Positions 1-37,115 of a stretch of DNA of 37,115 bases are shown piece after piece. A model generated the notes under the pieces. The model made no database searches. It worked only from the letters and a program-made list of their open reading frames with translations, and was not told where the DNA came from. The first letter of the stretch is position 1. The number at the start of each line of letters is the position of its first letter. This DNA is from Nitrospirota bacterium (GTDB lineage: Bacteria; Nitrospirota; JACRHL01). The position numbers and the translations under genes were made by a program. The stretch lies in contig JAOUMB010000026.1 in NCBI GenBank assembly GCA_029881725.1, positions 1-37,115 on the forward strand, in the 5' to 3' direction.

Positions 1-375
1 AAACACCGCCGCCAGCCACTCGGAGGCGCCGTTCAACACCTGGGGCTGATCCTCGAACCCCGGAGCGGACAGAATATGCCCCTGCACCTGGACGATACGC
101 GCCACCCGGTCCAGCTCGGCCACCCCTCCCAGATGGGCGGCCAGCGCCGCAACCGCATTGAGGGCGCACAGGCGCGCGGCCTCGGCGCCCTCCTCGATGG
201 TGCGCTCCTGCCCCACCCGTCCGGTGCAGGCCAGCTGACCGTCCACCAGCGGCAGCATGCCGCTGGTAAACAGCAGCCCGTCGGCCACCAGCACCGGCAG
301 ATAGGCCCCCAACGGCACCGGGCACGGCGGCAGGACAACCCCCATGTCGGCCAGACGCTGCTTGACCCCGCTCAT
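1..375 (-). CDS. RidA (YjgF/YER057c/UK114) family protein, partial
   Basis: The gene enters from the left edge, so the C-terminus is missing; 125 codons are visible. The N-terminal region has the Rid-family layout: a Pro/Gly-rich opening, then 'LLFTSGMLPL' and 'GRVGQERTIEEGAEAARLCA', then 'LGGVAELDRVARIVQVQG'. Family members are small trimeric proteins; RidA itself deaminates reactive enamine/imine intermediates made by PLP enzymes, but many paralogues have no known role. The substrate-binding Arg near the usual C-terminal end lies outside the window, so deaminase activity cannot be judged. The ATG at 375 has a strong GGGGGAG ribosome site and lies 4 bp after the stop of the small gene upstream, which suggests co-transcription. 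Confidence 0.85.
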   Translation of the reverse strand, partial: MSGVKQRLADMGVVLPPCPVPLGAYLPVLVADGLLFTSGMLPLVDGQLACTGRVGQERTIEEGAEAARLCALNAVAALAAHLGGVAELDRVARIVQVQGHILSAPGFEDQPQVLNGASEWLAAVF

Positions 376-379
376 CGGA

Positions 380-625
380 TCACTCCCCCAGTCCTTCCAG
401 GGCCTCTTCCAGTTGCCCGCGCACCTCGGTGGCCACGTCCGCATCCGCCTCCAGGTCGATCAGGTCGTCCTCGGCCACGGTAATGAACACCCGGCTGCCA
501 CCCCGGGACAGGGCAATCAGAAACCTGTCGTCGGTGGCGCGGGAGGGAATCACCGTCTGCACCCGCGGATCCAGTTCCGCCAGCATGCTCAAAAACGCCG
601 CCTTGCCCGCTTCGATCTCGTCCAC
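380..625 (-). CDS. Small hypothetical protein upstream of the RidA-like gene
   Basis: I do not recognise this 81-residue acidic protein. It is soluble, with no signal peptide or membrane segment, and ends in a Glu/Asp-rich helix-like tail ('ADVATEVRGQLEEALEGLGE'). A central 'RFLIALSRGGSRVFITVAEDD' stretch looks like two beta strands. I chose GTG at 625 because GAGG lies about 9 nt before it; a longer GTG start at 697 is open but would begin with a low-complexity, GC-driven segment. Its stop is 4 bp before the RidA-like start, so the two are probably translated from one mRNA. Function unknown. Confidence 0.55.
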   Translation of the reverse strand: MDEIEAGKAAFLSMLAELDPRVQTVIPSRATDDRFLIALSRGGSRVFITVAEDDLIDLEADADVATEVRGQLEEALEGLGE

Positions 626-747
626 GATGATGCGCCTCGTGTGGAAAACAAAAAGTGTGTCGCGCGCAGAGTCTAGCCGCTTCCCGCCGCCCGGCACAAG
701 CGCCGGAGAAGGTTACTGCGAGGCCGCTTCCGCACCGTCTGGTTCCG

Positions 748-756
748 TGTTAGAGT
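748..756 (+). promoter_or_regulatory. Extended -10 promoter candidate for the DUF151 gene
   Basis: TG-T-TAGAGT forms an extended -10 element about 77 bp before the ATG at 833. A TT-starting hexamer lies 17 bp further up but matches the -35 consensus poorly. This is pattern reading only. Confidence 0.35.
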
Positions 757-832
757 GGCTCCATTGAACAGTTTTTCCGGTCGCGCGCGGCGACCATTCC
801 GCGGTCGGCCGCCGGGACGAAAGGATCTTCCC

Positions 833-1297
833 ATGGCGATTGTCCAGGTCCGGATTCAGGGATTGATGGTGGATCCCTACAATCAGGCATATATCGTGGT
901 GCTTCGCCCCGACGAGGAGGGCAGCGACGAAGAGTTGCTGCCGATCTGGGTCGGCAAGCCGGAGGCCAACGCCATCGGTCTGGCGCTGGAACACGTGGAA
1001 ACCCCGCGCCCCATGACCCACGACCTGCTGCGGGACGTGATCGAAACCCTGGGTGCCCGGGTGCTCAGCGTGGTGGTCACCGATCTGGTGGAAAACACCT
1101 TCTTTGCAAAAATTCACCTGCTGCACGGGGACGGCGAGGTCACCGTGGACGCCCGGCCGTCGGACGCCATCGCCCTGGCCCTGCGCACCGAATGCCCGGT
1201 GTTCGTGGAGAGCGGCGTGCTCACCCGCAACCGCACCGGCGAGATCGAGCAGTGGCTGGAAAACCTGAAGCCGGAAGACTTCGGCAATATGGACTGA
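833..1297 (+). CDS. Bifunctional nuclease family protein (DUF151/BFN)
   Basis: This 154-residue protein matches the DUF151 'bifunctional nuclease' family along its whole length. Typical signatures are 'LPIWVGKPEANAIGLALE' near residues 37-54, 'TPRPMTHDLLRDVIETLGA' and 'DARPSDAIALALRTECPVFV'. Plant members degrade RNA and DNA in vitro; bacterial members, including one solved from Thermotoga, have unclear roles. The ATG at 833 follows an AAGGA site by about 8 nt, and the reading frame further upstream is GC-rich filler. It has no operon partner: the next genes run on the other strand. The family call is secure; the activity is inferred from homologues. Confidence 0.9.
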   Translation: MAIVQVRIQGLMVDPYNQAYIVVLRPDEEGSDEELLPIWVGKPEANAIGLALEHVETPRPMTHDLLRDVIETLGARVLSVVVTDLVENTFFAKIHLLHGDGEVTVDARPSDAIALALRTECPVFVESGVLTRNRTGEIEQWLENLKPEDFGNMD

Positions 1298-1342
1298 GCC
1301 CGGAGGGCGTGTGACGCACGGCCCCGGAAGGACGGGGACGCG

Positions 1343-1555
1343 TCAGCCGGCGGATTCCCGGTTGGCCTTTTTCCTGCGCTGCTCGTCCTTCTGGGCACGG
1401 GAAACCAGCGTGCCCAGCGTAATCACAAACAGCACCACCATGCCGATGGAAATGATCCCGTCGTCCATGGGGTAGATCACGTCGTCATAAATGGCGGTGA
1501 CGATGATCCCGGCAAAAAACAGCAGCAACAGGGCGGTATGGATTGGATACTTCAC
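1343..1555 (-). CDS. Small two-TM membrane protein, hypothetical
   Basis: The product is about 70 residues with two hydrophobic helices ('IHTALLLLFFAGIIVTAIY' and 'GIISIGMVVLFVITLGTLV') joined by a short acidic loop, and a highly charged Arg/Lys tail that should be cytoplasmic. I place the start at GTG 1555 because GGAGG precedes it by 8 nt; an in-frame GTG at 1570 is possible. It follows the 41-residue membrane ORF at 1572-1697 directly, and the two sit divergently from the cytochrome c at 1813. That context makes a role in respiratory complex assembly or anchoring thinkable, but no family is recognised. Confidence 0.6.
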   Translation of the reverse strand: MKYPIHTALLLLFFAGIIVTAIYDDVIYPMDDGIISIGMVVLFVITLGTLVSRAQKDEQRRKKANRESAG

Positions 1556-1571
1556 CGGCCGCGCCTCCACA

Positions 1572-1697
1572 TCACGAATATTCCCGGTAGACGTAGAACA
1601 CCAGGGAGAAAATAAAGAACGCCGTGGCCAGGATCCAGATGATCAAGGCCCGCCTGGCTTCTTTTTTCTGTTGCTCCGGAGAGATCTTTTTGGGCAT
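1572..1697 (-). CDS. Single-TM small protein (41 aa), hypothetical
   Basis: This short frame (ATG at 1697, TGA at 1572-1574) encodes 41 residues: a charged N-terminus ('MPKKISPEQQKKEARRA'), one clear membrane helix ('LIIWILATAFFIFSLVFYVY') and the end 'REYS'. The charge pattern and helix length look selected rather than random in this GC-rich DNA. There is no strong ribosome site. A -10-like CATAAT lies about 17 nt before the ATG on this strand. It is followed immediately by another small membrane protein. Some tiny cytochrome-oxidase accessory proteins look like this, but the resemblance is general. Confidence 0.5.
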   Translation of the reverse strand: MPKKISPEQQKKEARRALIIWILATAFFIFSLVFYVYREYS

Positions 1698-1812
1698 GTT
1701 AGGTCACGTACACATTATGTTTGTTGCCGGAGTTGCCATTGTAAGCATGCCCCGCCGGCACATCAAGCCGGGCCGCCCGCCAGGGCGCCCTCGAATTAGG
1801 AACCGACGACCA

Positions 1813-2217
1813 ATGACACTTACCACCCGCACCCGCATGCCGCGCATGGCGGCGATTGCCGCCGCCGCGATGTTGACCCTGTCCGCAGCCGCCTGCAGCA
1901 AATCCGACGCCCCTCCCGCCGGGGCCGCTGGTGCCCGAGCCATCCCGGCCAACGGGCAGGCCCTGTTCGAGACCCACTGCCAACGCTGCCACGGGGAACG
2001 CGCCACTGGTACCAATCAGGGGCCGCCGTTGGTGCACAAGGTCTATGAGCCGGGTCACCACCCGGACGTGGCCTTCTACCGCGCCGCCGCCAACGGGGTA
2101 CGCGCCCACCACTGGAAATTCGGGGATATGCCGCAGATCGGTGGAGCCAACACCGAGGAGGTGACCGCCATCATCGCCTATGTGCGCGGATTGCAGCGGG
2201 AAGCGGGGATTTTTTAA
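1813..2217 (+). CDS. Monohaem c-type cytochrome, probable lipoprotein
   Basis: The 134-residue protein has an N-terminal signal with a likely lipobox ending at Cys28 ('LTLSAAAC'), so it is probably exported and lipid-anchored. The haem site CQRCH is at residues 56-60 and the sixth ligand is probably Met106 in 'GDMPQIG', followed by the final helix 'EEVTAIIAYVRGLQRE' typical of class I cytochromes. It should carry electrons in the periplasm. Its partner is unknown; no oxidase or reductase lies next to it. ATG 1813 is preferred over longer in-frame options because it starts the signal peptide and has TAGGAA upstream. The gene converges on prfC. Confidence 0.88.
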   Translation: MTLTTRTRMPRMAAIAAAAMLTLSAAACSKSDAPPAGAAGARAIPANGQALFETHCQRCHGERATGTNQGPPLVHKVYEPGHHPDVAFYRAAANGVRAHHWKFGDMPQIGGANTEEVTAIIAYVRGLQREAGIF

Positions 2218-2235
2218 CGCGCCCGGGAACGGCCC

Positions 2236-3831
2236 TCAGGCCAGTTCCTCGGTGGCGCGGAACTCCACCTCGGGCCACGCTTCCTCGATGCGCTTCAGGG
2301 ACCAGACACTGTCCGCCAGATAGGTAAGCTTGCCTTCCCCGTCCTCGGTCAGGTTGTTCTTGTTGCGCTCGATGAAGCGAGCCAGCTCCTTCGGCTCCGC
2401 ATGCACCCAGCGGGCGGTGCCGTAGCTGACCGCTTCAAACAGCCCTTCCACGCCATACTCTTCCTTCAGGCGGGACAGGATCACGTCGAACTGCAGCGCC
2501 CCCACCGCGCCCAGAATGTAACCGCCCCCGGCGATTGGCGTGAACAACTGCACCGCCCCCTCCTCGGACAGCTGCGCCAGCCCCTTGCCCAGCGCCTTGG
2601 CCTTCATCGGGTTGGTCAGCACAAAGCGGCGGAACAGTTCCGGGGCAAAATGGGGGATGCCGGTGAATTTGAGCGGCTCCTTGCGGGTGAAGGTGTCGCC
2701 GATCTTCATGGTGCCGTGATTGTAGATGCCGACGATATCCCCCGGCCACGCCTCCTCCACGGTTTCCCGCTCCTGGGCCAGAAACACGGTGGCGTTGTTG
2801 ATCGCCACATCGCGCCCCAACCGGTGGTGGCGCAGCTTCATGCCCCGCTCGTAGCGTCCGGAGCAAATGCGCACGAAGGCGATGCGGTCCCGGTGCATCT
2901 TGTCCATATTCGCCTGAATCTTGAACACGAAGCCGGAAAATTCCGGCTCGGTGGGCGCCACAGTGCGCTCCACCGCCTCCCGCTCTGACGGGGCCGGGGC
3001 ATTCTTCACGAAGAAGGAAAGCATCTCCCGCACGCCGAAATTCTGAATCGCACTGCCCCAGAACACCGGGGTCTGCAGCCCTTCACGATAGGCCTCCAGA
3101 TCGAACGGCTCGGTGGCGCCGGTCACCAGTTCCGCCTCCTCGCGCAACAGGGTGGCCTCGTCGCCGCCAATCAGGTCCGCCAGTTTCGGGTCATCCAGGG
3201 CAATGGCGACGTCCTGTTGCACCCGGCCGTCTCCGGCCCGCTTCCACAGATGCAGCGTGTTGGTCAGCAGGTTGTAAGTGCCCTTGAAGCGCTGCCCGGT
3301 ACCGACCGGCCAGGTGATCGGGGCGCAGTGAATCCCCAGGCGGGACTCCACCTCCTCCAACAGTTCCAGCGGCTCCTTGCCCTCGCGGTCCAACTTGTTG
3401 ATTAAGGTCATCACCGGGGTGTTGCGCATGCGGCACACCTGCATCAACTTGTCGGTGCGCTCCTCCACCCCCTTGGCCACGTCGATCACCATCAACACGC
3501 TGTCCACGGCGGTCAGCACCCGGTAGGTATCCTCGGAAAAATCCTCGTGGCCCGGCGTATCCAGCAGATTCACCGCACAGCCGCCAAAATCGAAGCGCAT
3601 CACCGAACTGGTGACCGAGATGCCGCGTTCCTGCTCCACCTTCATCCAGTCGGAACGGGCGTGGCGCAGGGCTTTGCGGGCCTTCACCTCACCGGCGAGC
3701 TGAATCGCGCCCCCGGCCAGCAGCAGCTTTTCGGTGAGCGTGGTTTTACCGGCGTCGGGGTGGCTGATGATGGCAAAGGTGCGCCGCTTGGCCACCTCGC
3801 GCGCCATCTGTTCGGTGGTCGGCTGGGTCAT
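2236..3831 (-). CDS. prfC: Peptide chain release factor 3
   Basis: RF3 is the class II release factor GTPase that removes RF1/RF2 from the ribosome after peptide release. At 531 residues it has the usual length. The G domain shows G1 'SHPDAGKTT' (residues 23-31), 'RGISVTSSV' (switch I), G3 'DTPGHEDF' and G4 'NKLD'; the C-terminal part has the RF3-specific 'HFAPELFRR' and 'VGALQFDVI' signatures, which separate it from EF-G and TypA. It is transcribed alone, from a probable promoter at 3917-3922 with a strong hairpin in the leader. RF1 (prfA) is also in this window; RF2 is not. Confidence 0.97.
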
Positions 3832-3871
3832 TGCTGGTGAAACCGGATGTCCGGGGGTATCGTTATCGGGC

Positions 3872-3892
3872 GGCGGGCCACCACGGCCCGCC
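3872..3892 (-). promoter_or_regulatory. Strong hairpin in the prfC leader
   Basis: Perfect 8-bp arms GGCGGGCC/GGCCCGCC flank a 5-nt loop between the putative prfC promoter and its ATG, about 41 bp upstream of the start. No T-run follows, so it is not a classical terminator. Its role is unknown. Confidence 0.4.
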
Positions 3893-3916
3893 TCACGGAA
3901 CTTGTTATAGCCGTGT

Positions 3917-3922
3917 ATTATA
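3917..3922 (-). promoter_or_regulatory. Candidate -10 box for prfC (shared divergent AT-rich patch)
   Basis: On the minus strand this is a perfect TATAAT, about 86 bp upstream of the prfC ATG. No good -35 hexamer is seen at 16-18 bp. The same AT-rich patch could supply a -10 (TATTAT) for the DHH gene that leaves in the other direction. Confidence is limited by the missing -35. Confidence 0.35.
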
Positions 3923-3967
3923 TCCGACTTCCCCCGTTCCCGGGGGGAGACTTGGGAAGAGCATGCC

Positions 3968-4795
3968 GTGTCCGCACCACCACTGATCCTCTATCACGAC
4001 GACTGCATCGACGGCTTCGGCGCCGCCTGGGCCGCCTGGCGCCGGTTTGGCGATGCCGCCGAGTACCGCCCGGTAACCCACGGCAACCCGCCCCCCGACG
4101 TGACCGGCAAGGCGGTCACCATCCTCGACTTTTCCTACCGGCGCGACGTGTTGCTGGACATGGCCGAACGGGCCGCCTCGCTGCGGGTGGTGGACCACCA
4201 CAAGACCGCCCAGGAAAATCTGGCCGGACTCGATTTCTGCACCTTCGACATGACCCGCTCCGGCGCCGTTCTGGCCTGGCGGCACTTTCACCCGGACACC
4301 GACCTGCCCGAACTGCTGGCCTATGTGCAGGACAAGGATCTGTGGACCTGGAAACTGCCCGATTCGCGGGAGATCACCTGCGCCCTGCGCGGCTACCCGT
4401 TCGAGTTTTCCCGCTGGTCGGAGTGGGCCGACCACTGGCCCACGGCCAAACCGGCACTGGCCACCGAGGGGGATGCCATCCTGCGCTATCAGCAGGGCGT
4501 GGTGGACGTTGTGGTGAGCACCGCCACCGAAATCGTACTCGACGGGCACAAGGTGCTGTGCGCCAACACCCCGACCCTGCAGTCGGAAGTGGCGGGCCAA
4601 CTGGCCGAGAGGCGCCCCTTCGGCGTGGCCTGGTACGAGGCGGACGGCAGACGGTACTACTCACTGCGCTCCCGCGATGGCGGCATCGACGTGTCCGAGG
4701 TGGCGCAACGCTTTGGCGGCGGCGGCCATCCGCGCGCCTCCGGGTTTTCGGTGCCAGCCACCCCCCTGGACCTGTCCGCTCCGCCCGTCCCTTAA
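3968..4795 (+). CDS. DHH-family phosphoesterase
   Basis: The 275-residue protein has the DHH motifs in order: '[13 protein letters not shown]' (9-21), '[11 protein letters not shown]' (52-62), the name-giving DHH at 76-78 in 'VVDHHKTA', '[10 protein letters not shown]' (98-107), and a DHHA1-type '[12 protein letters not shown]' at 249-260. This fits the DHH/DHHA1 group that hydrolyses phosphodiester bonds of short RNAs or nucleotides with Mn2+ (NrnA/NrnB-like). RecJ is unlikely because the protein is too short. Start is GTG 3968; the ATG at 3963 is in a frame that stops after eight codons. A GGGAAGAG site precedes it. Exact substrate unknown. Confidence 0.85.
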
Positions 4796-4808
4796 GTTTT
4801 CCGGAAGG

Positions 4809-6221
4809 TCAGCCGCGCGCCGCCAGCCACGCGCGAGCGGCGGCAATGCGCGCCAGCGAGCGCTCACGCCCCAGCAGCGCCAGCACGTCATAAATGCCCG
4901 GCGACACCGCCCGGCCAGTGACCGCCGCGCGCACCGGACCCGCCAGTTTGCCCAGCTTCAGTTCGGTGGCCTCCATCAGGTCCACAAACGCCGCCTCGAT
5001 GGTCTGCGGGTCGAATACCTCCAGGGTGGCCAGCTTGTCGGCCACCTGCTCCAGCACCGGGTCCGGCTCTCCCTTGAAGGCCTTTGCAGTGCCCTCCGCG
5101 TCGATCTCCACCCCGTCCGTATAGAACGGCGCGATCATCGCCGCCAGTTCGGTCACCGTGCGGCACCGCTCCACGCACGCCCCGTACAGATGGCGGCGCC
5201 ATGGGTCGGTGATATCAACAGGAATGGCGATTCCCTCGGCCGCCAGCCGCGCCTCGGCGCGCGCCATCACCGGCAGCGGGTCGGCGGTCTTCATATGCTG
5301 GCCGTTGATCCAGTACAGCTTGTCCCGGTCGAACACCGCCGCGCTCTTGCCCACTGCGTCCAGGCTGAACTTTTCGATCAGTTCGTCCACGGTGAACACC
5401 TCCTGATCGCCGTGGGACCAGCCCAGCCGCGCCAGATAGTTGACCATGGCCGACGGCAGCAGCCCCTCCTCCCGGTAGTCGGCGACGCTGGCGGCGCCGT
5501 CGCGCTTGGAAAGCTTTTTCTTGTCCGGCCCCAGAATCATCGGCAGGTGCGCGAACTTGGGCAGTTCGTACCCCAGTGCCTGATACATCACCGCCTGCCG
5601 CGGCGTGTTGTTCAGGTGGTCGTCCCCGCGAATCACGTGAGTGATGCGCATGTCGGCATCGTCCATCACCACGCAGAAGTTATAGGTTGGCGTGCCGTCG
5701 GAACGGGCGATGATCAGGTCATCCAACTGGCTGTTCTCGAACACCACCCGCCCGCGAATCAGGTCGTCCACCGCGGTCTGCCCTTCGGTGGGGGCGGCAA
5801 AGCGGATGGTGTGCGGCTGGTCCGGGTGGTCGGTGCGCTCCCGGCAGCGACGATCGTAACGCGGCGGGCGCTTTTCGGCCATGGCCTTCTCGCGCATGGC
5901 CTCCAGTTCCTCCTGGGTGCAGTAACACCGGTAGGCGGTGCCGTCGGCCAGCAATTTGTCCACCCCCTGCCGGTAAAGGGCGTACCGTTCCGTCTGATAA
6001 AACGGGCCCTCGTCCCAGTCCAGCCCCAGCCAGCGCATGCCGTCCAGGATCAGTTCGATGGCCTCCGGGGTGGAGCGCTCCCGATCCGTGTCTTCGATGC
6101 GCAGGATGAATTTTCCCTGATGATGACGGGCGAACAGCCAGCAGAACAGGGCGGTGCGCACCCCTCCCACATGCAAAAATCCGGTGGGGCTGGGGGCGAA
6201 TCGGACACGGACTTCAGACAT
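4809..6221 (-). CDS. gltX: Glutamyl-tRNA synthetase
   Basis: This class I synthetase charges tRNA-Glu. It has the expected 470 residues, an HIGH-type signature 'SPTGFLHVGG' (11-20), a KMSKS-type 'KKLSKRDG' (235-242), and a Cys cluster C99-x-C101 with C126 that fits the zinc site of many bacterial GluRS. 'GLDWDEGPFYQTERY' and 'FCVVMDDADMRITHVIRG' are strongly conserved family stretches. No second gltX copy is in the window, and whether it also charges tRNA-Gln cannot be told here. It is transcribed alone from a promoter lying back to back with that of atpI. Confidence 0.96.
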   Translation of the reverse strand: MSEVRVRFAPSPTGFLHVGGVRTALFCWLFARHHQGKFILRIEDTDRERSTPEAIELILDGMRWLGLDWDEGPFYQTERYALYRQGVDKLLADGTAYRCYCTQEELEAMREKAMAEKRPPRYDRRCRERTDHPDQPHTIRFAAPTEGQTAVDDLIRGRVVFENSQLDDLIIARSDGTPTYNFCVVMDDADMRITHVIRGDDHLNNTPRQAVMYQALGYELPKFAHLPMILGPDKKKLSKRDGAASVADYREEGLLPSAMVNYLARLGWSHGDQEVFTVDELIEKFSLDAVGKSAAVFDRDKLYWINGQHMKTADPLPVMARAEARLAAEGIAIPVDITDPWRRHLYGACVERCRTVTELAAMIAPFYTDGVEIDAEGTAKAFKGEPDPVLEQVADKLATLEVFDPQTIEAAFVDLMEATELKLGKLAGPVRAAVTGRAVSPGIYDVLALLGRERSLARIAAARAWLAARG

Positions 6222-6298
6222 GGCGGGTAATATTTCTTTTTTCGGGTTGGCGGGATGAAATCGCCCCGGCGGCCTTCCATCCGGCGGCGGGAGCGCAA

Positions 6299-6328
6299 AT
6301 TATCCGCGCAAAAAGCCCACGAAGTAAA
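6299..6328 (-). promoter_or_regulatory. Probable gltX promoter
   Basis: TTTACT, an 18-bp spacer and GATAAT (5 of 6 matches at -10) read on the minus strand, with start of transcription expected about 70 nt before the gltX ATG. It lies next to the divergent atpI promoter at 6340-6369. Confidence 0.5.
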
Positions 6329-6339
6329 GCCGCCATCGG

Positions 6340-6369
6340 TTGACAGCGGCGGGTGGAGAACGGTATAAA
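6340..6369 (+). promoter_or_regulatory. Probable sigma-70 promoter of the F0 operon
   Basis: A perfect TTGACA at 6340-6345 and TATAAA at 6364-6369 are separated by 18 bp. Transcription should begin near 6376, which excludes the longest open frame for atpI (first codon 6353) and leaves GTG 6398 or ATG 6452 as starts. Confidence 0.65.
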
Positions 6370-6397
6370 TTGCCGCTTTCCGGCTGAACCGCTACTT

Positions 6398-6694
6398 GTG
6401 ACGGGTGTTACCATCTCAAAACGAGGGGCAGATGTTCAAAGCGGGCTCGGGATGGCGATGCGTATCGGCATTGAGCTCGTGGTGGCCACCTTTATCGGTG
6501 CCGGCCTGGGGATGTTGGCCGACAAAAAACTCGGCACCACCCCGTGGCTGACACTGGTGGGCTTCATCATCGGCAGCGCAGCGGGAATCCGCAACGTGAT
6601 GCGCCTAGCCAATCAGATGGGTCAGCCGGTGGCGGCGCCGGAAAAAGAGGGTAAGGCGGACGAATCCCCCGACGGAAGCGACCGCAGGGACTAG
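6398..6694 (+). CDS. atpI: AtpI-family F0F1 ATP synthase assembly protein
   Basis: This small protein has two membrane helices ('IGIELVVATFIGAGLGMLA' and 'WLTLVGFIIGSAAGIRNVM') with the family hallmark 'KKLGTTPW' between them, preceded by 'SGLGMAMRIG'. AtpI/AtpZ proteins head atp operons and help c-ring assembly or Mg2+ handling. The start is uncertain: GTG 6398 (98 aa) keeps a short cytoplasmic N-terminus as in homologues but has no ribosome site; ATG 6452 (80 aa) starts just before helix 1 and also has a weak site. A good GAGGGG site instead precedes an out-of-frame ATG at 6432. It is followed by atpB after 17 bp. Confidence 0.78.
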   Translation: MTGVTISKRGADVQSGLGMAMRIGIELVVATFIGAGLGMLADKKLGTTPWLTLVGFIIGSAAGIRNVMRLANQMGQPVAAPEKEGKADESPDGSDRRD

Positions 6695-6711
6695 GGAAAC
6701 GGAAGATCGAC

Positions 6712-7485
6712 GTGAGCGAACCTGTACACGGCAGCACCGGACACGCGGAGGGGGGCATGCCCAACCCGATGCACCACTTCGAGCTGCACAACGTGGTGGA
6801 CCTCCACCTGGGCGGCCTGGATATTTCCATCAGCCAGGGGGTGATCTGGATGTGGATTACCGTGGCCCTGGTGTCCGCCCTGTTCATCATCGCCTCCCGC
6901 GCCCCCAAAATGATCCCCTCCGGCGTGCAGAACCTGGTGGAGTGGGGCATCGAGTTCGTGCGCGACATCGCCGTGGACAACATGGGGGCCGAGGGCAAAA
7001 AATACGTCCCGTTCCTGACCGCGCTGTTTTTCTTCGTGCTGTTCTGCAACCTGCTGGGCATGATCCCCGGCTCGTTTACCGTCACCAGCCAGCTGTTCGT
7101 CACCGGCCTGCTGGCCGTGGCCGTTTACCTGATGAGCCTGCTGGTGGGGTTTGGCAAGCACGGCTTCGGCTTTTTGAAAATTCTTGTCCCCGGCGGCACG
7201 CCCGGGTGGCTGATCCCACTCATGATCCCCATCGAGATCATCAGCCAGATCGCCCGCCCCGTGTCGCTCGCCGTACGTCTGTTCGCCAACATGACCGCGG
7301 GCCACACCATTCTGGCCGTGATGTTCGGACTGGTCATCACCATCCCGGCATGGGCCGCATGGGTGCCGTTCCTGTTCAGCGTGGCGATCAACGTGCTGGA
7401 GGTATTCATCGCCTTCATTCAGGCCTACATCTTCGTAATGCTCAGCTGTGTTTACCTGGGGGATGCGGAACACCCGGCCCACTAG
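6712..7485 (+). CDS. atpB: ATP synthase F0 subunit a
   Basis: Subunit a forms the two half-channels for protons beside the c-ring in the inner membrane. The 257-residue protein has five to six hydrophobic helices, the essential stator arginine at R189 in 'RPVSLAVRLFANMTAGH', and the conserved C-terminal 'FIAFIQAYIFVMLSCVYLGDA'. An early 'NLLGMIPG' at 113-120 is also typical. GTG 6712 is used as start because GGAAG lies just upstream and the N-terminal His-rich segment precedes the first helix. It is followed by atpE after 71 bp; F1 genes are not in the window. Confidence 0.96.
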   Translation: MSEPVHGSTGHAEGGMPNPMHHFELHNVVDLHLGGLDISISQGVIWMWITVALVSALFIIASRAPKMIPSGVQNLVEWGIEFVRDIAVDNMGAEGKKYVPFLTALFFFVLFCNLLGMIPGSFTVTSQLFVTGLLAVAVYLMSLLVGFGKHGFGFLKILVPGGTPGWLIPLMIPIEIISQIARPVSLAVRLFANMTAGHTILAVMFGLVITIPAWAAWVPFLFSVAINVLEVFIAFIQAYIFVMLSCVYLGDAEHPAH

Positions 7486-7556
7486 GGGACGGAACTTTGG
7501 ATTTTTGGTTTTTTGTGGATTCTGCCGGTTGACGGCAAATTGAAGGAGGAAGGCTA

Positions 7557-7784
7557 GTGGACGCCAGTGCAGCAGCTCTGATTGGTATGGGTATGGCCGC
7601 CGCGGGCGTGGCCGGGTCCGGCGTGGGCATCGGTTACGTGTTCGGCAAGATGATCGAGGCGGTTGCCCGCCAGCCGGGAGCCGAACCCCGTGTCGGCAAG
7701 TACCTGTGGATCGGCTTCGCCCTCACCGAGGCGGTCGCCCTGTACGCCCTGGTGGTCGTGTTCCTGATCTTCGGCAAGGCCTAA
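7557..7784 (+). CDS. atpE: ATP synthase F0 subunit c
   Basis: This is the 75-residue hairpin proteolipid of the rotor ring. Helix 1 has the glycine-rich 'GVAGSGVGIG'; the polar loop carries 'ARQPG' (37-41), which contacts the central stalk; helix 2 has the ion-carrying carboxylate E58 in 'ALTEAVALYAL'. The residue after E58 is Ala, and helix 1 lacks the Gln of Na+-binding rings, so proton coupling is most likely (inference from known motifs). The GTG start follows a textbook AAGGAGG. The N-terminus is not a cleaved signal peptide. Confidence 0.97.
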   Translation: MDASAAALIGMGMAAAGVAGSGVGIGYVFGKMIEAVARQPGAEPRVGKYLWIGFALTEAVALYALVVVFLIFGKA

Positions 7785-7811
7785 GCCCCCAAACATAAGG
7801 CGGAGGCGACC

Positions 7812-8318
7812 ATGCCGCAGTTCGACGCACAATTTCTGACGCCCACCCTGTTCTGGTCGGCGGTCTCGTTCCTGTTCCTGCTCGGCATCCTGTGGAAGTT
7901 TGCCCTGCCCGGCCTGACCGAGATCATGGAGAGCCGCCAGCAGCGCATTCGCGAGGATCTGGAGTCTGCCCAAAAGCAGCGCCAGGACGCGGAGAAGCTG
8001 AAGGCGGAGCACGAGGCCAACCTGAAGGCCGCCAAGGCCCAGGCCGACGAGGTGCTGGCCAAGGCCCAGGAAAAGGCCGCCCAGCTTCTGGCCGCCAACG
8101 AGAACCGCATGAAGGAGGAGGCGGACCGCATCACCGCCGATGCCCAGCGGGCCATTTCTCAGGAGCGCGCCAAGGCCCTCACCGATCTGCGCGCCCTGGC
8201 CGCCGATCTGGCCGTCTCGGCCGCGGGCAAGTTCGTGGCCAAGGCCCTGGACGAGAAAACCCAGCTCAAGCTGGTGGACGAGTCCCTGGCCGAGCTCGAA
8301 TCCCGCTACCGCCAGTAG
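7812..8318 (+). CDS. atpF: ATP synthase F0 subunit b
   Basis: Subunit b is the peripheral stalk. The 168-residue protein has one N-terminal membrane helix ('LFWSAVSFLFLLGILWKFA', about residues 14-32), followed by a long charged coiled coil rich in Ala, Glu, Lys and Gln ending with 'LKLVDESLAELESRYRQ'. Only one b-type gene is present, whereas many organisms with a separate F0 cluster carry b and b'. If the enzyme uses a b2 homodimer no second gene is needed. A GGCGGAGG site precedes the ATG. The operon ends at an inverted repeat right after the stop codon. Confidence 0.95.
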   Translation: MPQFDAQFLTPTLFWSAVSFLFLLGILWKFALPGLTEIMESRQQRIREDLESAQKQRQDAEKLKAEHEANLKAAKAQADEVLAKAQEKAAQLLAANENRMKEEADRITADAQRAISQERAKALTDLRALAADLAVSAAGKFVAKALDEKTQLKLVDESLAELESRYRQ

Positions 8319-8320
8319 CC

Positions 8321-8364
8321 GTGTCAAGGGCGGCCCGCAGCCCACTGCGGGCCGCCCTTGACAC
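8321..8364 (+). terminator. Perfect 20-bp inverted repeat after atpF
   Basis: Arms 8321-8340 and 8345-8364 are exact reverse complements around a 4-nt loop. It begins 2 bp after the atpF stop. There is no T-run, so it is not a standard intrinsic terminator; it may stabilise the 3' end of the F0 mRNA or mark a Rho-dependent end. Confidence 0.5.
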
Positions 8365-8623
8365 GACTCCCGGCATCTGACTAAACTCACCCTGTATGCC
8401 GGGTTCCCCCTTCCGTAAAAGGGTGAACAACCCCGCGCCACCCGGTGCGGGCCGGGACCTCCCCACCAGTTCCGTTTTTTCCGGTGTTCGTTCCGTTCTT
8501 GCTCCGCAAGGGACAATTCACATAAGGACTGCGCACGGGCCCTTCGCACCACCCGGCACAACTCATCTTTCCGCATCGCGGCGCCCGACGCCCCCCCTTC
8601 CCAGAATAAAAAAGGCCCATCTC
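8365..8623 (+). other. C-rich leader region before rho
   Basis: This 259-bp gap carries no credible gene. A weak promoter (TTGCTC at 8499-8504, 16 bp, CATAAG at 8521-8526) would leave a leader of about 90 nt. The last 60 bp are rich in C and pyrimidines and poor in G, as expected of a Rho-loading (rut) site. Autoregulation of rho through its leader is known in enteric bacteria, so this is a reasonable inference but not shown here. Confidence 0.3.
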
Positions 8624-9910
8624 ATGGCAGACAAAGGCAAACCGGCCCCCGAAGCCGAATCCCTCAACCTTACCGAACTCAAGCAGCTCGGCATGGAGGG
8701 AATGGCCGAATTCGCCGAAAAACTCGGCGTCACCAACATCGGCGGAATGCGCAAGCAGGATCTGATCTTCGCCATCCTCCAGGCGCACACCGCCAACGGC
8801 GGCCAGATTTTCGGCTCCGGCGTGCTGGAAACCCTTCAGGACGGCTTCGGCTTCCTGCGCTCCCCGGACTACAACTACCTGGCCGGACCGGACGATATCT
8901 ATGTCTCCCCCAGCCAGATCCGGCGCTTCAACCTGCGCACCGGCGACACGGTTTCCGGACAGATCCGCCAGCCCAAGGAAGGTGAACGCTACTTCGCCCT
9001 GCTGAAGGTTTCGGAAATCAACTTCGACGCTCCGGAAAAGGCACACCGCAAGGTCCTGTTCGACAACCTGACGCCCCTTTATCCGGAGGAGCACATCAAG
9101 ACCGAGTACGAGACCAAGGAATACTGCACCCGCGTGCTCGATCTGGTCACCCCCATCGGCAAGGGCCAGCGCGGCCTGATCGTGGCGCCGCCACGTACCG
9201 GTAAAACCGTGTTTCTGCAGAACATCGCCAAAGGCATTCTCACCAACCACCCGGAGGTCTACCTGATCGTCCTGCTCATCGACGAGCGGCCGGAGGAGGT
9301 GACCGACATGCAGCGTCAGGTGAAGGCCGAAGTCATGGCCTCCACCTTCGACGAGCCCGCCGAGCGCCACATCCAGGTGGCGGAAATGGTGCTGGAAAAG
9401 GCCAAGCGCCTGGTGGAGCACGGCCACGACGTGGCCATCCTGCTCGACTCCATCACCCGTCTGGCCCGCGCCTACAACGCGGTAATGCCGTCCTCCGGCA
9501 AGATCCTCTCCGGCGGTCTGGACTCCAACGCCCTGCATCGCCCCAAGCGCTTCTTCGGCTCCGCCCGCAACATCGAGGGCGGCGGCAGCCTCACCATCAT
9601 GGCCACCGCCCTGGTGGATACCGGCAGCCGCATGGACGAGGTGATCTTCGAGGAGTTCAAGGGCACCGGCAACATGGAGGTCCACCTGGACCGCCGCCTG
9701 GCCGACAAACGTGTGTTCCCGGCCATCGACATCGCCACCTCCGGCACCCGCAAGGAGGAACTGCTCATCCCGGCGGAAGACCTCAACAAGCTGTGGATCC
9801 TGCGCAAGGTGCTGTCCCCCAAGGACACCGTCGAGAACATGGAATTCCTCCTCGACAAGCTCATGCGCACCAAGGACAACCGCGAATTCCTCGACAACAT
9901 GAACCGCTAA
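8624..9910 (+). CDS. rho: Transcription termination factor Rho
   Basis: Rho is the hexameric RNA-dependent ATPase that ends transcription. The 428-residue protein has the N-terminal helical part ('[20 protein letters not shown]'), the RNA-binding cold-shock-like domain ('[20 protein letters not shown]', about 73-92), the P-loop 'APPRTGKT' (188-195), Walker B '[17 protein letters not shown]' and the Q/R-loop '[20 protein letters not shown]'. No long insertion is present. ATG 8624 gives the canonical N-terminus; upstream in-frame codons are leader sequence. It is the only gene between the F0 operon and lpxH-like. Confidence 0.98.
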
Positions 9911-9983
9911 CGGGCACGGCCCGCTACGGGATTCGAAGGGATCGCCCGTTTAGTTTGTCTGAAGGGCCGCCACCCTGCGGATA

Positions 9984-10001
9984 ACGCGGGAGTCCCCGCG
10001 T
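9984..10001. repeat. Short hairpin in the rho-lpxH spacer
   Basis: ACGCGGG and CCCGCGT (7-bp arms, 4-nt loop) lie 73 bp after the rho stop. No T-run follows. The rest of the 268-bp spacer shows no gene. Confidence 0.35.
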
Positions 10002-10143
10002 AGGCCGGATCGTCATAAAAACATCGCAAAGCGAAGTGGCGTTGCCCGTGGCGTTCTTCGTTCCGCACCGGATTATCGACCGCGCTACCCTGCCCTTCAG
10101 CCATTACCGCCGTGCGCGGAGCACCCGTGCGCGTTGCACCCAC

Positions 10144-10172
10144 TTGACCGGCGGGGGTGGGCCTCCTACCCT
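10144..10172 (+). promoter_or_regulatory. Candidate promoter for the lpxH-like gene
   Basis: TTGACC (5 of 6) at 10144-10149, a 17-bp spacer and TACCCT at 10167-10172. The predicted transcription start falls on the A of the ATG at 10179, which would make the mRNA leaderless; no ribosome site is seen before that ATG. Confidence 0.4.
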
Positions 10173-10178
10173 CCCCCC

Positions 10179-10901
10179 ATGCACACTCCGCACGCCGTAT
10201 TCCTTTCCGACGCCCACCTGGCGTTTCCCGAAGACGCCAATTACCGGCGAGTGGCCCAATTCCTGGACCGTTTGAGCGGCCTGCCCGACCTGTTCATCCT
10301 TGGGGATTTCTTCGCCTTCTGGATGGGTTTCTCGAGCGTTCCCGCGCGCTATCAGCCCATTGTGGAGCGGTTGCAGCGACTGACCCGGGGCGGCACCCGG
10401 CTGCACTACCTGGAAGGCAACCACGACATCGACATGGCCCCGTACTTTGCCCGCCGACTGGGTGCCGCGGTCTACCCGGAACAGGCCGAGGTTACCGTCG
10501 GCAGCCGCCGCCTGTACCTGGCCCACGGTGATCTGGTGGACGAAACCGACGGGGGATACCGGTTCCTGCGCGGCGCGTTGCGCTCCCTTCCCCTGCGCGT
10601 GGCCTCCCGCACCGTACATCCAGAAACGGTGCTGCGCATCGCCCGCCCGTTTGCCGAGGACAAGCACTACACCGAGGACTACGCCTCCCACCTGCCGCCC
10701 CGGTTTGCGGAATTTTCCCGCGCCCGCTGGGCGGAAGGCTTCGACGGCGTGGTTCTGGGCCACTGCCACCACCCGGAAATGCTGGAGGAAACCGTGGGCG
10801 GACGCCCCTGTTTCTATGCCAATCTGGGCGACTGGATCCGCCATTTCACCTGGCTGGGCTGCGAGAATGGCCACTTTACCCTGCACCGGGAGCCGGCCTG
10901 A
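10179..10901 (+). CDS. LpxH-like metallophosphoesterase (UDP-2,3-diacylglucosamine diphosphatase)
   Basis: The 240-residue protein has the calcineurin-like two-metal core: 'FLSDAHL' (near residue 7-13), 'LFILGDFFAFW', 'YLEGNHDIDM', 'YLAHGDLVDE' and 'LGHCHHPE'. The 'GDFF.FW.G' stretch and spacing resemble LpxH, which removes UMP from UDP-diacylglucosamine in lipid A synthesis. LpxH of E. coli has GNRD where this has GNHD, so a related phosphatase remains possible. ATG 10179 is preferred to an in-frame TTG at 10134 because the conserved fold starts here; no ribosome site is visible. It precedes rpmE but has its own promoter. Confidence 0.78.
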   Translation: MHTPHAVFLSDAHLAFPEDANYRRVAQFLDRLSGLPDLFILGDFFAFWMGFSSVPARYQPIVERLQRLTRGGTRLHYLEGNHDIDMAPYFARRLGAAVYPEQAEVTVGSRRLYLAHGDLVDETDGGYRFLRGALRSLPLRVASRTVHPETVLRIARPFAEDKHYTEDYASHLPPRFAEFSRARWAEGFDGVVLGHCHHPEMLEETVGGRPCFYANLGDWIRHFTWLGCENGHFTLHREPA

Positions 10902-10922
10902 AAATCCCCACCTGTGGACAAC

Positions 10923-10951
10923 TGGCATTTAAGCCAAGAGGGTGGTAGAAT
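10923..10951 (+). promoter_or_regulatory. Candidate promoter of the rpmE-prfA-murA-his operon
   Basis: TGGCAT (weak -35), a 17-bp spacer and TAGAAT with an extended TG (TGGTAGAAT). Transcription would start near 10958, leaving a leader of about 70 nt with a hairpin before rpmE. The -10 half is convincing, the -35 is not. Confidence 0.45.
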
Positions 10952-10961
10952 ACCCGGTTCT

Positions 10962-10994
10962 CACGGGTCCCCCATGTGTTGGCCAGGATCCGTG
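10962..10994 (+). promoter_or_regulatory. Hairpin followed by T-run in the rpmE leader
   Basis: Nine paired bases (10962-10970 with 10986-10994, one G-U pair) enclose a 15-nt loop; a run of six T starts 6 nt later at 11000. It resembles an attenuator. Autogenous control of rpmE by bL31 is known in E. coli; whether this leader serves that purpose is inference. Confidence 0.35.
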
Positions 10995-11028
10995 CCCTCT
11001 TTTTTCTCTTTTGGAGAGCGCGCGCGCC

Positions 11029-11229
11029 ATGAAGGAAGGTATTCACCCCGACTATCAGGAAGCCAAGGCCCACTGTGCCTGTGGCAACGAATTCGCCACC
11101 CGTTCGACCACCGCGTCGATCCAGGTGGAAATTTGTTCCAACTGCCATCCGTTCTACACCGGTACCCAGAAGATCATGGATACCGAGGGACGTGTGGAGC
11201 GCTTCAAGAAGCGCTACCAGAAACAGTAA
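11029..11229 (+). CDS. rpmE: 50S ribosomal protein bL31, zinc-binding form
   Basis: The 66-residue protein matches bL31 end to end ('[20 protein letters not shown]', then '[15 protein letters not shown]' and '[10 protein letters not shown]'). The four zinc ligands are C16, C18, C36 and C39, so this is the C+ form, which in many bacteria is replaced by a zinc-free paralogue when zinc is short. bL31 bridges the two ribosomal subunits. GGAG lies 12 nt before the ATG; in-frame codons upstream are leader. It is the first gene of the long operon that continues with prfA. Confidence 0.97.
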
Positions 11230-11293
11230 TCGCTCTCCCCTGCGGAGCGTCCCGGTGACCGCCGGCGTCAAGGGCAGCCTGTCCGGGGGCTTG

Positions 11294-12355
11294 ATGGACA
11301 AGCTCCTGAACATTGCCGAAAAACACCGCGAACTCACCGACCGCCTGGCCGATCCGGTGGTAGCCGCCGACCCCGGCCGTTACCGCGAATACGCCCGGGA
11401 GGCGGCGGAGATCGAGGATGTGGTGCAGGCGTTTGCCGAGTACGAGGACATTCTCCGCCAGATGGGCGATGCGGCTGAACTGAAGGCCGCAGACGACGCG
11501 GAAATGCGCGAACTGGCCGCCCTCGAATACGAGGAACTGGCAGCGCGCGAAGCCGACGCCGCCGACGGCCTCAAGCGCCTGCTGATCCCCAAGGATCCCC
11601 ACGATCACGCCAACGTTTTTCTGGAGCTGCGCGGGGGCGCGGGGGGTGACGAAGCCGCCATCTTCGCCGGCGACCTGCTGCGCGCCTATAGCCGCTATGC
11701 CGAAACCCACGGCTGGAAGCTGATGGAGGTGAGCAGTAACGAGGGGGAAATGGGCGGCTACAAGGAAGTGGTGGTGCAGGTCACCGGCAGGGGCGCCTAC
11801 GGACGCCTCAAGTACGAAGCCGGCGTGCACCGGGTACAGCGAGTGCCCGCCACCGAGGCCCAGGGGCGCATCCACACCTCCACCTGCACCGTCGCGGTGC
11901 TGCCCGAGGTCAAGGAGTCCGAGGTCGAAATCAACCCCGCCGACCTGCGCATCGACGTCTACCGCGCTTCCGGCGCGGGCGGCCAGCACATCAACAAAAC
12001 CAGTTCCGCCGTGCGCGTCACCCACATCCCCACCGGGGTCGTGGTGCAGTGCCAGGATGAGCGCTCCCAGCACAAGAACAAGGACCGGGCCATGTCCATT
12101 CTGCGTTCCCGCCTGGTGCAGGCGCAGGAAGAGAAGCGCGCGGCGGAGCAGACCGAGGCGCGCCGGAGCATGGTGGGCAGCGGCGATCGCAGCGAGAAGG
12201 TCCGCACCTACAACTACCCCCAGAACCGGGTTACCGATCACCGCATCGGCCTTACCCTGCACAAGCTCGATCAACTGATGGAGGGGAACGGCTTCGACGA
12301 CATCATCGACGCCCTCACCGCCCACGATCAGGCCGCCTATCTGGGGGAACTGTAA
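11294..12355 (+). CDS. prfA: Peptide chain release factor 1
   Basis: RF1 reads UAA and UAG. The 353-residue protein has the RF1-type anticodon tripeptide P-A-T at 185-187 (RF2 would have SPF) and the peptidyl-transferase motif GGQ at 229-231 in 'GAGGQHINKTSSAV'. The Gln of GGQ is the methylation target of PrmC, whose gene follows after 3 bp, an arrangement conserved in many bacteria. The ATG at 11294 gives the usual N-terminus; the frame is open for another 73 codons upstream but overlaps rpmE. A GGGGG stretch lies just ahead of the start. Confidence 0.97.
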   Translation: MDKLLNIAEKHRELTDRLADPVVAADPGRYREYAREAAEIEDVVQAFAEYEDILRQMGDAAELKAADDAEMRELAALEYEELAAREADAADGLKRLLIPKDPHDHANVFLELRGGAGGDEAAIFAGDLLRAYSRYAETHGWKLMEVSSNEGEMGGYKEVVVQVTGRGAYGRLKYEAGVHRVQRVPATEAQGRIHTSTCTVAVLPEVKESEVEINPADLRIDVYRASGAGGQHINKTSSAVRVTHIPTGVVVQCQDERSQHKNKDRAMSILRSRLVQAQEEKRAAEQTEARRSMVGSGDRSEKVRTYNYPQNRVTDHRIGLTLHKLDQLMEGNGFDDIIDALTAHDQAAYLGEL

Positions 12356-12358
12356 GCT

Positions 12359-13252
12359 GTGCCCACACCGAGCCCGCAACCGGCGCGCACCGTGCGTGCG
12401 GCCCTGGATCGCGCCACCTCCGAGTTGACCGCCACCGGCGTGCCCGACGCCCGCTACGACGCGGAACAACTGCTGGCCAAGGCGCTGAACGAGGGCATGC
12501 TCCTCCTGCGCACCCAACCGGAACGCCCGCTGAGCGTGGACGAGGCGACCCGTTTCGACACCCTCATCCGCCACCGCGCCCGCCGGGAGCCGCTGCAACA
12601 CCTGCTTGGCAACCAGCCGTTCCGCTCCCTCATCCTGAAAGTGACGCCGGCCACCCTGATCCCGCGCCCGGAAACCGAGGAACTGGTGGACCGCGCCCTG
12701 AAGGTGCTGGAAACCGCCCCCGACGCCCCCCGGGTGCTCGATCTGGGCACCGGTACCGGCTGCATCGCCCTGGCCATCGCCACCGAACACCCGGCCAGCC
12801 GGGTGACCGCGGTGGAACTGTCCGACACCGCGCTGGGGGTGGCCAAGGCCAACACCGACCACTACGGATTGACCGGGCGGGTGCACCTGCTGCACGGCGA
12901 CCTGTACGCCCCCCTGCCCACCGCGGACCGGTTTGACCTGATCATCTCCAACCCCCCCTACCTGACCCCCGGTGAATGGCGGGAAGCGCAGCCCGAAGTG
13001 CGCGACTTCGAACCGCGCTGGGCACTGGTGGGCGGCGAAGACGGTCTCTCCGCCTACCGGCGCATCTTTTCCGGCGCCCCGGCCCGGTTGACCGAAGGGG
13101 GATCGGTGCTGGTGGAGATCGGCTGGTCCCAGGGGGAGGCCGTGGCCGCCATCGCCCGGACGGCCGGATTCCGGCAGGTGGATGTCTTTCAGGATCTGGC
13201 CGGACGCGACCGCATGGTGCTGGCCACCAATTTAATCAACGGGAAGGGGTAA
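12359..13252 (+). CDS. prmC: Peptide chain release factor N5-glutamine methyltransferase
   Basis: PrmC methylates the GGQ glutamine of RF1/RF2 using S-adenosylmethionine. The 297-residue protein has an N-terminal helical domain, 'QPFRSLILKVTPATLIPRPE' leading into the SAM fold, motif I 'DLGTGTGCIALAIA' (128-141), and the glutamine-binding NPPY at 198-201 in 'IISNPPYLTPGEW'. The GTG start lies 3 bp after the prfA stop. It ends 3 bp before murA, so translational coupling along the operon is likely. Confidence 0.95.
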   Translation: MPTPSPQPARTVRAALDRATSELTATGVPDARYDAEQLLAKALNEGMLLLRTQPERPLSVDEATRFDTLIRHRARREPLQHLLGNQPFRSLILKVTPATLIPRPETEELVDRALKVLETAPDAPRVLDLGTGTGCIALAIATEHPASRVTAVELSDTALGVAKANTDHYGLTGRVHLLHGDLYAPLPTADRFDLIISNPPYLTPGEWREAQPEVRDFEPRWALVGGEDGLSAYRRIFSGAPARLTEGGSVLVEIGWSQGEAVAAIARTAGFRQVDVFQDLAGRDRMVLATNLINGKG

Positions 13253-13255
13253 CGG

Positions 13256-14515
13256 ATGGAGGCATTCCGCATCCGCGGCGGCAACACAATTTCCGGCGAG
13301 GTGCAGGCCGATGGCGCGAAAAACGCCGCCCTGCCCCTGCTGGCCGCCACCCTGCTGACCGGGCAGCCTTGCACCATCGGGCGCGTTCCCGATCTGGCCG
13401 ACGTGCGCACCATGCGCTCGCTGCTCACCGCGCTGGGCACCACCGTGGAGGCCAATGGCGCCACCGTGGCCCTGCAGACCCCGAACATCACCTCCACCGA
13501 GGCGCCCTACGATCTGGTGAAAACCATGCGCGCCTCCATCCTGGTCCTGGGGCCGCTGCTGGCCCGCACCGGCGAGGCGCGGGTGTCCCTGCCCGGCGGC
13601 TGCGCCATCGGCGCCCGTCCCATCAGCCTGCACCTGGAGGGGCTGGCGCGCATGGGGGCGGAGATCAAAATCGAGCACGGCTACGTGGTGGCCAAGGCCA
13701 AAAAACTGACCGGCTGCCGCCTGTACCTGGATTTCCCCACCGTCACCGGCACCATGAACCTGATGATGGCCGCCACCCTGGCCGACGGCGTGATGATTAT
13801 CGAAAACGCCGCCTGCGAGCCGGAAGTAAAGGACCTGGCGGATTTTTTGATCCGGATGGGCGCGCGGATCGACGGCGCGGGCACCGACCGCCTGGTGATC
13901 GAGGGGGTTCCCGCCCTGTCCGGCGCCCACCATGCTATGATCCCGGACCGGATCGAGGTGGGCACCCTGATGCTGGCCGCGGCCATCACCCGGGGGGACG
14001 TGACCGTCACCGGTTTGCACCCGGCGCATCTGGAAGCGCTGATCCAGAAGCTGCGTGAGGCGGGCGCCACGGTGGACGTCACCGGCGACAGCATCCGCAC
14101 CCGGGCTTCGGGAAAGCTGCACGCAGTGAGCATCCGCACCCTGCCGCACCCCGGTTTTCCCACCGACCTGCAGGCCCAGTTCATGGCCCTGATGACCGTG
14201 ACGGAAGGGATGGGCATCGTGACCGAAACCATTTTCGAAAGCCGCTTCACCCACGTGGCCGAGTACGCCCGCATGGGTGCGAACATCCGCCTGGAGGGCC
14301 AGAACGCCATCGTCACCGGCATGGACGGCCTGTCCGGCGCCGAGGTCATGGCCACCGACCTGCGCGCCTCCGCCGGGCTGGTGCTGGCCGGGCTGGTGGC
14401 CGATGGCGAAACCCTGGTGCGGCGCATCTACCACCTGGACCGGGGTTACGAGAAACTGGAACAGAAATTGGGCAGCCTCGGAGCCGACGTGGCCCGGGTG
14501 ACCATGGCCGGATAG
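13256..14515 (+). CDS. murA: UDP-N-acetylglucosamine 1-carboxyvinyltransferase
   Basis: MurA transfers enolpyruvate from PEP to UDP-GlcNAc, the first committed step of peptidoglycan synthesis. The 419 residues match the family length. K22-N23 in '[13 protein letters not shown]' bind substrate, and the active-site cysteine C116 in '[12 protein letters not shown]' is present, so the enzyme should be sensitive to fosfomycin (known for Cys-type MurA). The inside-out alpha/beta barrel repeats are evident ('[14 protein letters not shown]', '[16 protein letters not shown]'). ATG 13256 has GGAAGGGG upstream. The stop is directly followed by the hisG ATG. Confidence 0.97.
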
Positions 14516-15172
14516 ATGAATACCCAAACACCAATCACCGTGGCCCTGGCCAAGGGCAAGCTGCTGGACGACACCCTGCCGCTGTTTGTGGCCGCCGGGC
14601 TCGACCCCAGGGGGCTGGACGACCCCGGTCGCAAGCTGTTGTTTGAATCGCCCAACGGGGACCGCTTTCTGGTGGTGCGCGCCGCCGACGTGCCGGTCTA
14701 TGTGGAACACGGCGGCGCCGACATGGGCGTGGCCGGTCTCGACGTGCTGGCGGAATACCCGGACGAACTGTACCAGCCGGTGGACATGCGGGTTGGCTAT
14801 TGCCGCATGAGTGTGGCCGCCCAGAAGGGCGTCGGGCTCGACGACCGCCCCGGAACCCGGGTGCGGGTGGCCACCAAGTATCCGCGGGTGGCCGAGGCCC
14901 ATTTCCTGTCCAAGGGGCTGGCGGTGGACATCATCAAGCTGTACGGCTCCATGGAGCTGGCGCCGCTGGTGGGCATGGCCGACTGCATTGTCGACCTGGT
15001 CTCCACCGGGCGCACCCTGAAGGAAAACGGTCTGGTGGAGGTGGAAACCATCTGGGAATCCACCGCCCGGCTGGTGGTCAACCGGGCCAGCATGAAGCTC
15101 AAACACGCCCGCCTCGCCCCGCTTCTGGCAGCGTTGCAACGGGCGGCGGACGAACAGGGGAGCAGGTCATGA
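14516..15172 (+). CDS. hisG: ATP phosphoribosyltransferase, short form
   Basis: HisG joins ATP and PRPP in the first step of histidine synthesis. At 218 residues this is the short (HisGS) form without the C-terminal regulatory domain; known HisGS enzymes work with HisZ, a histidyl-tRNA synthetase-like subunit, which is not in this window. The signature 'LVGMADCIVDLVSTGRTLKE' (about 157-176) and the N-terminal 'VALAKGKLLDDTLPLF' are clear. ATG 14516 starts at the base after the murA stop; the end overlaps hisD by 4 bp (ATGA). Confidence 0.95.
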   Translation: MNTQTPITVALAKGKLLDDTLPLFVAAGLDPRGLDDPGRKLLFESPNGDRFLVVRAADVPVYVEHGGADMGVAGLDVLAEYPDELYQPVDMRVGYCRMSVAAQKGVGLDDRPGTRVRVATKYPRVAEAHFLSKGLAVDIIKLYGSMELAPLVGMADCIVDLVSTGRTLKENGLVEVETIWESTARLVVNRASMKLKHARLAPLLAALQRAADEQGSRS

Positions 15173-16482
15173 AGGTGGTGCGCGCGGGCACTCCCGAGTG
15201 CGACCGGCAACTGGAACTGCTGGCGGCGCGGGGTGAAACCGAGGACTCCGGCGTCGCCCGGGTGGTGCGCGACATTCTGGCGCAGGTCGCCGCCCGGGGC
15301 GATGCGGCGGTGTGCGAATACACCGAGCGCTTCGACCGCATGCAGGTGACCCCGGAGCAACTGGCCTTTACCGCCGACGACACCCGGCAGGCCTACGCCG
15401 CCGCCGATCCCAAGGTGGTGGACGCCCTCAAATATTCCGCCGGCCGCATCCGCTCCTTCCACGAAAAACAGGTGCGCAACGGCTACCGCTACGACGCCGC
15501 TCCCGGCGTGAGCCTGGGGCAGATCATCCGCCCGCTGGCCGCCGCCGGCATCTACGTGCCGGGTGGCAAGGCGGCCTACCCGTCCACCGTGCTGATGAAC
15601 GCCATTCCGGCCAAGGTGGCCGGGGTGCCCAGGGTGGTCATGGTGACTCCCACCCCCGGCGGCGAGATGAGCCCCTACCTGCTGGTGGCCGCGGATCTGG
15701 CCGGGGTGGATCTGGCGTTCCGCGTGGGGGGCGCCCATGCGGTGGCCGCCCTGGCCTACGGCACCGATACCATCCCCCGGGTGGACACCATCGTCGGCCC
15801 CGGCAACATCTACGTGGCCACCGCCAAAAAGCTGGTGTTCGGGCAGGTAAACATCGACATGATCGCCGGGCCGTCCGAGATTCTGGTGATCGCCGACGAG
15901 TCCTCCCACCCCGGCTTTGTGGCCGCCGACCTGCTCAGTCAGGCGGAACACGACGAGCTGGCCAGCGCCATTCTGGTGACCCCTTCCGAGGCCGTCGCCC
16001 ATGCGGTGGCGGCGCAGGTGGAGGCCCAGCTGGCGGTGCTGCCGCGCGCCGAAATCGCCCGTCAGTCGGTAGCCCGCTTCGGCACCGTGATCGTGACCCG
16101 GGACCTGTCCCAGGCAGCGGAAATCGCCAACCGGGTGGCCCCGGAACACCTGGAGCTGGCCCTGGCCGACCCGGAGGCGCTGTTGCCGTCCATCCACAAT
16201 GCGGGCGCGGTATTTTTGGGGCACTACACCCCGGAGGCCATTGGCGACTACGTGGCCGGGCCGGACCATGTGCTCCCCACCGGCGGCACCGCGCGCTTTT
16301 CATCGCCCCTCAACGTGGACGATTTCATCAAGAAGACCAGCGTCATCCGGTACGGCCGGCAGGCGTTCATGGACGCCGCCGACACCTGCAAGACCCTGTC
16401 CGATGTGGAAGGGCTCACCGCCCACAGCCATTCGGTTACCATTCGTGTGGAAACCCCAGAGGGGGAACTGCCGCCGGGTTGA
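15169..16482 (+). CDS. hisD: Histidinol dehydrogenase
   Basis: HisD oxidises histidinol to histidine in two NAD+-dependent steps. The 437-residue protein has conserved zinc ligands Q258 and H261 in 'LLSQAEHDELA', the catalytic pair E326-H327 in 'NRVAPEHLEL', D360 and a C-terminal His in 'LTAHSHSV'. 'GPGNIYVATAKKLVFG' and 'DMIAGPSE' are family hallmarks. It overlaps hisG by ATGA. In many relatives hisC follows here; instead a 56-bp spacer with a short hairpin leads to hisB. Confidence 0.97.
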   Translation: MKVVRAGTPECDRQLELLAARGETEDSGVARVVRDILAQVAARGDAAVCEYTERFDRMQVTPEQLAFTADDTRQAYAAADPKVVDALKYSAGRIRSFHEKQVRNGYRYDAAPGVSLGQIIRPLAAAGIYVPGGKAAYPSTVLMNAIPAKVAGVPRVVMVTPTPGGEMSPYLLVAADLAGVDLAFRVGGAHAVAALAYGTDTIPRVDTIVGPGNIYVATAKKLVFGQVNIDMIAGPSEILVIADESSHPGFVAADLLSQAEHDELASAILVTPSEAVAHAVAAQVEAQLAVLPRAEIARQSVARFGTVIVTRDLSQAAEIANRVAPEHLELALADPEALLPSIHNAGAVFLGHYTPEAIGDYVAGPDHVLPTGGTARFSSPLNVDDFIKKTSVIRYGRQAFMDAADTCKTLSDVEGLTAHSHSVTIRVETPEGELPPG

Positions 16483-16502
16483 CCGGCCGGTCCATTGGAA
16501 CC

Positions 16503-16524
16503 ACCGCCCGCTTGACCGGGCGGT
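16503..16524 (+). other. Small hairpin between hisD and hisB
   Basis: ACCGCCCG and CGGGCGGT (8 bp, 6-nt loop) sit in the 56-bp gap, ending 14 bp before the hisB start. It could act as a processing or stability element or simply reflect GC richness. Confidence 0.35.
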
Positions 16525-16538
16525 ATGGGAGAGACACC

Positions 16539-17138
16539 GTGACTGCATCCAGCCGCACCGCCACCGTCAAGCGCGCCACCAAAGAGACCGACATCGCCCT
16601 GACCCTGGGGCTGGACGGCCCGGCCGGAGGCGAAAGCCGCACCGGTCTGCCGTTTTTCGACCACATGCTGGACCACGTGCGCAAACACGGCCTGTTTCAC
16701 CTAGACGTGCAGTGCACGGGCGATCTGGAAATCGACGAGCACCACACGGTGGAAGACATCGCCATCGTGCTGGGGCAGGCGTTGAACGCTTCCCTGACCG
16801 ACAAGCGCGGCATCCTGCGCTTCGGCCACGCCCGCGTGCCCATGGACGAGGCCCTGGCCGACGTGACCGTGGACCTGTCCGGCCGCGCCCATTTCATCTG
16901 GAAAGCCGACTTCCCCCACGGCTATCAGGTGGGCACCATGAACGGCGCCATCTTCAAGCACTTCTTTGAAACCCTGGCCTCGGCGGCCAAAATGAACCTG
17001 CACGTGGTGGTCCCCTACGGGGAGAACACCCACCACATTCTGGAAGCCATTTTCAAGGCCTTCGGCCGGGCGCTGGACACCGCCACCCGCAAGGACGACC
17101 GCCGCGACGACGTGCCCTCGACCAAAGGGACCCTATAG
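16539..17138 (+). CDS. hisB: Imidazoleglycerol-phosphate dehydratase
   Basis: This 199-residue protein is the monofunctional dehydratase (IGPD), without the N-terminal histidinol-phosphatase of enteric HisB. The metal-binding histidines lie in the usual repeated motifs: 'FFDHMLDHVRKHGLFHL' (39-55), 'DEHHTVEDIAIVLGQAL' (66-82), then 'NTHHILEAIFKAFGRAL'. Histidinol phosphatase must therefore be encoded elsewhere. GTG 16539 has GGGAGAG 6-9 nt upstream; the frame is open much further upstream but overlaps hisD. It is followed by hisH after 4 bp. Confidence 0.96.
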   Translation: MTASSRTATVKRATKETDIALTLGLDGPAGGESRTGLPFFDHMLDHVRKHGLFHLDVQCTGDLEIDEHHTVEDIAIVLGQALNASLTDKRGILRFGHARVPMDEALADVTVDLSGRAHFIWKADFPHGYQVGTMNGAIFKHFFETLASAAKMNLHVVVPYGENTHHILEAIFKAFGRALDTATRKDDRRDDVPSTKGTL

Positions 17139-17142
17139 GAAC

Positions 17143-17793
17143 ATGACCCCGCCACGCATTGCCATCATCGACTACGGCCGGGGCAATCTGCGCTCGGTCC
17201 AGAAGGGTTTTGGAAAGGTCGGGTACGAGGCCCGGGTGACCCGCGACCCGGACGTCATTGCCGACGCCACCCACGTGGTGCTGCCCGGGGTGGGCGCATT
17301 CGCCGATTGCATGGCCAACCTGGAGGATTTTGGACTGATCGGTCCAATCCATTCGACGGTGGAAAGCGGCAAGCCGTTTCTGGGCATCTGTGTGGGCATG
17401 CAACTGCTGTTTACCGAAGGGGAGGAGTTCGGCACCCACAAGGGGCTCGACATTCTGCCCGGCCGGGTGGTGGCCTTCCCCCAGGGCATGACCGTGGGCG
17501 AAGGGGAGCATGTGGAACGGCTGAAAGTGCCGCACATGGGGTGGAACCGGCTGCACGTCACCCGGCAATCCCCCCTGTTCCGGGATATCCACGAGGGGGA
17601 GTGGTGCTACTTCGTCCACTCCTACCATGCGGTGCCGGAGGACCTGTCGGTGGTGGCGGCCACCAGCCAGTATGGGGTGCTGTTTACCGCCTCGGTGTGG
17701 AACGACAACGTGGTGGCCACCCAGTTCCACCCGGAAAAAAGCGACAAGGCGGGCCTGTCCATGCTCAAGGCCTTCGCCGAGTGGCAGTGCTAG
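17143..17793 (+). CDS. hisH: Imidazole glycerol phosphate synthase, glutaminase subunit
   Basis: HisH splits glutamine and passes ammonia to HisF. The 216-residue class I amidotransferase has the full triad: C83 in 'GICVGMQLL', H196 and E198 in 'QFHPEKS'. 'IIDYGRGNLRSV' at the N-terminus and 'PHMGWNRL' (130-137) are typical. It starts 4 bp after hisB and lies 13 bp ahead of hisA, with hisF following hisA, the conserved hisHAF block. Confidence 0.97.
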   Translation: MTPPRIAIIDYGRGNLRSVQKGFGKVGYEARVTRDPDVIADATHVVLPGVGAFADCMANLEDFGLIGPIHSTVESGKPFLGICVGMQLLFTEGEEFGTHKGLDILPGRVVAFPQGMTVGEGEHVERLKVPHMGWNRLHVTRQSPLFRDIHEGEWCYFVHSYHAVPEDLSVVAATSQYGVLFTASVWNDNVVATQFHPEKSDKAGLSMLKAFAEWQC

Positions 17794-17806
17794 AAGGTGT
17801 TTGACT

Positions 17807-18535
17807 GTGTTTGACGTAATCCCGGCCATTGATCTCAAGGAAGGCCAGTGCGTGCGACTCAAGCAGGGGCGCATGGACGATGCCACCGTATACGATGCCG
17901 ACCCGGTGGCCCAGGCCAAACGATGGGCCGCATACGGCGCCCGCTGGCTGCACGTGGTGGACCTGGACGGCGCCTTTGCCGGCGTGCCCAAAAACCTGCC
18001 CGCCATCATCGCCATCCTGAGCGCGGTGGACATGAAGGTGGAAGTGGGTGGCGGCATCCGCGACATGGAGCGGGTGCGGGCCTACCTGAACGCCGGAGTG
18101 GGCCGGGTGATTCTGGGCAGCGCCGCGGTGCGCCACCCGGACCTGGTCACCGAAGCCGCCGCCGAGTTCCCCGGCCGTATCGTGGTGGGCATCGACGCCT
18201 CGAACGGCAAGGTGGCGGTGCAGGGGTGGGCCGAGGTCACCGATGTGGACGCCACCGAACTGGCCGCCGACATGGCCGGGCGCGGCGCGGCGGCCATCAT
18301 CTATACGGACATCGGCCGCGACGGCATGCAGACCGGCACCAATGTGGAGGCCACCCGCAAGGTGGCCCAGGCCGCGGGCATTCCGGTCATCGCCTCCGGC
18401 GGCGTGTCCACCCTGGAGCACGTCCGGGAACTGCTGGCGGTGCAGTCCGACGGGGTTTCCGGCGTGGTCACCGGGCGCGCCATCTACGAGGGCACCCTGG
18501 ACCTGGCCGCCGCCCTCAAGCTGGCGGCCGGTTAA
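17807..18535 (+). CDS. hisA: ProFAR isomerase
   Basis: HisA performs the Amadori rearrangement of ProFAR to PRFAR in an eight-stranded barrel. The 242-residue protein has the catalytic Asp near the N-terminus in 'IPAIDLKEGQCVRL' (D9) and the second region 'YTDIGRDGMQTGTN', plus phosphate-binding 'VGGGIRD' and 'ASGGVSTLEH'. GTG 17807 is chosen because AAGG lies upstream and the barrel begins immediately; the longer open frame overlaps hisH. The stop codon touches the hisF start. Confidence 0.96.
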   Translation: MFDVIPAIDLKEGQCVRLKQGRMDDATVYDADPVAQAKRWAAYGARWLHVVDLDGAFAGVPKNLPAIIAILSAVDMKVEVGGGIRDMERVRAYLNAGVGRVILGSAAVRHPDLVTEAAAEFPGRIVVGIDASNGKVAVQGWAEVTDVDATELAADMAGRGAAAIIYTDIGRDGMQTGTNVEATRKVAQAAGIPVIASGGVSTLEHVRELLAVQSDGVSGVVTGRAIYEGTLDLAAALKLAAG

Positions 18536-19306
18536 ATGCTGGCACGCCGCATCATCCCCTGCCTGGACGTGAAGGACGGCCGCGTGGTGAAAGGGGTTTC
18601 CTTTGTGGACCTGGTGGACGCGGGCGACCCGGTGCAGATCGCCGCCGCCTACGACGAAGCCGGGGCCGACGAAGTAACCTTTCTGGATATCGCCGCCAGC
18701 CACGAGGGGCGCGATACCATTCTGGACGTGGTGCGCCACACCGCCGAGCAGGTGTTCATTCCGCTCACCGTGGGCGGCGGCGTGCGCGAGGTGGCCGATA
18801 TCCGCCGCCTGCTCCAGGCCGGAGCCGACAAGGTGGGCATCAACACCGCCGCGGTGGAAAACCCGGAATTCGTGCGCGAGGCCTCCCGCGCCTTCGGCAG
18901 CCAGTGCATCGTGGTGGCGGTGGACGCCAAGCGCAGGAACCCGGAAAACCCGGCCGACGGGTGGGAGGTTTACACCCACGGGGGCCGCAAGGCGCGCGGC
19001 ATCGACGCCATCGAGTGGGTGCAGCGCATGGAAGCCATGGGGGCCGGTGAAATCCTGCTCACCAGCATGGACCAGGACGGCCAGAAAACCGGCTACGACA
19101 ATGCCCTCAACCGGGCCGCCTCCAACGTGCTGTCCATCCCGCTCATCGCCTCCGGCGGCGTGGGCGAGCTGTCCCACCTGTACGACGGACTGGTGGACGG
19201 TGCCGCGGACGCGGTGCTGGCCGCGTCCATCTTCCACTTCGGCACCTTCACCATCGCCGAAACCAAGGAATATCTGGCCGGTCGCGGCGTGCGGGTGCGC
19301 ACATGA
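18536..19306 (+). CDS. hisF: Imidazole glycerol phosphate synthase, cyclase subunit
   Basis: HisF uses ammonia from HisH to form IGP and AICAR. The 256-residue barrel has the signature '[20 protein letters not shown]' with the catalytic Asp at 11, '[12 protein letters not shown]', 'VVAVDAKR' and '[15 protein letters not shown]', all characteristic of HisF rather than HisA. The ATG directly follows the hisA TAA. Its stop overlaps hisIE by 4 bp. Confidence 0.97.
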
Positions 19307-19986
19307 ACACGCTGGACCAATCGGTCAAATGGAACGCGGACGGGCTGGTCCCGGCCATCGTTCAGGACGCCGCCGACGGCCGGGTGCTGATGCTGGCGTG
19401 GATGAACGCGGAAAGCCTGAAGCTCACCCTGTCCACCGGTTATACCCATTTCTGGTCCCGCTCCCGCCGGCAGTTGTGGAAAAAGGGCGAGACCTCCGGC
19501 AACCTGCAACAGGTGCGGGAACTGCGGCTTGACTGCGACGGGGACACGCTGGTGGCAATCGTCGATCAGAGCGGTCCCGCCTGTCATACGGACAGCCCCA
19601 CCTGTTTTTTCCAGTTGGCGGACGCGCACGGCACCCTCACGGAATCGCCGCAGCCGCAGGGCCTTGGCCCGGTACTGGAGCAGGTCTATCAGGTGATTCT
19701 GGCGCGCAAGGTGGCTGCCGACCCGGAGTCGTCCTACGTGGCCAAACTGTTCGCCAAGGGCACCGATGCCATTCTGAAAAAAATTGCCGAGGAGTCCGGC
19801 GAGGTGCTGCTGGCCGCCAAGGGGGGCCAGCCGGAGGAGCTGACCTACGAGGCGGCGGATCTGATCTTTCACCTGCTGGTGGCGCTGGCCAACGGCGGAG
19901 TGACGCCGCATGATGTATCGGCGGAGCTGGCGCGCCGCTTCGGCATGTCGGGCATCGACGAAAAGGCGTCCCGCAAGGGCAAATAA
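19303..19986 (+). CDS. hisIE: Bifunctional phosphoribosyl-AMP cyclohydrolase / phosphoribosyl-ATP pyrophosphatase
   Basis: This 227-residue fusion carries out steps 2 and 3 of the pathway. The HisI half (about 1-110) has '[14 protein letters not shown]', '[20 protein letters not shown]' and the metal-binding '[20 protein letters not shown]'; the HisE half (about 122-227) has '[20 protein letters not shown]' and '[13 protein letters not shown]'. Fused HisIE is common in enteric bacteria, Bacteroidetes and some others, while many proteobacteria have two genes. It overlaps hisF by ATGA and ends 24 bp before hinT. Confidence 0.96.
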
Positions 19987-20010
19987 ACCCCGTGGCAACG
20001 GAGTGAGGCC

Positions 20011-20349
20011 ATGAAGGACTGTCTGTTCTGCAAGATCGTGCGCGGGGAGATCCCGGCCAACAAGGTTCACGAGGACGAGCGGGCCATCGCCTTCGAGGAC
20101 ATCGGCCCGCAGGCCCCCACCCACACCCTGGTGATCCCCAAGGAGCACCTGAGCGACCAGCGCGGCATCGACGAGAGCCGCGCCGAACTGATGGGGCACC
20201 TGATCCGCGTGGCCAACCAGGTGGCGGACAAGAAAGGCCTGAAAAGCTTTCGCACCGTAATCAATACCGGCGCCCAGGCGGGGCAGACGGTGTTCCACCT
20301 GCACGTCCACCTGCTGGGCGGCCGCCCCATGAACTGGCCCCCCGGCTGA
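20011..20349 (+). CDS. hinT: HIT-family purine nucleoside phosphoramidase (HinT-like)
   Basis: The 112-residue protein has the HIT motif 'HLHVHLL' (H96, H98, H100) and an N-terminal CxxC ('CLFC', C4 and C7) in 'CLFCKIVRGEIPANKV'. HinT proteins hydrolyse AMP linked to amines. It ends in 'GGRPMNWPPG'. GGAG precedes the ATG. Its place at the end of the his operon is shared with several deltaproteobacteria and may be accidental or reflect release of AMP-linked intermediates; I cannot decide. A T-rich stretch follows the stop. Confidence 0.93.
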   Translation: MKDCLFCKIVRGEIPANKVHEDERAIAFEDIGPQAPTHTLVIPKEHLSDQRGIDESRAELMGHLIRVANQVADKKGLKSFRTVINTGAQAGQTVFHLHVHLLGGRPMNWPPG

Positions 20350-20483
20350 TTTTTTATATCCACAGAGGTTGGCGGGAGTGAGCCTCCGGCCGTGAGCCAC
20401 CCTACCTCATCCCGGCGGGCCAGACGAGGGCCGGTCGCCCCGCCCCAAGTCGGCCATCTGTCCGCCGTACCACCGAAAGAGCC

Positions 20484-20843
20484 CCTCCGGCGTCCTCCCC
20501 GGACCCACACGGCCCTCCGGGAGGCTCATGGCCACGTGCGTCGTGGAGTGGCCGCCGCTGAGAAGGTCATCTCCGGCAACCTCCTCGGACCCACACGGCC
20601 CTCCGGGAGGCTCATGGCCACGTGCGTCGTGGAGTGGCCGCCGCCAGGAAGGTCACCTCCGGTCACCTCCTCGGACCCACACGGCCCTCCGGGAGGCTCA
20701 TGGCCATGTGCGTCGTGGAGTGGCCGCCACCAGGAAGGTCACCTCCGGTCACCTCCTCGGACCCACCCCTCCGGGATGCTCATGGCCATGTGCGTCGTGG
20801 AGTGGCCGCCGCCAGGAAGGTCATCTCCGGTCACCTCCTCGGA
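20484..20843 (+). repeat. Four tandem copies of an 86-bp unit upstream of iscA
   Basis: Units begin at about 20501, 20587, 20673 and 20759 (the last is 82 bp), with a partial lead-in at 20484. Each contains a direct or near-direct 'GGTCACCTCC', a CCTCCGGGAGG palindrome and an inverted pair GGCCAC/GTGGCC 12 nt apart. In copies 3 and 4 the C-to-T change in the first arm would still pair as G-U in RNA. No stop codon occurs in any forward frame, which produces three spurious overlapping open frames. The array ends 9 bp before the -35 box of iscA. Bases 20350-20483 hold nothing recognisable. Confidence 0.9.
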
Positions 20844-20852
20844 GTTAAAAAT

Positions 20853-20881
20853 TTGACCGACCAAAATGGTCGGGTTATGCT
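20853..20881 (+). promoter_or_regulatory. Sigma-70 promoter of iscA-hscB-hscA
   Basis: TTGACC at 20853-20858, exactly 17 bp, TATGCT at 20876-20881. Transcription should start near 20888. Two palindromic operators overlap it, one filling the spacer and one at the start site. Confidence 0.65.
20857..20873. promoter_or_regulatory. IscR/Rrf2-type operator 1
   Basis: CCGACCAAAATGGTCGG fits the IscR type 1 frame YYGACT-RWWWY-AGTCRR with a symmetrical T-to-C/A-to-G swap in both arms. It fills the promoter spacer, so a bound protein would block RNA polymerase. The regulator gene is not in this window. Confidence 0.6.
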
Positions 20882-20885
20882 TAGT

Positions 20886-20902
20886 CCGACCATTATGGTC
20901 GC
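20886..20902. promoter_or_regulatory. IscR/Rrf2-type operator 2
   Basis: CCGACCATTATGGTCGC is a second copy of the same palindrome centred 29 bp downstream of the first, on the predicted transcription start. The shared core CGACCA-N3-TGGTCG and the AT-rich centre argue for one dimeric regulator binding twice. Confidence 0.6.
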
Positions 20903-20963
20903 CAATAGAGACCGAGCCCGGAGCGTGCTTGTGGCGCCGGGGTATTTGGAGGATTTTTCAAGC

Positions 20964-21314
20964 GTGACCACTGAAACGACCGAAACTTCGTTTTTGACCA
21001 TTGATCCGTCCGCCTCGGCGGCCATCAAGGCGTTGTTCAAGCGGCAGGGCAAGGAGGGGTGTGCGTTCCGCGTGGGCATCGTGGGGGGCGGCTGCTCCGG
21101 GTTGCAGTATGTGTTTTCCGTGGCCGAAAAACCGGCCCTGGACGATCAGGTGGTGCAGGCCGACGGGGTAACCGTGGTGGTTGATCCCAAAAGTGCCGTG
21201 TTCGTGGCCGGTTCCTCGCTGCAGTACGAGCGGAGCATGATGAAGGAGGGCTTTGTGGTGAAGAACCCGAACGCCGACCAGAGCTGCTCCTGCGGCGAAT
21301 CGTTCAACGCCTGA
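20964..21314 (+). CDS. iscA: A-type iron-sulphur carrier protein (IscA/ErpA/HesB family)
   Basis: A-type carriers receive Fe-S clusters and pass them to apo-proteins. The 116-residue protein has the three conserved cysteines: C44 in 'VGGGCSGLQY' and C108, C110 in 'QSCSCGESF'. The first part 'LTIDPSASAAIKALF' is typical. I choose GTG 20964 because GGAGG lies 11 nt upstream; an ATG at 20895 is in frame but would lie within operator 2 and lacks a ribosome site. It leads hscB and hscA, so the symbol iscA follows from context; iscR, iscS, iscU and fdx are not in the window. Confidence 0.88.
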   Translation: MTTETTETSFLTIDPSASAAIKALFKRQGKEGCAFRVGIVGGGCSGLQYVFSVAEKPALDDQVVQADGVTVVVDPKSAVFVAGSSLQYERSMMKEGFVVKNPNADQSCSCGESFNA

Positions 21315-21333
21315 CGCACGGTTTACCGGATCC

Positions 21334-22035
21334 ATGAAGGAAATCAAAGTCAAGTGTCTCAGTTGCGGCTCCCTGGAGCGCGGCGATTTCTGCGGCGGCT
21401 GCCACACCATTCTGCCCATTGGCAAGGAGGAGGTGGATTTTTTCAGCATGTTCGGCTTCGAATCGCGCCCGGCGCTGGATGCCATGGCGCTCAAGGAGCG
21501 TTTTCTGGAACTGTCCCACAAACTGCACCCGGACCGCCACAACGCGGAGCAGGGGGACCAGCGCCTCAACGTGCTGACCCTTTCCGCCCAGCTCAATCAG
21601 GGCTACCGCACCCTGCTCGACACCAAGGAGCGCCTGCGCTACCTGGTGGGCAAGCAGACCAACCAGGAGCCGCTGGAGGCCAAGCAGGTGCCGCCGGAGA
21701 TGATGGAACTGTTCTTCGAGGTGCACGACCTGATGGAGGAGACGGACACCTACCTGAAGAACAGGAAGCCAGCCGCCAGCCGGATCGTGGCGGCCCTTTC
21801 CATGGCGGACAGCGGACGCACCGAACTGCTGGACCGCATCAACACCCTGCGCCGCCGGGGCCAGCAGAAGGTGGCCGATGTGGAGGCCGAAATCAACCAG
21901 TTGGACAAACGCTGGGACGACGACGGCGAGCGTCCGGCGATTCTGGAGCGGTGCGCCCGGCTGGCCGACGTGCTGTCCTACATGGGACGCCTGACCCGCT
22001 CCCTGGACGAAAAAGAGCTGAAGCTCGAACTATAG
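21334..22035 (+). CDS. hscB: Fe-S assembly J-domain co-chaperone HscB with N-terminal Cys tetrad
   Basis: HscB brings the scaffold IscU to HscA. The 233-residue protein has a J domain with HPD at 65-67 ('HKLHPDRHN') and the C-terminal three-helix part ('ELFFEVHDLMEETDTYL'). It differs from E. coli HscB (about 171 aa) in two ways: an N-terminal C8xxC11...C20xxC23 tetrad that looks like a zinc knuckle, as in eukaryotic HSC20, and an extra C-terminal helical extension ('QQKVADVEAEINQLDKRW'). ATG 21334 includes the tetrad. It lies 19 bp after iscA and 80 bp before hscA. Confidence 0.92.
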   Translation: MKEIKVKCLSCGSLERGDFCGGCHTILPIGKEEVDFFSMFGFESRPALDAMALKERFLELSHKLHPDRHNAEQGDQRLNVLTLSAQLNQGYRTLLDTKERLRYLVGKQTNQEPLEAKQVPPEMMELFFEVHDLMEETDTYLKNRKPAASRIVAALSMADSGRTELLDRINTLRRRGQQKVADVEAEINQLDKRWDDDGERPAILERCARLADVLSYMGRLTRSLDEKELKLEL

Positions 22036-22115
22036 AACCCAAACCGCTGCCGGCGGGTGTTTGTTCATAACGCCCCGCCGCACGGAAGATACAGAGACAC
22101 AGGGAACTCCCTGCC

Positions 22116-23924
22116 ATGAGCAAGATAATCGGAATTGATCTCGGCACCACCAACAGCGTGGTGAGCGTGATCGACATGGGCGTGCCGGTGGTGATTCCGG
22201 ACGCGGAGGGCAAACGCCTGACCCCCTCGGTGGTGAGCTACGCGGACCCGGAAAAGCCCCTGGTGGGTGACCCGGCGGTGCGCCAGGCGGCGCTGCACCC
22301 GGCGGACACCATCAGTTCGGTCAAGCGCTACATCGGACGGCGCGGCGACGAGATTGCCGAGGACGAACTGCCGCGCACCTACACCGTCATCGGCACGGGC
22401 GACCAGACCGCCGCCGTGGTGGCCGCGGGCAGGGCCCTCAAGCCGGAAGAGGTGTCGTCGGAAATATTGAAAAAGCTCAAGGCCGACGCGGAGCGGTACC
22501 TGGAGGAGCCGGTATCCCAGGCGGTGATTACCGTGCCCGCCTACTTCAACGACGCCCAGCGGGCCGCCACCAAGCGCGCCGGGGAACTGGCCGGGCTGGA
22601 GGTGGAGCGTATCGTCAACGAGCCCACCGCCGCCTGTCTGGCTTACGGCCTGGACCGCACCGAAAACGCCACGGTGGCGGTCTACGACCTGGGGGGCGGC
22701 ACCTTCGACATCTCCATCGTGGAGATCACCAACAAAGTTTTCCGGGTGCTCTCCACCACCGGCAACACCCGCCTGGGGGGGGACGACTTTGACCGCGCCA
22801 TCATGGACTGGCTGCAATTGCAATGTCCGGATGTGGCCCTGGACGGCGACCTGGTGGCCATGGCGCGCCTCAAGGAGGCGGCCGAAAAGGCCAAGATCGC
22901 CCTTTCCGACGCGGACCAGACCGACATCGACATTCCGTTTCTGAAGGGCGACTTCAGCCTCTCGGTGGTGCTCACCCGGGGCACCTTTGAAAGCCTCATC
23001 GCCGCCCGCGTGGACGAAACCCGCGCCGCCTGCCTGCAGGCCCTGCACGATGCGGGACTGAAACCGGCGCAGGTGCATGCGGTGATCCTGGTGGGCGGCT
23101 CCACCCGCATCCCGCTGGTGCGGCACCTGGTGAGCAAGGTGTTCGGGCGGGAACCGGATACCTCGGTGAACCCGGACGAGGCGGTGGCGCTGGGGGCGGG
23201 CATTCAGGCCAGCATCCTCCAGGGCGGCGTGTCCGATACCCTGCTGCTGGACGTCACCCCCCTGTCGTTGGGTATCGAAACCTTCGGCGGGCTGATGAAC
23301 GTGATCATCGCCCGCAACACCACCATTCCCACCAAGGCGGGGGAACTGTTCACCACCGCGGTGGACGACCAGACCGCGGTGAACATTCACGTGCTGCAGG
23401 GGGAGCGCGAAATGGCGGCGGACAACTGGACCCTGGGGCGCTACACCCTGCCGGTGACCCCGGCCCCGGCGGGCAGCCACCGGGTGGGGGTGCAGTTCAC
23501 CATCGACGCCGACGGCATCCTGCACGTGCTGGCCCGCGACACCAATGCGGGAAAGGAAATCAAAGCCGAAGTGAAGGCGGTGGCCGACGTGTCCGACTCG
23601 GAAGTGGAGGCAATGGTGCGCGCCTCCGTATCCCACGCCCAGCAGGACATCCTCAAGCGGCAGTTGGTGGAGGCGCAGATCTCCGGCGACGAAATGCTGC
23701 GCGCCACCCAGTCGGCGCTGGAGAAGTATGGCGACCAGTTGCAGTCCCACGAGCGCACCGCCATCGAGAAGGCATGGCAGGCGGTGCGGCAGGCCATCGA
23801 CAACGACGACCTGAGCAGCCTGAAGGCGGGCAAACAGCAACTGGACGAAGCCACCCAGCGGCTGGCGGACATCATGTTCGGGGCGGCGGTCAAGGACCGC
23901 GCCGAGGCCGGGGCGGAGGGCTGA
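22116..23924 (+). CDS. hscA: Hsp70-type chaperone HscA
   Basis: The 602-residue protein is an Hsp70: '[14 protein letters not shown]' (5-18), '[20 protein letters not shown]', '[13 protein letters not shown]', '[14 protein letters not shown]' in the ATPase domain, '[14 protein letters not shown]' at the linker, and a substrate-binding domain with a helical lid. It is shorter than DnaK and lacks its C-terminal tail, which together with the hscB neighbour supports HscA (release of clusters from IscU). DnaK cannot be excluded by sequence alone, but the context makes it unlikely. No ferredoxin gene follows, unlike in enteric bacteria. Confidence 0.9.
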
Positions 23925-23941
23925 GCCCGCCCAAGCGGGCT
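23924..23941. terminator. Bidirectional hairpin between hscA and the EI24 gene
   Basis: AGCCCGC-CCAA-GCGGGCT overlaps the last base of the hscA stop and part of the stop codon of the convergent gene. No T-run on either side, so it is a weak terminator candidate that could serve both genes. Confidence 0.45.
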
Positions 23942-24734
23942 ACTCGAATCCCGGCGGCAGTTTGCCCAGCGGGGGTTCCGGAAACTCGGGGGACGGCTGT
24001 TCCCTCTCCGGCGCCACCCGGTCCGTATCCATCACCAGCAGCGTGCAGGCCATCACGATCACCGGCACGCTGAGCAGGTTCACGAACGGGATAAACGACA
24101 CCGCCACCACCCACAGGGACAGGCCGAAGATCCCGCCCGCGTTGCGGGTCACGAATTCCCGCTTCTGACGCAGGGGCATCTCCCGGCGCGCCATGGGGAT
24201 ATCCAGCAGCCCCACGGTCAGCACGAAGCCGGACAGAAACAGAAACAGCACGTGCCCCACGCCGGGGAAGAAATTCAGCGGCACCAGCGCCGCTTCGATG
24301 GCCAGCAGCACCAGCGCGGTCTTGCCCCCCTCGATCAACGAGCGCGTCAAACCCATGCTCTGGTTGACCGGCGCCAGGCCGGGCCGGGCGGCGTTTTCGG
24401 TGGCCGCCGACAGCCGGTCGTGGAACGGCGCCGCCACCACCACGGCGCCGACGATGGTCCCCAGGTAGGCCAGCGCCCCCGCCAGCACCACCGCCAGGAA
24501 CATGCCGAACCCGGTCAGCAGCGGATCCCACCAGGTGTCCACGAAGCGGGCCACATAGATGTCCACTTGCCCGGTGAACCAGATGGTGAGCAGCGACCAG
24601 CCGCCCAGAAACAGGATCAGGTTGATGGTCCACGGGGCCAGCATCAGCATCAGCAGCAGACGGCGGCGCACCCGGAACAGGTTCAGGGCGCGCCCCATGG
24701 CCCCCAGGCCGCGAATGGGTGAGGTGATGTTCAT
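23940..24734 (-). CDS. EI24/CysZ-like membrane protein
   Basis: The 264-residue protein has several membrane helices ('LLLMLMLAPWTINLILFLGGW', 'AVVLAGALAYLGTIVGAVVV', 'HVLFLFLSGFVLTVGLLDIP', 'LWVVAVSFIPFVNLLSVPVI') in the pattern of PF07264. 'GLLDIPMARR' followed by a conserved cytoplasmic loop and 'FIPFVNLLSVPVIVMACTLL' are typical. The E. coli relative CysZ supports sulphate uptake; many members have no known role and no sulphate genes are nearby. The C-terminal tail is Pro/Glu-rich. ATG 24734 is 7 bp from the end of ogt, which is upstream on the same strand. Confidence 0.75.
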   Translation of the reverse strand: MNITSPIRGLGAMGRALNLFRVRRRLLLMLMLAPWTINLILFLGGWSLLTIWFTGQVDIYVARFVDTWWDPLLTGFGMFLAVVLAGALAYLGTIVGAVVVAAPFHDRLSAATENAARPGLAPVNQSMGLTRSLIEGGKTALVLLAIEAALVPLNFFPGVGHVLFLFLSGFVLTVGLLDIPMARREMPLRQKREFVTRNAGGIFGLSLWVVAVSFIPFVNLLSVPVIVMACTLLVMDTDRVAPEREQPSPEFPEPPLGKLPPGFE

Positions 24735-24741
24735 CGGGGCG

Positions 24742-25272
24742 CTACTGTACCGCCTCCGACTGTTCCAGTGCCAGCAGGCGCCGTTTCAGGTCCAGCCCGC
24801 CGGTGAAGCCGCCCAGCCCGCCGCCCGCCGCCACCACCCGGTGGCACGGCACCAGCAGCGGCACCGGGTTGGCTCCCAGCGCCTGCCCCACCGCCCGCGC
24901 CGCGCCGGGGGAGCCCACCGCTTCCGCCACCTGGGCATAGGTTCGGGTCTGGCCACGGGGAATCTGCGCCGCCGCGCACCACACGGCCATCTGGAATGGG
25001 GTACCGTCAATATCCAGTGGCACGCCGGACAGGTCCGCATGGGCCCCGTTCAGCCAGGCCACGATCAGCTTGCCACCGGGAAACGCATGTGGAAACACGT
25101 GGCTGAGCGGTTTTCCGGGAAACACCTCGCGCGCCCAGCGGGGCCCGGCGCCCAGTTCCACCCGGCACACCCCGCGCGGGGTGGCGGCCAGCCCCACCGG
25201 CCCCAGAGGGGAGATCACAAAGCTCCACGAAAGGCCCGGCGGCAGGGGGATCACCGGTATACTGCCGCCCAT
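24742..25272 (-). CDS. ogt: Methylated-DNA-[protein]-cysteine S-methyltransferase
   Basis: This suicidal repair protein takes methyl groups from O6-methylguanine. The 176-residue protein has the active site PCHR at 142-145 (C143), 'GQTRTYAQVAEAVGSPGAAR' with the helix-turn-helix and Arg finger R126, and 'GGLGGFTGGLDLKRRLLALE'. It lacks the Ada regulatory domain, hence ogt. ATG 25272 has GGGAAGA 5 nt upstream; in-frame starts further up would run into apbE. Its start codon overlaps the apbE start on the other strand. Confidence 0.93.
   Translation of the reverse strand: MGGSIPVIPLPPGLSWSFVISPLGPVGLAATPRGVCRVELGAGPRWAREVFPGKPLSHVFPHAFPGGKLIVAWLNGAHADLSGVPLDIDGTPFQMAVWCAAAQIPRGQTRTYAQVAEAVGSPGAARAVGQALGANPVPLLVPCHRVVAAGGGLGGFTGGLDLKRRLLALEQSEAVQ
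25258..25263 (+). promoter_or_regulatory. Candidate -10 box for apbE, inside the ogt start region
   Basis: TATACT ends 7 bp before the apbE ATG, so transcription would begin within 1-2 nt of the start codon. No -35 hexamer is evident at 16-18 bp, and no ribosome site precedes apbE. Confidence 0.3.
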
Positions 25273-26311
25273 GCCGTCTTCCCGCCGCATCGGATTTTCG
25301 CTGGCTGTCTGGATCATGCTGGCCTCCTGTACGCCGTCCACTCCCCAAATCGTACACCGATCCGAACTGCATATGGGAACCACAATCACCCTGACCGTGG
25401 TGGCCACCAGCGAAACCGTCGCCAACACGGCCCTGAATGCGGGATTTGCCACCGTGGCGGAAATGGAGCGGCTGTTTTCCAGCTACCGGCAGGACAGCGT
25501 CCTGGCGCAGGTCAACCGGGCCGCCGGTGGGGAGCCGGTGAGCGTGCCGGGCGATTTCGTGACGCTGGCCCTGCTCGCGCGCAAGGCCACCGAGGTGTCC
25601 GAAGGGGCCTTCAACCCGCTGGTGGGTCCGGCGGTCAGGCTGTGGGGCATCCCGGAAAACCCCCGGGTGCCGGACGAGGCGGAACTGACCGCCCTGCGGC
25701 CGCTGGTGAGCGATCCCCAAGGGTTGGCCATCGACGAATTCAGCCACCGGGTGCGCCTGCGGGAACCCGGCATGGCGCTGGGTTACGGCGGCATCGCCAA
25801 GGGGTTTACCGCCGACAAGGTGACGGAGGTGCTGCAAGGGCACGGCATTGCCGGCGGCATCGTGGCCATTGCGGGGGACATCCGCGTGTTCGGCACGCAC
25901 CCGGACGGCACCCCCTGGCGCGTCGGCGTGCGCCCACCCCGGGAAGGTGAAGGAAGCGGCCCGCTGGCCACGCTGGAAATGACCGGCGGCGCGGTGTCCA
26001 CCAGCGGCGATTACGAACGCTTTTTCGAACTGGACGGGGTGCGCTATCACCACATCCTGGACCCGCGCACCCTGTGGCCCGCGAAGGCCGGGACGGTGAG
26101 CGTGACCGTCACCGCCCACTCCGGGGCCCTGGCCGACGCGCTGGCCACCGCACTGTTCGTGATGGGGCCGGTGGAGGGGCTGGCGCTGGCGGAGCGGATG
26201 CCGCGCGTGGAGGCCCTGTTCGTGGACACGACGGGCACACAGAGCGCCACCTCCGGCTGGCCCGGCACGGAGTTCCTTCGGGAACCCCCGGCGAACGGCC
26301 TCAGGGATTGA
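25271..26311 (+). CDS. apbE: FAD:protein FMN transferase ApbE, lipoprotein
   Basis: ApbE attaches FMN covalently to Ser/Thr of flavoproteins such as NqrB/C and RnfD/G in the periplasm. The 346-residue protein has a signal with lipobox 'MLASC' (C20), 'HMGTTITLTVVATSE', the flavin-binding 'GYGGIAKGFTADKV' (171-184), 'AVSTSGDYERFF' and the metal site region 'HHILDPRTLWPA' with 'DALATALFVMG'. No Nqr or Rnf genes are in the window. ATG 25271 begins the signal peptide; it lacks a ribosome site. The 3' end overlaps the next, convergent gene by 11 bp. Confidence 0.94.
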   Translation: MPSSRRIGFSLAVWIMLASCTPSTPQIVHRSELHMGTTITLTVVATSETVANTALNAGFATVAEMERLFSSYRQDSVLAQVNRAAGGEPVSVPGDFVTLALLARKATEVSEGAFNPLVGPAVRLWGIPENPRVPDEAELTALRPLVSDPQGLAIDEFSHRVRLREPGMALGYGGIAKGFTADKVTEVLQGHGIAGGIVAIAGDIRVFGTHPDGTPWRVGVRPPREGEGSGPLATLEMTGGAVSTSGDYERFFELDGVRYHHILDPRTLWPAKAGTVSVTVTAHSGALADALATALFVMGPVEGLALAERMPRVEALFVDTTGTQSATSGWPGTEFLREPPANGLRD

Positions 26312-27428
26312 GAATTTTGGAGTGACTCTTGAACTGCGGCCGGATGTCGCGGCCGCACACCTCGGAGAGGATCTTGCCCACCGCCTCGGTAAAGTCGTAC
26401 ATGGGACGCGTGGTGAGCGTCTTGTACAGGGTGGTGTCGTCCACGTAGATCTCCAGGATCGACTTTTCCGCATTGTAGTGGTGCGGGATCAGGTTGCCCG
26501 GATTGAACGGCGCGAACTGTTCGTCCTGATGCAGGCGGTCGATAATCCGGTCCCACAGCACCTCGAAGCTGCCCAGGTCCAGGTTCTCGTAAAACCGGCC
26601 GATCATCTGCTGCACCTGCTCCACCATCCCGTCGTGCAGATGGGTATAGATGTCGATGTACCGCTCCAGCGAGGTATTGCGGATAATGTTGGTGGAATAG
26701 AAGGCGTCGTAGGCCGGGGACCGGTAGCGGTTCACGTACTGGATTTCCTCCGCGTGGGACAGCTCGATGTCGCCGTCCGGGTCAATCTCGGCCTCCAGCA
26801 GTTCCCCGTCGAACACCACCAGCGGAAACACCAGATAAAAGCGTTTTTCGTCGCGGGCGATCTTCCGGTTGCGGTAGAAGTCCAGTTCCGAGGTCTGGGC
26901 CTTCATCACGCCAAAAATGGCGTTATAGACGTTGTTGCTGGCGATCACCCGGAAGAACGGGCTGGTCTGGCCGGTTTTTTTCTCCTCGGACACCTCGGAG
27001 AAGGTGTAGGCCTTGCGGGGGAACTGGAACAGGTCCAGCTGATCCCGCTCGCCCATGCCGGCGAGCAGCGCGGTGGGGGACAGGTAACGGTCCACCTCCT
27101 CGATCTCGTTGTGGTAGTAGAGCGGAGCGGTGTGCATGTTGATGTCGCCCAGGTAGCCCCCCTTGGTGTAGAACACCCAGCGGTTCTTGGCGCTCTTCTT
27201 GGCTTCGATCACCACCACGGTGATGTAGGCGGTGGCTTCGCGCACCTCGGTGATGCGGTAGGCGACCAGATCGATCTCCTTGCCCTTGTGGTCGTCCTTG
27301 TCCACATAGAACTTGTTGGGGACGATCATCCACCCCTTGGATTCGAACATCTTGCCGATCTGATGCTCGAAGATATGCCCGGTCTTGGTAAGGGCGCGTT
27401 TTATTTTGTCCAGATCCGAGGTGCTCAT
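26301..27428 (-). CDS. Unrecognised protein with PD-(D/E)XK nuclease-like N-terminus
   Basis: The 375-residue protein is not one I recognise. The first 80 residues look like a PD-(D/E)XK fold: 'GHIFEHQIGKMFESKGWMI' (E21), 'KGKEIDLVAYRI' (D53) and 'ITVVVIEAKKSAKNRW' (E75, K77), which matches the E...D...ExK order of restriction-like enzymes. The remainder is mixed alpha/beta with many charged and aromatic residues, 'YYHNEIEEVDRYLS', 'FYLVFPLVVFDGELLEAEI' and a Tyr-rich C-terminal part. No signal peptide or methylase partner. Lys, Tyr and Ile use is higher than in neighbours. ATG 27428 has AGGGCGG upstream. Confidence 0.75.
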   Translation of the reverse strand: MSTSDLDKIKRALTKTGHIFEHQIGKMFESKGWMIVPNKFYVDKDDHKGKEIDLVAYRITEVREATAYITVVVIEAKKSAKNRWVFYTKGGYLGDINMHTAPLYYHNEIEEVDRYLSPTALLAGMGERDQLDLFQFPRKAYTFSEVSEEKKTGQTSPFFRVIASNNVYNAIFGVMKAQTSELDFYRNRKIARDEKRFYLVFPLVVFDGELLEAEIDPDGDIELSHAEEIQYVNRYRSPAYDAFYSTNIIRNTSLERYIDIYTHLHDGMVEQVQQMIGRFYENLDLGSFEVLWDRIIDRLHQDEQFAPFNPGNLIPHHYNAEKSILEIYVDDTTLYKTLTTRPMYDFTEAVGKILSEVCGRDIRPQFKSHSKILNP

Positions 27429-27578
27429 CCGCCCTGTGGCCGCCGCCGTGCAGCGGCCTTTTCTCCCAAATCAACCCTGCCAGTTTGTGCCCGTGTCCCC
27501 CGGGCCGGGAAGGGGCCGCCGCGTCACCCCGCCCCGACGGGGTACCCCCAGCGGAAAATTTCCCTCTAAAATTACTCT
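27429..27578. promoter_or_regulatory. Divergent intergenic region
   Basis: This 150-bp gap separates two outward-facing genes. A TAAAAT at 27567-27572 could be the -10 of the NHL gene, placing the transcript start on its GTG codon; no -35 is seen. A GC-rich inverted stretch around 27530-27548 may form a hairpin. Confidence 0.3.
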
Positions 27579-28736
27579 GTGAACCCCGGATTGTCCAAGC
27601 ACTTTGCACGAATTTCCCTCCTTGGCGGGGGGTTGGCGCTGTTTTTTGCATCGCCGTTGCCGGGTGCGGTTGCGCCCAAAGCGCCTCCTGCGGCCCCCGA
27701 TCCAGGCTGGCGGGTGGAGCGCGTGGCGGGCGGCTTCCCCCCCGGCCACCAGGACGGAACGGGGCCGGAGGCCCGCTTCAAGTGGCCCACCGATGTGGCC
27801 ATCGCGGACGATTTCACCGCCTGGGTGGCCGATTTTGGCAACAACTGCATCCGCCGCATCGGGGCCGACGGCCGGGTGAGCACCGTGGCGGGCGACGGGC
27901 AGGCCGGGTTCGCCGACGGAACCGGCAGCGCGGCCCGCTTCGACGGTCCCAACGGCATCGCCCTGGGCCGGGACGGCAACCTGTACGTGGCCGACGCGGG
28001 CAATGCCCGCATCCGCAAAATGACCCCCGGCGGCAGCGTCACCACGGTGGCCGGCGACGGCACCCGGGGCCACCGGGACGGCCCGGCGGGATTTGCGCGT
28101 TTCAATTACCCCACCGGCATCGCCGCCGCCCCCGACGGAACCCTGTATGTGGTGGACCGCTGGGACCACCGGGTGCGGGTCATCCACCCGGACGGCACCG
28201 TGGGCACCGTGGCCGGAGACGGGAAACCCGGCTTTGTGGACGGCCCGGCGGCGCGCTTCAACAATCCCCTGTCCGCCGTGTGGGATGCCCACTGGGGACT
28301 GGTGGTGACCGATTCCGGCAATCAGGCGGTGCGCCGCATCGACAGCGGCGGCACGGTGACCACCCTGGCCGGCGGCTCCCCCGGGGACGCGGATGGGGTC
28401 GGTGCCGCGGCGCGCTTTCACTGGGTCACCGGCATTGCCGGAGACGGGCGCGGCAACCTGTATCTGGCGGATACCCTGAATTTCAGGGTGCGGCGCATGG
28501 ACCGTCAGCGGCGGGTGGAGCGCGTGGCCGGCTCCGGCATCCAGGGGGTGACCGACGGCCCCGGCACGATCGCCCGCTTCGCCTTCATGACCGGCCTGGA
28601 GCGCGATCCGGCGGGCAACCTGTGGGTGACCGATTCCAAGGCCGCCGCGGTACGCCGCATCATGCGCGGAAGTCTGACCGTGCAGGGGGAATCCCCCATC
28701 CGCACCGCTAGAACTCGATCCCCTTCTGAGCCTTGA
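27579..28736 (+). CDS. Secreted NHL-repeat beta-propeller protein
   Basis: The 385-residue product starts with a signal-like stretch ('ISLLGGGLALFFASPLPGAVA') and then repeats a blade of about 55 residues six times: 'TVAGDG..G..DG...ARF..P.GIA....G.LYVAD..N.RIR.I...G.V'. The clearest blades begin near residues 46, 102, 155, 207, 259 and 313. NHL propellers bind proteins, RNA or sugars, and some are peptidyl-glycine lyases; no catalytic residues are evident. GTG 27579 is taken as the start because the signal peptide begins there, although there is no ribosome site. The end overlaps cobO by 29 bp on the opposite strand. Confidence 0.85.
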   Translation: MNPGLSKHFARISLLGGGLALFFASPLPGAVAPKAPPAAPDPGWRVERVAGGFPPGHQDGTGPEARFKWPTDVAIADDFTAWVADFGNNCIRRIGADGRVSTVAGDGQAGFADGTGSAARFDGPNGIALGRDGNLYVADAGNARIRKMTPGGSVTTVAGDGTRGHRDGPAGFARFNYPTGIAAAPDGTLYVVDRWDHRVRVIHPDGTVGTVAGDGKPGFVDGPAARFNNPLSAVWDAHWGLVVTDSGNQAVRRIDSGGTVTTLAGGSPGDADGVGAAARFHWVTGIAGDGRGNLYLADTLNFRVRRMDRQRRVERVAGSGIQGVTDGPGTIARFAFMTGLERDPAGNLWVTDSKAAAVRRIMRGSLTVQGESPIRTARTRSPSEP

Positions 28737-29304
28737 TACCCGCCTCGTAGGGGTGCTTTATCTTCACCATTTCGGTGATCAGGTCCGCCACCGCCTCCAC
28801 CTCCGGCGGCGGGTTGCGCCCGGTGAGCACCACGTGCAGGTTGGCCGGGCGGGTGGTCAGAAACTCGACCACCTCGGCGGCGGGCAGGTAATCGTAACCG
28901 AGCACGTAGTTGATCTCGTCCAGAATCAGCATGCGGTATTCGCCACTGGCCGCTTTTTGCCGGGCCAGATCCCACCCTTCGCGCACGCGGGCAATGTCCC
29001 TGGCCCGGTCTTTTGTGTCCCAGGTAAATCCGTCACCCATGGGGTGAATTTCGAAGCGCCCCCCGAAGGCCTTGGCGGCCTCGTGCTCCCCGCAACTCCA
29101 CTTGCCCTTGATGAACTGGATCATGCAGACCTTCCAGCCATACCCCAGGGCGCGCAACGCCAGCCCCAGGGCGGCGGTGGTCTTGCCCTTGCCGTCGCCG
29201 GAGTGGATCAGCACCAGGCCGTCCTTTTTACCCTTCACCACCGGGGGCGGGGTTTGCGGGGATGCCCCGGTGTCTGCGGCGGAGCTGCCGGACGCCTCGG
29301 CCAC
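28708..29304 (-). CDS. cobO: Cob(I)yrinic acid a,c-diamide adenosyltransferase
   Basis: CobO/BtuR moves the adenosyl group of ATP to the corrin cobalt. The 198-residue protein has the P-loop 'GDGKGKTTAALG' (about 36-47), 'VCMIQFIKGKWSCGE', 'GDGFTWDTKD', 'LILDEINYVLGYDYL' and 'VKIKHPYEAGIKAQKGIEF', all family signatures. The GTG at 29304 is in frame but has a weak ribosome site and leads into a low-complexity Ala/Ser/Pro tract; a GTG further in ('VKGKKDGLV') is an alternative. It follows cobJ after 7 bp. Other corrin genes must be elsewhere. Confidence 0.95.
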   Translation of the reverse strand: MAEASGSSAADTGASPQTPPPVVKGKKDGLVLIHSGDGKGKTTAALGLALRALGYGWKVCMIQFIKGKWSCGEHEAAKAFGGRFEIHPMGDGFTWDTKDRARDIARVREGWDLARQKAASGEYRMLILDEINYVLGYDYLPAAEVVEFLTTRPANLHVVLTGRNPPPEVEAVADLITEMVKIKHPYEAGIKAQKGIEF

Positions 29305-29311
29305 GGCGGGA

Positions 29312-30154
29312 TCAGCCGGACAGGCCGGTGGAGAGCGAGCGGCCCGGGGTTTCCCCCGCCTTCACCGCGCGGGTGTCCAACTGGTATTTGTTGGCATAGC
29401 CACGCGGGGTGATCATCAGCCCGTCGAAGGTGAAGGTGGTGGAGTTGCCCACCAGCACCGTGGTCAGCATGCCGATCTTGTGCTCCAGCATGTGGGACAG
29501 GGTGCTCAGCACGATGTCCTCCCGCTCCCGGTAAGCGCTCTTGACCAGCGCCACCGGGGTTTCCGGGGCGCGGTGCCCCAACAGGATTTCCTGCGCGCGC
29601 ACGATCTGCCGGGTGCGGCGGCCGCTTTTGGGATTGTACAGCGCCACCACGAAATCGGCGGCGGCGGCCGCCTCCAGGCGCTTTTCGATCACCGGCCAGG
29701 GGGTGAGCAGGTCGGACAGGGAGATGGCGCAAAAGTCGTGGGTCAGCGGCGCGCCCACCCGCGCGGCACAGGCGGAAAGGGCGGTCACGCCGGGCACCAC
29801 CTCCACCTCCACGTCACCGCCGTTCGGATGCCAGCCCGCCTCCCGAAGCACCTCGTAGGTGGGTCCGGCCATGCCGTACACCCCCACGTCGCCGCTGGAA
29901 ATCAGCGCCACCACGCACCCCTCGCGGGCCCGGGTGAGCGCCAGTTCGCACCGGTCCAGTTCCTCGGTCATGCCCTTTTCGATGACCTCCTTGCCCTTCA
30001 GCAGGGGGGCGACCAGATCGATGTAGGTGGAATATCCGATGACCACCTGAGCCTCGCCGATGGCCTGATGGGCGCGCACGGTCAGGTGATCCGGGTGGCC
30101 CGGGCCAAAGCCCACCAGCAGAATGCGGCCGGGCGCGAAAGCTGCGTCGGTCAT
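29312..30154 (-). CDS. cobJ: Precorrin-3B C17-methyltransferase
   Basis: CobJ/CbiH contracts the corrin ring and methylates C17. The 280-residue protein is of the tetrapyrrole methylase family: 'ILLVGFGPGHPDHLTVRAHQ' (11-30), 'GYSTYIDLVAPL', 'SSGDVGVYGMAGPTYEVL', 'VVPGVTALSACAARVGAPL' and 'YNPKSGRRTRQI'. 'GVYGM' and the C-terminal 'TTVLVGNSTTFTFDGLMITP' are characteristic of CobJ rather than CobM or CobI. It lies between usp (26 bp) and cobO (7 bp) on one probable transcript. Confidence 0.94.
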   Translation of the reverse strand: MTDAAFAPGRILLVGFGPGHPDHLTVRAHQAIGEAQVVIGYSTYIDLVAPLLKGKEVIEKGMTEELDRCELALTRAREGCVVALISSGDVGVYGMAGPTYEVLREAGWHPNGGDVEVEVVPGVTALSACAARVGAPLTHDFCAISLSDLLTPWPVIEKRLEAAAAADFVVALYNPKSGRRTRQIVRAQEILLGHRAPETPVALVKSAYREREDIVLSTLSHMLEHKIGMLTTVLVGNSTTFTFDGLMITPRGYANKYQLDTRAVKAGETPGRSLSTGLSG

Positions 30155-30180
30155 GAAAAAAGATCCTCAGGCGCCCCGGT

Positions 30181-30633
30181 TCAGGGCATTTTGAATGAAT
30201 GGCCCGGCATGCGCACCGTGAGCACCGGGCACGGCGCCTTGCGCACCACCTTTTCGGCCACGCTGCCCAACAGGGCGTGTTCCAGGGCCGTGCGGCCGTG
30301 GGTGCCGAGCACGATCAGGTCGCTGTTGTCGTCCCGCGCGGCGCGCACGATCTCCGTGATCGGGCTGCCCTGCACCAGCTCCGCAGTCACCGAAAACGGC
30401 TCATCGGCCAGGGACTCCAGCAGTTCGTCCATCATCTTTTGCAGGGTGTTGTGCACCGCCTCGTACTGCACCGAGTTGTCCATGCCGAAGTCCACCACAT
30501 AGGAGAACAACTGCACCACGTGAATCACGTGCAGGTCGGCCTTGTACTGGCGGGCCAGATCCACGGCATATTTCTGCGCGTGGGCCGCATGGTCGGAAAA
30601 ATCGGTGGGAAAAAGGATACGTTCGAATTTCAT
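30181..30633 (-). CDS. Universal stress protein (UspA family)
   Basis: The 150-residue protein has the UspA fold signatures 'ILFPTDFSDHAAHAQKYAVD' and the ATP-binding 'LGTHGRTALEHALLGSVAEK', with the G-x2-G-x9-G-S spacing of nucleotide-binding members. 'APCPVLTVR' near the end is also typical. Role is probably stress or energy-limitation response; no partner is evident. AGGAG precedes the ATG by 6 nt. It is 12 bp from the SDR gene upstream and 26 bp from cobJ downstream. Confidence 0.92.
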   Translation of the reverse strand: MKFERILFPTDFSDHAAHAQKYAVDLARQYKADLHVIHVVQLFSYVVDFGMDNSVQYEAVHNTLQKMMDELLESLADEPFSVTAELVQGSPITEIVRAARDDNSDLIVLGTHGRTALEHALLGSVAEKVVRKAPCPVLTVRMPGHSFKMP

Positions 30634-30645
30634 ACCGGCTCCTGT

Positions 30646-31401
30646 TCAGCCCGCGCCGCCCCCGGTGGGGACAACCGCTTCCATGGGAATCATGCCGCCG
30701 CTTTCCACCCCGTCCTCCCCGGTGGCCAGCGCCACGATGCGCGCGGCCACCGCCTCCGGCGCCAGCATTGGCACCCCGTCCACCTTAAGGATATCCCGTA
30801 CCAGCGGCGTGTCCACGATATCCGGACACACGGCCACCACGCGCACCCCGTCGTCGGCCATCTCCCGCGCCCAGGACTGGGTGAGCGAGATCAGCGCCGC
30901 CTTGGACGCGCAATAGGCGGACAGAAACGGCGCCCCGGACACCCCGGCCATGCCGGCCACATTCACGATCAGCCCGCGCTTGCGGGAGATCATCTCCTCC
31001 ACCAGCGCGCGCACCACCAGAAACGGCCCGCCCACGTTGGTGGTGAGGGTTTCGGTGAACGCCTCCAGGGGCGCGTCCAGCATCTGGTCCATGTGCATCA
31101 CCCCGGCGGCGTTTACGATGATGTCGATGCGCCGGAATTTTTTGAGCAGCTTTTCCGACATGTTTTCCACCGATGTGGAATTGGTCACGTCCAGTTCGAT
31201 GGGCAGCCCGGCCACGCCGAATTCCAGTTCCAGTTCACGGGCCAGGGCCTCGGCCCGGTGCCGGGTGCGGCACCCCACCGCCACGTGGGCTCCCGCCGCC
31301 GCCAGCGCGCGGGCGGTGGCATACCCGATGCCGCCGGTGGCGCCGGTGACCAGCGCCACCTGCTTGCGCAGGGGCTGTTGTTGAGGGGGGCTGTCGGGCA
31401 T
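30646..31401 (-). CDS. SDR-family oxidoreductase lacking the usual catalytic Ser
   Basis: The 251-residue protein is a classical short-chain dehydrogenase: 'TGATGGIG' cofactor loop (19-26), 'NAAG' (97-100), and Y163-x3-K167 in 'AYCASKAAL'. The position 13 residues before the Tyr, normally the catalytic Ser, is G150 in 'NVAGMAGVSGA'. Ser155 could take over or the enzyme may be altered or inactive. Possible substrates include 3-oxoacyl thioesters or sugars; none is indicated. ATG 31401 is chosen because the Rossmann fold begins here and the promoter lies just above; longer frames overlap hemL's leader. Confidence 0.85.
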   Translation of the reverse strand: MPDSPPQQQPLRKQVALVTGATGGIGYATARALAAAGAHVAVGCRTRHRAEALARELELEFGVAGLPIELDVTNSTSVENMSEKLLKKFRRIDIIVNAAGVMHMDQMLDAPLEAFTETLTTNVGGPFLVVRALVEEMISRKRGLIVNVAGMAGVSGAPFLSAYCASKAALISLTQSWAREMADDGVRVVAVCPDIVDTPLVRDILKVDGVPMLAPEAVAARIVALATGEDGVESGGMIPMEAVVPTGGGAG

Positions 31402-31424
31402 TAAAATCGTCCGCAATAAGGAAT

Positions 31425-31439
31425 CCCGTACTATACGGG
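31425..31439. promoter_or_regulatory. Palindrome over the SDR promoter -10
   Basis: CCCGTA-CTA-TACGGG covers the -10 box of the SDR gene. It may be an operator; no regulator is linked. Confidence 0.35.
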
Positions 31440-31458
31440 CACCGCCCCGGCGGCGCAA
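31430..31458 (-). promoter_or_regulatory. Probable promoter of SDR-usp-cobJ-cobO
   Basis: On the minus strand TTGCGC, 17 bp, TATAGT; transcript start about 22 nt before the SDR ATG. The -10 is strong, the -35 moderate. Confidence 0.5.
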
Positions 31459-31479
31459 GATAACCGCCCGGGCGCGGGG

Positions 31480-31509
31480 TGGACAGCCCCCGTGCGCCCC
31501 GATTACAAT
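31480..31509 (+). promoter_or_regulatory. Probable promoter of hemL
   Basis: TGGACA (5 of 6), 18 bp, TACAAT (5 of 6). Start of transcription near 31516 gives an 80-nt leader with a good ribosome site before hemL. Confidence 0.6.
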
Positions 31510-31595
31510 CCCCGCTTCGATTTTTTCCCGTTTTCCCGCCCCGGCGCCGTTCGCTCCGCAGGCCACCTTTACCCGACTTCGTCAGGAGACAGACC

Positions 31596-32876
31596 ATGCG
31601 CAACCGCTCCGCAGCCCTGTTCAGAGAAGCCCAGCGGGTCCTGCCCGGCGGCGTGGACAGCCCGGTGCGCGCCTTCAAGGGCGTGGGCGGCACCCCGCCA
31701 TTCATCTCCCGCGCCAAGGGCGCCTACGTGTGGGATGCCGACGGCAATCAGTACATCGACTACGTGGGCAGTTGGGGGCCGATGATCCTGGGCCACAACG
31801 CCGAGCCGGTGAAACAGGCCCTCACCGAGGCCCTGGAGGACGGCACCAGCTTCGGCGCCCCCACCGAGCGCGAGATCAAGCTGGCGGAACTGGTCATCGG
31901 CGCGGTGCCGTCCATCGAGATGGTGCGTTTTGTCAGTTCCGGCACCGAAGCCACCATGAGCGCCCTGCGGCTCGCCCGCGGCTACACCGGGCGCGACCTG
32001 ATCCTCAAGTTCGACGGCTGCTACCATGGCCATGGCGACTCCCTGCTGGTGAAGGCCGGCTCCGGGGCCGCCACCCTGGGCGTGCCCGACAGCGCCGGAG
32101 TGCCCGCCGCCGTGGCCCACGACACCCTCACCTGCCCCTACAACGATCTGGACATGGTGAAGGAGATCGTGGCCGGACGCCCCGATTCCATCGCCGCCAT
32201 CATCGTGGAGCCCATCGCGGGCAACATGGGGTTCGTCAAACCGCTGCCCGGCTTTCTGGAGGGCCTGCGCGAAATCTGCACCCGCTACGGCATCGTGCTC
32301 ATCTTCGACGAGGTGATGACCGGTTTCCGCGTGGCCTACGGCGGGTATCAGGAGATCTGCCGGGTCACCCCGGACCTGACCACCCTGGGCAAAATCATCG
32401 GCGGCGGCCTGCCGGTGGGCGCCTTTGGCGGCAAGCGCCAAATCATGGAAAAAATCGCCCCCCTGGGCCCCGTGTATCAGGCCGGCACCCTGTCCGGCAA
32501 CCCACTGGCCATGAGCGCGGGCATCGCCACCCTCACCGAGCTCAAGCGCCCCGGCGTCTACGAGCGGCTGGATGCCCTCGGCTCACGCCTGGCGGCGGGC
32601 CTGAAAGGAGCGGCGGTAAAGGCCAACGTCGGCGTGTTCCTGGACCGGCAGGGCTCCATGGGGTGCATGTATTTCAGAAAGGGCGCGGTGCACAACTACG
32701 CCGACGCCGCCCAGAGCGACCTGACGCGCTTTAAAACCTATTTCCACGGCATGCTCGACAACGGCATCTACCTGGCCCCCAGCCAGTTCGAGGCCGGCTT
32801 CATCTCCCTCACCCACACCGAAGCCGACATCGACCGCACCATCGCCGTGGCCGAAAAAATCATGGCCACCCTCTAG
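31596..32876 (+). CDS. hemL: Glutamate-1-semialdehyde 2,1-aminomutase
   Basis: HemL makes 5-aminolevulinate in the C5 route of haem synthesis, using the glutamyl-tRNA made by GltX (also in this window). The 426-residue PLP enzyme has '[14 protein letters not shown]' (55-68), '[17 protein letters not shown]', '[18 protein letters not shown]', '[12 protein letters not shown]'-type '[10 protein letters not shown]' and the PLP lysine K266 in '[16 protein letters not shown]'. AGGAG precedes the ATG at 31596. The gene runs alone and converges on speE across a repeat-filled gap. Confidence 0.97.
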
Positions 32877-33125
32877 TGCGCTGGGCGCACGGCCATATTT
32901 GCTGATGGGAAGGGGAATCCGGTCGATCCTTCAACGCTGATCGAAAAGTGCCACGGGCAGTTGATGGACAAAGTGGCCCGGTCGGGCCTACGACCCTGAT
33001 CGAAAAGTGCCACGGCCAACAGTGCGGGGCGCACGGCCATATTTGCTGATGGGCAGGGGGACCCGGTCGGTCCTAACAACGCTGATCGAAGAGTGCCACG
33101 GGCAACAGTGCGGGGCGCACGGCCG
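32876..33125. repeat. Intergenic repeat patch A (three degenerate copies)
   Basis: A unit of about 60 bp with the constant part 'CTGATCGAAAAGTGCCACGG' occurs with starts at about 32901, 32960 and 33045; the first and third copies are preceded by 'GGGCGCACGGCCATATTT'. Hairpins GTGCGC-TGG-GCGCAC (32876-32890) and GTGCG-GGG-CGCAC (33022-33034, again near 33108-33120) recur at the joints. The patch lies between two convergent genes, where repeated palindromes are common. It starts within the hemL stop codon. Confidence 0.8.
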
Positions 33126-33189
33126 GATTCACCTCGCGATGTCGTTTTGACGACCCGCCCTGCGCGGGAGCTCCCACGCACGGCGCATG

Positions 33190-33315
33190 GTGGAGGCCCG
33201 CAACCCAACCGGCGGCGGACAACCCATTCGATTACCGCCCCCGCCGTGCGGGGTGGAGGCCCGCAACCCAACCGGCAACGGGCAACCCATTCGATTACCG
33301 TACCCGCCGTGCGGG
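33190..33315. repeat. Two tandem copies of a 63-bp unit (patch B)
   Basis: Units at 33190-33252 and 33253-33315 begin GTGGAGGCCCGCAACCCAAC and end GCCGTGCGGG, differing at only a few sites. A third partial GTGCGGGG tail follows to 33330. The unit is a multiple of three but no start codon or ribosome site supports translation. Bases 33126-33189 hold a GC-rich stretch with GGGAGCTCCC, otherwise nothing. Confidence 0.8.
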
Positions 33316-33335
33316 GCCGTGCGGGGTGGGCCCGC

Positions 33336-34310
33336 TTACTCCACTACAATGCGCAGGTGGTCGGTGGATTCGGACTGGGCGGTGATGGCGTCGAAGCGGT
33401 CCACATCGGCCAGCCGGATGGGGGTGGCCGGGGCTTCCGCCAGCCGCCGGGCGAAGTTGGGCAGCGCATAGGCGGCCCGGTGAACGTCGCCGTTGTAGAC
33501 CATCAGATCGGTCAGGCCCCGTTCGGCGATGCGCGCCTCCACCTGCTCCGGCGTGAGCGCGCGCGGATCGATGGTCTGGCTGGCGTTGCAGAACGACCAC
33601 AGGGTGCCGTACAGGGGCACGTATTGCAGGATCGGATGCACCTGGGCATAGGCCTCGCGCAGGTTGGCCAGCAGTTGCGCCCACAGTTCCTTGCGGGTGA
33701 CCGGGTTTTCCACGTGCTGCACGTGAATGCCGGCATCTCCCAGCAGCCGGGCGATGGCCTGGTAATACTCCACCGTATACAGCGGGCGGCTGGGGCCGAT
33801 GGGGTCGGTCAGGTCCAGGATCACCGCGTCAAAGCGCTCGCCGCGCTCCGCCGCCTCCATCACCCAGGCAAAGCCGTCGCCGATCACCAGTTCCATGCGC
33901 GGGTCGTCGAAGGCGCCCCGGTGGATTTCCTCCAGGTATTTTTTGGAGAACTCCACCACCTGCCCGTCGATTTCCACCATCACCACCCGGCGCACCGTGT
34001 TGTGCTTGAGCGCCTCCTCGGCCATGCCGCCGTCCCCGGCGCCGATGATCAGCACCGATTCCGGGTTGGGATGGGCGATGAGGGCCGGATGGACCATCAT
34101 CTCGTGATAGAAATACTCGTCGCCGACGGAGGTCTGGAACACGTTGTCCAGGCGCAGCGCCTTGCCGAACTGGGGCGATTCGAACAGCTCGATTTTCTGG
34201 AACTCGGTCTGCCCTTCGTAGAGCAGTTTGCCGACCCGGGCGAAGTGCCCGAAGTGCGGGGTGAGGGTTTCGATCAGAAACCGCTCCTCCCCGCCCCCGG
34301 AACCGCTCAC
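33336..34310 (-). CDS. speE: Polyamine aminopropyltransferase (spermidine synthase)
   Basis: SpeE moves the aminopropyl group of decarboxylated SAM to putrescine. The 324-residue protein has 'FGKALRLDNVFQTSVGDEYF' (48-67), the dcSAM site 'IIGAGDGGMAEEALKH' (88-103), 'VEIDGQVVEFSKKYL' and the catalytic 'LDLTDPIGPS' (D167). It is about 40 residues longer than E. coli SpeE, mostly at the C-terminus, with a domain ending 'DRFDAITAQSESTDHLRIVVE'. GTG 34310 overlaps the speD stop (GTGA) and has a perfect AAGGAG site; the frame continues upstream only inside speD. Confidence 0.94.
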   Translation of the reverse strand: MSGSGGGEERFLIETLTPHFGHFARVGKLLYEGQTEFQKIELFESPQFGKALRLDNVFQTSVGDEYFYHEMMVHPALIAHPNPESVLIIGAGDGGMAEEALKHNTVRRVVMVEIDGQVVEFSKKYLEEIHRGAFDDPRMELVIGDGFAWVMEAAERGERFDAVILDLTDPIGPSRPLYTVEYYQAIARLLGDAGIHVQHVENPVTRKELWAQLLANLREAYAQVHPILQYVPLYGTLWSFCNASQTIDPRALTPEQVEARIAERGLTDLMVYNGDVHRAAYALPNFARRLAEAPATPIRLADVDRFDAITAQSESTDHLRIVVE

Positions 34311-34705
34311 CGGGTGATCTCCTTCACCCGCGCCTCGACGGCGCCAAACAGCTCGATCAACCGGTCGGCCACGTTGCGGGCCTTTTCGGAGTTGTCGGAA
34401 CTGTAGTTGCACACGAATACGTCCAGCGAGACGTAACCGTGCTCCGGCCAGGTGTGCAGGCACAGGTGCGACTCGGCCAGGATCACCGTTCCGGTGACGC
34501 CCCCCTCACCGGGAAACGCGTGGAACATGCGACCCACGTCGAGCAGACCCGCTCCCCGCACGTACTCGACGCACGTCCGTTCAAGAAACCCGGCGTCGGT
34601 CATGGCTGTCCCGTTCGGGCAGCCGTAAAGATCGGCGATCACGTGGGTCCCCGAAACGGTCCCGAAGGACTGAGCCTCCGGAACGGAAACGGTAGAAGTC
34701 TGCAT
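34307..34705 (-). CDS. speD: S-adenosylmethionine decarboxylase proenzyme
   Basis: SpeD makes decarboxylated SAM for SpeE. The 132-residue protein is the short class 1B type: it self-cleaves before S79 in 'LAESHLCLHTWPEHGYVSLD' to form the pyruvoyl cofactor, and the processing/catalytic H84 and C99 keep the 15-residue spacing of known enzymes. ATG 34705 has GAGG about 9 nt upstream and gives the normal N-terminus; a GTG five codons earlier is less likely. speD and speE overlap by 4 bp and are clearly an operon. Confidence 0.96.
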   Translation of the reverse strand: MQTSTVSVPEAQSFGTVSGTHVIADLYGCPNGTAMTDAGFLERTCVEYVRGAGLLDVGRMFHAFPGEGGVTGTVILAESHLCLHTWPEHGYVSLDVFVCNYSSDNSEKARNVADRLIELFGAVEARVKEITR

Positions 34706-34994
34706 GGTTAAGGCCCTCACCCCAGTGAGAGGTTGAGAAAAACGCCGGCGGCTGCCGACACGCTTCGGAAAAGCCCGAAAATATACCCCATCGACTTCCC
34801 CGGTGCATCCATTTTTTTGCCCACTGCCCCGGAAAATTTATTCTGCCGCTGGATAAATAGCCTAACCGTTTGGTTTTATGTTATTTTTCCATGCAACTCT
34901 GCCTGTGGACAAATCCTGCCTCCAACCACCGGAAGGGGGCCAAAAAGTCGTGCAACATTTGAATTCCACACCGGAATTTCCATGACCAATGCGC
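34706..34994. other. Divergent intergenic region between speD and the porin
   Basis: No credible gene here. On the minus strand TATATT at 34780-34785 may be the speD -10, giving a leader near 68 nt; no good -35 is seen. The stretch 34811-34895 is AT-rich for this genome. A TGTGGACAA (DnaA-box-like, one mismatch) sits near 34913. Confidence 0.4.
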
Positions 34995-35023
34995 TTGACA
35001 GGTCTGTTAGGCGCCGATATAGT
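34995..35023 (+). promoter_or_regulatory. Strong sigma-70 promoter of the porin gene
   Basis: A perfect TTGACA, exactly 17 bp, and TATAGT (5 of 6). It is the best promoter in the window and lies 190 bp before the porin ATG; transcription should start near 35030. Confidence 0.75.
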
Positions 35024-35034
35024 CCGGACGCTAC

Positions 35035-35140
35035 GGCACCGCATGTGGGCTAATTGTGCGGTGCCGAGAGGGTTAAGCCCCCGGAGTTGTCCGGGGAGCG
35101 GCCCGGCTGTCTGTTCCGGAACAGGACGTTCCGGCCGGGC
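35035..35140 (+). promoter_or_regulatory. Structured leader of the porin mRNA
   Basis: Three hairpins follow each other: 35035-35065 (9-bp stem GGCACCGCA/TGCGGTGCC, 13-nt loop), 35079-35096 (7-bp stem, GTTG loop) and 35101-35140 (7-bp outer stem GCCCGGC/GCCGGGC holding the 14-bp palindrome CTGTTCCGGAACAG at 35111-35124). I recognise no known riboswitch class. It may regulate or stabilise the porin mRNA. Confidence 0.55.
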
Positions 35141-35212
35141 CAATTGAAAGAAGGGCACACCGCCCTTTGGACAAACACAGTCCTTTTGTTAAAAAGGAAA
35201 AGGAGGACAGGG

Positions 35213-36247
35213 ATGAAAAAGTCAACTTTGGCCGCGATTGCGGCTGCTTCTGTGATGGGCTTCGGGCTGGCCGGCAACGCGCTGGCCGCCGAGGTAAGCG
35301 GTTTCCTGGACGTGCGCTACAACGCCATGGAGGACATGGACAGCCAGTTCGCCACCTCCCTCGGTACCGGCGAGGAAGGCACCTTCACCCTCAACGGTGA
35401 AATCGATGTGGTTCATGAGGCCGACGGGGCGACTGTCCGGTTTGACCTCAACATCTTGAACCTCCTGAACCCGAATGGGCCAACGGAGGGAGATCAGATC
35501 ATTCTCCCGGAGACGGTCACGGTCGAGCAGGCCAACGCGATGCTGCCGGTTCCGGGTGTCGACATCCTCACCCTGACCGCCGGTCTGTGGAACAGCCCGT
35601 TCGGCTTGGAAGGGCAGGACGCCACCGACATCGAATTTGCTACAAATGGCATGCTGTGGCATTCGGTACCCCACAACATGGGCGGCGCGCTGTTGACCGC
35701 CAAGCCGACCGACCAGTTGGCGATCAACCTGGGTTACATCAACTCGCGCACTGATACTTCCGGTGGTTTGCTTGCCGATCGCTCCAACGACATGGTGTTG
35801 ACCGCCAACTTCAACGTGAACGAGAACATCGGGATCGGAGTTGGTTATCTGACCGACAACAGCACTGTGGTGAGTGTTGACGGCAGCTGGGGCAACCAGA
35901 TCAACGCCTACGTGACCGCCAACGACCTGGTCCCGGGCCTGGGGCTCTCGTTTGAGTACCTGGACGGAGATGCGGCGGACAATCAAGGCATGCTGGACAA
36001 TGGCATGGCTCTGAATGTCAGCTATGACGTCCTGGAGAACCTGGGAGTGGCTCTGCGCTACGAGCAGGCCTCCTACGAGAACGGCATCGGCAACCCGACC
36101 GACGACTGGAACATGGGTTCGGTGGCGGTGAACTATCACTCCAGCGACAACTGTGTCGTCCGTCTCGATTACACGGAAGCGAAGAATGACATGACTGGCG
36201 GCGTGTCCTCTCAGGACATGACCATCCAGATGGTCCACAGCTTCTAG
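35213..36247 (+). CDS. Outer-membrane porin (OmpL/BBP2-like)
   Basis: The 344-residue protein has a clean Sec signal cleaved after 'GNALA' (about residue 24), then alternating beta-strand sequence with Gly/Asn/Asp turns and a terminal Phe ('TIQMVHSF'), as needed for outer-membrane insertion. 'LTAGLWNSPFGLEGQD' and 'LAINLGYINSRTD' recall the putative beta-barrel porin-2 family (PF07642). Codons are less GC-extreme than those of the neighbours, as for highly expressed proteins. AAGGAGG lies before ATG 35213. Strong promoter, structured leader and strong terminator all point to an abundant, separately regulated protein. Substrate unknown. Confidence 0.85.
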   Translation: MKKSTLAAIAAASVMGFGLAGNALAAEVSGFLDVRYNAMEDMDSQFATSLGTGEEGTFTLNGEIDVVHEADGATVRFDLNILNLLNPNGPTEGDQIILPETVTVEQANAMLPVPGVDILTLTAGLWNSPFGLEGQDATDIEFATNGMLWHSVPHNMGGALLTAKPTDQLAINLGYINSRTDTSGGLLADRSNDMVLTANFNVNENIGIGVGYLTDNSTVVSVDGSWGNQINAYVTANDLVPGLGLSFEYLDGDAADNQGMLDNGMALNVSYDVLENLGVALRYEQASYENGIGNPTDDWNMGSVAVNYHSSDNCVVRLDYTEAKNDMTGGVSSQDMTIQMVHSF

Positions 36248-36277
36248 GATTCGCTTACCCGCGAAGCCTTAGAGCAC

Positions 36278-36317
36278 AAAGCCCCGGAGGGTGATCCCCT
36301 CCGGGGCTTTTTTATTT
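36278..36317 (+). terminator. Rho-independent terminator of the porin gene
   Basis: A 14-bp stem (AAAGCCCCGGAGGG with CCCTCCGGGGCTTT), 5-nt loop and then T-rich TTTATTTT, 30 bp after the stop codon. Classical in every respect. Confidence 0.93.
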
Positions 36318-36395
36318 TCGGCGGCCGGTTCACGGCGCCCTCTCTATCCGCAGGGCATTCCCCGCGGTCTTCCGGCCTTCCCTCCCCACCCTGCC

Positions 36396-36415
36396 ATTCC
36401 CGCGCAGGCGGGAAT
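36396..36415. repeat. ATTCCC-N8-GGGAAT repeat (dRS3-like)
   Basis: The 20-bp palindrome matches the dRS3 pattern first described in Neisseria and seen in many proteobacteria as dispersed repeats. One copy only is found in the window. Confidence 0.6.
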
Positions 36416-37092
36416 CCGGAACCAAGGCATTGCATGCCGTATAGGCGGTCGTCGATCGGCCACGCGGTGGGGGCCTCGAGTGGCTTCTGGTCCCCGTTCG
36501 GATGGGAACGGGGCGATCGGTAATCAATCCGTCAAAATTCACCTTACGAACCGTTAACGCACCGGTAACTTAGCCTCGTGCGACAGCGATGCATCGCGCC
36601 CGGGAGCTCCCCGCACGGCCGTATGGGCGGACCCGCCAGTCCGGCCCTGCGCCGGGCAGCGCGCGGCCAGGAGGGAGGGGGGCATCAAGCCGAAAATGAC
36701 ACAATTAATTGAATTTACCACACTCCAAGCGTCCATCCACTCCCTCCGGATGGGGCGGAAAGGGGCCAAATTGCCGACGCCGGGCCGCTCCCGGATTTCA
36801 TTTAATTTGTCGTTCAATGAAATGAATTCCAGCGGCCTCCCCCTTCCCGGACCCCGCAAACCCCCATCGCCCAAACGCACCCCACCGTGAACCGCGTTCC
36901 CACAAATCCGGAAATTCCCACACTTTCAATCCCTTCTGCACGTTTCGTTTCGCAGGCCGCCTCCTCCACAAAGCCTCTTTTTTTCCACGTTTTCAACGGG
37001 TTCTGAAAATCCTTCGGAAAAATTCCCGGTTCAACCCACCACATCGTGCTACCGGCCTTCAGAACCCCTTGATATTCCGTTCCGAGGTCACC
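36416..37092. other. Non-coding 3' region
   Basis: No convincing gene. Seen here: a hairpin CCCCGTTC-N6-GAACGGGG (36492-36513), a CGGGAGCTCCCCGCACGGC stretch (near 36600) that resembles the sequence near 33165, and an AT-rich part (36695-36830) with the palindrome CAATTAATTG and an ATTTCATT/AATGAAAT inverted pair (36795-36823). Open frames are GC-driven or on the wrong side of the signals. It may be a regulatory region for the gene that begins at the right edge. Confidence 0.5.
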
Positions 37093-37115
37093 GTGAACAT
37101 GCGAAACCCACGGTG
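37093..37115 (+). CDS. Possible start of a gene, cut off by the window edge
   Basis: GTG at 37093 (or ATG at 37099, same frame) follows a GAGG by 6 nt and opens a frame to the edge; only seven codons are visible, so it cannot be identified. Confidence 0.25.

Follow-up and report, generated by a model that had tools for sequence, protein, structure and literature searches.

Paired palindromes at a Nitrospirota iscA promoter as candidate operators of an ISC-linked Rrf2 repressor, with the ISC genes split into two probably co-regulated operons

The analysed stretch of DNA (the window, 37,115 nucleotides) is contig C55 of a Nitrospirota genome (G000; 2.96 Mb, 126 contigs, 98.35% complete). Downstream of the promoter studied here lies a gene for an A-type carrier of the iscA/erpA type (20964..21314, + strand), which has the Pfam domain Fe-S_biosyn and reaches 113 bits with TIGR00049 (cut-off 58.8). 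Its GTG start is backed by the alignment with the Nitrospirota loci L022 and L023; these appear to belong to the MAGs G003 and G001, respectively, as the promoter sequences match. It is followed by a gene for an hscB-like J-domain co-chaperone (21334..22035, + strand), identified by profile searches and with orthologues in L022 (74% identical) and L023 (63% identical), and by a gene for an hscA-type Hsp70 chaperone (22116..23924, + strand; HSP70 2.6e-195). The Hsp70 passes the HscA model NF003520 (635, cut-off 620) but fits the DnaK model better (737), and the best equivalog model for the carrier is ErpA, with a score under its cut-off. Therefore, iscA and hscA are used here as names by context. 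The HscB-like protein contains an N-terminal CxxC...CxxC motif (CLSCGSLERGDFCGGC), which resembles a zinc-binding extension.

The promoter of iscA-hscB-hscA is sigma-70-like and consists of the -35 element TTGACC (20853..20858, + strand), a 17-bp spacer (20859-20875) and the -10 element TATGCT (20876..20881, + strand). The same TTGACC is found in G001, G002 and G003, the three related genera compared below. Two candidate operator sites, which are not assigned to a strand, overlap this promoter. Site 1, CCGACCAAAATGGTCGG (20857..20873, core 20859-20871), lies within the -35/-10 spacer, and site 2, CCGACCATTATGGTCGC (20886..20902, core 20888-20900), lies at the predicted transcript start, so the complete segment 20853-20902 reads TTGACC-GACCAAAATGGTCGGGT-TATGCT-TAGTCC-GACCATTATGGTCGC. 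Site 1 is a perfect CCGACC-N5-GGTCGG palindrome and site 2 a one-mismatch copy, 29 bp further on. Both the palindrome pair and the promoter had been reported in the initial annotation, and coordinates, elements and spacer length agree exactly. Upstream of the iscA promoter, the gap to the HIT-family gene is filled by a G+C-rich unit of 86 bp repeated four times in tandem (20494-20843); a genome search returned this unit only there, and no link to the operator was found.

In a pattern scan of the window every other place showed at least two mismatches to CCGACC-N5-GGTCGG. The AT-centred form GACCRWWWYGGTC has exactly two matches in the 2.96-Mb genome, both at the iscA promoter, and its reversed-pattern control has none. 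When CCGACC-N5-GGTCGG alone was searched with up to one mismatch, 38 genome matches were obtained versus 31 for the control, which is not diagnostic in a genome of 65% GC. Being near background, this looser palindrome was rejected as a regulon finder; for the same reason the AT-rich centre matters, and single sites elsewhere in the genome are read as chance. Eight further two-mismatch matches in this genome are all located inside long open frames. What sets the iscA palindromes apart is the AT-rich centre together with the neighbouring copy.

The genes iscR, iscS and iscU had been predicted to lie elsewhere in the genome under common control, and they were located on contig C37. A PF02082 search detected three Rrf2 genes in the genome, and the one on C37 is the first gene of an operon iscR-iscS-iscU-fdx-iscX, in which fdx encodes an ISC-type ferredoxin. 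The promoter of this iscR carries CGACCCTTTTGGTCG and, 16 bp further on, CGACCATTCTGATCG; both were recovered by a genome-wide search with the window motif. A strict search for 16-bp arrays gave one place only in this genome, at iscR. The expected sites thus do precede iscR-iscS-iscU-fdx-iscX, and co-regulation of the two operons is predicted from their shared kind of site. As sites of the same kind stand before both halves, one Fe-S-sensing repressor probably keeps them in step. SufB/D were searched in four genomes of the window's family (f1) and not found, while the control was positive in 14/14 reference genomes; therefore, family f1 apparently has no such system besides ISC, and co-regulation of SUF, as described for RisR of M. 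xanthus, was rejected.

Four genera of family f1 were compared, the window's genome G000 and G001, G002 and G003. All four (4/4) have split ISC operons with sites at both promoters, and the iscA site is retained although the flanks diverge. In G001 and G002 the iscA promoter has a single site, which lies in the spacer and takes the position relative to TTGACC that site 1 has in the window. In G003 the downstream site is followed by CGCCAWTA, and a degenerate palindrome lies upstream of it, again 29 bp away. In the window both sites are present. Absence of the palindrome upstream of iscA in close relatives had been named as a refuting condition for the initial reading; a site is present there in 3/3 other genera, so the reading withstood this check. 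Past the last palindrome a stretch is conserved, which reads CGCCAWTA in family f1 (20901-20908 in the window) or CGGCAATAG in family f9.

The other Nitrospirota families mostly possess one iscRSUA-hscBA operon. The 26 iscA loci checked in these families show the contiguous order iscS-iscU-iscA-hscB-hscA; the distance from iscA to the upstream iscR, where measured, is about 2 kb. Their iscR promoters mostly show two to three GAY-N7-RTC palindromes that follow closely on the -10 element and are spaced by exactly 16 bp. The iscR promoters compared numbered 49 and represented nine Nitrospirota families; at least one GAY-N7-RTC pair spaced by 16 bp is present in 41 of them, compared to 0.08% of shuffled sequences, and the distance spectrum contains 66 pairs at 16 bp, 25 at 32 bp and no more than three at any other distance. 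Most of the remaining eight promoters have a partner with one half-site letter altered; such a partner at the same step occurs in family f8 (GATAC for GAC) and in family f24 (AATC for GATC). As many of the 49 genomes are close relatives, the independent support is rather given by the seven families that show the array strictly. The strict array search in 148 genomes yielded 52 forward matches (counted from the table) versus 4 for the control, the majority at iscR. In family f18 (L117, L118, L124) the iscR promoter has sites on either side: a pair in tandem, or nearly so, extends into a TTGACT -35 element, and more palindromes follow after the -10 element. A 16-bp array with a perfect CGACCATAATGGTCG was also seen on contig C14 of G001 (103678-103707; L168 4179-4208), 62-78 bp before a gene for a 70-aa membrane protein. 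However, the homologues of this gene in G000, G002 and G003 are without the array, and the C14 site was therefore left out of the regulon.

With a step of 16 bp, neighbouring Rrf2 dimers would sit roughly one and a half turns apart, on opposite faces; their cooperative binding in this arrangement is our conjecture. Tentatively, the Nitrospirota might share an operator code in which two to three GAY-N7-RTC palindromes at exactly 16 bp act as a cooperative multi-dimer Rrf2 switch with overlapping footprints, and when the operon split in one family, the new iscA-hscBA promoter might have kept the half-sites while its spacing changed (to a single site, or to 29 bp), so that it would respond with a different strength. 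We regard this code as possible, with the balance slightly against it.

The C37 protein has an Rrf2 domain (PF02082 over cut-off; TIGR00738 107.6 versus 73.3). It stays far below the cut-offs of the NCBIfam IscR models (64.4 versus 207.55 and 48.1 versus 275) and shares 24% identity with E. coli IscR. The best-scoring named Fe-S regulator model is TIGR02944, with 89.9 bits and again below the cut-off (110.65). Three cysteines are present, Cys93, Cys101 and Cys107, with the spacing X7-X5; three cysteines occur in 49/49 Nitrospirota proteins, with X8 or X9 in others. All 49 proteins have Arg in place of the IscR cluster ligand His107, E/A/K in place of the base-reading IscR residues S40/E43/Q44, and an Asp that aligns with Asp8, a cluster ligand in S. 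coelicolor NsrR (PMC5411485). At the wing position of Arg59, the conserved minor-groove Arg of IscR and RisR, the four f1 genera have Asn, and a Lys follows three positions later. Judged from its sequence, the regulator is an Rrf2 protein and not a canonical IscR.

The initial annotation had fitted both arms to the type 1 sites of IscR except for a paired T-to-C/A-to-G change, and had proposed an Rrf2/IscR regulator with shifted specificity. Compared to the 25-bp E. coli type 1 consensus the sites agree in 18/25 (site 1) and 17/25 (site 2) positions. For the inner 17 bp the values are 15/17 and 14/17, and site 1 differs there only at this pair of positions. The outer AT triplets mismatch in both sites, and the type 1 fit thus holds for the inner part only. 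The palindromes are very likely operator sites through which an Rrf2 protein controls ISC genes, but the shift in specificity did not stand, because E/A/K is constant in the 49 proteins whose sites carry either C or T at the position in question. In the arrays the consensus-T position is C in 6/8 sites of family f1, T in 21/38 and C in 16/38 sites of family f9, and C in 6/11 sites of family f10. A GACC half-site is present at E. coli iscR too (GACCAATTTACTC), as well as in the P. aeruginosa IscR site B (PMC6599224). The mixture of C and T with unchanged reading residues, together with GACC in the E. coli and P. aeruginosa sites, argues for ordinary, natural degeneracy, and shifted IscR specificity was rejected.

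The genomes contain the sites, conserved and placed within the promoters, a split operon, and one conserved regulator gene that has sites of this kind in front of it. We consider it highly probable that the candidate operators at iscA are read by the ISC-linked, RisR/IscR-like Rrf2 repressor of C37, and that the ISC genes are split into two operons, each with an operator, which the cluster-loaded dimer represses and the apo-protein releases. With iscRSU-fdx-iscX and iscA-hscB-hscA separated and each provided with its own operator copy, a cluster-loaded dimer would bind over spacer, -10 element and start of each promoter as long as Fe-S clusters are sufficient; it would block RNA polymerase, and both operons would be repressed. 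A shortage of clusters (low iron, oxidants) would make the apo-protein leave the sites, and expression of the two operons would increase together. The position of the sites over spacer and start favours occlusion as the mode of repression; this mode was shown for P. aeruginosa IscR and proposed for RisR. We infer binding, repression and cluster sensing for the C37 protein, with a cluster that would be of the [4Fe-4S] type and held by the three cysteines and possibly Asp9, and by analogy with P. aeruginosa IscR and RisR we presume that under iron or oxidative stress it leaves the DNA in a cluster-dependent manner. Counting against this explanation are the 29-bp spacing at iscA versus the 16-bp step at iscR, the single iscA site in G001 and G002, the two other Rrf2 proteins of the genome, and the exchange of Arg59 for Asn.

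Other explanations for the palindromes were weighed against this one. One is an operator of a true IscR (IS1 type, 2Fe-2S), with one letter changed per arm and a shifted specificity. For it speak the inner 17 bp of site 1, which match type 1 apart from the T-to-C/A-to-G pair, and P. aeruginosa iscR, which has two tandem type 1 sites, one of them in the spacer and overlapping TTGACC (PMC6599224). However, the C37 protein with its 24% identity to E. coli IscR and 64 bits against a cut-off of 207.55 has no His107, S40/E43/Q44 are replaced by E/A/K in 49/49 proteins, the outer AT triplets are absent from the sites, and C and T both occur in the phylum with the same reading residues, so we hold a true IscR to be unlikely. 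It is very unlikely that the sites are read by another regulator, i.e., the NsrR-like Rrf2 protein of contig C103, the CymR/IscR-like Rrf2 protein of contig C95 or an unrelated factor. Of the three Rrf2 genes, the one on C37 is singled out by linkage and autoregulation only, but the genome-wide site search lists no site close upstream of the C103 or C95 gene, and synteny with iscS/iscU and, in the families examined, the array at its promoter speak for the C37 protein.

Site 2 could be transcribed within the 5' leader and is able to fold into a short stem, which would suit RNA hairpins rather than DNA operators. This was rejected as extremely improbable, since site 1 lies in the untranscribed spacer and the GAC/GTC letters themselves are kept beyond complementarity, with imperfect sites retaining GAY/RTC. 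In favour of chance palindromes without function is the near-background number of matches to CCGACC-N5-GGTCGG alone in a G+C-rich genome. Here the strict form is unique to the iscA promoter and kept in four genera, the sites are repeated at the partner operon, and 16-bp arrays occur phylum-wide; contradicted by this conservation, chance has hardly any probability left.

A literature search found no paper describing an Fe-S assembly regulon or operator code in Nitrospirota, and within the Rrf2 group of RisR no other studied member was found. New here are the 16-bp arrays and the split, putatively co-regulated ISC operon; for Fe-S cluster assembly in Nitrospirota, a regulon and an operator code can now be put to the test. 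An ISC operon in two pieces with the same operator on both is a clear example of regulatory sites that have followed their genes.

Compared to known systems, the C37 protein shares with the [4Fe-4S] protein NsrR of S. coelicolor the three cysteines and an N-terminal Asp at the fourth ligand position; NsrR senses NO, whereas the C37 gene is linked to iscS/iscU (PMC5411485). Its best named model, TIGR02944, describes a SUF system Fe-S cluster assembly regulator, but the gene is linked to isc and not to suf. Like IscR (IS1), it is encoded by the first gene of the isc operon, and the GAC-N7-GTC core, the AT-rich middle and two tandem isc-promoter sites with one in the spacer are known from E. coli and P. 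aeruginosa (PMC6599224). However, the sites are 25 bp apart there and 29 bp (iscA) or 16 bp (iscR) here (PMC6599224), and the Nitrospirota system has no outer AT triplets, other reading residues, no His107 and no evidence for type 2 sites. In behaviour the closest described relative is RisR of M. xanthus and not IscR. RisR belongs to the Rrf2 group IS6, which also lists Nitrospirae, and it binds an imperfect palindrome with the core GAC-N7-GTC over the -10 element and start of isc, where the holo-form represses (PMC9973013). A putatively ISC-regulating Rrf2 protein with three cysteines and GAC-N7-GTC over the -10 element and start of an isc promoter are found here as well. Differences are the cysteine spacing (X9-X5 in RisR, X7-X5 here), Arg59, which RisR keeps and which is Asn here, the control of suf by RisR whereas SUF was not found in family f1, and the 16-bp arrays and split isc operon, which are not described for RisR (PMC9973013). 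Because of the Asn at position 59, and as membership in IS6 is only putative, the C37 protein best resembles RisR in the sense that it probably works like RisR, not that it is RisR.
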